NCBI GenBank assembly: GCA_017545185.1 | Contig: JAFWQJ010000060.1 | Location: 1-48,498 of the forward strand | Direction of reading: 5' to 3' | DNA: 48,498 nt | From: Oscillospiraceae bacterium | GTDB lineage: Bacteria; Bacillota; Clostridia; Oscillospirales; Ruminococcaceae | Program-made: the position numbers and the translations under genes | Shown here: positions 1-48,498 of the stretch, piece by piece | Numbering within the stretch: the stretch's first letter is position 1 | Layout: each line of letters begins with the position of its first letter | The notes under the pieces: model-generated | The model's input: the letters and a program-made list of their open reading frames with translations, nothing else | What the model was told of the DNA's origin: nothing | The model's database searches: none

Positions 1-143
1 AAGTTGTAAATGCCGATCCACGCGCCTTTCAGCTTCACACAGATCGCCTTGCCGTCATAGCCGTAGTCATCCCATTCGCCTTCGCGGTAGGTGATCGTGT
101 CACCGCTCTTGAATGTGATCTCCAGTCTAGTTGCGCTTTCCAT
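1..143 (-). CDS. Small phage-type protein, 3' end outside window
   Basis: Partial gene: the first 47 codons are visible, reading out of the left edge. The product begins MESATRLEITFKSGD and is rich in charged and aromatic residues, with a run WDDYGYDGKA. A GAGGTG ribosome-binding site lies about 7 bases before the ATG, which supports the start. It follows the MuF-type gene on the same strand, after a terminator-like hairpin and a structured gap, so it is probably another gene of the same prophage remnant. I do not recognise the family; no signal peptide or membrane segment is visible in the part present. Confidence 0.6.
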   Translation of the reverse strand, partial: MESATRLEITFKSGDTITYREGEWDDYGYDGKAICVKLKGAWIGIYN

Positions 144-170
144 TCGTTTCACCTCTTTTCGGGTATGAGA

Positions 171-198
171 AAACCGCCTTGATTACTCAGGGCGGTTT
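171..198 (-). terminator. Terminator-like hairpin between phage genes
   Basis: An 8-bp perfect stem (AAACCGCC / GGCGGTTT) closes a 12-base loop. Read on the minus strand the stem is followed by TTTTC, so it would end transcription coming from the MuF-type gene. Confidence 0.5.
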
Positions 199-345
199 CA
201 TCGCTTGACCGTCTATCCGGTCTGTCATACGGCACTGCCACTTATGTTATCGCCTATCGTAAGCCGTATTCCCCTTTCGGCGGCTTTTGACGGATTAGCC
301 TTCCGGTGACTTGATTTCGCTCAACACTTAGGCGACATCTTTGCC
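199..345 (-). ncRNA. Possible structured RNA element downstream of phage gene
   Basis: No convincing ORF lies here, but the minus strand has many short stems in a row: GACCG/CGGTC, AAGCCG/CGGCTT enclosing CC-GAAA-GG, GGC/GCC and CGGA/TCCG. It ends at the terminator-like hairpin at 171-198. The density of stems with GNRA-like loops suggests a folded RNA, but I could not match it to a known class. It could equally be degenerate phage intergenic DNA. Confidence 0.25.
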
Positions 346-372
346 ATTACTGGCATGATTGTTTTTGATTCA

Positions 373-549
373 TCAGTCATATTCACCATTGTCATACATT
401 TGCGAAACAATGACAAATGCTTTGTTTACTTCATCTTCTGAATATCCCATGGAAATAAATTCATCCAGAATTATGCCGATACTTTCGCCTCCCGGCTTGT
501 TGGAACCTTCTTCAATTCTATCTTTCATTGCTTTAATCAGTGTATCCAT
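373..549 (-). CDS. 58-residue ORF overlapping toxin-like gene; candidate immunity protein
   Basis: A short acidic protein beginning MDTLIKAMKDRIEEGSNKPG, with a helix-rich C-terminal half (FISMGYSEDEVNKAF). It has a strong ribosome-binding site (GGAGGTG) and overlaps the end of the upstream MuF-metallopeptidase gene by 17 bases, so translation is probably coupled. It is visibly more AT-rich than the flanking genes. Prophage MuF toxins are typically followed directly by an immunity gene, so position, size and overlap make this a candidate. No family was recognised, and the immunity role is inference from context only. Confidence 0.6.
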   Translation of the reverse strand: MDTLIKAMKDRIEEGSNKPGGESIGIILDEFISMGYSEDEVNKAFVIVSQMYDNGEYD

Positions 550-1525
550 TTATAAGCACCTCCAGATAATGATACAAGTCTGGGTCACTTGTTTTCAGTA
601 ATTTCGGATGATTGAAATAAAAATCAAATCCAACAGAAATATACTCCCTAAAAAGCGAAGGGTCAATATTATCTTTACCGAATTTAGCAGGGTCTACATA
701 TACCCTGGCTTGATACGGAATGACAAATTTTGAACGGCCTTTTCCTTTGTAATAATACACAGGCGTTCCGCGTTTCGGATGTTTTTCTGTAAAAACGTTC
801 TTCCAATCCTGCAAATCAAGCCCGTTTGCAATAATCCGCAGAAACTCAGGATCTTCATAAACGCCGATCATATCCCCGAAGGCATGGCCAAGCTCATGTA
901 CAATATCCTTTGCTGCTGACTTTTGGTCAAGAATAATAATTCTGTTTTTACGATCATAGCTACTGTACTCTCGACCGTCTTTAATCTGAATTTCTTTAAC
1001 GAATTCTGATAACTGACGCAACAGCTTTTCCGGAACCGGAGCGAGTGCTTCTTCAAGCGTCTTCTTCTGATCGCCTGAGATAGAATCGCCGCCGTGAAAT
1101 AGCTCAATATTGTCCAGTAAATCCATTGTACCACTACTGCGGCCTTTTGTCAAGCCATGTTTCGCCTGCAAAGCCTCCGCCTGCTCCTTCGTGAACACAA
1201 CCGGATCACCGGCACCGGCACCCGGTTCGGGCGCCTCCCATGTTCGCTTGCTCCACACATCCTGCCGCTGCCGCCCGTTCTCGTAAGTAACAGAGCATCC
1301 GCAGTTGTCGTGGCGGCGGTAAACGTCCTTCGGCTCACTGTGGTATTCGTAGCGGCCAGCCATTTTGTCGCACCACTCACAGCACTTACCGTCCGTCTTG
1401 CGTGTGATGTAGCATTGCAGGCCGGCACGGCTGCGGAAGTCCGCTTCTTTCTTCATGCGGTCGTCGTGCATTGCTCTGGTCATCGTGGCCGGTGCCGACT
1501 CAGCACGCCGCTGCTGTGTTTCCAC
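533..1525 (-). CDS. Truncated MuF-type phage minor head protein with C-terminal zinc metallopeptidase (toxin-like)
   Basis: Residues 1-95 match the C-terminal part of phage minor capsid/MuF proteins: the cysteine/histidine cluster KCCEWCDKMAG (47-57) and the RRHDNCGC motif (70-77) are typical. A linker rich in Pro and Gly follows, then a different domain (about 135-330) with HELGH at residues 210-214, the zinc-binding and catalytic motif of zincins. Glu294 in REYISVGFDFYF is a possible third ligand, as in lethal-factor-like (ATLF/Tox-HExxH) peptidases. Fusions of MuF to a variable toxic C-terminus are a known prophage-encoded polymorphic toxin class. The annotated start is GTG. The reading frame stays open up to about 1613 without a good start, and the long N-terminal MuF part is absent, so the gene looks 5'-truncated. 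Base composition drops sharply in GC near 1140, where the toxin-like part starts. Likely expressed only if a cryptic promoter exists. Confidence 0.7.
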   Translation of the reverse strand: METQQRRAESAPATMTRAMHDDRMKKEADFRSRAGLQCYITRKTDGKCCEWCDKMAGRYEYHSEPKDVYRRHDNCGCSVTYENGRQRQDVWSKRTWEAPEPGAGAGDPVVFTKEQAEALQAKHGLTKGRSSGTMDLLDNIELFHGGDSISGDQKKTLEEALAPVPEKLLRQLSEFVKEIQIKDGREYSSYDRKNRIIILDQKSAAKDIVHELGHAFGDMIGVYEDPEFLRIIANGLDLQDWKNVFTEKHPKRGTPVYYYKGKGRSKFVIPYQARVYVDPAKFGKDNIDPSLFREYISVGFDFYFNHPKLLKTSDPDLYHYLEVLINGYTD

Positions 1526-1601
1526 AGGAACAGTCGGATCAGCGGTCGCATTGCCGATTTTGTGCGCACGCTCATTTTTGAACGGTGCGTGCTGCGGTGC
1601 T

Positions 1602-1630
1602 TTGACAAAACCCAGAAACTATGCTATAAT
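1602..1630 (+). promoter_or_regulatory. Perfect-consensus sigma-A promoter of the sigma factor gene
   Basis: TTGACA at 1602-1607 and TATAAT at 1625-1630 are separated by exactly 17 bp, giving a leader of about 100 bases before the sigma-factor start codon. It lies at the edge of the phage remnant. Confidence 0.85.
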
Positions 1631-1738
1631 TTTCCTCGGCAAAAAAATTTATTCACGGAAATGTAATCCGGGGCAGACCGATCCTGTCTGTCTTTATGAA
1701 AGCGCTTTTCAAATCAACCGGAGAGGAGGGGTTCCCGC

Positions 1739-2293
1739 ATGAACGACCATGACCTGATCGCGCTCTATTTCGACCGCAATGAGCAGGCCTCCGCAGAAAC
1801 ATACCGTCAGTTCGGCGGTTACTGCTACACGATCGCGCACAATATTTTAGGCAGCGAACAGGATGCAGAGGAATGCGTCAATGATGTTCTGATCCGCCTC
1901 TGGGAGCGGATCCCGCCGGCCAGACCCGATAATTTTTACGGGTACATCGCGGCGGTCACACGCAGCATCGCACGCAACCGCTATACGGCATCCCGTGCAC
2001 AGAAGCGCGGCGGCGGAGAGATCGCAGCCGCCCTTGACGAGCTCAATGACTGCGCCGACAGCGATTCCGTCGATGCGCAGATCGACCGCAGGGCACTCGG
2101 CGAAGCACTGAACAGCTTTCTCGGCACGCTGAAGCCCGATCACAGAAAGATCTTTGTGCAGCGGTACTGGTATTTCTGCCCCGTCGAGGACATTGCGGAA
2201 CAGCTGGGTATGACGAAGTCCAAGGTCACTGTCACGCTGATGCGGACCCGTGCAAAGCTCCGGGATTATCTGAAAGAGGAGGGATTCTTATGA
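1739..2293 (+). CDS. ECF-like RNA polymerase sigma factor
   Basis: A 184-residue sigma-70 family protein. The N-terminal half carries region 2 (ILGSEQDAEECVNDVLIRLW, residues 37-56), the core-binding and -10-recognising helix pair. The C-terminal region 4 helix-turn-helix is seen in DIAEQLGMTKSKVTVTLMRT (about 150-170). The length and two-domain layout are those of group IV (ECF) factors. A strong ribosome-binding site (GGAGAGGAGG) precedes the ATG. The stop codon overlaps the start of the next gene (ATGA), the classic arrangement with a membrane-bound regulator. The promoter is a perfect housekeeping consensus rather than an ECF-type sequence. A relative with a similar layout lies at 47611-48177. 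Confidence 0.9.
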   Translation: MNDHDLIALYFDRNEQASAETYRQFGGYCYTIAHNILGSEQDAEECVNDVLIRLWERIPPARPDNFYGYIAAVTRSIARNRYTASRAQKRGGGEIAAALDELNDCADSDSVDAQIDRRALGEALNSFLGTLKPDHRKIFVQRYWYFCPVEDIAEQLGMTKSKVTVTLMRTRAKLRDYLKEEGFL

Positions 2294-4794
2294 GACCGGA
2301 AGATCTGATCGACGCCATGAGCATGATCTCGCAGGACTATGTCACCGAAGCAAAGCCTGCCCCCAAACGGCATACCGAATCCCGAAATGCAAAGCGCGAT
2401 GCCGCAGGGGCACATGAAAGCATCACAGTTTCCCGCAGCAATGCAGCATCCGGAAAGGACTACACCGTGAAAAAACAATCGACCATTCAGCGTATTATGA
2501 CCGGCATCGCAGCGACCGCTGCCTGTGCCGTATTTGCCTGCGGCGGCTGGTTTATCGTCAAACAGGCCGGACAGCAGCATGATCTTGAATCCGAAAATCA
2601 GACTTCTGCCGATTCCGCCGTTTCCGAAACCGACAGCACCGTCGATGTGCAGGAGGTCACCCGCAATTTCCTCGGCGGACAGGGCGAGGTCCGTATCCTT
2701 GACAGCAGCCTCTCCGAGCACGGAAATGTGGAGACCGTCCTCTATGACGATACCCGCTGGTACTTCCAAAGTGCCCGCAGCTATGCGGAGCGCAGCAGCA
2801 GCGAGACCGCAGTATTCCGCGCAATGCCTGCCGAGACCGGCGATCTGTTTGACAAGATGTTCTATGACGGCAGCCGATTCTATATCGCAGAGGATCAGTG
2901 CCTGTACATTCTGAACAACGACGGCACCCGATCAGATCAGCCGTTCTTCGGCCTGACAGAACAGATGATCAGCCCCGATACCGCAGTCAGCGGTTACTGG
3001 TTCAACAGCATCACCCGCATGACGGACACCGACTGGCTGATCCGGATGCGGAGCGAAAACAGTTCCTTTACGGCAGTTTATCATGCCGACGGAACCGTGC
3101 ACACGCTGCCGGAGGATATCTGGTACGATCTGCCTGCTGTATGCAGTGACGGCAGCCTTCTGGCAGCCCGCACCGGCGAAGCGAAATATGACGGCATCGA
3201 CCGCATCAGAACGGACGGCACCATTGAAGAAATGACCCGCTTCTCCGGCGCAACGAACATCGTGCATCACATCGCGGTGTACGGCGACAAGCTGTATGTC
3301 CTGCTCGAAACCTATGATGATACGGGCAGCGAGCAGTATGAATACTGTGAACTCGACCTCAGCACGCACGAATTCCGCACACTGAAGAATCCGGACATGG
3401 GATTCAGTGCCGACCCGCGGCTGGACTATGTATTCACAAACGGGCAGCAGGAGTTCCTCGTCAGGACCTCTGCGGAGAACAACCGCACGGTGCTGTACAG
3501 GGCAGATCCCGACTGGGAGAACGAGCAGGAGATCTACCGTCTGGACGCATTCACGGAGGTGCCCGACGAGGTGCGCAGACGCACGGGCGATGCAGATCAG
3601 TCCGGCTTCCGGTTTGACATGACCTGTGCGGATGAGAATTACGCGGTGCTGTCGATCAGCGGCGGACAGTATGCAGTATGCGATCTCAGCACCGGTGCTG
3701 TGCAGTATTTCTATGCGAATGCCGAACCGTCCGGCGATGTGATGGAATCGGAAGTCATGCTCATCGACGAATCGCTTTACAATGCGCTGGATGCGAGCTT
3801 CACCGGTACGAACTTCCTCGGCGGCGAGGGCACACTGTATCTCCCCAAGAGCGGAAGCACCGTGCTCTGGTATGACAGCACCAATTTCTATATGCCCGGC
3901 GGATGCTTCCCCCGCGGCGACAATACCTTATGCAAGATCACCGAAGCGACCGACTGCGCAGTTTCCTACGCAATGGGCGAGATCTTCTCCGACGGCGCGC
4001 ATCTGTATCTGGTCAAGGACGGTACCCTGAACCGGGTCGATAACAGCGGCAGTCTGACGCCGTTCTTCCGGCTGTCCGATGCCGGACTGGATGACGGTGC
4101 CTACTTCTTCAACATTTTCCGTGTCGGGGATCTGTATTTCTTCGGCGGCCGCTACAGGAGCCACGATTCTTCCGTCTATGTCTGGACAGACAAGGACGGC
4201 AAGATCCTCGAAACAAAAACGGATCTGCCGCTGAGCACAGGATTCTGTGCAGACGCAGCGGACGGTATTGCAAAGCATGTGTACTATTATGAGGAAACGC
4301 TTGCGGAAAAGCTCCACCGCATCGCCGTGCCGGGCACAGACATAACAGCAGCAGAATACACGCTGCCGGAAAGCAACACGGCAGCAGGCATGAACTGCAG
4401 CATCCTCGCAGCTCTTGACGACAGAATCATCTATTCTGTACAGGGAACCGGTCTCTGCGCATTTGAACCGGATACCGGAGATCATAAGATCATCGCTGCA
4501 TCACGCACCACTGAATCGAGTTCCGAAGAAGCCTACTGTCAGAGCCAGTACGCGATCATCAACGACAAGGCATACAACATGCTGACAGACCCGCTCAGCG
4601 AGAATCCGGGTCAGACCGACGTCATGGAATATGATCTGGAAACCGGTAATGCGAAGAAGGTTCTCGCATTCGACAAGGCTGCCATGAGTCAGTCCTTGAT
4701 TCTGATGCAGTGCAGCAACAAGCTCTATTTCAACACTGCAGAGGGTCTGATCTGGTTCGACCCGCAGACCGGAGAGCTGGTCACGGTCAAGTAA
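2290..4794 (+). CDS. Large membrane-anchored partner of the sigma factor (probable anti-sigma/sensor)
   Basis: An 834-residue protein translated through a 4-base overlap with the sigma factor gene. Residues 1-69 are hydrophilic and presumably cytosolic, where a sigma-binding segment would lie. One transmembrane helix follows at about 70-91 (GIAATAACAVFACGGWFIV). The remaining ~740 residues are extracellular, beta-rich and full of aromatic/Asp-Gly repeats of beta-propeller type. Two similar blocks start with NFLGGQGEVRI (about 122) and NFLGGEGTLYL (about 512), suggesting internal duplication. The gene order and topology fit a signal-sensing anti-sigma factor, but no known anti-sigma domain was recognised in the N-terminus, so the role is inferred from context. 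A terminator follows. Confidence 0.6.
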   Translation: MRPEDLIDAMSMISQDYVTEAKPAPKRHTESRNAKRDAAGAHESITVSRSNAASGKDYTVKKQSTIQRIMTGIAATAACAVFACGGWFIVKQAGQQHDLESENQTSADSAVSETDSTVDVQEVTRNFLGGQGEVRILDSSLSEHGNVETVLYDDTRWYFQSARSYAERSSSETAVFRAMPAETGDLFDKMFYDGSRFYIAEDQCLYILNNDGTRSDQPFFGLTEQMISPDTAVSGYWFNSITRMTDTDWLIRMRSENSSFTAVYHADGTVHTLPEDIWYDLPAVCSDGSLLAARTGEAKYDGIDRIRTDGTIEEMTRFSGATNIVHHIAVYGDKLYVLLETYDDTGSEQYEYCELDLSTHEFRTLKNPDMGFSADPRLDYVFTNGQQEFLVRTSAENNRTVLYRADPDWENEQEIYRLDAFTEVPDEVRRRTGDADQSGFRFDMTCADENYAVLSISGGQYAVCDLSTGAVQYFYANAEPSGDVMESEVMLIDESLYNALDASFTGTNFLGGEGTLYLPKSGSTVLWYDSTNFYMPGGCFPRGDNTLCKITEATDCAVSYAMGEIFSDGAHLYLVKDGTLNRVDNSGSLTPFFRLSDAGLDDGAYFFNIFRVGDLYFFGGRYRSHDSSVYVWTDKDGKILETKTDLPLSTGFCADAADGIAKHVYYYEETLAEKLHRIAVPGTDITAAEYTLPESNTAAGMNCSILAALDDRIIYSVQGTGLCAFEPDTGDHKIIAASRTTESSSEEAYCQSQYAIINDKAYNMLTDPLSENPGQTDVMEYDLETGNAKKVLAFDKAAMSQSLILMQCSNKLYFNTAEGLIWFDPQTGELVTVK

Positions 4795-4840
4795 CACCGC
4801 AAATCCCCCCGGAGACGGGAAACAATCATCCTCCTATAGA

Positions 4841-4880
4841 AACGGGCACCGGCGATATCACGGCCGGTGCCCGTTCTGTT
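4841..4880 (+). terminator. Bidirectional rho-independent terminator
   Basis: A 13-bp stem (AACGGGCACCGGC / GCCGGTGCCCGTT) with a short loop is followed by CTGTTTTT on the plus strand. It sits between two convergent genes and serves the plus-strand unit best. Confidence 0.85.
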
Positions 4881-4881
4881 T

Positions 4882-6126
4882 TTACATATCCGCAAGCAGC
4901 GCATCCCATGTGACTTTGCGGCCTGCAACGGTGTTGCTGACGTAATATTTCAGGATGTACTGCGCATCCTCCACGGAGACCGTGCTGTCCGCATTGACGT
5001 CCGCTGTCCTGCGCTGCGCGTCGGTCAGGCCGTCCGCCTTGCCGGAGATCCGCTCCGTATAAGCCTTCAGCGTTTCCTGCGCATCCTCCACGGAAACCTC
5101 GCCGTCCAGATTGCAGTCGCCGCGCTGACGGGGATCCATGTCAAAGAACTGTATGCTGTAGGTGATCGGCGCGGGCTCTCCCTTTTTGGTGATGCCGCTG
5201 ATGCTGACCGTCACGGAATCGTTCTCCGGGAACAGCTCGCCGGGATAGAAGATCAGGCAGTTTCCTGTGCCGTAAAGCGCCGTGTTGACCGTCAGATAGT
5301 AGTTGAAATCCGTGCAGCTGCCGTCCAGATGAAACGTCCTGTCCAGTTTCTCCGAGCGGATATCCACGCTGACCTTTTTCACATCCGCCGTATCATAGGC
5401 GGAACCGAGCGAAACGGACAGCGCATACCGGTCGCCCTTGCTGTAAAGATAGTACGGCATTTCCGGCGGCGGCCAGGCGATGTAGTCGCCGGTGAATGTC
5501 TCCTGCCGGTTGAAATCGTTGATGTAGACCGCATAGAAATTCTCTGTCTGCCCGAAGCCCGTATTCAGCAGATCCGGATTCAGGATCCAGCGCCGGTGCC
5601 CGAGCGCCGGGAGATTCTTCTCACTGGAATCACCCATGAGCCCTTCGACGATTGACTGACAGAACGCGGGGCGGCCTCTGGACAGTATGCCGCCGCCCGC
5701 ACCGAGGCTCGCAAGGCGGAACATCGGTTCAGACATGCCGGAAGGCTTTTTCGGATCGTGGTCAAGCTTGCCGTTCAGGCGATTGACCAGCGACGCAGCC
5801 TGTGCAAGCTCCGAATAATCCGTTTTCACCGTCAGGTCAGCCGGCAGACCCGCTGCATAGCGGATGCAGTTGAGGCAGTTCAGCAGCTCCTGCTGTGTTT
5901 CCGCGGAGAGTGACCCGGGTGCAAAGGGCGCGGTCAGGGAAGGTTCCGCGTCAAAAACGGAGACATTCTGCATGTCCCACGGGTGCGACGCAAAAAACGC
6001 GCTGATCTCTTTTGCGGTGTGCACTTCCCGATCATAGCTCTGTCCCTCTGCTGACGCAGGCTGCGGCAGGGAAACAAACAGCATCGCCGCGGCAGTCAGC
6101 ACTGCCGGAAATTGTCTGGCCTTCAT
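4882..6126 (-). CDS. Secreted CAP-domain protein with C-terminal dockerin
   Basis: The 414-residue product starts with a Sec signal peptide (residues 1-26, ending QPASA). Residues about 75-225 resemble bacterial CAP/SCP-like domains: an N-terminal helix (LLNCLNCIRYAAGLP), the LDHDP segment and the GHRRWILNP motif. A beta-rich segment without a recognised name follows. The C-terminus (about 338-405) is a type I dockerin with two calcium-binding F-hand repeats, DCNLDGEVSVEDAQETL and DVNADSTVSVEDAQYIL. Dockerins attach secreted proteins to cohesins of a cellulosome-type scaffold, so this protein is probably carried on such a complex; a cohesin protein is encoded at 20463-21296. The function of the CAP domain here is unknown. 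The ribosome-binding site GGAGGAATC supports the start, and a good promoter lies upstream. Confidence 0.8.
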   Translation of the reverse strand: MKARQFPAVLTAAAMLFVSLPQPASAEGQSYDREVHTAKEISAFFASHPWDMQNVSVFDAEPSLTAPFAPGSLSAETQQELLNCLNCIRYAAGLPADLTVKTDYSELAQAASLVNRLNGKLDHDPKKPSGMSEPMFRLASLGAGGGILSRGRPAFCQSIVEGLMGDSSEKNLPALGHRRWILNPDLLNTGFGQTENFYAVYINDFNRQETFTGDYIAWPPPEMPYYLYSKGDRYALSVSLGSAYDTADVKKVSVDIRSEKLDRTFHLDGSCTDFNYYLTVNTALYGTGNCLIFYPGELFPENDSVTVSISGITKKGEPAPITYSIQFFDMDPRQRGDCNLDGEVSVEDAQETLKAYTERISGKADGLTDAQRRTADVNADSTVSVEDAQYILKYYVSNTVAGRKVTWDALLADM

Positions 6127-6177
6127 ATCTGATTCCTCCGTTCCTTGTCCATGCGGAATGTGCCGGTCATTATTATA

Positions 6178-6206
6178 ATTATATATGATTTTTCAAGATA
6201 CTGCAA
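6178..6206 (-). promoter_or_regulatory. Promoter of the CAP-dockerin gene
   Basis: On the minus strand TTGCAG (6201-6206) and TATAAT (6178-6183) are separated by 17 bp, about 50 bases before the start codon. Confidence 0.75.
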
Positions 6207-6257
6207 GCAATTTTGTAAAAATCGTTATCGTGCACAAAGCCAGCTTTTCTCCTTTAG

Positions 6258-6286
6258 GCATGTTTCCGATGCCTGCCGCATAGGTT
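6258..6286 (+). promoter_or_regulatory. Possible sigma-E-type promoter of spoIIID
   Basis: GCATGTTT and CATAGGTT, 13 bp apart, loosely resemble the mother-cell sigma-E consensus (an ATATT-like -35 and CATA...T -10). spoIIID is sigma-E-controlled in Bacillus. No housekeeping promoter is visible here. The match is weak. Confidence 0.25.
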
Positions 6287-6339
6287 GAAGCAGGAAGGAG
6301 CCCGCCTGTGAGCGGATTCCGCATTGGGAGTGAGGCCTT

Positions 6340-6657
6340 TTGAGAAACCAGCAGTTCCGTTCCGCCGGGATCCGGTCCGATGCACTGGATGACCGCGCCC
6401 TGCGTCTCGGCAGCTACATCGCCGAGCACGGCGCGACCGTCCGCAGCACCGCCGCCCGATTCGGCATCTCCAAATCCACGGTGCACAAGGATATCACCGT
6501 GCGCCTGCCGCAGATTCATGCCGGGCTGTATCAGCAGGTGCGGCAGATCATTGAAACGAACAAGCAGGAACGGCATATCCGCGGCGGACTTGCCACCAAA
6601 CGGAAATACGAACGGGAAAAATCATGCCGGAAAAGCAGCGCGTTCCGCACGGAATGA
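6340..6657 (+). CDS. spoIIID: SpoIIID, sporulation mother-cell transcription factor
   Basis: SpoIIID is a small DNA-binding protein that switches mother-cell gene expression between the sigma-E and sigma-K stages. The signature helix-turn-helix is present: TVRSTAARFGISKSTVHKDI (about residues 33-52), followed by RLPQIHAGL and the conserved basic stretch RHIRGGLATKRKY (about 78-90). The DNA shows a TTG start after a GAGG ribosome-binding site. This gives a short N-terminal extension (MRNQQFRSAGIRSDALD) before the conserved core, with no in-frame ATG nearer to it. At 105 residues it is slightly longer than the ~93 of Bacillus. It stands alone between a minus-strand gene and pfkA. Its presence argues for an endospore programme, at least ancestrally. 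Confidence 0.92.
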   Translation: MRNQQFRSAGIRSDALDDRALRLGSYIAEHGATVRSTAARFGISKSTVHKDITVRLPQIHAGLYQQVRQIIETNKQERHIRGGLATKRKYEREKSCRKSSAFRTE

Positions 6658-6718
6658 CAGTTCCGCGGACAAAAAACCGAAAAAATTGAACATGTCGTGA
6701 AAAAGCATGTTTACCCCC

Positions 6719-6747
6719 TTGACGAAACGGGAAAAAAGTAGTAAAAT
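6719..6747 (+). promoter_or_regulatory. Promoter of pfkA
   Basis: TTGACG (6719-6724) and TAAAAT (6742-6747) are spaced by 17 bp. The leader of about 75 bases contains a 7-bp hairpin (6782-6804) just before the AAGGAGG ribosome-binding site. Confidence 0.8.
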
Positions 6748-6828
6748 AATAATCGGCAGATTATGCTCGATATAGAGGAAGATACTGCGCTGCCCGTGCA
6801 GTATGCAATCATAAGGAGGATGTAAAGA

Positions 6829-7788
6829 ATGAAGCGAATCGGTGTTCTGACAAGCGGCGGCGACGCGCCGGGCATGAATGCGGCGATCCGTGCGGTCACG
6901 CGTACCGCACTGTACAAGGGCATGGAGGTCGTCGGTATCCGCAGAGGCTACAACGGCCTGCTGAACGGCGATGTGTTCGAGATGAACGCACGCTCGGTCT
7001 CGTCCATTATCCAGCGCGGCGGTACCCTGCTGTTTACGGCACGCTGCATGGAGTTCAAGGAGGAGGCAGGCGTCCTGAAGGGCGTTCAGGCATGTAAGGA
7101 TATGGGGATCGAGGGTCTGGTCGTCATCGGCGGCGACGGCTCCTACCGCGGTGCCGGCGATCTGTCCGCACACGGCGTCCCGACGATCGGCCTGCCGGGC
7201 ACCATTGACAATGACATTTCCAGTACCGATTTCACGATCGGCTACGATACCGCAATGAACACCGTTATGGAGCTCGTGGACAAGCTCCGCGATACCAGCC
7301 ACAGCCACGACCGCTGTTCCGTTGTTGAGGTCATGGGCAGAGGCGCAGGCTACATCGCCGTCAATACCGCTGTCGCCTGCGGCGCCGTTGAGGTGCTCTG
7401 TCCGGAGAAGCCGTATGACTTGAACGAGATCATGGAGAAGATGCAGCAGAGCCGCAAGATCGGCAAGCAGAACTTCATCATCATCGTTGCAGAGGGCGTC
7501 GGCCACTCCGAGGAGATCGCAAAGACCATTCAGGCAACAGTCGGCATCGAGGCAAGAGCCACGATCCTCGGCCATGTGCAGCGCGGCGGTTCTCCGACCG
7601 TCCGTGACCGCGTGCTGGCCAGCCAGATGGGCAACTACGCCGTCAACCTGCTCGAGCAGGGCATCGGCAACAGAGTCGTCGGTATCCGCGGCAACACGCT
7701 CGTGGATTACGATATTCAGGAAGCCCTCAGGATGCAGAAGCCGTTTGACGACGCGCTCTATGATCTGACCAAGGTCATCAGCATCTGA
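6829..7788 (+). CDS. pfkA: ATP-dependent 6-phosphofructokinase
   Basis: Phosphorylates fructose 6-phosphate to fructose 1,6-bisphosphate, the committed step of glycolysis, in the cytosol. At 319 residues it is the length of the bacterial tetrameric ATP-PFK. Motifs in order: GGDAPGMN (10-17, nucleotide-binding loop), IGGDGS (100-105), PGTIDNDI (123-130) with the catalytic Asp127, EVMGRGAGYIA (substrate binding), and HVQRGGSPTVRDR near the C-terminus. Gly in the GGDGS motif is typical of ATP- rather than pyrophosphate-dependent enzymes. It has its own promoter and an AAGGAGG ribosome-binding site. Confidence in identity is very high. Confidence 0.97.
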   Translation: MKRIGVLTSGGDAPGMNAAIRAVTRTALYKGMEVVGIRRGYNGLLNGDVFEMNARSVSSIIQRGGTLLFTARCMEFKEEAGVLKGVQACKDMGIEGLVVIGGDGSYRGAGDLSAHGVPTIGLPGTIDNDISSTDFTIGYDTAMNTVMELVDKLRDTSHSHDRCSVVEVMGRGAGYIAVNTAVACGAVEVLCPEKPYDLNEIMEKMQQSRKIGKQNFIIIVAEGVGHSEEIAKTIQATVGIEARATILGHVQRGGSPTVRDRVLASQMGNYAVNLLEQGIGNRVVGIRGNTLVDYDIQEALRMQKPFDDALYDLTKVISI

Positions 7789-7810
7789 GAAATCCAACCA
7801 ATTCATGCCG

Positions 7811-7833
7811 GACAGAAGCATCCCGCTTCTGTC
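7811..7833 (+). other. Hairpin between pfkA and the THF riboswitch
   Basis: A perfect 9-bp stem (GACAGAAGC / GCTTCTGTC) with a 5-base loop. No T-run follows, so it is not a good terminator, and its 3' arm abuts the aptamer. It may shield the aptamer from upstream RNA or be a processing site. Confidence 0.4.
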
Positions 7834-7936
7834 ACAGAGTAGGAAATTCTGCGTAAAGTGCCGCCCGAACGGGGAGTTGTCGGACGGACGAAAAGCGTTC
7901 CCGCTTGCGATGGAGTTTCCGCATCCCGCTGAGGCA
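7834..7936 (+). ncRNA. Tetrahydrofolate (THF) riboswitch
   Basis: The sequence carries the conserved blocks of the folT/THF aptamer: GAGTAG near the 5' end, GTAAAGTGCCGCCCGAACGG with the following GGGAGTTGTC, GGACGAAAAGC, and the 3' closing strand TTCCGCATCCCGCTGAGG. It lies directly upstream of a folate-transporter S component gene, its usual partner. THF binding would repress the folT-folC unit. The expression platform is the hairpin at 7951-7988. Confidence 0.93.
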
Positions 7937-7950
7937 TAAGGGACATACAA

Positions 7951-7988
7951 CACTCCTTTGTGCATTCAGTCATTGTGCAAAGGAGTGT
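7951..7988 (+). promoter_or_regulatory. Riboswitch expression platform masking the folT ribosome-binding site
   Basis: A 14-bp stem, CACTCCTTTGTGCA pairing with TGTGCAAAGGAGTG, contains the folT ribosome-binding site AAAGGAG in its 3' arm. It is followed by TATTTTTATG. When formed it hides the ribosome-binding site; with the trailing T-run it could also terminate weakly. Confidence 0.8.
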
Positions 7989-7994
7989 ATTTTT

Positions 7995-8549
7995 ATGAAA
8001 AATTCCAGTGTTGTCCGTCCCGCAGTGAGCGCAAAGATCAGCGTCCGCATGATCGTTCTGATTGGCCTGCTCGCTGCCATGAGCATTGTGTTCGGAAAGC
8101 TGCTCGCGATCAATATCGGCAATTCGATCCGCATCAGCTTTGAGAATCTGCCGATCCTGATGGCCGGGATCTTCCTCGGCGGACCGGCCGGCTTCGTGAC
8201 CGGCGTCCTCGCGGATGTGATCGGATGTCTGATCGTCGGCTATTCGATCAACCCGATCATTACGCTGGCAGCCGGCAGCATCGGCCTGATCGCCGGACTG
8301 CTGTTCCGGGCACAGCCGAAGCAGAAGCTGCCCGTCCGCGTGTACGATTCCGTCATGGCGGCACATGTTGTCGGCTCCATGCTGCTCAAATCCGCCGGAC
8401 TGATGCTCTTTTACCATACGCCGCTTGCCGGTGTTGCGCCCCGCGTGCCGCTGTATATCTGCATCGGCATTGCAGAGAGCACGATCATTCTGCTGCTGCT
8501 GAAAAATAAAGCATTTGCAGCGCAGGTCGAAAGGCTGAATCAAAAATGA
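7995..8549 (+). CDS. folT: Folate ECF transporter substrate-binding (S) component FolT
   Basis: A 184-residue integral membrane protein with about six transmembrane helices. It captures folate for an energy-coupling-factor transporter; the shared ATPases and T component are not in this window. The family pattern is seen in helix 1 (MIVLIGLLAAMSIVFGKLL), in RISFENLPILMAGIFLGGPAG and in VTGVLADVIGCLI. The ATG at 7995 is chosen because AAAGGAG lies at the right distance; the frame is open further upstream but that part is the riboswitch. A THF riboswitch precedes it, which confirms folate as the substrate, and the end overlaps folC by 4 bases. Confidence 0.92.
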   Translation: MKNSSVVRPAVSAKISVRMIVLIGLLAAMSIVFGKLLAINIGNSIRISFENLPILMAGIFLGGPAGFVTGVLADVIGCLIVGYSINPIITLAAGSIGLIAGLLFRAQPKQKLPVRVYDSVMAAHVVGSMLLKSAGLMLFYHTPLAGVAPRVPLYICIGIAESTIILLLLKNKAFAAQVERLNQK

Positions 8550-10204
8550 ATATCAACGAAGCAAAGGATTATCTGAAGCTGGCCGCAAAGCGCGGTGCGC
8601 GTCTGGGCCTTGAACGGGTGCAGGAGCTGGTGCACCGGCTCGGCGATCCGCAGAATCAGATGCAGGTGATCCACATTGCCGGTACAAACGGAAAAGGCTC
8701 TGTCGGTGCGATGCTCGCTGCGGTGTTACACGCAGCGGGCATCAGGACAGGGCATTTTGCATCTCCGGCGCTGTGTGCGGTCAACGATTATTTCCGCATC
8801 GACGGGGAAACGGTCTCCGACCGGCAGCTTGCCGCGGTGCTGACCGATGTGCAGGCGGAAGCGGAGCAAATGGCCGATCCGCCGACGGAATTTGAGATCC
8901 TCGCGGCGGCAGCCTATCTGCTGTTTGCGCAGACCCGCCGCGAGATCGCCGTCGTGGAATGCTGCATGGGCGGCGGAACGGACTGCACGAATGTGATCGA
9001 GCGTCCGCTGCTTTCGATCATCACGAATATCCGGAAGGATCACTGTGCGTTCCTCGGCAATACGATCGCGGAGATCGCCGCGCATAAGGCGGGGATCATC
9101 AAGGCAGGATGTCCGGTGCTTTCCGGCTGCCGGAATCCCGAGGCGCAGCGCGTGATCGAAGCCTATGCGAAAAAAATGGGCGCGCCGCTCGAAACACGGC
9201 AGCCGCTCGTCAGGGATGCAGTCTTTACGCTGCAGAATACGGTCATGGATACAGAAGGCTTCGGCAGGCTGTTTCTCCCGCTGAAGGGCATGTATCAGCC
9301 GGAGAATGCGTCGCTGGTGCTGCAGGCCGTCGGCATCCTGCGGCGGCTCGGCATCCGCATTCCGGATGCTGCGGTGCAGGACGGCTTTTTATCCTGCAAA
9401 TGGCGCGGCCGCTTTGAGCTGCTGCGGAAATCGCCCGCGGTGCTGTTTGACGGCGCTCATAACCCGGACGGGATGCGCAAAACAACAGACAGCCTGACCT
9501 ATTATTTCGGCGCGCATAAGGACATTGTGTTCGTGACCGGCGTTATGGCGGACAAGGAATATCAGGACTACCCTGCCCTGCTGGAGCCGCTCGCAAAGGA
9601 GATCTGCACGGTCAAGCCGGACAATCCGCGTGCGCTCCCCGCAGAACAGCTCCGCGATGTGTATACGGCGGCGGGCATTCCGGCGCGGGCATTTGATACC
9701 GTCGAAGAAGCCGTCCGCTATGCCTGCGGGACCGGGAAAACGGTCGTCGGGCTCGGCTCGCTGTATCTGTACCCGGCATTCTGCGCGGCACTGGATGCGG
9801 TGCGTCCGCAGAAGAAGCTGCTGCTGACATTCCGCTCGCAGGAAGAACGGCGGGCATATACCGACGCCTGCTGCATGGAGATGCAGGTCTGCAGACTGCC
9901 CCGCGGGACTGCATTCCCGGAGATCATGGATCCCGGCCGCGTGGAATACTGGAAAAACGATTCGCTGTATATCTGCGAAATCGCGGAATTTGTGCGTATC
10001 TACGGGGATTATACCGCTGACGGCTTTTACGGCAGCGGAGCGCACGGCGCGGTCGATGTGTACGGGCTCAACTACTACCCGCCGGAGACCGTCACGCAGA
10101 TGATTGGACAGATCACGGCGGACAAACCGGCGGAATATGAGACGATGCTTCGTTTTCTGCGGGAAGCAGAACAGCAGAACGGGTTTTATATTCTCGGCGC
10201 ATGA
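8546..10204 (+). CDS. folC: Folylpolyglutamate synthase with an extra C-terminal domain
   Basis: Adds glutamates to folates (and, in many bacteria, makes dihydrofolate), retaining folate in the cell. The Mur-ligase-type P-loop GTNGKGS is at residues 46-52, the SIITNIRKDHCAFLG region at about 155-170, and DGAHNPDGM at about 302. The enzyme core is complete by about residue 420, the usual length. A further ~125 residues (from KKLLLTFRSQEERRAY) form an extension I do not recognise, ending in GFYILGA; it contains a YGDYTADGFYGSGAHGAV segment. The ATGA overlap with folT makes a two-gene unit under the THF riboswitch, so uptake and retention of folate are regulated together. Confidence 0.9.
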   Translation: MNINEAKDYLKLAAKRGARLGLERVQELVHRLGDPQNQMQVIHIAGTNGKGSVGAMLAAVLHAAGIRTGHFASPALCAVNDYFRIDGETVSDRQLAAVLTDVQAEAEQMADPPTEFEILAAAAYLLFAQTRREIAVVECCMGGGTDCTNVIERPLLSIITNIRKDHCAFLGNTIAEIAAHKAGIIKAGCPVLSGCRNPEAQRVIEAYAKKMGAPLETRQPLVRDAVFTLQNTVMDTEGFGRLFLPLKGMYQPENASLVLQAVGILRRLGIRIPDAAVQDGFLSCKWRGRFELLRKSPAVLFDGAHNPDGMRKTTDSLTYYFGAHKDIVFVTGVMADKEYQDYPALLEPLAKEICTVKPDNPRALPAEQLRDVYTAAGIPARAFDTVEEAVRYACGTGKTVVGLGSLYLYPAFCAALDAVRPQKKLLLTFRSQEERRAYTDACCMEMQVCRLPRGTAFPEIMDPGRVEYWKNDSLYICEIAEFVRIYGDYTADGFYGSGAHGAVDVYGLNYYPPETVTQMIGQITADKPAEYETMLRFLREAEQQNGFYILGA

Positions 10205-10223
10205 GAAAGGAAACACAAAACCA

Positions 10224-10979
10224 ATGAAGGCAAAGAAAAAAATCATTATCCCGGCGGCGGTCATCCTTCTGCTGCTGATCGCGGCGGGATGCTTTTTTCA
10301 GTTCACGGGCAGCGGCTACCGCATCTCGGTCCCGTTCAGATCCGGCTTCCGGGAGATCGCCCCGAACGTCTACATCAACAAAGGAAACGCCGGTGATCAG
10401 GACGAGATCCTCAGCCTCATCGAAGCGGCTAAGGAACGCGACACCGCATTTTACGGCTCCCTGCAGTGCCTTGACGATACCGTGATCGTCATCTGCGACG
10501 ATGCAAAGATCAGTGCGAAGATCGGTGAAAAAGATACGACAACGGAGTGGTTCCCCGTCAAGCGGAATTTTATCTGCGTGTCAAACGAATACTGCATCCT
10601 TGATATTCTGGCGCATGAGCTCACCCACGCAGAGCTGCATTACCGCCTGAGCTTGAAAGCACTGCGCAATGTCCCGACATGGTTCAATGAGGGGCTTGCC
10701 ACGCAGAACGATTACCGCGAACAGTACAGCAGCGAACAGTGGGAACAGCAGACCGAAAACGGCAGACTTGCCGTCCCGACCGGGGATATGGACACGGGGG
10801 CGGAATTTTACGCCGGTACGGCCGAGGATCGCAGATTCCGCTATCTCTGCGCAAAGCATGAGGTCGCTGCATGGCTGGAGGTGCATTCAGTGCAGGGACT
10901 GCTGGATCTGATCGACGGGCTGAACGCGGGCGGCGATTTTGATGCGCTTTACGGCACCCCGCTTACAGTTGCGCAATAG
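10224..10979 (+). CDS. Membrane-anchored zinc metallopeptidase (HELTH, gluzincin-like)
   Basis: The 251-residue product has an N-terminal basic stretch and one transmembrane helix (about 7-26), then a domain facing outside. HELTH at residues 131-135 gives two zinc-binding histidines and the catalytic Glu. WFNEGLA (153-159) supplies Glu156 as the likely third ligand, the layout of gluzincins such as the MA-clan peptidases. The start at 10224 is used because GAGAAAGG precedes it; the frame is open upstream inside folC. It follows folC by 19 bases and may be co-transcribed. The substrate is unknown. Confidence 0.75.
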   Translation: MKAKKKIIIPAAVILLLLIAAGCFFQFTGSGYRISVPFRSGFREIAPNVYINKGNAGDQDEILSLIEAAKERDTAFYGSLQCLDDTVIVICDDAKISAKIGEKDTTTEWFPVKRNFICVSNEYCILDILAHELTHAELHYRLSLKALRNVPTWFNEGLATQNDYREQYSSEQWEQQTENGRLAVPTGDMDTGAEFYAGTAEDRRFRYLCAKHEVAAWLEVHSVQGLLDLIDGLNAGGDFDALYGTPLTVAQ

Positions 10980-10985
10980 TTTTGC

Positions 10986-11014
10986 TTGCTTTTTTTGCGG
11001 CAATGTTGTATAAT
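10986..11014 (+). promoter_or_regulatory. Promoter of proC
   Basis: TTGCTT (10986-10991) and TATAAT (11009-11014) with a 17-bp spacer, about 50 bases before the start. Confidence 0.8.
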
Positions 11015-11066
11015 AGAAACGGTGCGCGAAATGCACCGAATCCGAATTACAGAAAGGCGAATGATC

Positions 11067-11888
11067 ATGATTACGCTTGGTTTTTTAGGCGCGGGCAATA
11101 TGGGCTCCGCGATGATGCGCGGCATTGCCGCATCGGCACTCTGCAAAAGCGGTGAGATCGCGAAGATCCTCGCATTTGATACCGACGGCGAAAAGCTGAA
11201 CAAGCTTGCGGCCGAAGCGGGCATTGTCCCGTGCGAGAGCGCACAGGCACTCGCGGATGCCGTTGATTTCCTCGTGCTTGCGGTCAAGCCGCAGGTGCTT
11301 GCAGGCGTGCTGGACGGCCTGACGATCCGGAAGGAGCAGGTCATCATCTCGATCTGCGCGGGCATCTCCGCAGAATTCATCCGCTCGCATACGATCGCGG
11401 ATGCGCGCATCATTCTCTGTATGCCGAACACCCCGCTGATGCTCGGCCTCGGCGCGACTGCGCTTGCAAAATGCGACGGCATCACCGATGACGAATTTGC
11501 ACTTGCCATGCAGATGTTCGCGACCTGCGGCATCGCGGAGGAGATCCCGGAGAGCAAAATGCGCGAGATCATCGCAGTGAACAGCTCCAGCCCGGCCTTC
11601 CTGTACCTCTATGCCAAGGGCTTCCTTGATTATGCAAAGTCCGAGGGTCTGGACGACGGTGCCGCCCTGCGGCTCTTTGCACAGGCGATGATCGGCTCTG
11701 CAAAAATGATGACCGATTCCGGCTATTCGATCGACGAGCTGATCAAAATGGTGTCGTCCCCCGGCGGCACAACGCTTGCGGGTCTGGACAAGCTCTATCA
11801 GGGCGAGCTGACCGCGACCGTCGATGCCTGCTGCAATGCCTGCACGCAGCGCGCCTACGAGCTGGCAGGTGCCGAGCGCAAAAAATAA
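11067..11888 (+). CDS. proC: Pyrroline-5-carboxylate reductase
   Basis: Reduces 1-pyrroline-5-carboxylate to proline with NAD(P)H, the last step of proline synthesis. The 273-residue product begins with a Rossmann fold (GFLGAGNMG, residues 5-13). The middle has the family motif MPNTPLMLGLGATAL (about 116-130). The C-terminal dimerisation and active-site helices include NSSSPAFLYLYA and SPGGTTLAGL. Two in-frame ATGs are close together; the second is chosen because AGAAAGG lies 9 bases upstream of it and only 3 from the first. It has its own promoter. Confidence 0.95.
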   Translation: MITLGFLGAGNMGSAMMRGIAASALCKSGEIAKILAFDTDGEKLNKLAAEAGIVPCESAQALADAVDFLVLAVKPQVLAGVLDGLTIRKEQVIISICAGISAEFIRSHTIADARIILCMPNTPLMLGLGATALAKCDGITDDEFALAMQMFATCGIAEEIPESKMREIIAVNSSSPAFLYLYAKGFLDYAKSEGLDDGAALRLFAQAMIGSAKMMTDSGYSIDELIKMVSSPGGTTLAGLDKLYQGELTATVDACCNACTQRAYELAGAERKK

Positions 11889-11935
11889 GCATCATCCGCA
11901 TTCCGTCCGCATAAGATATTGCGGAGGGGATGCAC

Positions 11936-12568
11936 ATGAAGATCATAACCGAACGGATCCCGCTGCGGACAGGCAGGCTTTCGATTCCGATGCCGGATCC
12001 CGTAAAGCTGCTGTTCTGCTTTGCGCTGACCGGCACCGTGACCGGTGTCCTGCTCTGCCGGACAAGACCCGCGCTCAGCGAGATCTGCTGGCTGACGCAG
12101 GGACTTGCCGTGACGGAAGCGGAGCGCACGCTCTGGGATGTCTGCAAGACCGCGCTGCTGCCGCTGCTCGGACTGTACTGCGGCATACTGCTGAGCGGCT
12201 TTTCCGCCTGCGGACAGCCCTTTTCGCTGATGCTGCTGTTCTCCCGCGGGACGGCCTTCGGGCTGGCGGCGGGGGCGTGCTTTGCGGCATATCCGATGCG
12301 GGATGCGCTGGCCGTCACGGGCTGCCTGATCCTGCCGTTCGCGCTTGTCAGTCTGCTGCTGCTCTGCTATGCGGCAAGGGATGCGCTGCGGCTCTCGCGG
12401 ATGCTGACCGGCTATCTGATGCACGGTACGGCAGAGGCAGATGTCCTTGAAAAACAACGGAAGATCATCACCGGGATGCAGGTTTTGCTGCTGCTGATCC
12501 TGCTCGCCGCCGCCATGCAGACGGCAGTGATCCGGCAACTGCAGGACAGTCTGCTGTTTGCGCGGTGA
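11936..12568 (+). CDS. Polytopic membrane protein, possibly SpoIIM-like
   Basis: About 210 residues with one N-terminal transmembrane helix (DPVKLLFCFALTGTVTGVLL), a short external loop and three or four further helices. The spacing of the helices and the segment GFSACGQPFSLMLLFSRGTA, with repeated small residues after it, resemble the stage II sporulation protein M (DUF95) family, which acts in the engulfment complex. The similarity is by pattern only. The second ATG (11936) is chosen because GGAGGGG ends 6 bases before it. It lies between proC and a DUF624-like gene on the same strand. Confidence 0.5.
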   Translation: MKIITERIPLRTGRLSIPMPDPVKLLFCFALTGTVTGVLLCRTRPALSEICWLTQGLAVTEAERTLWDVCKTALLPLLGLYCGILLSGFSACGQPFSLMLLFSRGTAFGLAAGACFAAYPMRDALAVTGCLILPFALVSLLLLCYAARDALRLSRMLTGYLMHGTAEADVLEKQRKIITGMQVLLLLILLAAAMQTAVIRQLQDSLLFAR

Positions 12569-12592
12569 TACCGAAAAGGAGTGTTTCAAATC

Positions 12593-13498
12593 ATGGGTTT
12601 GTTTCGCAGCTATGAGAATGCCGGACCCGGCATCGACCCGAATGCACCGAAGAAGCCGCCGTTCCAGCGATTCTGGGCGATGCTGTGGCAGAATCTCGGA
12701 AAGCTGTTCCTGCTGAATATTCTGTATTCGATGCTGCATATTCCGATGATGGCCTCGCTGGTCGTCTTTCTGGAAACGAACAACAAGTTCACCTATGCGA
12801 TGACGGTTTTTCTGCTGCTGGTGCAAATGCTGATCGAAGGGCCGACCATGGCGGGCTGTGCGCGTGTCCTGCGGCAGATCGTGCTTGACAAGCCGTTTTT
12901 CTTCAACGACGAGTTCAAGAAGGGCTTTCAGCAGAATTTCGGCGCGGGTCTGCTTTACTGGCTGATCGACGCGCTTGTGATCGCATCGGTCGTTGCGGGA
13001 CATTTTGTCTATCCGAACATCGCGCAGGAGACCGGCAGCAAGGCGATCTTTATCCCGTTCGGGATCTCGGTCGCGGTCGCGCTGGTGCTGCTGTTCATGA
13101 ATTATTATATCTGGCCGCTGCAGGTCGCAACGAAGCTGGACAAGCGCACGGTGCTGAAAAACGCCTTCATGCTGTCCGGACTGTCACTCAAGGAATGCAT
13201 CATCTCGACGCTCGGTTCTGCGCTGATGATCGGCATTATGGTCGGGCTGTGGATGTTCAACAGCGGACTGATCTTCTTTGCGGCATTTTTCCCGGCGGCA
13301 TTTGTCGGGTATCTGGTGATGTTCGTGCATTATCCGGTCGTGCAGAAATATGTCATCAATCCGTATTATGAGGAGACCGGCGAAAAGAATCCGGAGGAGA
13401 TCGAGGAGATTTCGGAGGAGGAGCGCGTCTTTACCGACCACGGCGGCACTGAGCAGCCCGTCAAAGCCGAGCGCAAAAAGGGCAAGGTGATCTCGTAG
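12593..13498 (+). CDS. DUF624/YesL-like membrane protein
   Basis: A 301-residue protein with about six transmembrane helices and a highly charged C-terminal tail (EEIEEISEEERVF, then KAERKKGKVIS). The N-terminal FQRFWAMLWQNLGKLFLLNI and the later YYIWPLQVATKLDKRTVLKN match the conserved segments of the YesL/DUF624 family, often found near carbohydrate genes. No function is established. The ATG after AAAAGGAG is preferred to a GTG 12 bases earlier that lies inside the ribosome-binding site. A hairpin-chain repeat begins about 20 bases after the stop. Confidence 0.65.
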   Translation: MGLFRSYENAGPGIDPNAPKKPPFQRFWAMLWQNLGKLFLLNILYSMLHIPMMASLVVFLETNNKFTYAMTVFLLLVQMLIEGPTMAGCARVLRQIVLDKPFFFNDEFKKGFQQNFGAGLLYWLIDALVIASVVAGHFVYPNIAQETGSKAIFIPFGISVAVALVLLFMNYYIWPLQVATKLDKRTVLKNAFMLSGLSLKECIISTLGSALMIGIMVGLWMFNSGLIFFAAFFPAAFVGYLVMFVHYPVVQKYVINPYYEETGEKNPEEIEEISEEERVFTDHGGTEQPVKAERKKGKVIS

Positions 13499-13517
13499 CG
13501 GTGTCTCCGACGGATTG

Positions 13518-14076
13518 AAAATGGGGGCGCTGCCCCCAAGCCCCCGCTGGGGACGAGTCCCCAGACCCCATTCTGAATAGCAAGAGGGTGCTGACAGAAC
13601 AGTCGGCACCCGTTTTGCATTCAGTTTCCGGTCGGGCGTTAGGCTAACCGTTTGCAGCCTCACAAAAGTTTCGGTCAAGCCTTTTCAAAGGCTTGCGGGG
13701 TCGAGGGGCGGAGCCCCCGTCGCTCGCCGCAGCGAGCGAAACTCTCCTGCGTTCTCACACGGGAAGATAGGGGCTTGGGGGAAGTACCCCCGGAACGGGG
13801 CTGCTTCCCCCATTCTAAATAGCATCCGCGAAGCGGATACCTTATTCCAAGCGAATCTCAAAGAAATTCGCAGCCGCCCGCAGCACATAGGAGCGACGCC
13901 GGTCGCGACGAGTGCAAGGGCGTTCCGGGTTCTCAGGGCTGGAAGCCCTGAGTTTAGCTGTGCACGCGTGCACAGCAGCGCGCAGAATGCTGACGGCTGA
14001 CTTTCGTCAGCCCGACGCATTCTGCGCATTCAGGTTTCAAAAGGGCGGAAGCCCTTTTGCTGCTAAGCGCGAAGCG
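13518..14076 (+). repeat. Hairpin-chain dispersed repeat, copy 1
   Basis: A ~560-base non-coding element made of successive palindromes: GGGGGCGCTGCCCCC, GGGGACGAGTCCCC, a terminator hairpin (13586-13616), AAGCCTTTTCAAAGGCTT, CGCTCGCCGCAGCGAGCG, GGGGGAAGTACCCCC, ATCCGCGAAGCGGAT, GAATCTCAAAGAAATTC and GCGACGCCGGTCGCGAC. Most blocks recur in the same order, inverted, at 34255-34681. Copy 1 has an extra module (about 13915-14035) with a perfect 20-bp palindrome at 13957-13976 and a long stem at 13980-14027. It starts just after the stop codon of the upstream gene. Confidence 0.85.
13586..13616 (+). terminator. Rho-independent terminator inside repeat copy 1
   Basis: A 10-bp stem (GGGTGCTGAC / GTCGGCACCC, one G-T pair) followed by GTTTTGC. 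It would end transcription of the DUF624-like gene. Confidence 0.7.
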
Positions 14077-14112
14077 ATTTGCACCGCCGCACATCCAAAT
14101 ACAAAGGCACCG

Positions 14113-14138
14113 GCTGCAGTCAGCCGGTGCCTTTTTCG
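14113..14138 (-). terminator. Terminator hairpin downstream of prfB
   Basis: A perfect stem GGCACCGGCTG / CAGCCGGTGCC followed by TTTTTC on the plus strand. On the minus strand it is followed by TTTGT, so it can serve prfB or the repeat side. Confidence 0.6.
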
Positions 14139-14184
14139 ATATGATAACATGTTCCGGGGAGTATTCCGGTTTCGCAGACCCCGC

Positions 14185-15324
14185 TTAGTCCTCCGATGCA
14201 GCGGCACCGGCCTTCAGCGTACCGTGCGAAAGCGCCTTCAGATACGCATTGATGAAGCTGTCGAGATCGCCGTCCATGACCGCCTGCACATTGCCGTTTT
14301 CACAGCCCGTGCGGTGATCCTTGACCAGCGTATACGGCATGAACACATAGGAACGGATCTGGCTGCCCCACTCGATCTTGAGCTGGTCGCCCTTGATATC
14401 GGAGATCTTTTCGAGGTGCTCGCGCTCCTTTATCTCAACCAGCTTTGCGCGCAGCATCTTCATACAGAAGTCCTTGTTCTGGAACTGCGAACGCTGCGTC
14501 TGGCAGGAGACCACGATGCCGGTCGGGAGATGCTTCAGACGCACCGCGGAGCTCGTCTTGTTGATGTGCTGGCCGCCCGCGCCGCTGGAACGGTAGACCT
14601 GCATTTCGATGTCCTCGGGGCGGATCTCGACCTCGACGTCATCGGAAAGCTCCGGCATGACCTCAAGCGCCGCAAAGGACGTATGCCGTCTTCCGGACGA
14701 ATCGAACGGGGACACGCGCACCAGACGGTGTACACCTGCCTCGGATTTCAGGAAACCGTAAGCGTTCTCGCCCTCGACCATGAACGATGCAGACTTGATG
14801 CCCGCTTCGTCGCCGTCCAGCCAGTCGAGCAGATCGACCTTGAAGCCGTGCGCTTCGGCATATTTGTTGTACATCCGGTAAAGCATCTGCGACCAGTCCT
14901 GCGCCTCCGTGCCGCCCGCACCTGCATGCAGCGTCAGGATCGCGTTGGAGTTGTCGTATTCGCCGGTCAGCAGCGATTTCAGCTTTTCTGCGGCAAGCTG
15001 CTCCTTGAACGCCTCCGCATCGGCAATGATCTCATCGTTCGAGGAATCGTCGCCCTCCTCCAGAGACATCTCGATCAGCTCGATCGTGTCCTCCAGCAGA
15101 GACTGCAGGCGCTCGAAATTCTCGATCTTGCGCTCCAGTGTATTACATTTCTGCGTGATCTTCTGTGCCTTCTCGTGATCGTCCCAGAAGCCGTCGTATT
15201 CCATCTGAATGCGCAGATCACCGAGGTCGGCCTTGGCGCGCTCGATCTGCAGCACCTCTCCGAGCTCCTTGACCTCCGGCCGCGCATTGACAAGCTCATT
15301 CTTGATATCGTCCAGTAATATCAT
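14185..15324 (-). CDS. prfB: Peptide chain release factor 2
   Basis: RF2 reads UGA and UAA stop codons and triggers peptide release. The 379-residue product has an N-terminal coiled-coil domain (about 1-110), the stop-codon-reading SPF tripeptide at 205-207 and the catalytic GGQ at 250-252 (SSGAGGQHINKT). The ATG at 15324 is chosen from AAAGGA upstream; the frame is open earlier but that part is not conserved. Many bacteria control RF2 by a programmed +1 frameshift near codon 25. Here the region (GEVLQIERAKADL) reads straight through, so that autoregulation is absent. The end lies about 110 bases from repeat copy 1. Confidence 0.95.
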   Translation of the reverse strand: MILLDDIKNELVNARPEVKELGEVLQIERAKADLGDLRIQMEYDGFWDDHEKAQKITQKCNTLERKIENFERLQSLLEDTIELIEMSLEEGDDSSNDEIIADAEAFKEQLAAEKLKSLLTGEYDNSNAILTLHAGAGGTEAQDWSQMLYRMYNKYAEAHGFKVDLLDWLDGDEAGIKSASFMVEGENAYGFLKSEAGVHRLVRVSPFDSSGRRHTSFAALEVMPELSDDVEVEIRPEDIEMQVYRSSGAGGQHINKTSSAVRLKHLPTGIVVSCQTQRSQFQNKDFCMKMLRAKLVEIKEREHLEKISDIKGDQLKIEWGSQIRSYVFMPYTLVKDHRTGCENGNVQAVMDGDLDSFINAYLKALSHGTLKAGAAASED

Positions 15325-15518
15325 ATCTGATTTCCTTTCGGTTGGTATCGTCATGCGAACAGTCATACCGACTGAAGCGCAAATTTTCACATATACTATT
15401 TTACAGGATTTTTCACGTTCTGTCAAGTCATATTCCTGCCGTACAACCGGAACAGGACTGTGCATTCTGCACAAAGCAGGCATGATCCACACGGCTGATA
15501 ATGATTTTTCTGTAAAAT

Positions 15519-15537
15519 ATTAAAGTGAGGCTTTAAT
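15519..15537 (+). promoter_or_regulatory. Possible operator upstream of the DUF2975/HTH promoter
   Basis: A 7-bp perfect inverted repeat (ATTAAAG / CTTTAAT) with a 5-base centre sits 6 bases upstream of the -35 box. It is a plausible binding site for the small HTH protein encoded downstream, but this is untested. Confidence 0.35.
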
Positions 15538-15543
15538 TTTCTA

Positions 15544-15572
15544 TTGACAGAATTTAAATTCCGTGTTATACT
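15544..15572 (+). promoter_or_regulatory. Promoter of the DUF2975/HTH pair
   Basis: TTGACA (15544-15549) and TATACT (15567-15572) with a 17-bp spacer. The 305-base gap from prfB (15325-15629) otherwise shows nothing beyond the inverted repeat at 15519. Confidence 0.85.
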
Positions 15573-15629
15573 CATATCATCAGCTGATACATCGACAGAA
15601 TCCGCTTATATTTTCAGGAGGTATCAATC

Positions 15630-16076
15630 ATGAAAGATCCCAATGTCGAAGCACTCAAAAAGCGCACCCGCATGGACACAGTCTGCTTGTTTGTGTTTGC
15701 GGGCGTCTTTGCCGCTTTTACGATTGGAAAGCTGCTGATGCACAGCGCAGGCGCTGCTGTCGGAAATCTATTTCTCTGTGTGATTTTTCTGCTGGCGGGA
15801 CTGATCTTTACAGATATCCGCAGGCACGGAAAACCGTTTGCGAAGTCTGTCATCCGGAAGCTGCGCATACTGGCTGTCACCGTCATGTGCAGCGGCATCC
15901 TTTCGGATTTTGCGGAAAGCTTTGCCCGCAGCAAGGCACTCTCAGAACCGCTTGAACTGTATCTGGATGACCGGTTCATCATTTCCACAGCTTTGCTCGG
16001 CGTGATCATCGGTATTCTCTCGGAGATTTTTGTCTACGGTCACGCCCTGCAGGATGACATGGATCAGATCGCGTAA
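15630..16076 (+). CDS. DUF2975-like four-helix membrane protein
   Basis: A 148-residue protein with four predicted transmembrane helices: TVCLFVFAGVFAAFTIGKLL, VGNLFLCVIFLLAGLIF, LRILAVTVMCSGIL and FIISTALLGVIIGILSEIF. The last ends in the FVYGHALQDDMDQIA tail typical of DUF2975 proteins, which are usually paired with a small HTH regulator. The next gene is exactly that, 10 bases downstream. Its function is not known; such pairs are thought to regulate their own expression. AGGAGG precedes the ATG. Confidence 0.7.
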   Translation: MKDPNVEALKKRTRMDTVCLFVFAGVFAAFTIGKLLMHSAGAAVGNLFLCVIFLLAGLIFTDIRRHGKPFAKSVIRKLRILAVTVMCSGILSDFAESFARSKALSEPLELYLDDRFIISTALLGVIIGILSEIFVYGHALQDDMDQIA

Positions 16077-16086
16077 AGGGGGAAAT

Positions 16087-16302
16087 ATGGCAATCATTAT
16101 CAGGCTTGACCGCATGATGGCTGACCGCAAAATGTCGCTCAATGAGCTGGCTGAACGCGTCGGCATGACGAATGTCAATCTCTCCAATCTCAAGACCGGC
16201 AAAATGAAGGGCATCAAATTTGATACCATGAACGCGATCTGCCGGGTGCTGGACTGCCAGCCCGCCGATCTGTTTGAATATACACCGGACGAAACGGAAT
16301 GA
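16087..16302 (+). CDS. Small Cro/CI-type (YozG-like) HTH regulator
   Basis: A 71-residue DNA-binding protein consisting of little more than one helix-turn-helix: MSLNELAERVGMTNVNLSNL followed by KTGKMKGIKFDTMNAICRVL and the ending CQPADLFEY. This pattern matches the short XRE-family proteins encoded beside DUF2975 membrane proteins. The ATG at 16087 is chosen from AAAGGGGG upstream. It may bind the inverted repeat near the promoter at 15519-15537. Confidence 0.85.
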   Translation: MAIIIRLDRMMADRKMSLNELAERVGMTNVNLSNLKTGKMKGIKFDTMNAICRVLDCQPADLFEYTPDETE

Positions 16303-16304
16303 AA

Positions 16305-16337
16305 AGCGAGGCACTGATAGAACGTCAGTGCCTCGCT
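16305..16337. terminator. Bidirectional terminator between convergent genes
   Basis: A perfect 13-bp stem (AGCGAGGCACTGA / TCAGTGCCTCGCT) with a 7-base loop. On the minus strand it is followed by TTTTC. It ends both the HTH gene and the MBL-fold gene. Confidence 0.8.
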
Positions 16338-16342
16338 GCATA

Positions 16343-17035
16343 TTATGCCCCGAACAGCGGCGCAAAGACTGCGCCCGTCCCTTTGATCTTTTCCGCAAGC
16401 GCATCCTCATCGTCCAGATGCATCAGATACACATGCACGCCTGCTGCTGTCAGCCGATTCAGCTCCGGCAGCAGCTTCTCAATATACAGATGCACACCGC
16501 TGTCAAAGCAGGCCGCCTCCGTATACAGATACGCACCCGCATGAAGATACGGCAGAAAGGGGCTGAGCGACGCCGTGTCGCCGGTATAGATCACATCCTG
16601 CCCGGCAATGTGCAGCCGGTAGCCGAAGCAGCGTCCGCTGAGTGCCGCGGCATGGTCAACCGGAACCGCCCCGCGGAACCAGTCCGCCGAAAACGCGTCC
16701 GCCGTCACCAGCGTATACGCATCCGGACTGCAGCCGTCCAGCCGCTCGATCAGATACCGCAGATCGTCCGCGACCTCGTCCGTCGGCGCGAGCACCGTCA
16801 CCGGAACATGAAACACATGCTTTGCAAAGTGGATCAGCATCGGGATGCCGCCGCAGTGGTCGCTGTGCGTATGCGTCACAAGCACCGTGATGCCGTCATA
16901 CGGCTTTTGAAACCGGCGCAGCTTATGAAATGCCGACATCGGGCAGTCCAGCAGAATGAGCTGACCATCCGCCTCAAAAAACGCGCAGTTCTGCTCGTCC
17001 GAAAACGCCGAGCCGCGCCCAAGAAACTGCAGCAT
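16343..17035 (-). CDS. MBL-fold metallo-hydrolase
   Basis: A 230-residue metallo-beta-lactamase-fold protein. The zinc-binding motif THTHSDHCGG lies at residues 54-63. VYLMHLDDED near the C-terminus and VIYTGDTASLSPF (about 160) give the remaining ligands seen in RNase Z-like and other hydrolases. The substrate cannot be told from sequence. The ATG at 17035 follows GGAGGG at a good distance; an earlier ATG at 17053 overlaps the maf stop (TAATG) but lacks a ribosome-binding site. It is the last gene of an antiporter-maf-MBL unit. Confidence 0.8.
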   Translation of the reverse strand: MLQFLGRGSAFSDEQNCAFFEADGQLILLDCPMSAFHKLRRFQKPYDGITVLVTHTHSDHCGGIPMLIHFAKHVFHVPVTVLAPTDEVADDLRYLIERLDGCSPDAYTLVTADAFSADWFRGAVPVDHAAALSGRCFGYRLHIAGQDVIYTGDTASLSPFLPYLHAGAYLYTEAACFDSGVHLYIEKLLPELNRLTAAGVHVYLMHLDDEDALAEKIKGTGAVFAPLFGA

Positions 17036-17052
17036 AGCCGTCCCTCCGTTCA

Positions 17053-17613
17053 TTACAGCAGGCCGAAATCCCGGAGCTGCCGCGCCAGCCTTGCGACCGG
17101 CAGTCCCATGACATTGTAATAATCGCCGTGTATGCCCGCGACCAGCAGCGCGCCCTGTCCCTGTATGCCGTAGGCACCCGCCTTGTCGTAGGGCTCCTCC
17201 GAGGCCGCGTATGCGTCGATCTCCGCATCGGTCAGCGGATAAAACTGCACAGAGGTCTCGTCGGAGAAGCTGGCCGAGTGTCCGTCCCAGAAGATGCCGA
17301 CGCCGGTGATGACCTTGTGCATCCGGCCGGAAAGCGCGTGCAGCATCCGTTTGCAGTCGGCTTCGTCCGCGGGCTTGCCGAGGATCTCGTCATCGAGAAT
17401 GACGGTCGTATCCGCGCCGATGACGACCGCGTCCGGGTGCAGCTTCGCGACTGCCGCCGCCTTCCGCACAGCAAGCATCTCCGCGGCGGCATCGGCCGGG
17501 ATGCCGTCCGGCAGCGTTTCGTCGCATTCCGAGACAATGACCGCAAACGGGACATTCAGTTTTCCGAGCAGCTCCCGTCTGCGCGGGCTGCCGCTTGCAA
17601 GGATCAGTTTCAT
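17053..17613 (-). CDS. maf: Maf nucleoside triphosphate pyrophosphatase
   Basis: Maf proteins hydrolyse non-canonical or modified nucleoside triphosphates (dTTP/UTP or modified pyrimidines) and have been linked to septum arrest. The 186-residue product begins LILASGSPRRRELL, the family signature. It continues with SECDETLP, IGADTTVILDDEILGKP (catalytic Asp) and EPYDKAGAYGIQGQGALLV near the C-terminus. The residues that would separate the YhdE and YceF subfamilies were not examined. It lies 16 bases after the antiporter gene. Confidence 0.93.
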   Translation of the reverse strand: MKLILASGSPRRRELLGKLNVPFAVIVSECDETLPDGIPADAAAEMLAVRKAAAVAKLHPDAVVIGADTTVILDDEILGKPADEADCKRMLHALSGRMHKVITGVGIFWDGHSASFSDETSVQFYPLTDAEIDAYAASEEPYDKAGAYGIQGQGALLVAGIHGDYYNVMGLPVARLARQLRDFGLL

Positions 17614-17629
17614 CCGTCAAGCCTCCTGT

Positions 17630-18955
17630 TCATTCATCCGCGTCATCTTCATCTTCTTCGTCCTTGATGTTGTGATGCACGTTTTCGATCGCCTCAGATG
17701 CGATCGTGACCTTATGCGGAACCGTCGCCGCGACCTCCGCAGTCTGGTGATTGCGGAACACGAGCTTTAAGAAGATCGGGCAGAGGATCGAGCTGGTGAT
17801 GATAAGGAAGATCGTAGCGACCAGCGGGTCAATGCCGCCGTTTTTCGCGATCAGCACAGAGCCGGTCGCATAGACCGCGAGCGCGACCTCACCGCGGGCG
17901 ATCATGCCGAAGCCTGCCGCCAGCGAATCCCGCTTTTTATAGCCGAAGCAGTGCGCGACCGCGCCGCATCCGGCGATCTTGCCGATGATGCCCGCCGCGA
18001 CAAATGCCAGCACAAACAGCATACTTGACCAGTGGAAGCCGCTGAAATCCGCGCTGATGCCGATATATGCGAAGAACATCGGCGTAAAGAACATGTAGCC
18101 GGAGACGATGACCTTGCGGTCCACAAAGGCGCTGTCGCCGAGACCGGAGAGCATCAGGCCGGCCATATACGCGCCGGTGATCGCCGCGATGCCGAAGAAT
18201 TCCTCTGCGGCATAGGCAAAGAAGAAGCAGGCCGCGAATGCGAAAATGCTCGTTCTGCGGCGGTGCGGGTAGATCTTGACCATAAGCCGGAACGCACGGC
18301 GCATCAGATAACCGGCGACGCCCGTGAACTGGAAGAAGCCAACGACACGCAGCAGCGTCATGCTGATGCTGCCCTCGCCGCCAATACCGGTCACGATGCT
18401 GAGCACAACAATGCCGATAACGTCGTCGATGATCGCGGCACTCAGGACTGTCGTGCCGATCTTTGTTTTCAGCTTTCCGAGTTCGCGCAGCGTCTCAACG
18501 GTGATGCCGACGCTCGTCGCGGAGAGGATACATCCGACAAACAGCGCATTCATGAGCTTTTCGTGGTTGTGTATCTCCGAGAGCCCGCCCATGAACAGCA
18601 GCGCGGCCACGGTACCGAGTGCGATCGGCACGGCGACGCCCCCCAGCGCGATACATGTCGCCGCGACGCCGCTGCGCTTCATCTCACGGAAATCGGTTTC
18701 CAGTCCGCTGGAGAACAGGATAAACACCACGCCGATCTGCGAAAAGCTTTTCAGCACGTTCATTTCAGCGTCGGTCGGGTGGATCAGCCCGGGGAAGCCG
18801 GTGCCGGCGAACAGTGCCGGACCGATCAGCAGGCCGGCAAGGATCATGCCGACGACCTGCGGCAGACCGAGCTTTCTCGTCACCATGCCGACAAATTTGG
18901 TTGAGAACAAAATGATGCCGCAATCCAACAGAATGTGCATCACATTAAATTTCAT
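17630..18955 (-). CDS. CPA2-family cation:proton antiporter
   Basis: A 441-residue membrane protein with about 12 transmembrane helices. It exchanges Na+ or K+ for H+ across the cytoplasmic membrane. The family pattern is visible in LGLPQVVGMILAGLLIGPAL, FILFSSGLETDF, SATSVGITVETLRELG and the ion-binding AAIIDDVIGIVVLS (two adjacent Asp). It ends in a strongly acidic tail (DEEDEDDADE), which is unusual. No RCK/TrkA-N domain is attached. The ATG at 18955 is preferred to a GTG three codons upstream that overlaps the GGGAG ribosome-binding site. Confidence 0.9.
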   Translation of the reverse strand: MKFNVMHILLDCGIILFSTKFVGMVTRKLGLPQVVGMILAGLLIGPALFAGTGFPGLIHPTDAEMNVLKSFSQIGVVFILFSSGLETDFREMKRSGVAATCIALGGVAVPIALGTVAALLFMGGLSEIHNHEKLMNALFVGCILSATSVGITVETLRELGKLKTKIGTTVLSAAIIDDVIGIVVLSIVTGIGGEGSISMTLLRVVGFFQFTGVAGYLMRRAFRLMVKIYPHRRRTSIFAFAACFFFAYAAEEFFGIAAITGAYMAGLMLSGLGDSAFVDRKVIVSGYMFFTPMFFAYIGISADFSGFHWSSMLFVLAFVAAGIIGKIAGCGAVAHCFGYKKRDSLAAGFGMIARGEVALAVYATGSVLIAKNGGIDPLVATIFLIITSSILCPIFLKLVFRNHQTAEVAATVPHKVTIASEAIENVHHNIKDEEDEDDADE

Positions 18956-18980
18956 TTTTGACACTCCCTGTAAACACGTA

Positions 18981-19009
18981 GAAAGCAGGACATCGTCTGT
19001 CCTGCTTTC
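18981..19009 (-). terminator. Terminator downstream of glyA
   Basis: A 12-bp perfect stem (GAAAGCAGGACA / TGTCCTGCTTTC) with a 5-base loop. Read on the minus strand it follows the glyA stop codon. Confidence 0.75.
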
Positions 19010-19030
19010 GTCGGATATTCGGATTCAGAA

Positions 19031-20284
19031 TCACTCGTAGAGCGGGTACTTTGCGCACAGTGCGCTGACGCCCTCGCGGATCTCGTCCGCCTTGGTCTCG
19101 AACTGCGTTGCGGTCAGATACATGAACTCCGCAATTTTCTCCATATCCTCGGTGACAAGGCCGCGGGTCGTGACAGCCGGGGTACCGACGCGGATGCCGC
19201 TGGTGACCATCGGCTTCTCCGGATCGTTCGGGATCGCGTTCTTGTTGACGGTGATATAGACCTCATCGAGACGGTGCTCCATCTCCTTGCCGGTGATGTG
19301 GACCGGGCGGAGATCGACGAGCATCAGGTGGTTATCGGTGCCGCCGGACACGAGGTCGAAGCCGCGGTCGAGCAGTCCCTTTGCCAGTGCCTGCGCGTTA
19401 TCGACGATCTGCTTTGCATAAGCCTTGAACTCGGGCTTCAGTGCCTCGCCGAAGCAGACAGCCTTGCCTGCGATCACATGCATGAGCGGGCCACCCTGGA
19501 TGCCAGGGAAGATCGCCTTGTTGATCTTCTTGATGAGCTCCTCCTCATTGGTGAGGATCAGGCCGCCGCGCGGACCGCGGAGGGTCTTGTGGGTCGTGGT
19601 GGTGACGACATCGGCATAGCCGACCGGAGACTGATGCAGACCTGCTGCGACCAGGCCGGCAATATGTGCCATATCGACCATGAGCAGCGCGCCGTTACTG
19701 TGTGCGATCTCTGCGAGGCGTGCGAAGTCGATCGCACGCGGATATGCGGAAGCACCTGCAACGATCAGCTTCGGCTGATGCTCCTTGGTGAGCTTCTCAA
19801 CGACATCGTAATCCAGTCTGCCGTCATCGCCGACGCCGTAGGACAGGAAGTTGAAGTACTTACCGGAAAGATTGACCGGAGAACCGTGGGTTAGGTGGCC
19901 GCCGTGTGCAAGGCTCATGCCGAGAACGGTGTCGCCCGGCTGGAGCAGTGCGAAGTAAACAGCGGTGTTTGCCTGTGCGCCGGAATGCGCCTGCACGTTT
20001 GCATAATTTGCACCGAACAGCTTTTTCGCGCGCTCGATCGCGATCTCCTCGACGATATCGACCGCCTCACATCCGCCGTAGTAGCGCTTGCCCGGATAGC
20101 CCTCTGCATACTTGTTGGTGAGCACGGAGCCCATTGCCGCCATGACAGCAGGCGAAACAATATTCTCGCTGGCGATCAGCTCCAGATTTCTTCTCTGGCG
20201 TGCCAGCTCCTTTGCCATTGCGTCGCCGACATCGGGGTCACACTGCGAAACATAGCCGATCGTATCAATCAGGTCCTTGAACAT
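19031..20284 (-). CDS. glyA: Serine hydroxymethyltransferase
   Basis: Converts serine and tetrahydrofolate to glycine and 5,10-methylene-THF, the main source of one-carbon units. At 417 residues it is the standard length. Family motifs: [45 protein letters not shown], and [15 protein letters not shown] with the PLP-binding Lys233. The ATG at 20284 is chosen by homology; an upstream extension of the frame covers the promoter. It sits alone between its promoter and a terminator. Confidence 0.97.
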
Positions 20285-20339
20285 AATAATATCTTTCCTT
20301 TCCGGTATATTATCCCGCTTTTCACGGGCGCATACATAC

Positions 20340-20368
20340 ATTATACCACATTTTCCCGCAAGATGCAA
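20340..20368 (-). promoter_or_regulatory. Promoter of glyA
   Basis: On the minus strand TTGCAT (20363-20368) and TATAAT (20340-20345) with a 17-bp spacer. Confidence 0.8.
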
Positions 20369-20399
20369 GAGCATTTCAAAGTTTTTTCAGGCAGAAGAA

Positions 20400-20428
20400 A
20401 TCCGCACCGCCCTTTCGGGCAGTGCGGA
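20400..20428 (-). terminator. Terminator downstream of the cohesin-dockerin gene
   Basis: Stem TCCGCAC(C)GCCC / GGGC(A)GTGCGGA closed by TTTC; on the minus strand TTTCTTC follows. Confidence 0.65.
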
Positions 20429-20462
20429 CAGTTGCATTCTTCAAAGTGCAGACATTGAAAGA

Positions 20463-21296
20463 TTATGCCTTCTCGAGATCCTCAGCAGTAATCAGACGAG
20501 CGATGAACTTCAGAACCTTGGAAGCATCATCAGCGTTGACAGCACTGTCGTGGGTGACATCAGCGTTTGCCTTACCGGCGTCGGTCAGAACAGCGTTCTT
20601 ATCGGAAACAGCAAAACGGCAGATCAGAACCGCGTCAGAGACGTCAACCTTGCCATCGCAGGTAGCATCGCCCCACTTGGTAGCGGACGGTGTGGTCACG
20701 ACCGGAGGCGGAGTGGTCTCCGGAGTCGGATTGCCAATCTTGACTTCACCGTTGGTGAAAGCAGCAGAGTAATCCTTCGTTGTGTCGCCGACAGCGGAGA
20801 ACACAACATCAGCCTTTGCAGACGAGCCCGGATATGCAGCACGGTCAACAGCGCCGCCCTTCAGATCTGCGGTACCTGCAGTGGTCTTTGCATTACCGGA
20901 AATGGTCAGGAACTTGCCGCTGTTCTTCACCCAGTACTGGGAATCGGTCAGACCGGTTGCCCAGACAACAACGATCTGCTTGCCAGTGTCATACCAGCTG
21001 AACAGTGTGTCGCCCAGATCGCCTTCCTGAGAATCAGCACCGGTCTTGCCGGCAGAACCCAGCTCGACCTTCTTGATCTCGATGAGGCTGCTGTCGTAGC
21101 TGATTGCGAAGTCGATAGAGCTCAGACCGGAGCTCGGGACAGAACCCAGCTCAACATCAACGCTGAATGCTTCGCCCGGCGTAACTTCCGCCTTACCGAT
21201 GGTCACCTGAACATCATCAGCCGCGAAAGCAGACAGACCCATGCTCATAGCAGCCATGGTCATAGCCATCAGGCCAGAAACAATCTTCTTTTTCAT
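20463..21296 (-). CDS. Secreted cohesin-dockerin adaptor protein (ScaC-like)
   Basis: The 277-residue product has a signal peptide (about 1-25, ending SAFAA). Residues 26-175 look like a cohesin: VQVTIGKAEVTPGEAFSVDV, then SIDFAISYDSSLIEIKKVEL, and a beta-sandwich with the typical Gly/Ser-rich loops. A Pro/Thr linker (ETTPPPVVTTPSATK) follows. A dockerin then covers about 210-275, with F-hand repeats GDATCDGKVDVSDAVLICRF and NADVTHDSAVNADDASKVL. One cohesin plus one dockerin is the layout of ScaC-type adaptor scaffoldins in Ruminococcus, which let one dockerin class be exchanged for another. The ATG at 21296 is chosen because GGAGG is 9 bases upstream; another ATG lies two codons earlier. Confidence 0.8.
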   Translation of the reverse strand: MKKKIVSGLMAMTMAAMSMGLSAFAADDVQVTIGKAEVTPGEAFSVDVELGSVPSSGLSSIDFAISYDSSLIEIKKVELGSAGKTGADSQEGDLGDTLFSWYDTGKQIVVVWATGLTDSQYWVKNSGKFLTISGNAKTTAGTADLKGGAVDRAAYPGSSAKADVVFSAVGDTTKDYSAAFTNGEVKIGNPTPETTPPPVVTTPSATKWGDATCDGKVDVSDAVLICRFAVSDKNAVLTDAGKANADVTHDSAVNADDASKVLKFIARLITAEDLEKA

Positions 21297-21403
21297 GTTC
21301 ATACTCCTCCAAAATTTATATATGGTGTTCTGCAGCCGGCTGGTGCCGACTGCCGTGAGGCGGATGTCCCCTTCTTCATCCACGTTCACATGATACCATT
21401 TAT

Positions 21404-21432
21404 ATCTTAACTGAAACTGAAAGAAAAAGCAA
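21404..21432 (-). promoter_or_regulatory. Promoter of the cohesin-dockerin gene
   Basis: On the minus strand TTGCTT (21427-21432) and TAAGAT (21404-21409) with a 17-bp spacer. Confidence 0.6.
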
Positions 21433-21584
21433 TGACTTTTTGTATCTTCTTTATGACGTTTCGCACATTCCTTCTGTAAAAATAAGACTATGTTGCTGAT
21501 TTAGCGTGTTTTCAGGTATATTATTGCGATTCCGGATGTCATTTTGCAGAAAAACTCTGTGCGCAGACGGATAAAAAACAGTAC

Positions 21585-21615
21585 ACCTGCCGAATTTTTT
21601 ATCATCCGGCAGGTG
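21585..21615 (-). terminator. Terminator of the rpsB-tsf operon
   Basis: A 9-bp stem (CACCTGCCG / CGGCAGGTG). On the minus strand it is followed by TACTGTTTTTT. Confidence 0.8.
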
Positions 21616-21626
21616 TTGGAACTTAC

Positions 21627-22550
21627 TTATTTCAGCATGCTTGCGATTTCGCCTGCGAAATCGTCCACACGCTTCTCGATGCCCTCGCCGCAGATGAAGC
21701 GGACGAAGCTCTTGATCGTGATCGGAGCACCGGCCTTCTTGCCGCAGGAAGCGACATACTGCTCGATGGACTCACCCTCGCCCTTGACGAACTCCTGTGC
21801 GAGCAGGCAGTTGTCCTTGTAGTACACGCCAAGCTTGCCCTCTGCGATCTTCGCGAGCACCTGCTCCGGCTTGTTTGCCATCTTGGGATCGTCAGCCATC
21901 TGTGCCATGACGATCTGCTTCTCCTGCTCGATGACCTCTGCCGGAACCTCCTCCTTGGTGAGGTAGGTCGCCTTCATCGCGTCAGCCTGCAGCGCGACGT
22001 CGTTCAGGCACTCCAGAACATCAGCGGTTGCGCCTGCATCGCAGGAAGCAGCGACGAGCACGCCTTCCTTCTTATTGAAGTGGACATACTCCTTGACGAT
22101 GCCCTCGAGGCGGGCAAAGCGGCGGATCTGGAGGTTCTCGCGGAACTTCAGGAAGATCTCCTGCAGTGCTTCCTCAACGGTCATGTCCTTGCCTGCAAAC
22201 TTTGCAGCCTTCAGAGCGTCAAGGTCAGCCGGGTTGACATCGAGGACGGTCTGAGCCAGACCCTCGCAGAAGCCGACGAACTCCTCGTTCTGTGCGACGA
22301 AGTCGGTCTCGGAGTTGACCTCGACGATCGCGCCTGCGGTATTGTCCGCATTGGTGATCGCGATGACAGCGCCTTCCGCAGCGATGCGGTCAGCCTTCTT
22401 TGCCTGGTTGGCAAGACCCTTCTCACGGAGGATGACGATCGCCTTTTCGACATCGCCGTCTGCCTCGGTCAGAGCCTTCTTGCAGTCCATGAGGCCGACG
22501 CCGGTAGACTTGCGGAGATCATTGACGTCTTTTGCAGTAAAATTAGCCAT
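21627..22550 (-). CDS. tsf: Translation elongation factor Ts
   Basis: EF-Ts is the guanine nucleotide exchange factor that reloads EF-Tu. The 307-residue product opens with the UBA-like domain (VNDLRKSTGVGLMDCKKALT). It carries the EF-Tu-contacting NSETDFVAQNEEF at about residue 80 and two core subdomains. It is 20 bases downstream of rpsB, in the usual rpsB-tsf operon, and ends at a terminator. Confidence 0.97.
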   Translation of the reverse strand: MANFTAKDVNDLRKSTGVGLMDCKKALTEADGDVEKAIVILREKGLANQAKKADRIAAEGAVIAITNADNTAGAIVEVNSETDFVAQNEEFVGFCEGLAQTVLDVNPADLDALKAAKFAGKDMTVEEALQEIFLKFRENLQIRRFARLEGIVKEYVHFNKKEGVLVAASCDAGATADVLECLNDVALQADAMKATYLTKEEVPAEVIEQEKQIVMAQMADDPKMANKPEQVLAKIAEGKLGVYYKDNCLLAQEFVKGEGESIEQYVASCGKKAGAPITIKSFVRFICGEGIEKRVDDFAGEIASMLK

Positions 22551-22570
22551 TTTCTGTATCCTCCCGTGAA

Positions 22571-23311
22571 TTATTCAGCAGCAGCTTCTTCTTCGGCAGC
22601 AGCAGCTTCCTCGGCAGCCTGTGCGTCTGCACCCTGTCTGCCTTCGATGACTGCGTTTGCAATGGTACCTGCGATCAGCTTGACCGCACGGATCGCGTCG
22701 TCGTTGCCCGGGATGACATAGTCAACATCGTCCGGATCGCAGTTGGTATCGACGATCGCAACAATCGGGATGCAGAGCTTCTTTGCTTCTGCAACAGCGA
22801 TCTTCTCCTTGCGCGGATCGACGATGAAGAGTGCGCCCGGCAGCTCCTTCATGCCCTTGATGCCGCCGAGGAACTTTTCGAGCTTCTCGATCTCGAGGGA
22901 GAGCTTTGCAACTTCCTTCTTCGGGAGCAGTGCGAACGTGCCGTCAGCTTCCATTGCATGGAGCTGCTCGAGACGCTTGATGCGCTGCTGGATGGTCTTG
23001 TAGTTGGTCATCATACCGCCGAGCCAGCGGGCATTGACGAAGTAGGAACCGGAACGCTGTGCCTCATCGCGGATGGAGTCAGCAGCCTGTTTCTTGGTTC
23101 CGACGAACAGAACGGACTTGCCCTCTGCGGAAAGCTCACGAACGAAGTTGTAAGCCTCCTCCAGCTTGCGGACCGTCTTCTGCAGGTCAATGATGTAGAT
23201 GCCGTTGCGCTCCGTGAAGATGTACGGAGCCATTTTCGGGTTCCAGCGTCTGGTCTGATGACCGAAGTGCACGCCGGCTTCGAGAAGTTGTTTCATAGAT
23301 ACAACGCCCAT
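22571..23311 (-). CDS. rpsB: 30S ribosomal protein S2
   Basis: S2 joins the small ribosomal subunit late in assembly and is needed for S1 docking. The 246-residue product has the family segments [33 protein letters not shown] and [19 protein letters not shown]. It ends in an Ala/Glu-rich tail typical of this group. The start follows AGGAGG; the frame is open upstream over the leader but is not coding there. It is first in the rpsB-tsf operon. Confidence 0.97.
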
Positions 23312-23443
23312 TTTGGATATCCTCCTGTGAATAAAAAAATTTGGTTTGTGACCTCCGGACTGCACAAGGCGTCGCCGCGACCGGTGCGGGGATCCCGCTG
23401 CCGAAACCGTGCGGCTGTGCAAATCCGTGCGAAGTGCCTTACT
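23312..23443 (-). promoter_or_regulatory. Leader of the rpsB-tsf operon
   Basis: About 130 bases between the promoter and rpsB, rich in GC with complementary segments (GTGCGGGGATCCCGC, and GCACAG against TTGTGC). Such leaders often bind their own ribosomal protein, but I could not match a known S2 motif. Confidence 0.3.
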
Positions 23444-23472
23444 ATTATAGCACATTTTCCCCTTTTTGACAA
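23444..23472 (-). promoter_or_regulatory. Promoter of rpsB-tsf
   Basis: On the minus strand TTGTCA (23467-23472) and TATAAT (23444-23449) with a 17-bp spacer. Confidence 0.8.
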
Positions 23473-23473
23473 G

Positions 23474-23513
23474 AAATCCGCCGGCGATTCCCAAAAGAAT
23501 TTCCAGCGGATTT
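23474..23513 (-). terminator. Terminator downstream of the ABC-2 exporter operon
   Basis: Stem AAATCCGC / GCGGATTT around a 24-base loop. It abuts the -35 box of rpsB and has T-runs on both sides. Confidence 0.55.
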
Positions 23514-23545
23514 TTTATCGTTTTTTGTATAAATTCACAACAGTC

Positions 23546-24988
23546 TCACGAACCGGCCTTTTCGTCCTTTTTTCCGCGCAGCATCGAGATGAGCTGACGG
23601 AGCTTCGGCGGATTGCCGCGGTAGAGCACCAGCAGCTTATAGACTGCGGCAGCCAGCCAGATCATCAGCAGCACCGCCGCCGCCATTGACAGCAGTGCAA
23701 GGCAGATCTCAGGTGCCGAGAGCTTGCCGAAGATCAGGTCTGCGGGGAGCACCAGCAGCGCCGTGAACGGGAAGAAGCGCAGCCATTTCGCCTCGGAGAT
23801 CAGACCGAGCTCGCCGCTGACCTCATTGACCTCAAAGCGCAGGCACAGCAGCATACTCATGAGAAGCATCATCGTGAAGATGGCGAGCGTCTTGTTCAGA
23901 TCCTCCTGCTTGGAAGCCATGGCACCGGAGAGCGTCGCGACCGAGAGATACAGCAGGAAGCCGAGCGCCACGACGATCAGCGTAATGAAAATGCCGGAGA
24001 CCGAGATCGGCGGGAAGCTGCCGCCCATGCTCTCCATGAGCTGCGTGATCTTTTCCGCAGAGCCTGCATCGGCAAAGGCTGCACTGTCCGCAAGGCCTGC
24101 CATATCGGAGAACGAGAACACCGCAGCGATCAGCGCACCGATGATGCCGCCCGCCGCCGCGAGCATCCAGATCAGCGTCTGGATCACGGCGGAGCAGGCC
24201 GTCGCGAGCAGCTTGCCCGTCATCAGTGCGACCGGGTGTACGGCCGTCAGGATCGTCTCCATGAGCTTCGAGGTCTTTTCCAGCATAACGCTGTTCGCCA
24301 TGCTCTGGCCGTACAGAATGACCATCATATAGACCGTCATGACGACCATGAACGGCACAATGAGCATGATGATCTGCGTCAGGATATCGTTCTTTTCGTC
24401 CTCTTTTTCGTCTGCATCCGCAGAGATGCCCGCCGTTTCCGTGACGACATGCATCGAGAGCAGCTCCGTTTCCTCCGGCGTCAGGTCAGCCTTCTGCATC
24501 AGCAGCGCGGAAAAATTCTCCGCCGCGAACGAGCCGAAGCTGCTCGCCTTGCTGCGGGAGACCTCCGTCCCCTCCGGCAGATAGACCGTCAGCTTGTAGA
24601 TGTCCTCCGGCTTTGTCACGCGCAGGACGACCGCATGGCTGTCCTTTTCGGCAGCCGCAGAGGCCTCCTCCATGCTCCCGCAGGCAATATAGTTCACATC
24701 GGGATATTTCCCGGCTTCTTTCAGGGCACTGTAATCCGCAGTCCCCGCCGTTTCATCGGCCACATAGACCGTCCTGACGGCAGTCTCATTCTTTTTTCCC
24801 TCGTCCCTGCCGGCGGCCTTTCCGACGATGAGCACGGTCAGCGGGATGCCGATGAGCAGCAGCGCCGCCATCAGCAGCGTCGAGATTAGCCAGCCCTTGG
24901 CGGTCAGCATCTGCTTTAAGCTGTAGGAAAAGACCTTGCCGGTGCCGGCAAACGGATTCGCGTGCATTGTGTTGTTATTCTTTTCCAT
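23546..24988 (-). CDS. ABC-2-type transporter permease (NatB-like) 1
   Basis: A 480-residue membrane protein. A first transmembrane helix (about 33-55) is followed by a large external domain (about 60-205) and then five or six helices, the typical layout of NatB/YhaP-like ABC-2 permeases that export Na+, peptides or antibiotics. SMANSVMLEKTSKLMETILTAV is the family's conserved cytoplasmic motif (VxxEKEsklmE-like). It overlaps permease 2 by 14 bases, so the two are co-translated and probably form a heterodimer with the ATPase at 26377-27315. The substrate is unknown. Confidence 0.8.
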   Translation of the reverse strand: MEKNNNTMHANPFAGTGKVFSYSLKQMLTAKGWLISTLLMAALLLIGIPLTVLIVGKAAGRDEGKKNETAVRTVYVADETAGTADYSALKEAGKYPDVNYIACGSMEEASAAAEKDSHAVVLRVTKPEDIYKLTVYLPEGTEVSRSKASSFGSFAAENFSALLMQKADLTPEETELLSMHVVTETAGISADADEKEDEKNDILTQIIMLIVPFMVVMTVYMMVILYGQSMANSVMLEKTSKLMETILTAVHPVALMTGKLLATACSAVIQTLIWMLAAAGGIIGALIAAVFSFSDMAGLADSAAFADAGSAEKITQLMESMGGSFPPISVSGIFITLIVVALGFLLYLSVATLSGAMASKQEDLNKTLAIFTMMLLMSMLLCLRFEVNEVSGELGLISEAKWLRFFPFTALLVLPADLIFGKLSAPEICLALLSMAAAVLLMIWLAAAVYKLLVLYRGNPPKLRQLISMLRGKKDEKAGS

Positions 24989-26390
24989 GCTGCGCCTCCT
25001 TTCCGGCAGCCGCCTTTGCCGCCGCGCGCTCCTCCTTCAGCATCCGCACGATCTGCTTCGGCTTCGGTACGCTGCCGCGGTAAAGCAGCATCATCTTATA
25101 GACTCTGCCGGCCGTCCGCACAAGCAGCACAGCCGTCGCTGCCTGAATGACCAGCGCGAGCAGCAGCACCGGCAGGCCGATCTTGCCGCAGAGATAATTC
25201 GGGAATGCCGTAAAGACAGAGGTCACCGGGAACAGCGAGCAGAACAGATTGACCGCATCGTTCTCGAACATCGGGGCAAATGCGCCGCCGAGATATCCGG
25301 CCATCAGGAAGAACATGGTCAGGAAGCTCGCGGACTGGAGATCCTCCGTTTTGGAGCAGCAGGAGCCGGAAATGCCGCTCAGTCCCGCATACATCGCAAA
25401 CGCGATCACGATGCAGAGGATCAGCAGCAGCAGCGTCCCGCCGGAAATGCGGATCGAGGAAATATTGAACTGCAGGAAGCGTTCCAGCGTCGGCACGAGG
25501 AAGGAAAAGCCGCCCATTTTCCCCGCGATCAGATAGGAGATGAAAAAGCCGAGGCCGACGATGCCGAAGCCCGCAAAGATAAACAAGGCAACGGCAAGCA
25601 GCTTGCCCGCCAGCAGTGCCGTCGGGGAGACGCTGACCAGCAGCGATTCGACCAGCTTGGAGACCTTCTCCTCCATGCAGGTCTGGTTGACATGCGCGAT
25701 CGACATGGCGCAGATGATCACAAGCAGATAGCAGTATCCCATGTTCAGGAACACATGCGTATCCGTGCTGGATTCCTCCGTGCCGCTTTTGAACTCGCTG
25801 AGCTTCGCGACCTGTGAGACCGCGCTGCTCTGCACCGTCACGGCCTGCTCCTCGGTGATCGCCAGCGAATCGAGCAAAGACTGATGCAGTGCGCCCTCCA
25901 GCACATGATTCAGCGTTTCGGCGTCGGCACTTGTGACCTCGCCGTTTTCGCCGTAGACCGTCCGGAGCGTGAACTGATCCTTCGCGCCCTTCGAGGCTTT
26001 CTTCTGATCGGCCGCGCTGCGGAACAGCTCGACCGCATCCTCGCGGACAGCCAGCACCGCGGCGGCGGCATTCTTTTCTTTGAGCACCCGCTCGGAGAGT
26101 GCGTCGTCATCCTCATCCGTCTCAACGACCGTCAGTGCGGCATAGCGTGCATCCGCCTGTACCGCCGCGGCATTCAGCGGGAATCCGCTTTCATTGCGCA
26201 GATAAAGCGTATGGATCTGGGTCTCCGTGACCTCCTGCTCATGCCCGGAAAACAGCAGGATCGCAGGCATGGAACATACTGCCAGCAGGAACAGGATCAC
26301 CAGGAAAATGATGATCGAGGGCGTCTTGTAATGCTGCTGCACGGTGTAGCGGAAGACCGTCCCGATCCCGCGCAGTTCAGGATTCTTCAT
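24975..26390 (-). CDS. ABC-2-type transporter permease (NatB-like) 2
   Basis: A 471-residue paralogue of the neighbouring permease with the same layout: one N-terminal helix (IIIFLVILFLLAVCSMPAIL), a large external domain, then a helix bundle. The cytoplasmic motif TCMEEKVSKLVESLLVSVSP is present. Both the start and the end overlap neighbouring genes by 14 bases (with the ATPase gene upstream and permease 1 downstream), a repeated spacing that points to translational coupling of a fixed three-gene unit. Substrate unknown. Confidence 0.8.
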   Translation of the reverse strand: MKNPELRGIGTVFRYTVQQHYKTPSIIIFLVILFLLAVCSMPAILLFSGHEQEVTETQIHTLYLRNESGFPLNAAAVQADARYAALTVVETDEDDDALSERVLKEKNAAAAVLAVREDAVELFRSAADQKKASKGAKDQFTLRTVYGENGEVTSADAETLNHVLEGALHQSLLDSLAITEEQAVTVQSSAVSQVAKLSEFKSGTEESSTDTHVFLNMGYCYLLVIICAMSIAHVNQTCMEEKVSKLVESLLVSVSPTALLAGKLLAVALFIFAGFGIVGLGFFISYLIAGKMGGFSFLVPTLERFLQFNISSIRISGGTLLLLILCIVIAFAMYAGLSGISGSCCSKTEDLQSASFLTMFFLMAGYLGGAFAPMFENDAVNLFCSLFPVTSVFTAFPNYLCGKIGLPVLLLALVIQAATAVLLVRTAGRVYKMMLLYRGSVPKPKQIVRMLKEERAAAKAAAGKEAQHGKE

Positions 26391-27315
26391 GTACGTCCCC
26401 TACCTTTTCCACAAAGATCTCATGCAGGCTCGGCTCGCGCAGCTCAAACGCGATCAGCGTGATGCCCTGCTCAACCAGCGTTTTCAGCAGCGCATTTGCC
26501 TGCGCCTCGCCGGTCACGCGGCACTGATACGAAAAGCCGACGCTCGAGAGGATCGTCACACCCGCGGCCTCGATCAGGTCTTTCAGCTCCTGCTCGGCCT
26601 TGACGAACAGATTGATGCGGCCGTAGCTCTTTTTGATCTCCGCAAGATTGCCCTGCAGAACGGTCTTGCTGCGGCTGAGGATCGTCAGGTCGGTGCAGAA
26701 TTCCTCGATCGTCGCCATCTGGTGACTGGACATGATGAGGTACTTGCCCTTGTCGATCTCCTCATGGATGATGCTCTTGAACAGGTCGGTATTGACCGGG
26801 TCAAGGCCGGAGAGCGGCTCGTCGAGGATCAGCAGCTCCGGGTCGCTGAGCAGTGCCATCATCAGCTGGATCTTCTGCTGGTTGCCCTTGGAAAGCTGAT
26901 CGGCCTTCTTCGGCTTGACCGGCTTCTTGCCCTCCTGCTTCGGATAGAGATACTCCTCCGCTTCCAGCCGCTTCGCCCAGTATGCGATGCGCTTTTTCGC
27001 CTCGTCCTTCGGGACGCCGCGCAGCGCCGCGAAATACATCAGCTGATCCATCAGCGTGTTCTTCGGGTAAAGGCCGCGCTCCTCCGCCAGATAGCCGACA
27101 TTGCAGGTGCGGAGCGTCAGCGGGCCGCCGTTCCATTCGACGGTGCCGCCGTCCTTTGCCAGCATGTTGAGGATCATGCGGATCGAGGTCGTCTTGCCCG
27201 CGCCGTTCGTGCCGAGCAGCGCATAAACGCCCGGCTGCTCCATTTTGAAGCTGAGGTGATCGACGACGACCTTGTCGCCGTACTTTTTATACAGCTCTGT
27301 CACTGAAAAGCCCAT
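26377..27315 (-). CDS. ABC transporter ATP-binding protein (NatA-like)
   Basis: A 312-residue ATPase that powers the two NatB-like permeases. Walker A is GTNGAGKTTS (35-44), the signature motif is QLSKGNQQKIQ (about 137), and Walker B with its catalytic Glu is LLILDEPLSGLDPVN. The C-terminal ~80 residues form the extra domain common in NatA-type ATPases. The ATG at 27315 is preferred, with GGAAAGGAA upstream; the open frame extends about 66 codons further but is not conserved. It is first in the operon. Confidence 0.9.
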   Translation of the reverse strand: MGFSVTELYKKYGDKVVVDHLSFKMEQPGVYALLGTNGAGKTTSIRMILNMLAKDGGTVEWNGGPLTLRTCNVGYLAEERGLYPKNTLMDQLMYFAALRGVPKDEAKKRIAYWAKRLEAEEYLYPKQEGKKPVKPKKADQLSKGNQQKIQLMMALLSDPELLILDEPLSGLDPVNTDLFKSIIHEEIDKGKYLIMSSHQMATIEEFCTDLTILSRSKTVLQGNLAEIKKSYGRINLFVKAEQELKDLIEAAGVTILSSVGFSYQCRVTGEAQANALLKTLVEQGITLIAFELREPSLHEIFVEKVGDVHEES

Positions 27316-27529
27316 AGTTTTCCGTTCCTTTCCGCGTGCAGAATCGCATCCGCACAGATAGTAGCTATATTCTATCATAAAGCGCAGGAAAAGAAAAGAC
27401 CCGCCGTGCCGATTTATGCAGTTCAGCAAGGAAATCACAGGCGCTATACAAGTTTTTAGGGATAATCCCCGATTTCCGCAGGAAGAACGCGGAAATTTGT
27501 GCAAAAGCTTCAATTTTCCGCAAAATGCT

Positions 27530-27557
27530 TGACTGCCGCGCTGTTTTATGGGATAAT
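27530..27557 (+). promoter_or_regulatory. Promoter of the COG2426 gene
   Basis: TTGACT (27530-27535) and GATAAT (27552-27557) with a 16-bp spacer. The 286-base gap before it (27316-27601) otherwise holds the divergent upstream side of the ABC operon. Confidence 0.7.
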
Positions 27558-27601
27558 AGCAAAAGTATCTCTCATTTCAACAATCCGGAGGATTTCTGAA
27601 C

Positions 27602-28150
27602 ATGACGTTGCTTTCCGCATTTCTACTGTCCGGCGGCGCAGAGCGGCTGGCCGAAAAAATGACATCCCTGCTCGGCGGACTGCCGCCGATCCTGATCCCG
27701 TTCATCATCTCCATGATCCCGATTTTAGAGCTCCGCGGCGGCCTGATCGCGGCTTCCATTCTGGGGATCCCGATGTGGGAGGCGATCGGCGTCTGCGTGC
27801 TCGGCAACATCCTGCCGATCCCGTTCATTCTGCTGTTTATCGAAAAGATCCTCAACTGGATGGAGGGCTGCAAGATCGGCTGGATGCGCAAGCTGGCACT
27901 CTGGCTGAAGGCGCGCGGCACCGGCAAAAAGGCGGACAAGATCCGCAAGGTCGAGTTTCTCGGGCTGCTGCTGTTTGTCGGCATCCCGCTGCCCGGCACC
28001 GGCGCATGGACAGGCTCTTTGATCGCTTCGCTGCTGCATGTCTCCCGCAAGAAATCCGTTCCGGCGATTTTCCTCGGCCTGATCCTTGCGACGGTCATCA
28101 TGTGCATCGTCTCCTACGGCGGCCTGCAGTGGCTTGCCAATCTCTTTTAA
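27602..28150 (+). CDS. Small multidrug-export-like membrane protein (COG2426)
   Basis: A 182-residue protein with about four hydrophobic helices. The conserved segments ILELRGGLIAASILGIPMWE, LPIPFILLFIEKIL and FVGIPLPGTGAWTGSLIASLL match the COG2426/Sm_multidrug_ex family. The family name is historical and a drug-export role is not proved. The ATG follows CCGGAGGA. It is a single-gene unit with its own promoter and terminator. Confidence 0.8.
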   Translation: MTLLSAFLLSGGAERLAEKMTSLLGGLPPILIPFIISMIPILELRGGLIAASILGIPMWEAIGVCVLGNILPIPFILLFIEKILNWMEGCKIGWMRKLALWLKARGTGKKADKIRKVEFLGLLLFVGIPLPGTGAWTGSLIASLLHVSRKKSVPAIFLGLILATVIMCIVSYGGLQWLANLF

Positions 28151-28160
28151 TTGTATCATT

Positions 28161-28197
28161 CCGGCTGCATGACGCTTCTGTCTGCAGCCGGTTCTTT
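28161..28197 (+). terminator. Terminator downstream of the COG2426 gene
   Basis: A 9-bp perfect stem (CCGGCTGCA / TGCAGCCGG) with a 13-base loop, followed by TTCTTTC. Confidence 0.7.
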
Positions 28198-28301
28198 CAT
28201 GTTCCTGCCGTGCCGTGATTTTGCATAAATCGGATATCCGGCAGAACGGCATGAATGTAAAAACTTCTGAAAATTATGAAAGTTTCCGGCGAAAAAGAGG
28301 A

Positions 28302-28330
28302 TTTCGCACACTTTTTCCTGTATATATAAA
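28302..28330 (+). promoter_or_regulatory. Possible promoter of dgt-dnaG-rpoD
   Basis: TATAAA (28325-28330) lies 17 bp after TTTCGC. The -10 is reasonable and the -35 is poor, but it is in the right place for the operon. Confidence 0.35.
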
Positions 28331-28373
28331 CAGAAGCTGAAAAAACGCCCGTCTGACCGGAAGGAGTGATCCG

Positions 28374-29366
28374 ATGACGGTCCGTGAACAAACCGAAGCC
28401 TTTGAAGAAGCAATGTTATGTCAAAATGCCTGCCATGCCGCAGAAGCCGTCCGCGATGTGCCGGAAACGCTCTGTCCGCTGCGCACCGAATTTCAGCGTG
28501 ACCGCGACCGTATCCTGCACTCTGCATCGTTCCGGCGTCTGAAGCGCAAGACGCAGGTCTTTTTGTCCCCGATCGGCGATCACTACCGCACGCGCCTGAC
28601 GCATACGCTGGAGGTCGCGCAGATCGCGAGAACCATGGCAAGGGCCCTGCGCATGAACGAGGACCTCACCGAGGCAATCGCGCTGGGGCATGACCTCGGG
28701 CATTCGCCGTTCGGCCATGCGGGAGAAGCCGCACTGAACGACATCACGCCCGGCGGCTACCGCCACTACGAGCAGAGCGTCCGCGTGGTCGAATGCGTGG
28801 AAAAGGGCGGCAAAGGGCTGAATCTCACGAAACAGGTGCGCGACGGCATCCTCTGCCATACCAATATGATCTCGCAGACCCGTGAGGGCAATCTCGTCCG
28901 GCTGGCCGACCGCATTGCGTATATCAATCACGATATCGACGACGCGATCCGCGGCGGCATCCTGAAGGAAAGCGACCTGCCTGCGGACTGCACCGAGATC
29001 CTCGGGCATTCCAAATCCGCAAGGATCACGACGATGATCACATCCGTGATCGAGCACGGCGGCGACGTCATGGACATGATGCCGGACATCCGGCAGGCGC
29101 ATGATGCGCTGCACCGGTTCCTCTATCAGAATGTGTATTCCGGCTCCGCGGCCAAGACCGAGGATCACAAGGCGCAGGAGCTGATCCGCCGCCTGTATGC
29201 ATACTACGAGACGCATCCGGATCGGATGCCGGACGTTTACCGCATGATCGCAGAGCGGGATTCCGTCCCGCGCGCGGTCTGCGATTACATCGCGGGCATG
29301 AGCGACGACTACGCGATCAACGATTACGAAAAGCTCTTTATCCCGCGCTCGTGGGATGTGAAATAA
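28374..29366 (+). CDS. dgt: Deoxyguanosinetriphosphate triphosphohydrolase-like protein
   Basis: HD-domain phosphohydrolases of this family cleave dNTPs (dGTP in the type enzyme) to deoxynucleoside and triphosphate. The 330-residue product has the metal-binding set: the first His in RTRLTHTLEV (His77), the HD pair in GHDLGH (106-107) and a later Asp in VRLADRIAYINHDIDDA. The core segments RDRDRILHSASFRRLKRKTQ and GHSPFGHAGE are highly conserved. At this length it belongs to the shorter type 2 subfamily. The order dgt-dnaG-rpoD is common in Clostridia. Confidence 0.93.
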   Translation: MTVREQTEAFEEAMLCQNACHAAEAVRDVPETLCPLRTEFQRDRDRILHSASFRRLKRKTQVFLSPIGDHYRTRLTHTLEVAQIARTMARALRMNEDLTEAIALGHDLGHSPFGHAGEAALNDITPGGYRHYEQSVRVVECVEKGGKGLNLTKQVRDGILCHTNMISQTREGNLVRLADRIAYINHDIDDAIRGGILKESDLPADCTEILGHSKSARITTMITSVIEHGGDVMDMMPDIRQAHDALHRFLYQNVYSGSAAKTEDHKAQELIRRLYAYYETHPDRMPDVYRMIAERDSVPRAVCDYIAGMSDDYAINDYEKLFIPRSWDVK

Positions 29367-29498
29367 CAGCGTTTTTTCGCACGGCTGTGCGTATCCTATC
29401 AAGGCGCACCGCGATTTCATCTGTTTTTCGGAAAGCTGTCATGCAGCCCTTGCCGAAACAGCGTAATATCAGAATCAATACCGACAGGGGGTGCACAG

Positions 29499-31250
29499 AT
29501 GCTGCCGCAGGAATTTTTGTATCAGCTGAAACAGGCGAATCCGATCGACGCGGTCATGGGCAGCTATGTGCGGCTCGTCCGGGCGGGCTCTCTGCTGAAA
29601 TGCCAGTGCCCGTTCCACTCCGAAAAAACACCGTCCTGCGTGGTATATACGCAGAATAACAGCTTTTACTGCTTCGGCTGTCATGCCGGCGGCGACGTCA
29701 TCACCTTCATCATGAAGATCGAAGGACTCCAGTATATGGACGCCGTGCGGATGCTTGCGGAACGTGCCGGGATGCAGGTTCCGGAGCAGGAACGCGACAA
29801 CGGCGAAGCCAATATGCGGATGCGGCTGCTGGAATTAAACCGCGCCGCTGCGAAATACTATTATGAAAACCTGACCGGCAATGACAAGCGCGGTCTGCTT
29901 TATCTGAAAGAACGTGCCCTGAAACCGGAGATCATCCGGAAATACGGGCTCGGCTATGCCGGCGAAAGCTGGAACGGTCTGCTGGACGCGATGAAGCGCC
30001 TCGGCTATACCGATCAGGATCTGCTCACCTCAAACCTCTGCAGCCGCTCCAATAAGACCGGCAATCTCTACGACCGGTTCCGAAACCGCGTGATCTTCCC
30101 GATCTTCGATCTGCGCGGCAGCGTCATCGCGTTCGGCGGCCGCACGATCGAAAAGGGCGGCGAGCCGAAATATCTGAACTCATCCGATACACCGGTGTTC
30201 AAAAAAGGCAGAAACCTCTTTTCCATGAACTTCGCGAAGAAATCGCAGTCCAAGCGGCTGATCCTCGCGGAGGGCTATATGGACGTCATCGCGATCCATC
30301 AGGCGGGCTTTGAAAATGTCGTGGCCTCGCTCGGCACCGCGCTGACCGCCGACCAGTGCAGACTGATGCGACAGTATGCCGAAGAAGTCGTGATCTCCTA
30401 CGACAGCGACGCCGCGGGTCAGAACGCGACCGTCAAGGCGGTCAATCTGCTGCGCGCCGTCGGACTGCGGCCGAGGATCCTGCATATTCCGGATGCCAAA
30501 GACCCCGACGAATATCTCAAGAAATTCGGGTCAGCCTATTTCCGGAAGCTGCTCGAGGAAGCAGACGACGCCGTCACCTATGAGCTGCAGCGATGCCGGG
30601 ACGGCACCGATACCGCGACCGAGGACGGCGCGATCACCGCGCTGCATAAGGCGGTCGGCATTCTCGCAGGCATTGAAAATGAGCTGGACCGCAATGTGTA
30701 TCTCTCAAAGCTTGCGAAGGAATACGAGATCTCCCCGGAGATCCTGAAAGCGCAGGTCGGGCAGGAGATCAAAAAGCGCAGAAAGGGCGAGGAAAAACAG
30801 AAGTGGCATGCGCTGACGACCGCGCCGCTGCTCGCAGACCCGCTTAATCCCGATGCGGCCGGAAAGCTGAAGGAGGCCAAGGCCGAGGAGATGATCCTCT
30901 GTTACCTGTTCCGGCAGCCCGATGCGCTGGAGGACGTCCTGCGGCAGATCCGGCCGGAGGAGTTCGTCACCGACCTGAACCGCAGGATCTTTCTGCATCT
31001 GCGGGACAGGCTCCTGCAGGGTTATCCCTACGATCTTTCCCTCTTTTCCGACAGCTTTACGCCGGAGGAAATGGGCAGGATCACCGGCATTGAGGCCATG
31101 CACGCCGAGCTGGATATCAGCACGAAGGCCGTCACGGACTGCATCCGCATCCTGAAGGACAAAAAGCTGAATCCTGCACAGGCCGCGGAATCGAGCGATG
31201 ATGAATTTCGGGCAAACATCCGGAATCTTGCAAAACAAAAACGATCATAA
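29499..31250 (+). CDS. dnaG: DNA primase
   Basis: Makes the RNA primers for DNA replication. The 583-residue product has a CHC2 zinc ribbon (C37-P-F-H40 and C58-F-G-C61 in FYCFGCHAGGDVITF). The catalytic core follows, with a Toprim domain (LAEGYMDVIA at about 255; SYDSDAAGQ about 50 residues on), and then a C-terminal helicase-binding part from about 440. A GGGGGTG ribosome-binding site precedes the ATG. It is part of the dgt-dnaG-rpoD cluster. Confidence 0.96.
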   Translation: MLPQEFLYQLKQANPIDAVMGSYVRLVRAGSLLKCQCPFHSEKTPSCVVYTQNNSFYCFGCHAGGDVITFIMKIEGLQYMDAVRMLAERAGMQVPEQERDNGEANMRMRLLELNRAAAKYYYENLTGNDKRGLLYLKERALKPEIIRKYGLGYAGESWNGLLDAMKRLGYTDQDLLTSNLCSRSNKTGNLYDRFRNRVIFPIFDLRGSVIAFGGRTIEKGGEPKYLNSSDTPVFKKGRNLFSMNFAKKSQSKRLILAEGYMDVIAIHQAGFENVVASLGTALTADQCRLMRQYAEEVVISYDSDAAGQNATVKAVNLLRAVGLRPRILHIPDAKDPDEYLKKFGSAYFRKLLEEADDAVTYELQRCRDGTDTATEDGAITALHKAVGILAGIENELDRNVYLSKLAKEYEISPEILKAQVGQEIKKRRKGEEKQKWHALTTAPLLADPLNPDAAGKLKEAKAEEMILCYLFRQPDALEDVLRQIRPEEFVTDLNRRIFLHLRDRLLQGYPYDLSLFSDSFTPEEMGRITGIEAMHAELDISTKAVTDCIRILKDKKLNPAQAAESSDDEFRANIRNLAKQKRS

Positions 31251-31333
31251 GCTGTTCTGCTGCGACCGGCAGCAGATGACAGAATGTATATGCCTTAGAC
31301 TGCGCGGAGGCCCGCGCAAAGGAGGAACCGAAA

Positions 31334-32386
31334 ATGGCAGATGAAGAAAAGCGTCTCGATCAGATTCTCGAAAAGGCAAAGGCGAGCGGAAAGATCACCG
31401 TGGCCGAGGTGCAGGAGGCTTCCGAAAGCCTTTCTCTGGAGCCGGAGCACATCATGGAAAAGTGCTCTGCCATGCAGATCGAGCTGGTCGATGACGACAT
31501 TTCACTGGAGGACGCTTCCGATCCCGCCGTTTCGCTTGCAAACGACGAGATCTCGAACGACGACTCCGTCAAAATCTATCTCAAAGAGATCGGCAGGGTC
31601 GCGCTGCTGACCACGGACGAGGAAACCGAGCTTGCACGGAGGCTCGCGGACAATCCGCAGGATGAACCCGCACGGCAGCGGCTTGCGGAAGCCAATCTGC
31701 GTCTGGTCGTCAGCATCGCGAAGAAATATGTGGGACGCGGAATGCAGTTTCTGGACCTCATTCAGGAAGGGAATATGGGGCTGCTGAAGGCGGTCGATAA
31801 ATTTGATTATACCAAGGGCTTCAAATTTTCGACCTATGCGACATGGTGGATCCGGCAGGCGATCACCAGAGCGCTCGCAGATCAGGCCAGAACGATCCGC
31901 ATCCCGGTGCATATGGTGGAGAGCATCACGAAGGTGAAGAAGGTCTCCAGCCAGATCCTGCACGAGACCGGCCAGGAGGCCAGTCCCGAGGAGATCGCCA
32001 AAAAGCTCGAAATGCCGCTGGAAAAGGTGCTTGAGATCATGCGCATCGCGCAGGATCCCGTTTCGCTGGAAACGCCGGTCGGCGAGGAGGAGGACAGCCA
32101 CCTCGGCGATTTTATCCCGGACGATCAGGCGCCCTCTCCGGACGAAGCCGCTTCCAATGCCATGCTGAAAGAGCAGCTCAATGAGGTGCTCTCCACGCTG
32201 ACCGAGCGCGAAGCAAAGGTCATGCGGATGCGCTACGGGCTGGAAAACGGCAGGCAGCAGACGCTTGAGGATGTCGGAAAGGCACTGGGCGTCACGCGTG
32301 AGCGTATCCGGCAGATCGAAGCGAAGGCACTCCGCAAGTTAAAGCATTACAGCCGGAGCAAGAAGCTTCAGGGATATATCGACTGA
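31334..32386 (+). CDS. rpoD: Primary-type RNA polymerase sigma factor, copy 1 (RpoD/SigA)
   Basis: A 350-residue group 1 sigma factor that directs polymerase to housekeeping promoters. It contains a region 1.1-like N-terminus (residues 1-60), the acidic linker, and region 1.2-2 ([62 protein letters not shown]). Region 3 follows, then region 4 ([20 protein letters not shown]) recognising the -35. At the C-terminus it reads [14 protein letters not shown], where most SigA proteins have a RHPSRSK-like sequence. It is the first of two tandem homologues after dnaG. Confidence 0.92.
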
Positions 32387-32444
32387 TGCGGAGTCACGGC
32401 AGCATCAGAAAGAAGAAGGGTAAATAAAGGGAGGAAACAATCCT

Positions 32445-33521
32445 ATGGCAGCAGATAATCAGAAGGTTGAGCAGCTTCTGGAGCGCATCAAGCTCAGCGG
32501 AAAGCTCCCGCAGAACGAACTGGATACCGCATTTTCCGAAATGGAATTCAATGATGAGGAGATCAGCCAGTTCTACGAGCAGTGCAACATGCTGAATCTG
32601 GAGCTCGCAGATGAGGAATTGCTCGATGACGATATTGAGACCCGTCTTGCGGAGGAGGATGCCATGTCCCTTGAGGGCGGCGCTTCCCCGGACGACCCGG
32701 TCAAGATCTATCTGAAGGAGATCGGCAGAGTGCCGCTCCTGACACCCGAGGAGGAGACAGAGCTCGCAAGACGGCTTGCGGATAACCCGAACGATCAGGC
32801 GGCAAAGAACCGTCTGTCCGAGGCGAATCTCAGACTGGTCGTCAGCATCGCGAAGAAGTACGTCGGACGCGGGATGCAGTTCCTTGACCTGATCCAGGAA
32901 GGCAACATGGGTCTGCTGAAGGCGGTCGATAAGTTTGACTATACGAAGGGCTTTAAGTTCTCGACCTACGCAACCTGGTGGATCCGGCAGTCCATTACGC
33001 GCGCGATCGCAGATCAGGCCAGAACGATCCGCATCCCGGTGCACATGGTCGAAACGATCACCCGCGTGAAGAAGGCTTCCAGCCAGCTGCTGCATCTGAA
33101 CGGCAGAGACCCCTCCGAGGAGGAGATCGCGGATTATCTCGATATGCCGATCGACAAGGTGCGCGAGGTCATGCGCATCGCACAGGAGCCCGTCTCCCTC
33201 GAAACGCCGATCGGTGAGGAGGAGGACAGCCATCTCGGCGACTTCATCCCAGATAACCATGCGCAGTCCCCGAACGATGCGGCCAATAACACCATGCTCA
33301 AGGAACAGCTCAATGAGGTGCTTTCCACGCTGACGCCCCGTGAAGCGGACGTCCTGCGGATGCGCTACGGGCTGGACAACGAGCCCCCGAAAACGCTGGA
33401 GGATGTCGGCAAGGCATTCAATGTCACGCGAGAGCGCATCCGGCAGATCGAAGCCAAGGCGCTCCGCAAGCTGCGGCACCCCAGCAGAAGCAAAAAGGTT
33501 CGGGATTACCTCGAACATTAA
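32445..33521 (+). CDS. rpoD: Primary-type RNA polymerase sigma factor, copy 2 (RpoD/SigA)
   Basis: A 358-residue group 1 sigma factor starting 58 bases after the first. Regions 2 to 4 are nearly identical to copy 1 in the DNA-contacting helices ([40 protein letters not shown]), so both should read the same promoters. The N-terminal ~85 residues differ much more. The C-terminus ([15 protein letters not shown]) is the canonical SigA ending, so this copy is the better candidate for the essential factor. The ribosome-binding site is GGGAGGAAAC. A lipoprotein gene follows 14 bases later. Confidence 0.93.
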
Positions 33522-33535
33522 CGAAAGGAATACTT

Positions 33536-34147
33536 ATGAAACTGATTTTCCGGATCCTAACCGGTGCAGCGGTTTCCGCGTGCCTGCTCTGTTTTGCGGG
33601 CTGCGGCAATAACGGCGGCACGGCCAGTCCCGCACCGGCGGCAGAGAACCAGTCCGCTGCCGAATCTGCGGCTGAAAGTGCCGTACCCGTCAAGGTTGAC
33701 CCCTCCGGCACGGAACTCAAGCTGAGTGAGATGACGCCCTCCGCCGTCAGAACAGGCGATGTGCTCACCGGCAGCGTCAACGTCACGGACGGCAAGATCA
33801 CTTCCGCTGTCTGCGGCTGCGAGATCGCCGGACAGAGCTATGCCGCCGATACCGAAATGCAGTATTATTCCGTCTATGACAGCGAATCGAACTGCTGCCT
33901 GTACGGCACGAATATTGAGAGCGAGCAGGCGGCTTTGCAGCAGCTTGCCGATCAGTGGAAGGACTATCTGAGCAAGAGTGCCGAGGGCACCGCAACGGAT
34001 GCGGATATCCCGAAGTCGCCGGTACAGATCACCGGCATTGCAGTTCCGATCAGCGATGCGCTCCGCAGTACATTCAGCGAATGGTACGGCGAAGGCTTTG
34101 ACTCGGACTGCGTGACCGATCACGTTTTCCTGGCCTATCAGAAGTAA
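33536..34147 (+). CDS. Lipoprotein of unknown function
   Basis: A 203-residue product with a lipoprotein signal: a hydrophobic stretch ending in CFAGC with the modified Cys at 23, followed by an Ala/Pro/Ser-rich spacer (about 24-50). The mature part is beta-rich with paired cysteines (VCGCEIAG and SNCCLYGT), suggesting disulphide bonds outside the cell. I do not recognise a family. It starts 14 bases after the second sigma factor and ends at a strong terminator, so it is the last gene of the dgt-dnaG-rpoD unit; this position is unusual for a lipoprotein. Confidence 0.65.
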   Translation: MKLIFRILTGAAVSACLLCFAGCGNNGGTASPAPAAENQSAAESAAESAVPVKVDPSGTELKLSEMTPSAVRTGDVLTGSVNVTDGKITSAVCGCEIAGQSYAADTEMQYYSVYDSESNCCLYGTNIESEQAALQQLADQWKDYLSKSAEGTATDADIPKSPVQITGIAVPISDALRSTFSEWYGEGFDSDCVTDHVFLAYQK

Positions 34148-34157
34148 CTTGATACAG

Positions 34158-34203
34158 ACAGCCCGAAGCAGGTTTCTCATGACCGGCTTCGGGCTGTTTT
34201 AAT
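34158..34203 (+). terminator. Terminator of the dgt-dnaG-rpoD unit
   Basis: A 12-bp perfect stem (ACAGCCCGAAGC / GCTTCGGGCTGT) with a 16-base loop, followed by TTTTAATTTTT. Confidence 0.92.
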
Positions 34204-34254
34204 TTTTGTGATTCGCTTCATTAATGCGCCTGCGCTGTCAAAGGGCTGCGATTC

Positions 34255-34681
34255 AAAGGGCTCCCGCCCTTTTGAAACCTGCGCGCTTCACTCGTCGCGA
34301 CCGGCGTCGCTCCTATGTTCAGCGGGCGGCTGCGAATCTCTTTGAGATTCGCTTGGAATAAAGTATCCGCTGCGCGGATGCTATTTAGAATGGGGGAAGC
34401 AGCCCCGTTCCGGGGGTACTTCCCCCAAGCACCTATCTTCCCGTGTGAGAACGCAGAGGAGTTTCGCGCTCTGCGGAGTGCGACGAGGGCTCTGCCCTCG
34501 ACCTGCAAGCCTTTGAAAAGGCTTGAGCGAAACTTTTGATATGGTTGCAGACCGTTCGCCTACCGCACGACCAGCAGTAAAAAAGGACGCCGATTTCGGC
34601 ATCAGCGCCCTTTTCTCATACACATAATGGGGTCTGGGGACTAGTCCCCAGCGGGGGCTTGGGGGCAGCGCCCTCATTCTA
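34255..34681 (-). repeat. Hairpin-chain dispersed repeat, copy 2 (inverted)
   Basis: The reverse complement of this segment matches copy 1 (13518-14076) block for block: the GGGGCTTGGGGGAAGTACCCCC hairpin region, CATTCTAAATAGCATCCGCG, AAGCCTTTTCAAAGGCTT and the GCGACGCCGGTCGCGAC end. It lacks the ~115-base palindrome module of copy 1 and has a different terminator stem at the same place. It begins at the stop codon of dpaB, in the same orientation relative to its gene as copy 1. Confidence 0.85.
34577..34612 (-). terminator. Terminator inside repeat copy 2, downstream of dpaB
   Basis: On the minus strand GGGCGC...GCGTCC forms a stem (one G-U pair) followed by TTTTTTAC. It occupies the same place as the different terminator stem of copy 1. 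Confidence 0.65.
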
Positions 34682-35281
34682 AATCATCGCGGAGCGATAC
34701 AACAATGGCTGGAGCTGCGTGCCCTGCAGGGCGGCGGCGACGGTCTCCGGTACAAGCGAAAAATCCGCGACCAGCGAGGTCGGCTTCCGCTCCGGGTCAT
34801 CCTGTCCGAACGGCACAAAATAATAATGCCGCCGGTTCAGCAGATCACCGAGATTCCGCGCCGCCGCCGCAAGCCCGTCATTCGTCGCAATGCAGAGGAT
34901 CACCGGCTTGCCGCCCCGCAGATGCGACTTCACCGCCATCGGCACCGTGCCGTCCGTGATGCCCGCGGACAGCTTCGCCAGCAGATTTCCCGTGCACGGG
35001 CAGACTACCATGGCATCCGTCAGGTTTTTGGGGCCGATCGGCTCCGCCTCTGTGATCGAGCGGATGAGCCGTCCGCCGCTTAATTCCCGCAGCGGCGCGA
35101 GGAAATCCTCCGGCACACCGAACCGTGTCGGGATCGACGCAAAATGCTCCGACACGACCGGCAGCACCGCCGCGCCCGCACAGGCACACGCCTCCGCCGC
35201 CGCGACCGCCCGCGCCGCATTGCAGAATGAGCCGCACAGCGCAAACCCGAGCCGCACCCCGGAGAGATCAGGCATCTGCAT
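34679..35281 (-). CDS. dpaB: Dipicolinate synthase subunit B (flavoprotein)
   Basis: Subunit B (SpoVFB) works with subunit A to make dipicolinic acid, the calcium-binding compound of the spore core. The 200-residue product starts with the flavoprotein-type fold VRLGFALCGSFCNAARAV. It continues with MVVCPCTGNLLAKLSAGITDG and KPVILCIATNDGLAAAARNLGDLL, all family hallmarks. It is complete. The ATG at 35281 follows GGAGGG and overlaps by 14 bases the end of a dpaA remnant, the normal dpaA-dpaB junction. Because dpaA is broken here, this gene has no intact partner in the window. Confidence 0.9.
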   Translation of the reverse strand: MQMPDLSGVRLGFALCGSFCNAARAVAAAEACACAGAAVLPVVSEHFASIPTRFGVPEDFLAPLRELSGGRLIRSITEAEPIGPKNLTDAMVVCPCTGNLLAKLSAGITDGTVPMAVKSHLRGGKPVILCIATNDGLAAAARNLGDLLNRRHYYFVPFGQDDPERKPTSLVADFSLVPETVAAALQGTQLQPLLYRSAMI

Positions 35282-35420
35282 CACCGCCCTCCGCGTCCAG
35301 CAGCTCCTGCACGGTCTGCGCGACGATCTCACCGGCCGAAACCGGAGCCGTCTTGCCCGGCAGCGAGAGTGCCCAGATCACCTGCAGGCCGATCCCGGAA
35401 GCGGCTTCAAAGTCAACGCC
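35268..35420 (-). pseudogene. dpaA: 3' piece of split dpaA (dipicolinate synthase subunit A)
   Basis: The last 50 codons of dpaA remain. VDFEAASGIGLQVIWALSLP and GKTAPVSAGEIVAQTVQELL match the C-terminal catalytic-domain end of DpaA, and the stop codon overlaps dpaB as in intact operons. The homology stops abruptly at 35420. The preceding part of the protein is found on the same strand at 41918-42146, 6.5 kb away, and its last codons (LASKPG) would join this piece in frame. The piece has no start of its own. Confidence 0.8.
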
Positions 35421-35470
35421 CGATGACGTTAAAACCACAACAGCAGCTCCATCCCGGAAAGCGGTTTGCG

Positions 35471-35737
35471 TTATTCTCCGATTGCCGGAAACAGGTTTTC
35501 CGCATCTTCGTAATTCTCTTCCTCAGCAGGCTCGTCTGTTTCCAGAATTGTCAGTTCCGACCACAGATCAGGAAGCCCTCTTTCTTCCGTGAAAGTGGTT
35601 AGATTCGTCGTTTTCTTGCATCCGTCTTTTTGATAAACAATGCAATTACATTCATTGCATATCCGGATGATCTCCTGTGTCTGGTTCACGATTGCCAGTT
35701 GCAGATAATCAGCATAGCAGCCCGGACATAATATCAT
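35471..35737 (-). CDS. Small cysteine-containing (zinc-ribbon-like) protein
   Basis: An 88-residue acidic protein. Pairs of cysteines (ILCPGCYADY at the start and IRICNECNC at about 25-34) suggest a small zinc-binding fold. The rest is acidic (EPAEEENYEDAENLF). AGGAGG lies about 9 bases before the ATG. The gene is more AT-rich than its surroundings, which fits acquisition. It sits just inside the left end of the segment that splits dpaA. No family recognised. Confidence 0.6.
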   Translation of the reverse strand: MILCPGCYADYLQLAIVNQTQEIIRICNECNCIVYQKDGCKKTTNLTTFTEERGLPDLWSELTILETDEPAEEENYEDAENLFPAIGE

Positions 35738-35794
35738 TTCACGATTTCCTCCTTCCGGATAGATGATACACCGGCCGGTTTCACGGCGAGTGCT

Positions 35795-36517
35795 TCATAC
35801 AGCGTCAGAGCCGGTTCGTTTCCAGCATTTCAGCCGCCCCGACCGACCCGCTTCGGCCAGGATCCCCATGCTCCCGAGCAGATTCAGATACAGCCGCACA
35901 GGGAGCACCGGCGTATGCACCGCCTTTGCCAGTGCGGAAGCGGTCAGGGGCTCCGGAAGCGATTCCGGCAAGAAAAGTGCAAAGTCTGCCGGGGTATCCA
36001 GCATCACGATGCGCCGCAGTTCAAGCGGGATGCGGTCAAGCTTTTTCCGGCGCTCCTTCCCGCACTGTACGAAATACTCGGCGAGTTCGAGCTCACACAG
36101 GCAAATGCGGAACCGCGGGTCTGTCACATACTGCCGCAGCGTATAGATCTCCCGCATCGCGGAATACACATTTTCATGCTTCGGGGAACGCCGCTTCGAG
36201 AGCAGCTCCCCTGCTTCATCGACGCGGTACAGCGTTTTCTCCGCAATGACCGGGTGCACGACCGTCACCGGGCAGACCGGCAGGAATGCGTCCAGCTTCG
36301 GCTTTAAGCGGTGCAGCCCGCGCGTCTGGATCTCGATGACGCCGTCCTCCGTGACCGCGTCCGCGACGTACCCGCCGACCGGCCGCTCATGCGTTTCGGG
36401 ATCCGGCGCAAAATAATATTTCAGCGCGAGATGCAGCGTCTTTTCGCCGAGCGTGCCGATCCCCCGGCCGCCGGCATCCCTCTGCGCCGCTGCAAGCGCG
36501 GCTGCAAAATCGCCCAT
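35795..36517 (-). CDS. Uncharacterised protein with a possible PD-(D/E)XK nuclease-like fold
   Basis: A 240-residue soluble protein. The N-terminal half reads GTLGEKTLHLALKYYF and then VADAVTEDGVIEIQTRG. An early Glu plus a D-x(n)-E-I-Q pair resembles the active site of PD-(D/E)XK-type nucleases, though Gln replaces the usual Lys. The C-terminal half is helical, with a possible winged-helix segment (LTASALAKAVHTPVLPVRLY). I do not recognise an established family. GAGGTG precedes the ATG. It lies inside the segment that splits dpaA, next to the sugar transporter terminator. Confidence 0.6.
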   Translation of the reverse strand: MGDFAAALAAAQRDAGGRGIGTLGEKTLHLALKYYFAPDPETHERPVGGYVADAVTEDGVIEIQTRGLHRLKPKLDAFLPVCPVTVVHPVIAEKTLYRVDEAGELLSKRRSPKHENVYSAMREIYTLRQYVTDPRFRICLCELELAEYFVQCGKERRKKLDRIPLELRRIVMLDTPADFALFLPESLPEPLTASALAKAVHTPVLPVRLYLNLLGSMGILAEAGRSGRLKCWKRTGSDAV

Positions 36518-36532
36518 ATGCTCACCTCACAA

Positions 36533-36565
36533 AAAAGCACAGTGCCGCAGGGACACTGTGCTTTT
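36533..36565 (-). terminator. Terminator of the sugar ABC transporter operon
   Basis: A 12-bp perfect stem (AAAAGCACAGTG / CACTGTGCTTTT) with a 9-base loop. On the minus strand it ends in TTTTTTG. Confidence 0.9.
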
Positions 36566-36591
36566 GATGCTTTCGGGAATCCGAAGCCGGA

Positions 36592-37485
36592 TCACTCCTT
36601 GACACCGCCGGCAGCGACGCCGCCGATGATGAACTTGGACAGGATGATGTAGATCACGACAACAGGGACGATTGACAGGAAGATCGCGGCGTAGTTTGCG
36701 CCGGAATCCGGGCTGCGGTCGATCGAGATGACCTTCTGCACCATCATCGGCATCGTCAGCTGTTCCTTTTTGCCGGAAACGAGGACGATCGACTGGGTGT
36801 AGTAATCATTCCACTTCTGGATGAATGCGAAGATCGCCTGCACGGCAAACGCCGGCTTCATCATCGGAATGGAAATGGTCAGGAAGGTACGGAACTCATT
36901 GGAGCCGTCGATTCGGGCAGCCTCAATGATATCGAGCGGGAACGAGGACAGCATATACTGACGCATGAAGAACACGATTGCAGGTGCTGCGATCGAAGGA
37001 ACGATCAGCGGAATATAGCTGTCGAGCAGATTCATCTGAATCAGCAGGTTCATGAAACCAACGGCAGTGACCTGCGTCGGAACCATCATGACTGCGAGGA
37101 TGAACACAAATGCCGGGCCCTTAAGCTTGAAATCGTAAACAACGAGGCCGTAAGCGGTCAGGCCGGAGAAGAACACGGTCAGCGCGCTGCATCCGCCTGC
37201 AATGATCAGCGAGTTCAGCATACCGCGGAGCGGGTTGAAGAACTTGCTGTACAGGGTATTCGTGCGCAGGGTCTTGATGTTCTTGAACAGATGTGTACCC
37301 GGAATCAGAGAAACCTTCGAGATAATATCGGCATGTGCCTTCGTTGCATTGACAACGAGGATCCAGAGCGGGACCAGGCAGATCAGCGTCAGCAGGATCA
37401 GCGCGAAGTAGATTGCCGCAGACTTGATCAGCACCTGCGTCTGATAGCCGCCCTTGCCGTCATCATACGTAATACGCTTGCTCAT
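36592..37485 (-). CDS. Carbohydrate ABC transporter permease (MalG-like)
   Basis: A 297-residue inner permease of a CUT1-type sugar importer, with six transmembrane helices. The EAA loop that contacts the ATPase is EAARIDGSNEFRTFLTISIP (about 195-214), followed by MMKPAFAVQAIFAFIQKWNDY, characteristic of MalG-type subunits. It overlaps the other permease by 4 bases. No ATPase gene is in the window; such systems often share a common MsmK-like ATPase. The sugar is unknown. Confidence 0.92.
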   Translation of the reverse strand: MSKRITYDDGKGGYQTQVLIKSAAIYFALILLTLICLVPLWILVVNATKAHADIISKVSLIPGTHLFKNIKTLRTNTLYSKFFNPLRGMLNSLIIAGGCSALTVFFSGLTAYGLVVYDFKLKGPAFVFILAVMMVPTQVTAVGFMNLLIQMNLLDSYIPLIVPSIAAPAIVFFMRQYMLSSFPLDIIEAARIDGSNEFRTFLTISIPMMKPAFAVQAIFAFIQKWNDYYTQSIVLVSGKKEQLTMPMMVQKVISIDRSPDSGANYAAIFLSIVPVVVIYIILSKFIIGGVAAGGVKE

Positions 37486-38519
37486 ATCGAGAACCCGCCT
37501 CCTTTCGCTCTGCGCTTGGCTTCCTTGATCTGCTGTCTGCGCTTCTTTGCCTTCTCCATTGCGTCCTTATCACGCTGCACCCAGAAGACGAGTGCGCCGA
37601 GGATCGACGTAATGACGAACAGAATCACAGAAGCAGCAGCGGAATAGCCGAAGGAAGGCTTCGCAAAATTCTTGTGGAACATCTGATAAACAAACACAGC
37701 AACCGTTGCGATATTCTCGTTGATGACGTTGCCCGTATGGAGCATGAACGGGATATCGAACATCTGCAGACCGCCGATCATAGAGGTCAGCAGCGTGTAG
37801 ACCATGATCGTTTTCAGAAGCGGGAAGGTGATCTTCCAGAAGGTCTGACGGGAGTTTGCGCCGTCGATCTCAGCCGCCTCAAAGAGCGACTCGTTGATGC
37901 CCTGGATACCGGACATCAGCATGATCATGGTATTGCCGAACCACATCCAGACCTGAATAAACATGACAAGGACGCGGGCACTCCACACACCGGTAATGAT
38001 CTTCAGCGGTTCGACGCCGAGCTCCGGGTTGTTGCATCCGCGCAGCATGTTGATCACACTGTAGGAAGAATCGCCGAACAGGGAGAGGTACAGACCGGCA
38101 ACAGAGGCAGCGGTGATGATATTCGGCATATACATCACGACCTTGAAAAAGCCCTTGCCGGGCATCTTGACGCGCAGGTCGGTGAACCACACTGCGAGCA
38201 GCAGCGAGAGTGCGATCTGCGGAATGAAGTTGCCGACCCAGATGATGACGGTATTCTTCATGTAGCGCCAGAAGGTATCGTGGATACCCATGGCCTTGAA
38301 GTCATTTTCAGCCGGCGTCGCGAGAATCGTCTTAAAGTTGTCCAGACCGACAAAAGCGAGGTTCGTTCTGCCGCCGTTGGCATGGAATGCCAGGATGAAG
38401 GTCTGAAGCAGCGGATAAAGGCTGAAAATAAAGTACACGACAAAGAACGGCAGGATGAAGATGTAGCCGTACTTTGCGTAGCTGACGGATTTGATCCGCT
38501 TTTGTGCAGCTGTAGCCAT
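37482..38519 (-). CDS. Carbohydrate ABC transporter permease (MalF-like)
   Basis: A 345-residue CUT1-type permease, longer than its partner because of an extended N-terminus and periplasmic-side loops. The EAA loop is EAAEIDGANSRQTFWKITFP (about 219-238), followed by LLKTIMVYTLLTSMIGGLQMFD. It ends in a highly basic tail (KAKKRRQQIKEAKRRAKGGG). It is second in the operon, 159 bases after the substrate-binding protein gene, a spacing that leaves room for differential expression of the abundant binding protein. Confidence 0.92.
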   Translation of the reverse strand: MATAAQKRIKSVSYAKYGYIFILPFFVVYFIFSLYPLLQTFILAFHANGGRTNLAFVGLDNFKTILATPAENDFKAMGIHDTFWRYMKNTVIIWVGNFIPQIALSLLLAVWFTDLRVKMPGKGFFKVVMYMPNIITAASVAGLYLSLFGDSSYSVINMLRGCNNPELGVEPLKIITGVWSARVLVMFIQVWMWFGNTMIMLMSGIQGINESLFEAAEIDGANSRQTFWKITFPLLKTIMVYTLLTSMIGGLQMFDIPFMLHTGNVINENIATVAVFVYQMFHKNFAKPSFGYSAAASVILFVITSILGALVFWVQRDKDAMEKAKKRRQQIKEAKRRAKGGGFSI

Positions 38520-38678
38520 TCAGCACACCCTTTCAAGAAGAAATTAGTGAAAATTACGAATCAAGATAAAATATTCGCCTATTGGGCACGGAGGCCCAAT
38601 AGGCAAATATTCGGTTATGCTATTTTTCAGGCATTCTGTTTGTTTGCGAAATGTCTGAATGTCTGTCGGGAGTAAGAA

Positions 38679-40154
38679 TTACTCGACGGTCAGACCCTCG
38701 ATCGTAGCAGCGTTCTTCTTGAACTCAGTGATCATGTCATCGTAGGAAGCAACTTCGCCCTTAACATACTTGGTAACAGCGTTGTTGAATGCGTCCTTGA
38801 TCTGTGCATCGTATGCAGTGATCTTGCCGTCCATGTCGATCTTGGAAGCAGACTCGTACAGAACAGAGAACTGATCCTGGCCGCCGAGCAGAGCGTTCTT
38901 GTTGGAGCCGTCATCAACGATCTTCTTCATAACGGTCGGGTTGTTGACGAACTCGCCCTTGAACAGAGCGTACTCTTCCATGGTGTCCTCATCAACCGTG
39001 AAGTACTTGACGAAGTCACGAGCGATCTCGCCGTTGTCGCAGTTCGGGGACAGAGCCAGCCAAGAACCGCCCCATGCCCACTCAGACGGGCCAGCGGTGA
39101 TTCTGTACTTGCCGTAGATATCAGCATTCTTCGGGGTCTCGCCGTCATCTTCCATGCCGCCCTCAGCGTTGCTCAGCATAGAGCCCTTACCGAGGCACCA
39201 TGTGCAGAAGAAGTAACCCATGGTGGAGCCGTCCTGGCCGATCGGATACCAGCCCTTGTCATCCCACTGGGACTCCTTGGTCACATAGCCGTTATCCCAG
39301 TAATCCTTTGCGAGGTCTGCATACTCCTTGCAGTAGTCGTCGATGACCAGCTTGTCGTCCTTTGCCCATGCGTTCTTGCGGTTGTACTGCCAGACCTGCC
39401 ACATACCGCCGAGGGTATCAGCCATTGCGCACTTGCCGCCGGACTTTTCCTTAACGGTCTTTGCGGTCTCGGTGAACTTATCCCAGCTGTCAACGAACGG
39501 CTGCATCTCTTCCGGAGTCTTAACGCCGAGGTACTCCTCTGCGAGGTCTGCTCTGTAGACGTATGCACCCGGAGTTGCCTGCCAGGAAGCTGCCTTCAGG
39601 ACGCCGTTGTTATCGGTACCGATGGAAACGGTGTACGGATAGCAGCCGGAGAAGTCAGCATCGGTGAAGCCGAGCTTGCTCAGCGGAGCGGTGTAGTCAT
39701 CGTTGTTGATGTACTCAAGGATCCAGTCTGCCTCGAGAACGAACAGGTCAGCATCCTCGCCGCCTGCGAAGTAGGTAGCATACTGCTCGCGAGCTTCCTG
39801 GCCCTTGGAGCCGACGTTGACATACTCGACCTTGCCGGCGTACTCAGGCTTATTCTTGGTGAAGTTCTCGATCATCTTCTCGACGTCGTCGCCGGTCCAG
39901 CAGAGAACGGAGAGCTTGTCGCCGGTCTCAGGAACGTCGATCGCAACAGTGTCAGTGCTGCTGTTGTCTTCGCCGTTGTCATCAGTCGGGGTGGAATCCT
40001 CAACGGTGGAATCCTCAACGGTGGAATCCTCAACGGTGGAATCCTCGGTGGTGCTGTCGGTGTTAGCCGGGGTGTCGGTACCGCAAGCATAGAATGCGGT
40101 AGATGCGATTGCCAGAGTTGCAATCAGAGCAAGAGACTTCTTCAGTGCGTTCAT
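38679..40154 (-). CDS. Carbohydrate ABC transporter substrate-binding lipoprotein
   Basis: A 491-residue surface lipoprotein. The signal peptide ends at STAFYAC with the modified Cys at 24. A spacer follows with the tandem repeat STVED (about 38-60), encoded by four 15-base repeats at 39991-40050. The body is a two-lobed solute-binding fold of the sugar (MalE-like, extracellular) type; DKLSVLCWTGDDVEKMIENF and SEWAWGGSWLALSPNCDNGE are visible segments. It begins the operon with a strong GGAGGAAATT ribosome-binding site and captures the sugar for the two permeases downstream. The substrate is unknown. Confidence 0.9.
   Translation of the reverse strand: MNALKKSLALIATLAIASTAFYACGTDTPANTDSTTEDSTVEDSTVEDSTVEDSTPTDDNGEDNSSTDTVAIDVPETGDKLSVLCWTGDDVEKMIENFTKNKPEYAGKVEYVNVGSKGQEAREQYATYFAGGEDADLFVLEADWILEYINNDDYTAPLSKLGFTDADFSGCYPYTVSIGTDNNGVLKAASWQATPGAYVYRADLAEEYLGVKTPEEMQPFVDSWDKFTETAKTVKEKSGGKCAMADTLGGMWQVWQYNRKNAWAKDDKLVIDDYCKEYADLAKDYWDNGYVTKESQWDDKGWYPIGQDGSTMGYFFCTWCLGKGSMLSNAEGGMEDDGETPKNADIYGKYRITAGPSEWAWGGSWLALSPNCDNGEIARDFVKYFTVDEDTMEEYALFKGEFVNNPTVMKKIVDDGSNKNALLGGQDQFSVLYESASKIDMDGKITAYDAQIKDAFNNAVTKYVKGEVASYDDMITEFKKNAATIEGLTVE
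39991..40050 (-). repeat. 15-bp tandem repeat in the lipoprotein spacer
   Basis: Four units of GTGGAATCCTCAACG, the last with two changes, encode STVED repeats. A length-variable spacer between membrane anchor and binding domain is likely. Confidence 0.9.
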
Positions 40155-40386
40155 TTGGAATTTCCTCCTTCAAATTGCTGCGAAATTTTGCTGCGTTCGC
40201 AGCTGTGAAAATGTGGACCCGATCGTTCGGGTGGAATTTTCGCTGCGTTGAGCGCAGCCGGAAGCGCGGCCTGCATCCTTCCTACAGGTTTGCTTCCCTT
40301 GCAAACAAGGTCTGCCGGAGCGGGGTTCTTCCGGTGTCAGGCTTCCGTCGGAGCCCGTATCCCGCGTCCCTCGTTTTCATACTTGT

Positions 40387-40415
40387 AATATACACGAAAA
40401 AGGCCGAAAAGTCAA
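40387..40415 (-). promoter_or_regulatory. Promoter of the sugar ABC transporter operon
   Basis: On the minus strand TTGACT (40410-40415) and TATATT (40387-40392) with a 17-bp spacer, giving a leader of about 230 bases. Confidence 0.75.
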
Positions 40416-40694
40416 TGCATTACATCACTTTGTCATCTGATTTGGTTGTTTTGTGCATTCTACTCAACCCAAATCTTGCTGTCTTGTGCACAATTTGCGA
40501 TTTGATACCTGTATTTCACGATTTTTTGCGATTTTGTTACATTTCGGTTACAGTTTTCGCCCGATAATTTACAAAACGGCGTTCAAAAACCGATGCCATT
40601 TCACGAATCCGTGCAAAAATGGCCCCGATTTCCGTCATTTTCACCATGCTTTCACATTTTTTGCGGCTTTATCACAGAAATTGCGAAATACCCC

Positions 40695-40723
40695 TTGCAT
40701 TTTATTACGTTTTCCGTTATAGT
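40695..40723 (+). promoter_or_regulatory. Promoter of the 40757 gene
   Basis: TTGCAT (40695-40700) and TATAGT (40718-40723) with a 17-bp spacer, about 35 bases before the start codon. Confidence 0.75.
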
Positions 40724-40756
40724 AATAATAACCAATACAATTCCGGAGGTATTTCT

Positions 40757-41077
40757 ATGGCACATTATCCTTTTACCGACCGTCCCGGGCTGCTCGTACT
40801 GACCTGCACGCATGTTCTGGAGGGTGCGGATATCACAACGGTCTGTCACCATTTCAATGACAACACATGGGAATTTGTCTGTGACGGTCAGCACACCGAG
40901 GAAGAAGCGATCGTCATGAGCATCGGTGAGCTCTGCGAGAGCGACCCCTCGCTGCATCTCGTCTGCGACCTGCCGGTCGGCGCCGCCGCGACCAGAAAGA
41001 GCCGTGCGCACGCATGGCAGTTCGGCAGAATCGGCGGCGAGGACTACTACCCCGCCGCCGACACCAGAATGCCGTAA
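40757..41077 (+). CDS. Small DUF2185/Imm33-like protein
   Basis: A 106-residue soluble acidic protein, MAHYPFTDRPGLLVLTCTHV at the start. The pattern THVLEGADITTVCHHFNDNT-WEFVCDGQH-EEEAIVMSIGEL-DPSLHLVCDLP-AHAWQ resembles the small DUF2185/Imm33-type proteins found widely in Firmicutes, some as immunity proteins. The match is by pattern only. GGAGGT and a good promoter precede the ATG. It is the only plus-strand gene of the segment splitting dpaA and has no toxin beside it. Confidence 0.6.
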   Translation: MAHYPFTDRPGLLVLTCTHVLEGADITTVCHHFNDNTWEFVCDGQHTEEEAIVMSIGELCESDPSLHLVCDLPVGAAATRKSRAHAWQFGRIGGEDYYPAADTRMP

Positions 41078-41107
41078 AGCTGACAGCGGATCGTACAGGT
41101 ATCGCCT

Positions 41108-41857
41108 TCACGATCCGCTATTCACTATATAAAGGTGTTCCCTGAGCGTGTGCTCGAAATATTCCGGGCTGAGCCCCTCAGCGAACAGCAGCTCATGAAT
41201 ATCCTGATAACCGCCGAGCTGCTCCCGCAGCGAGAGGATCGCATCGGCCAGCTCCCCTGTCATGCCGGGCAGCTGCAGCAGATCGTCCCGTTCCGCCGCA
41301 TTCAGATCCAGCATTATCTGTCCTTGTTCCTGCTCCTGCGCTTCTGCGGGAGCAGGTTCTGTTTTCTGCGGCTCTGCATCCTGCGGCACTTCGGGCGCCG
41401 GATCAGGCTGCTCATCCGGAATATAAAACCGCTCCATAATGCGCGCCGCCAGTGTTTCCCCGATGCCGGGGATCTCCAGCAGCTGCGACCGCCTTGTGAA
41501 TCCGCCGGCGGAATCCCGGTAAGCGATGATCTCCGCCGCTAAAAATGCACCGACGCCGGACACTTCCTGCAATGCTGCCTCGTCCGCAGTATTGAGGTTG
41601 TAGTCCGGCGTTGTGCGTTGTAATACTTCATCTTTGCTTTGATCGCTTCGGGATGCGGTGACAGAAGGCGCAGCAACAGGCTGTTTTTCGGTTGCAGCGG
41701 CTGACGGCACTGTGCCGATCTCGGCAACAGGCGGGGTTTTCGTCTGCACACTGACAACGACCGGCTGCGAAGGCTTCTGCATCAGCACTGTGACCAGCAC
41801 CGTGACAAGCAGCGCCGCAAGTCCGGCAGCAATGAACCGTTCCTGTTTTTCGGGCAT
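41108..41857 (-). CDS. ComEA-like helix-hairpin-helix protein
   Basis: A 249-residue protein with a short cytosolic start, one transmembrane helix (about 9-27) and an extended linker. It has two helix-hairpin-helix DNA-binding units: YNLNTADEAALQEVSGVGAF (about 100-119) with PGIGETLAARIMERF, and LDLNAAERDDLLQLPGMTGE (about 195-214). ComEA proteins bind DNA outside the membrane during natural transformation; usually they have one HhH pair after the helix. The start at 41857 follows AAGGA; the frame is open upstream into the dpaA fragment, which is not part of this gene. Confidence 0.75.
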   Translation of the reverse strand: MPEKQERFIAAGLAALLVTVLVTVLMQKPSQPVVVSVQTKTPPVAEIGTVPSAAATEKQPVAAPSVTASRSDQSKDEVLQRTTPDYNLNTADEAALQEVSGVGAFLAAEIIAYRDSAGGFTRRSQLLEIPGIGETLAARIMERFYIPDEQPDPAPEVPQDAEPQKTEPAPAEAQEQEQGQIMLDLNAAERDDLLQLPGMTGELADAILSLREQLGGYQDIHELLFAEGLSPEYFEHTLREHLYIVNSGS

Positions 41858-41917
41858 TGCGCCACATCCTTCCGTCCCGACCGGCGAAGCCGATCCCGTA
41901 TGATCCTGAACGTCATC

Positions 41918-42146
41918 CCCGCCCGGCTTTGAAGCCAGATCGAGAATGAGCGCGTCCTTCCGGACAATGCGGAGCATATCGCGGTCCAGCAGCATAGCCG
42001 GGACCGTATTGATAACCAGCGGATAACTGCCGAGCACCTCCCGCAGCCTGCTGAGCTGCACGGTGCGGCTGCCTTCGCCCTCGCTCCGCGTCAGGTGAAA
42101 AAGGGAAACCGCTTGCCGTCCGGAAGCCGGATCCTTCCGCTTCTAC
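41918..42146 (-). pseudogene. dpaA: Middle piece of split dpaA
   Basis: The minus strand encodes RTVQLSRLREVLGSYPLVIN followed by TVPAMLLDRDMLRIVRKDAL and ILDLASKPGG, matching the NAD-binding half of dipicolinate synthase subunit A just before its C-terminal part. The C-terminal part is at 35268-35420. Upstream of this piece the frame hits two adjacent stops (around 42147-42152), and the N-terminal ~150 residues are missing or scrambled, so the gene is dead in this configuration. The AraC gene end lies 120 bases away. Confidence 0.75.
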
Positions 42147-42265
42147 TATATAATAGTATCGGCGTCCGGCCTGCTGCAAAACACCCGTAAATATCTTGCA
42201 GCAGGGTACTCCCAAAACACCAAGCAGATTTCCCGCAGGTCATCCGCCGTTTTTCCGAGGAGCGT

Positions 42266-43129
42266 TCAATCGCGCCAGCGGCGGCGGAAAGCCAGACAGG
42301 TGACATTCTCCGCTTTCTTGAATTGCTTGGAGAAGTAGCTTTGGTCATTAAACCCGCACAGGGACGAGATCTCCTCCACAGACTTGTCCGTGAAGCGGAG
42401 CAGGCGCTTTGCATAGTTGATGCGCAGCGCGATGATGTGCTGGAAGATCGTCTCCCCGTAGGCGCGTTTGAATTCCCGCGTCAGGTAGTATTTGCTGATA
42501 TCGAACCGCCGTGCCAGATCATCCAGCCGGATATCACCGGTGAAGTTCGCGTCGATGTGCGCGAGCACGGTCTTGAGCTTGGCCTGCAGCGCTGTGTCGT
42601 TCTCCTCGGAAATGCTGTTGACAGTCAGCAGCATCGTCAGAAGATCGACGATCAGGCCGGAGGTCAGCACCTCGGTATCGGCATAGGTTTCGGCGTTCAG
42701 GCGCATGATCTCCTGCAGCAGTGAAACGAATTTCACTGTGGAGACCGGGTGGAACACAGGCTGAAGCTGCGCCGTGAACAACTTGTAGTATTCCTCTGAG
42801 GTACATCCGTTAAAGTGCACCCAGAGCAGCTCCCACGGATCCTGCGCATCGCTCTGATACGAATGCGCGGCGCGGCAGTCGATGAAGAAGCAGTCACCGC
42901 CCTCCAGCTGGAACTGTCTGCCTTCATAGTTCAGGCTGCCCTTGCCGTTCAGGACGACTGCAAACAGGAACGACTGCAGGTTCTGACGGCTCGTGTGATG
43001 ATTATCGCCCGCTTTGAGATGTCCGCACTCCTGGAGATAGAAGAACGCGCGCCTTGCAACGGCACTTGGTGTCTTCATGATCCGGCTGTCGAGCGGATTC
43101 GGGGCTTGTGCAAAATTCTGCTGCGGCAT
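42266..43129 (-). CDS. AraC-family transcriptional regulator
   Basis: A 287-residue regulator with an N-terminal cupin-like sugar-sensing domain (FLFAVVLNGKGSLNYEGRQF; FFIDCRAAHSYQSD). The C-terminal double helix-turn-helix (about 187-287) includes DLARRFDISKYYLTREFKRA and VEEISSLCGFNDQSYFSKQF. Such proteins activate sugar uptake operons, and the sugar ABC transporter at 36592-40154 on the same strand is the obvious target, although dpaA and comEA pieces lie between. It has its own promoter, and GAGGAGG precedes the ATG. Confidence 0.93.
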   Translation of the reverse strand: MPQQNFAQAPNPLDSRIMKTPSAVARRAFFYLQECGHLKAGDNHHTSRQNLQSFLFAVVLNGKGSLNYEGRQFQLEGGDCFFIDCRAAHSYQSDAQDPWELLWVHFNGCTSEEYYKLFTAQLQPVFHPVSTVKFVSLLQEIMRLNAETYADTEVLTSGLIVDLLTMLLTVNSISEENDTALQAKLKTVLAHIDANFTGDIRLDDLARRFDISKYYLTREFKRAYGETIFQHIIALRINYAKRLLRFTDKSVEEISSLCGFNDQSYFSKQFKKAENVTCLAFRRRWRD

Positions 43130-43195
43130 AAGAAATCCTCCTCTGAAATAATAGATTTCACCGGAATCAGTGATTTAGTCACTTTCCTCAACTTT

Positions 43196-43224
43196 ATTAT
43201 ACAACATTTTTGCTCTAAATGCAA
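43196..43224 (-). promoter_or_regulatory. Promoter of the AraC-family gene
   Basis: On the minus strand TTGCAT (43219-43224) and TATAAT (43196-43201) with a 17-bp spacer. Confidence 0.8.
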
Positions 43225-43428
43225 GATGCCTCATTGTAGAATCTTGCCTGTTTCTTTTGTGCATTTTGTAGGTAAATTGCCATATTTTATACTCTTGGTA
43301 AAAAGATTTTGACGTATTACACAAAATTGAAATGCCGGTTCCGTTTTCCTCTGCGTTATTATCCCTGCAACATCGACCATAAGTAATACTATTATTTTGC
43401 TTTTTTGATAAAAAGAAGGGGATAAAAA

Positions 43429-43527
43429 ATGCAGAAATTAGAACGATTGTGCCTGTGTCGGAAACGCGACAGCTTTTTTTCGTGCGTCCTGTTGAAAATG
43501 ACTGCAAATTTCACGCTGTTACTGTAA
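43429..43527 (+). CDS. Possible 32-residue peptide with internal terminator-like hairpin
   Basis: ATG preceded by AAGGGG at 8 bases opens a 32-codon ORF (MQKLERLCLCRKRDSFFSCV at the start), rich in Cys and basic residues. Within it, CTGTGTCG-GAAA-CGCGACAG followed by CTTTTTTT looks like an imperfect intrinsic terminator. It might be a leader-peptide/attenuator remnant or chance. Confidence 0.25.
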   Translation: MQKLERLCLCRKRDSFFSCVLLKMTANFTLLL

Positions 43528-43797
43528 TTTCGCTTCAAAGCAGCAAATTCTGACTGCAAAATGCGGTATCAGAGCGGCTGTTCACCTGTTTTTCACTATG
43601 GAGATTTCTGCGGATTCCGATCATCGTGCGGCAAAAAAATAACTGACAGGCACGCGCACGGCGGCAGGATCGCTCCAAAAATGGTACTGTTTACATTGCC
43701 CGGCAGGCTGTTTTTCTCTGTTTACTCTGTTGATTATGGCGTTTGGAATGCGGAACCTGCACGGGCATTCCGCTGAATCGCCGCTGAAAAACAAAAG

Positions 43798-43821
43798 AAC
43801 GCTGACCGTAATATCAGCGTC
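43798..43821 (-). terminator. Terminator of the cysteine-synthase-family gene
   Basis: Stem AACGCTGA / TCAGCGTC with a short loop. On the minus strand it is followed by TTCTTTTGTTTTT. Confidence 0.6.
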
Positions 43822-43873
43822 CTGTGGTTTGATACAGCAAAATCAGAAGCGGAAGCCGTTTCAGACAGCGCAC

Positions 43874-44896
43874 TCACCGCACCGACTGCACGCCGAGCAG
43901 TTCGATATGCGCAGTCATGCAGCTGTCGTCCGCGGGGAACTCCTCGCAGTAATCCGTCGAAAGATACTTCTTGTTGTCATCCGCCAGCACCGTGACGACC
44001 GTCTTGTCCGCGCCGATGCGGTCGCCGGCGATCAGGCAGCCGAGCAGGTTCGCACCCGAGCTGATGCCGACGCCGATGCCGAGCTTCCGCGCCAGCATCT
44101 GCGCCATGCGGATCGAATCAATGTCATCAACAGAGACTACGCCGGTCGCCTCGTCCATGTGGCAGATCGGCGGGATAAACTCATCGGAAATGCCCTGGAT
44201 CCGATGCTTACCGGTCTTGTAGCCGGTCGAGAGGGTCGGTGAATTGATCGGCTCCAGCGGGAACACGGCGCAGTCCGGATTGACCCGCCGCAGCGCTCTG
44301 CCGATGCCCATGACCGTTCCGCCCGTACCGACGCCCGCGACGACCGCATCCGCAGTTTTGCCGAGCGAACGGAGCTGCCGGACGATCTCCGGACCGGTCA
44401 GCAGCTCATGTGCCTCCGCGTTATCCTCATTGGAGAACTGGCACGGCAGGAATACATTTCCCTGCTTCGCGAGCTCCTCCGTCAGCCGGATCGAGCCCTG
44501 AAAGCCGCCCTGCTCCGCGGAAACAAGACGGACCTCTGCGCCGTAGCTGCGCATAAGATTGATGCGCTCCACGCTCATCCAGTCCGGCATGTAGATCACA
44601 ACGGGATGCCCCAGCGCTGCACCGACTGCCGAAAACGCGATGCCGGTATTGCCGCTGGTCGCCTCCGCAATGATGTCGCCGGGTCTGATCGTTCCGGCGG
44701 CATAGGCTTTTTTCAGAATATGGTACGCCACGCGGTCCTTGATGCTGCCGCTCAGATTGAAGGCCTCCGCCTTCGCATAGACCGTGCGCAGCTCCCCGCG
44801 GTAGCGCATTGAGATCGCGAGCAGCGGCGTCTCCCCGATCAGCGCGTCAAGGCGCGCAAACTGTTCCGCTACGGTATTGTCCTGTACGGTATTCAT
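43874..44896 (-). CDS. Cysteine-synthase-family PLP enzyme
   Basis: A 340-residue fold-type II PLP enzyme. The PLP lysine is Lys53 in the LSGSIKDRVAYHILKKA segment, where cysteine synthases usually have a PxSVKDR-like sequence. SGNTG (81-85) binds the cofactor phosphate/substrate and GTGGTVMG follows about 110 residues later. Length and motifs fit O-acetylserine sulfhydrylase (CysK/CysM) or a close relative making another beta-substituted alanine. The C-terminus carries an extra ~25 residues (TAHIELLGVQSVR). No cysE is beside it. The exact substrate cannot be told. Confidence 0.85.
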   Translation of the reverse strand: MNTVQDNTVAEQFARLDALIGETPLLAISMRYRGELRTVYAKAEAFNLSGSIKDRVAYHILKKAYAAGTIRPGDIIAEATSGNTGIAFSAVGAALGHPVVIYMPDWMSVERINLMRSYGAEVRLVSAEQGGFQGSIRLTEELAKQGNVFLPCQFSNEDNAEAHELLTGPEIVRQLRSLGKTADAVVAGVGTGGTVMGIGRALRRVNPDCAVFPLEPINSPTLSTGYKTGKHRIQGISDEFIPPICHMDEATGVVSVDDIDSIRMAQMLARKLGIGVGISSGANLLGCLIAGDRIGADKTVVTVLADDNKKYLSTDYCEEFPADDSCMTAHIELLGVQSVR

Positions 44897-44942
44897 ATAG
44901 TCCTCCGATACATGATTCGCTCAGTTATAGATTTGCCCTATC

Positions 44943-44971
44943 AGTATACCATATTCCGACGGAAAATGCAA
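44943..44971 (-). promoter_or_regulatory. Promoter of the cysteine-synthase-family gene
   Basis: On the minus strand TTGCAT (44966-44971) and TATACT (44943-44948) with a 17-bp spacer. Confidence 0.75.
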
Positions 44972-45025
44972 GCGGTTTTTGCAGTGCCGGTGCCTTTTTA
45001 TCATGGCACATTTGCCGCGGACCGC

Positions 45026-45054
45026 TTGCTTTTTTCTGCGAAATATGCTAAACT
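45026..45054 (+). promoter_or_regulatory. Promoter of the esterase-like lipoprotein
   Basis: TTGCTT (45026-45031) and TAAACT (45049-45054) with a 17-bp spacer. Confidence 0.7.
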
Positions 45055-45103
45055 GTAAGCAGCGCGGTTCATCCGCAATTTTATCATAACCGGGAGGATT
45101 ATT

Positions 45104-46102
45104 ATGAAACGGATTACAAGTCTCTGCGCACTGCTTCTCTGCACCACATTTTTGACCGGCTGTGCCGGAGGTGAGAGCACCATCCCCGAGCCGGAGTCTG
45201 CCGCTGAACTGTCTGTTGAAACAGAGCCCTCTGCAGCCGAACCTGCCGCGACTGAGCCCACCGCGACCGAGCCCGCCGTCACGGAGCCGCCGGAAAAGCC
45301 GGAGATCACCGACGGGGAAAAGGAAGGCTGGCTCTCCTGCACCTATGCCGGGATCAAGCACGACATGATCCTCGATCTTCCGGAAACACCCGACGGCGCA
45401 CCGCTGATCATCATGCTGCCCGGATACGGCGCCACGGCCGAGAACTTCCGCAGCAGTGTGCATCTGGAGGAAACGGCCAATCCGCACGGTTACGCGGTGC
45501 TGTATGTCACCGGTGCCCCGCAGCCGAACAAACCGAACTCCTCCTACAGCTGGAATTCCGAGCTGGCAGCGGATGGCAATCCGGATCTCGCCTTTCTGAA
45601 AGCGCTTGCAGGCTCCATGCAGGAAACCTACGGCTTTGACAGCGCCCGTACCTATGCCGCGGGATTCAGCAACGGCGCAGCCATGGTGCACAGCCTTGCG
45701 ATGGAGGCGGGTGATACCTTCACCGCGTTTGTCAGTGTGGCCGGGATGCTGTCCACGGGCATCTGGGAAAACCGTAACGAAGCAAACAGCGTCGGCTTTC
45801 TGCAAATCACCGGCGAAAAGGACGAACTTATCCCGAAGCACAGCGACGGCAGCGCGGAGCATTACGACGTCCCCGCAATCGAGGATGTCGTCTCATACTG
45901 GGCAGCCTCAAACGGACTGACTGAATCCGCATCTGAAACGGTCGGGGACAGATCAGTGCTGACAAAATACACTGGCAGCGGAACGGCAAAGCAGGTCTGG
46001 GATGTGTCCATCCCGAACGGACGGCACTCGTGGCCGAACGGCGATTACAACGGTGTGATTGCAAACGAACTGATCCTGGATTTCTTTGATGCACAGGGAT
46101 AA
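45104..46102 (+). CDS. Secreted esterase-like alpha/beta hydrolase lipoprotein (CE1/LpqC type)
   Basis: A 332-residue lipoprotein. The lipobox FLTGC places the modified Cys at 20, followed by a Glu/Ala/Thr/Pro-rich spacer (about 21-68) and the catalytic domain. HDMILDLPE-APLIIMLPGYGA is the start of the fold. The nucleophile Ser189 lies in AAGFSNGAAM (G-x-S-x-G type), and the late His is in IPNGRHSWPNGDY. The pattern is that of polyhydroxybutyrate depolymerase/feruloyl esterase (CE1, LpqC) proteins. In a plant-fibre degrader, removal of feruloyl or acetyl groups from hemicellulose is a plausible role, but the substrate is inferred. It has its own promoter and terminator. Confidence 0.8.
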   Translation: MKRITSLCALLLCTTFLTGCAGGESTIPEPESAAELSVETEPSAAEPAATEPTATEPAVTEPPEKPEITDGEKEGWLSCTYAGIKHDMILDLPETPDGAPLIIMLPGYGATAENFRSSVHLEETANPHGYAVLYVTGAPQPNKPNSSYSWNSELAADGNPDLAFLKALAGSMQETYGFDSARTYAAGFSNGAAMVHSLAMEAGDTFTAFVSVAGMLSTGIWENRNEANSVGFLQITGEKDELIPKHSDGSAEHYDVPAIEDVVSYWAASNGLTESASETVGDRSVLTKYTGSGTAKQVWDVSIPNGRHSWPNGDYNGVIANELILDFFDAQG

Positions 46103-46108
46103 GACGAA

Positions 46109-46150
46109 CCCCGCCCGCGGACAAAAGGCGTCCGCAGGCGGGGCTCTTTA
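46109..46150 (+). terminator. Terminator of the esterase-like gene
   Basis: A 14-bp stem (CCCCGCCCGCGGAC / GTCCGC-AGGCGGGG, one bulge) with a short loop, followed by CTCTTTATG. Confidence 0.8.
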
Positions 46151-46219
46151 TGTGAAGGATGTTACAGAAAAGCAATGTCATTCCGCGCAGACCGGCGCTC
46201 CCCCTCTCCGGAGCCGCCG

Positions 46220-47614
46220 TCAGGTTCTGCACGCAAGTATCAGCACATCGCCGATATCCGGCAGGTTGCTGTAAAAACTGTCAGAGTCCCATTCAACGGA
46301 TACATTTGCACTGCAGAACAGCGCATCTGCGTCAAGATACTTCGGGATCCAGAACAGCGCGGTAAACTGCCGGAAGGTACTGCCCTTTTCCAGCACGCAG
46401 ATCGAAGGAACGACCGCGTCAGAACCGGGCTTCTCCGCCCCGGTCACGACCGCATCGGTGAAATATCCGTAGTAATCCATGCGCAGCACATTGTATTCCG
46501 CGGGATCCATTCCGTCCGGGAGCGCAAATCCTGCAAATTCATCCGGCAGGATATAATCAGCTCCGTCCTCAATAGCCGGGAAGAACACCTGGCCGTCAAG
46601 GGAATCGTCTGCCTCATACGGCACGATCGCCTGCAGGAAGAACACCGGAACCGAACCGTGTTCGTCCGGGGGATCCTGATCGCCGCCAACTCCGTGATGA
46701 TGCCAGCCGGAGCCGGGATCACTGCTGGGCGAGCCCGGATGCCAGTGTTCGCCGCCGCTGGAACCGTCACGCGTGGTCGTGCCCTCAGCTGCTGTCATCA
46801 TGGTTGTCCCGGCCGGTACGTTTGTCCGCATCGTCGCGGATGTTACAAAATAATATTCTGAACCTGTCGCCATCACTGCTGTCGTCAATACAGGATATGC
46901 CGTCGTTCTCGCTGTCACTCTGGTTGTTACTGCCCGGGGTGCCGTCGTTCTCGCTGTCACTCTGGTTGTCACTGCCCGGGGTGCCGATGTTCCTGCTGTC
47001 ACTCTGGCTGTCGTTATCGGCGGAACCGTGGCCCTCGCTGTCATTTTCGTTGTCGTCTTCGGAGGTGCTGTCGTTCTCGCGGTTGTCCTTGCAGGAGATG
47101 TCGTCCTGACTGTCGTTCGCGTTGTCGCCTTATCGGGTGCTGTCATGCGTGCTGTCGTTCCGGCATTCGCTCCGGAATGCGCCGGAGCAGCATGATTCTG
47201 TTCTGTCTGCCGGACGGATGCCGCCGTCTGTGCGGGTTCGGAATCCCGCGTGCCGCCTGCCGCAGTCCGCTCCGTGGCAGCTGTCTGCGCTGCAGTCACG
47301 GTCTGTTCAGCGGCGACATCTCTGTCCGTCAGTGCTGTCACGGCAGATGCCGTACCCTCCGCCTCATAGGGGGCGGTTTCGGCAACAGTCGTCGTATAGG
47401 TCGTCTGGTCCGGTTCCGGGACCTGCTCCGGCTTCTCCACACGGAGCCGCGGATAGATCGCTGCAGCGATGATGACCACGAGGCACGCGGCGATCGCCGG
47501 AATCCCGTAAACCTTCCGGAAGATCGTTCTGCGCGGCTTCTGCGGTCCCGCAGCCGCTTCGATATATTCAGGGGGGAGTTCGCTTAGAAGCTCCATAAAT
47601 TCAAGCTCTTTCAC
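46220..47614 (-). CDS. Membrane-anchored partner of sigma factor 2, Thr-rich
   Basis: A 464-residue protein translated from a GTG that overlaps the sigma factor stop codon (GTGA). The cytosolic N-terminus (MKELEFMELLSELPPEYIEA) is followed by one transmembrane helix (about 37-54, IPAIAACLVVIIAAAIY). A long low-complexity region rich in Thr, Ala and Arg (about 65-260) contains 14-residue repeats of APRAVTTRVTART type. The C-terminal ~170 residues form a beta-rich external domain (FFLQAIVPYEADDSLDGQVF). The layout is that of a sensing anti-sigma factor, but no known anti-sigma domain was recognised. Such a Thr-rich stretch outside the cell is probably a spacer, possibly glycosylated. Confidence 0.6.
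   Translation of the reverse strand: MKELEFMELLSELPPEYIEAAAGPQKPRRTIFRKVYGIPAIAACLVVIIAAAIYPRLRVEKPEQVPEPDQTTYTTTVAETAPYEAEGTASAVTALTDRDVAAEQTVTAAQTAATERTAAGGTRDSEPAQTAASVRQTEQNHAAPAHSGANAGTTARMTAPDKATTRTTVRTTSPARTTARTTAPPKTTTKMTARATVPPITTARVTAGTSAPRAVTTRVTARTTAPRAVTTRVTARTTAYPVLTTAVMATGSEYYFVTSATMRTNVPAGTTMMTAAEGTTTRDGSSGGEHWHPGSPSSDPGSGWHHHGVGGDQDPPDEHGSVPVFFLQAIVPYEADDSLDGQVFFPAIEDGADYILPDEFAGFALPDGMDPAEYNVLRMDYYGYFTDAVVTGAEKPGSDAVVPSICVLEKGSTFRQFTALFWIPKYLDADALFCSANVSVEWDSDSFYSNLPDIGDVLILACRT
46901..47026 (-). repeat. 42-bp tandem repeats in the Thr-rich spacer
   Basis: Three adjacent units of about 42 bases (46901-46942, 46943-46984 and a diverged third) encode 14-residue repeats. Further degenerate repeats continue to about 47150. 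Length variation between strains is likely. Confidence 0.8.
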
Positions 47615-48177
47615 AGCAATCCCTCCTTCCGCAGGTACTTTTGCAGCCGGTTCCGAATCCGTGAGAGCGTCACCTTGACATTGATATCAGTCATTTCAAA
47701 ATCAGCCGCGATCTCCGAGATCGGGGCGGCATACCAATAGCGCCGGACAAACAGATTCCGCTGGCGTTCAGGAAGCTCGCCGAGGAACTGCTTGACCGCT
47801 TCGAGCATAACGCGCCGGTCGATCTCACGTTCGATATTTTCGCCGGAGGACAGACAATCGGAAAGCTCCGCGAGGGCAAGCGGCATCTGGCCGCCGCCGC
47901 GCTTTTCGGCGTGGCCGGCTGCATACCGCTTCAGGGCAAAATTCCGGACGAGCGTGAGGAAATACGCTCCGTAATGCCGCGGGCGTGCGGGCGGGATCGC
48001 ATTCCATGCACTGAGCAGGGCATCATTCAAACATTCCTCTGCATCCTCCTCGCTGCCGAGGATATTGCGCGCAACATTTTTGCATCGCATGCCGTACTGA
48101 CTGACAGTCTCGGCCAAAGCCTGCTCATTCCGATTTTCAAAAAGCAATAGGATTCTCTCGTCTTCCGTGGCATTCAC
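47611..48177 (-). CDS. ECF-like RNA polymerase sigma factor 2
   Basis: A 188-residue sigma-70 family protein. Region 2 is seen in ILGSEEDAEECLNDALLSAW (about 41-60). Region 4 has the helix-turn-helix PISEIAADFEMTDINVKVTL (about 151-170) and the ending RIRNRLQKYLRKEG. It begins with GTG after AAGGG. It is clearly related to the factor at 1739-2293 (shared ILGSE-DAEEC and PPARP motifs), so the window holds two such systems. Its GTGA overlap with the membrane partner makes a sigma/anti-sigma pair. Confidence 0.88.
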   Translation of the reverse strand: MNATEDERILLLFENRNEQALAETVSQYGMRCKNVARNILGSEEDAEECLNDALLSAWNAIPPARPRHYGAYFLTLVRNFALKRYAAGHAEKRGGGQMPLALAELSDCLSSGENIEREIDRRVMLEAVKQFLGELPERQRNLFVRRYWYAAPISEIAADFEMTDINVKVTLSRIRNRLQKYLRKEGLL

Positions 48178-48302
48178 CGCCCTTCGCGCTTCGTGCCTTC
48201 ACTCATATAGACCCGAAGCGTCGGAAAAGGTTACAGTCTTTTCCGAATATTTTTTTATTCTTTGTGATCCGGCAGAAAACCGGCTCACGGCATACTTTAT
48301 AT

Positions 48303-48331
48303 ATTATAGCACATTACCGCCTGAATTTCAA
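48303..48331 (-). promoter_or_regulatory. Promoter of sigma factor 2
   Basis: On the minus strand TTGAAA (48326-48331) and TATAAT (48303-48308) with a 17-bp spacer; the leader is about 120 bases. Confidence 0.8.
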
Positions 48332-48420
48332 CCCTCGCGGGGAAAAAGCGATGCGTTCACTGTAGGAATGTCAATGATAGGTGACAGATTCCTTCCAAAA
48401 AAATACGAAGCACCAGAATT

Positions 48421-48475
48421 GGAAAGCCCAGCCTATGGAGGGAGCCACAGGCGACCGGAACAGGCTGGGCTTTCC
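48421..48475. repeat. Large inverted repeat at right edge
   Basis: A perfect 14-bp stem (GGAAAGCCCAGCCT / AGGCTGGGCTTTCC) encloses a 27-base loop. No T-run follows on either strand, so it is not an ordinary terminator. It could be the terminator or RNA element of a gene beyond the window. Confidence 0.5.
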
Positions 48476-48498
48476 GGCACTCACATGACTGCCAGATA

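Follow-up and report, generated by a model that had tools for sequence, protein, structure and literature searches.

The window, the whole stretch of 48,498 nucleotides analysed here, carries an intact dpaB gene for dipicolinate synthase subunit B (34679..35272, minus strand) and two separated parts of dpaA, a gene for making dipicolinate, the spore's heat-protective acid. DpaB matched PRK08305 over its cutoff (E 1e-68) and TIGR02852 at 207 bits (E 1.4e-61; cutoff 229). The last 50 codons and stop of dpaA (piece C, 35268..35420, minus strand) overlap dpaB, and a 167-nt open frame without a 5' start codon (piece M, 41921..42087) lies apart from it on the same strand. Both fragments had been identified as dpaA from the sequence, and TIGR02853 bore this out, matching the M region at 41906-42100(-) (model 185-249, E 4.4e-12) and the C region at 35295-35426(-) (model 241-286, E 2.8e-8). 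The dpaA pieces scored 34-98 bits, below the curated cutoff of this model, which is uninformative for DpaA here because it was reached by none of the 396 genomes in a sample of the family. Profile and coordinate analysis indicated that dpaA in this genome is made up of three pieces rather than two: the 5' part, which the original prediction had taken to be degraded, occupies an open frame of residues ~1-190 on a separate contig (piece N, G000:C35:54484-55057).

The segment that separates the two M-C crossover positions (35421..41920) is 6,500 bp long and its gene content is largely syntenic in the genus. Reading from C towards M, it encodes an 88-aa Cys-rich protein with no Pfam match (35471..35737, minus), a 240-aa protein with no Pfam or NCBIfam match (35795..36517, minus; cluster in 12/19 elements), two ABC permeases (36592..37485 and 37482..38519, both minus; PF00528, E 1.1e-13 and 2.1e-15) whose cluster is present in 19/19 elements, a putative sugar-type ABC solute-binding lipoprotein assigned by position and by eye with no Pfam match at 1e-3 (38679..40154, minus), a 105-aa ORF with no Pfam or NCBIfam match (40760..41077, plus), and a ComEA-like helix-hairpin-helix protein (41108..41857, minus; PF12836, E 1e-28; cluster in 16/19 elements). 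In this genome, the ComEA-like gene lies in frame behind piece M. The cargo consists of ABC transporter, ComEA-like and unknown proteins and is not of the phage or mobile-element kind. Upstream of M lies an AraC-family regulator (42266..43129, minus; PF12833, E 4.9e-21), which is close to M in 15 of 19 loci and in G017 stands upstream of the whole N-M part of dpaA. Four recombinase queries (E 0.01) found no recombinase inside any of 19 M-C segments of the genus; the earlier statement that there is none thus holds within the 6.5 kb, but not for the genome as a whole.

Each junction resembles a pair of serine-integrase sites, attL and attR, arranged about a central GG. At the M-C junction, attR (35403..35437, minus) comprises a P arm (35421-35437), the central GG (35419-35420) and a B arm within dpaA (35403-35418), and attL (41902..41936, minus) comprises the B arm GGCTTCAAAGCCGGGC (41921-41936), the central GG (41919-41920) and a P arm (41902-41918). 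The first base of piece C belongs to the central GG of its attR, and the M-to-C GG positions are exactly 6,500 bp apart, as predicted. GATGACGTT and its inverse, which had been noticed just inside the two ends, form the inner portions of two att-like arms. The predicted joining of 41921 to 35420 was right as to reading frame, but the GG pair (41920/41919 with 35420/35419) is the better choice of exact point. At the N-M junction, attR (42071..42112, minus) has its P arm at 42088-42112, its central GG at 42086-42087 and its B arm at 42071-42085, and the N-side partner GG lies at G000:C35 54482-54483. By sequence, attL and attR have a core in common, and their arms form inverted repeats around a central dinucleotide, as in skin-type elements.

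The M-C arms are palindromic, and in 22 species attL and attR co-vary, as does the N-M attR with the N-side attL. Inner-arm identity within species was 13.5/18 at M-C (shuffles, 11.3+-0.33) and 15.8/24 at N-M (shuffled, 13.8+-0.31), values reached by 0/10,000 shuffles in each case. Scanning 30 genomes of the genus with the M-C attR pattern gave 30 matches, 19 of them at the dpaA C junction; the remaining 11 all carried 2 mismatches, and a reversed-pattern control gave 2 matches. There may thus be further sites among the 11.

Two large serine recombinases, which we call C and B and which are encoded on other contigs than the M-C segment, are candidates for acting on these sites. Both exceed the cutoffs for PF00239 and PF07508; the PF13408 zinc ribbon is over cutoff in C and just under it in B (23.4 vs 25.3 bits), so that both show the Resolvase, Recombinase and zinc ribbon domains of this class. 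Neither reaches the XisF or Ccr NCBIfam equivalog cutoffs (39-109 bits vs 375-900). Recombinase C is a stand-alone protein with orthologues in 24/30 genomes (55-91% identity, E<=1.7e-172), a set comprising all 23 genomes that show the N-M split plus G025, which has only the C piece. No orthologue was found in the three N-M-joined genomes or the three genomes lacking dpaA, one of which, G028, has a 30% paralogue. Recombinase B occurs in 21 genomes, each with dpaA, and tracks the M-C split less perfectly than C tracks the N-M split: it was not found in six MAGs that have dpaA and are 58-84% complete (G012, G015, G017, G020, G025 and G026). Because six are many for incompleteness alone, we assign B to the M-C junction with only moderate confidence. 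In partial Mantel tests neither arm set was tied to its own recombinase, and the N-M arms went with B (p 0.016) rather than C (p 0.12).

Segments that split dpaA in other genera hold internal recombinases, C-type in four and nearest to B in one. The L161 recombinase is narrowly nearest to B (271 bits vs 261 for a protein from a different group) and falls just below the B-B range (minimum 275 bits). Three further groups, labelled here A (~570 aa), D (~730 aa) and E (~525 aa), were provisionally set aside for M-C: in G015, D has conjugation-like genes around it, as judged by eye; G022 and G028, both without dpaA, also encode proteins of A size; and E is found in several species. In the B-less genomes, a profile of group B matched longer proteins; of the top four, three were checked and scored 166-218 bits, less than the B-B minimum.

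The split is not peculiar to this genome: the same split, frame and spacing recur across the genus, beyond what chance would give. N and M lie on separate contigs in 22/30 genomes, and the M-C spacing, measured between model-match ends, is 5.5-6.8 kb in all 19 genomes with both pieces on one contig. The genus is one of uncultured bacteria; the nine of its members that carry titles are MAGs without exception, mostly from herbivore guts by those titles. In G009, piece N lies at least 264 kb from M-C, if in direct orientation.

One rival reading is occasional germline recombination unrelated to sporulation, in the manner of phase variation. Synteny is broken downstream of N, and G015 and G026, which have N and M joined, lack recombinase C and are nested among split species in the dpaB tree, resemble cases of fixed germline N-M rejoining. 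The AraC gene is displaced from the M locus in both, with no attP remnant found by eye beside it in either. Separately, ispE lies upstream of the joined dpaA in G015 and G026; a search with positive controls around N in 21 further genomes, in some only to +-1.5 kb, matched neither ispE nor AraC. Against phase variation, no genome showed both the split and the joined state, and dpaA, the gene concerned, belongs to late sporulation and has a SigK-like box. This box, ahead of N, is conserved (z 13.8 vs dinucleotide shuffles, a value inflated by relatedness). Moreover, spoIVA is likewise absent from the three of 30 genomes that have no dpaA, and so are orthologues of both recombinases. We therefore regard phase variation as very unlikely. 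In G001, dpaA is present and spoIVA gave no match. A second M copy in G010 was rejected as a joined form: over 1.8 kb it matches the first copy exactly, apart from the contig end.

Alternatively, the pieces might be expressed apart and form a multi-subunit enzyme without any joining of DNA. N does have its own start and promoter-like box, and the frames run on past each junction, at variable lengths. However, the 5' end of M lacks a start, N-M is a single frame in three genomes, the sequence past the junctions is palindromic with co-varying attL and attR, and the recombinase phylogenetic profile also speaks against a split protein; we consider this reading highly improbable. Less probable still is a relic dpaA, inactivated by an old insertion and rearrangements, the reading that the original prediction had preferred as safer. 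The gene is indeed discontinuous in the assembled chromosome, with N on another contig, but dpaA joined at the GG is open and in frame in 19/19 species, with M fixed at 167 nt in each (G008, G012 and G014, without a C piece, G011, without N, and G025, with C only, are omitted from this set). Precise removal of the intervening DNA thus leaves a sporulation gene in frame, as for skin-type elements. dN was below dS for N, M and C in all 11 pairs computed: all three pieces are under purifying selection. The dpaB frame is open in the 19 loci read, the promoter-like box is conserved, and dpaA is missing only where spoIVA is also missing. Genus conservation and selection, together with co-varying att-like arms and matching recombinases, contradict inactivation. 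Codon usage at the junctions of split species is biased (GCT 17/18, GTT 19/19, CTT 18/18, against GCT 3/22 and GTT in 2/12 Val codons in intact outgroup genes; a permutation over 18 junction columns gave p 0.011, some columns, e.g., GAA 11/19, being free). RNA-level trans-splicing through split introns, for which the inverted repeats might pair in RNA and N and M might be arranged in trans, is scarcely credible, as Rfam gave no match at gathering score in five junction-holding loci and neither recombinase co-occurrence nor the symmetry about GG would be explained.

Together, the three pieces, the architecture and co-variation of the att-like sites, the frame and selection data and the recombinase phylogenetic profile suggest that dpaA is very probably a developmentally assembled gene, rejoined by two unlinked recombinases in the sporulating mother cell. 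The vegetative chromosome would carry dpaA as its three pieces. Once sporulation is under way, and probably in the terminal mother cell, the two recombinases would recombine attL with attR at the central GG, one joining N to M and the other joining M to C, whereby the intervening 6.5 kb would be released in circular form. The gene so restored, transcribed from the SigK-like promoter before N, would then make dipicolinate together with dpaB. A promoter scan gave a weak SigE-like box ahead of recombinase C (z 5.4, from sequences that are related) and no box upstream of recombinase B. We infer the reaction itself, its timing and cell, the recombinase-to-junction pairing and the directionality factors.

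We are evenly divided on a bolder reading, that this is a dispersed gene assembled on demand: N would sit at lineage-dependent, chromosome-scale distances with no defined element between, trans-acting recombinases would rejoin it by splitting or inverting the mother-cell chromosome, and the pair would be vertically inherited and co-evolved with its sites across the genus. If so, the cost of splitting or inversion would be irrelevant in a terminal mother cell, and the process would be a bacterial counterpart of gene unscrambling, a terminal cell line letting the genome tolerate scrambled genes. In either case, two recombinases that are not linked to their sites appear to be required, genus-wide, for a spore-resistance gene whose first part has moved round the chromosome. 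The genus supplies new natural recombinase/att pairs and testable recombinase-site co-evolution.

The predicted likeness to a skin or vfbin element excised in the mother cell fits this evidence, although the third piece and the outside recombinases had gone unseen. A search of the open-licence literature, with preprints outside its scope, found no published description of this dpaA arrangement. Known programmed DNA rearrangements in bacteria involve elements that encode the recombinase themselves and split a gene at one point or at several successive points. The closest by target is vfbin, described as excised during sporulation from spoVFB, the gene that partners dpaA in this enzyme, in Bacillus weihenstephanensis KBAB4 (PMC4191935, PMC5025042); it is reported to carry phage-related genes and a sporulation-expressed serine recombinase and makes one interruption (PMC4191935, PMC5595907), whereas here dpaA is interrupted, at two junctions, with recombinases outside. 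The skin elements of sigK are likewise described as relying on a large serine recombinase, SpoIVCA in B. subtilis and CD1231 in C. difficile, to rebuild a mother-cell gene (PMC5025042), but the recombinase gene lies within an element that is defined and contiguous. The gin element in gerE of B. cereus, with recombinase GirC, resembles our case in being non-prophage-like with inverted-repeat att sites (PMC5595907); phage or mobile-element cargo, which gin lacks, is not required for the skin-type class. It differs in that its recombinases are encoded in the element. Elements of heterocyst-forming cyanobacteria (xisA, xisC, xisF) are reported to reach nearly 1 Mb, with up to four per gene, and again hold the recombinase gene inside; the survey looked for interrupted genes no more than 3 kb away from a xis gene, and the available part of its text describes no dispersed piece with an unlinked recombinase (PMC4874684). 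Relative to skin-type elements, the dpaA arrangement is new in two respects: its recombinases are encoded outside the intervening DNA, and its N piece lies at variable distant sites.

A profile search with NCBIfam spore_dpaA placed both stretches of the original prediction in dpaA, the gene for dipicolinate synthase subunit A: model positions 185-249 matched 41906-42100(-) of the window and positions 241-286 matched 35295-35426(-). The same search of the organism's own genome (G000, 94 contigs, the window being contig 60) identified an open frame for positions 4-191 on contig 35, at 54476-55033(-), which contradicts the idea that the 5' part of the gene is degraded. With the first part found on contig 35, dpaA is therefore divided in three: piece N at C35:54484-55057, the 167-nt piece M at 42087-41921 of the window, and piece C at 35420-35268 of the window, where it overlaps dpaB. 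The proposed 6.5-kb split held precisely, the GG-to-GG distance of the M-C pair being exactly 6,500 bp. By eye, the window also has a tandem pair of RpoD-like sigma factor genes following a primase-like gene (31334-33521) and a short tandem repeat (39990-40050) that codes for DSTVE units close to the N terminus in a putative solute-binding lipoprotein. Dockerin- and cohesin-like stretches in proteins at 4882-6126 and 20463-21389, likewise seen by eye, suggest a cellulosome-type organism.

The split was common to most of the genus. dpaA matched at E<=1e-6 in 27/30 genomes (own genome counted), and the profile search at this threshold gave no match in G018, G022 and G028. N and M were on separate contigs in 22/30 genomes; in G015, G017 and G026, N-M was a single open frame with C alone split off, G011 had M and C with N not found, and G025 had C only. 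In 19 genomes one contig carried both M and C, in the same orientation and with 5.5-6.8 kb between their model-match ends. Piece M was present on two contigs of G010 with identical flanks (L033); the second copy was rejected as a recombined form and is a duplicate contig end. Outside the genus, dpaA was contiguous over both junction positions in 68 of 71 dpaB loci (80 fetched with titles, 9 from genus members); of the other three, L126 was cut by the contig end, and L144 and L161 were split. In the family sample, dpaA matched in 301 of 396 genomes, and among the matches listed most spanned about positions 2 to 287.

Both junctions followed one plan of arms around a central GG, with inner arms outside the gene and outer arms within dpaA. 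Over the aligned species, the M-C junction was typically GGCTTCAAAGCCGGGC-GG-GGATGATGTCGGAGACA next to M and TGTCTCCGACATCATCC-GG-SGTTGACTTTGAAGC next to C (window's arms: GATGACGTT). Its inner arms were inverted copies of each other about GG, as were the outer arms GGCTTCAAAG and CTTTGAAGCC. The N-M junction had different arms, GACCTTGCGC-GG-...GGGGAAACCGG and CCGGTTTCC...-GG-AGCGAAGGC. A serine integrase is expected to have attL and attR sites laid out in this way; one account describes the attP of phage serine recombinases as symmetric about the central dinucleotide (PMC5595907). Within species, inner-arm identity was 13.5/18 at M-C (shuffled, 11.3+-0.33) and 15.8/24 at N-M (shuffled, 13.8+-0.31), each with 0/10,000 shuffles over 22 species. 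Independent decay would not produce such co-variation, with the caveat that related species are non-independent events. Away from dpaA there were 11 matches to the M-C attR pattern, each with 2 mismatches (e.g., G006:C79:42276 and G024:C12:19389).

When joined in silico at GG, using fuzzy anchors to the consensus to fix the register, dpaA was open and in frame in all 19 species having all three pieces, and M was 167 nt long in 19/19. Each of the 11 pairs computed had a lower dN than dS in all three pieces. Junction codons were unusually constant (GCT 17/18, GTT 19/19, CTT 18/18; a permutation over 18 columns, of which several are free, gave p 0.011); among 22 intact dpaA genes of other genera, GCT occurred in 3/22 and GTT in 2/12 Val codons. 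The string CTT-GCG-CGG at the old junction was kept in 0/3 N-M-joined genomes. A conserved, sigK-like box, AC-N16-CATANNATA, lay upstream of N; in 25 upstream regions its z was 13.8, a value inflated by relatedness. Genes of sigK/sigE type matched in 26/30 genomes at E<=1e-40, including one in G028, and spoIVA matched in 26/30, the genomes with no match being G018, G022 and G028, all without dpaA, and G001, which has it.

The genus has numerous large serine recombinases, two of which, both with resolvase and recombinase domains, parallel the split. Recombinase C (named independently of piece C; 485 aa, G000:C28:152707-154161) had orthologues in 24/30 genomes (55-91% identity, E<=1.7e-172), namely all 23 with a visible N-M split plus G025. 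Among the 30 genomes searched, no orthologue was found in the N-M-joined G015, G017 and G026 or in the three dpaA-less genomes; paralogues at 30-37% occurred in several genomes, including G028. Recombinase B (about 400 aa, G000:C32:4877-6010) was found in 21 genomes at E<=1e-83, every one of which has dpaA. No B was found in G012, G015, G017, G020, G025 and G026 (58-84% complete) or the three dpaA-less genomes, where a profile search yielded nothing but longer or more distantly related proteins (checked for three of the top four). The divergence of both tracked that of dpaB (Mantel r 0.81 and 0.68, 17 species each, 0/2,000 shuffles), as expected if they descend vertically. Recombinase queries had no match inside 19 genus M-C segments and, by their listed places, neither gene is on the contig of its junctions; the earlier statement that there is no recombinase thus stands for the intervening M-C DNA and fails for the genome. 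Another large serine recombinase (group E, ~525 aa; G000:C66:19625, L067-L078) was ~70-75% conserved where species were compared.

Piece N has no fixed place. It shared a contig with M in 0/22 genomes and, in direct orientation, the gap would be at least 61 kb in G000 and at least 264 kb in G009. At least 500 bp of flank was common to 17/153 genome pairs upstream of N and to 5/153 downstream of the att site. G000, G001, G006 and G009 have the upstream flank in common and the downstream flank not; synteny therefore breaks at the att site in that clade. Five related species kept the upstream flank, with the downstream flank changing at the att site and common to G000 and G002 only (L006, L262-L265), a pattern that the chromosome might show if it had broken there repeatedly. 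Gene order in G017 was AraC-dpaA(N-M), and in split species AraC was usually directly before M (near it in 15/19 loci); G015 and G026 had ispE before the joined dpaA and AraC elsewhere. The dpaB tree (190 columns) grouped G015 and G026 with G010 and G011 (93/90) and put G017 at the base, a placement that was unsupported. Most simply, AraC-dpaA may have been ancestral, N may have departed once, and the G015/G026 lineage may then have rejoined N to M and lost recombinase C.

Split genes were also seen in other genera. L161 was split at the same LASKPGG/VD site by a 6.4-kb segment with a recombinase inside, whose top hit in the set compared belonged to group B (271 bits, 40% identity over 381 aa), narrowly ahead of the next, from another group, at 261 bits. 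Four further cases among the matches listed, L144 and three more family genomes, together from three genera, were all split at about residue 263 (L281-L284, L281 being L144's contig). All four segments carried a group C-type recombinase (32-34% to C), three of the four had the C-terminal remainder 6.2-8.6 kb downstream, and three carried ABC permeases related to the window's (39-41%). Because of these splits at L161 and the four residue-263 cases outside the genus, dpaA looks like a repeated target of splitting. Within the genus, the recombinase genes seem either to have left the interrupting DNA or to be what remains of elements that were otherwise lost.

Together, these comparisons of genomes make it very probable that dpaA undergoes developmental reassembly, in a mode of working like that of skin, vfbin, gin and the heterocyst elements. 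Unlike in those systems, the recombinase is not inside the element in this genus. Genes with several elements, and elements of nearly 1 Mb, have already been described in cyanobacteria (PMC4874684), which limits the novelty; the new points are the apparently unlinked, vertically kept pair of recombinases and a gene piece that seems to wander.
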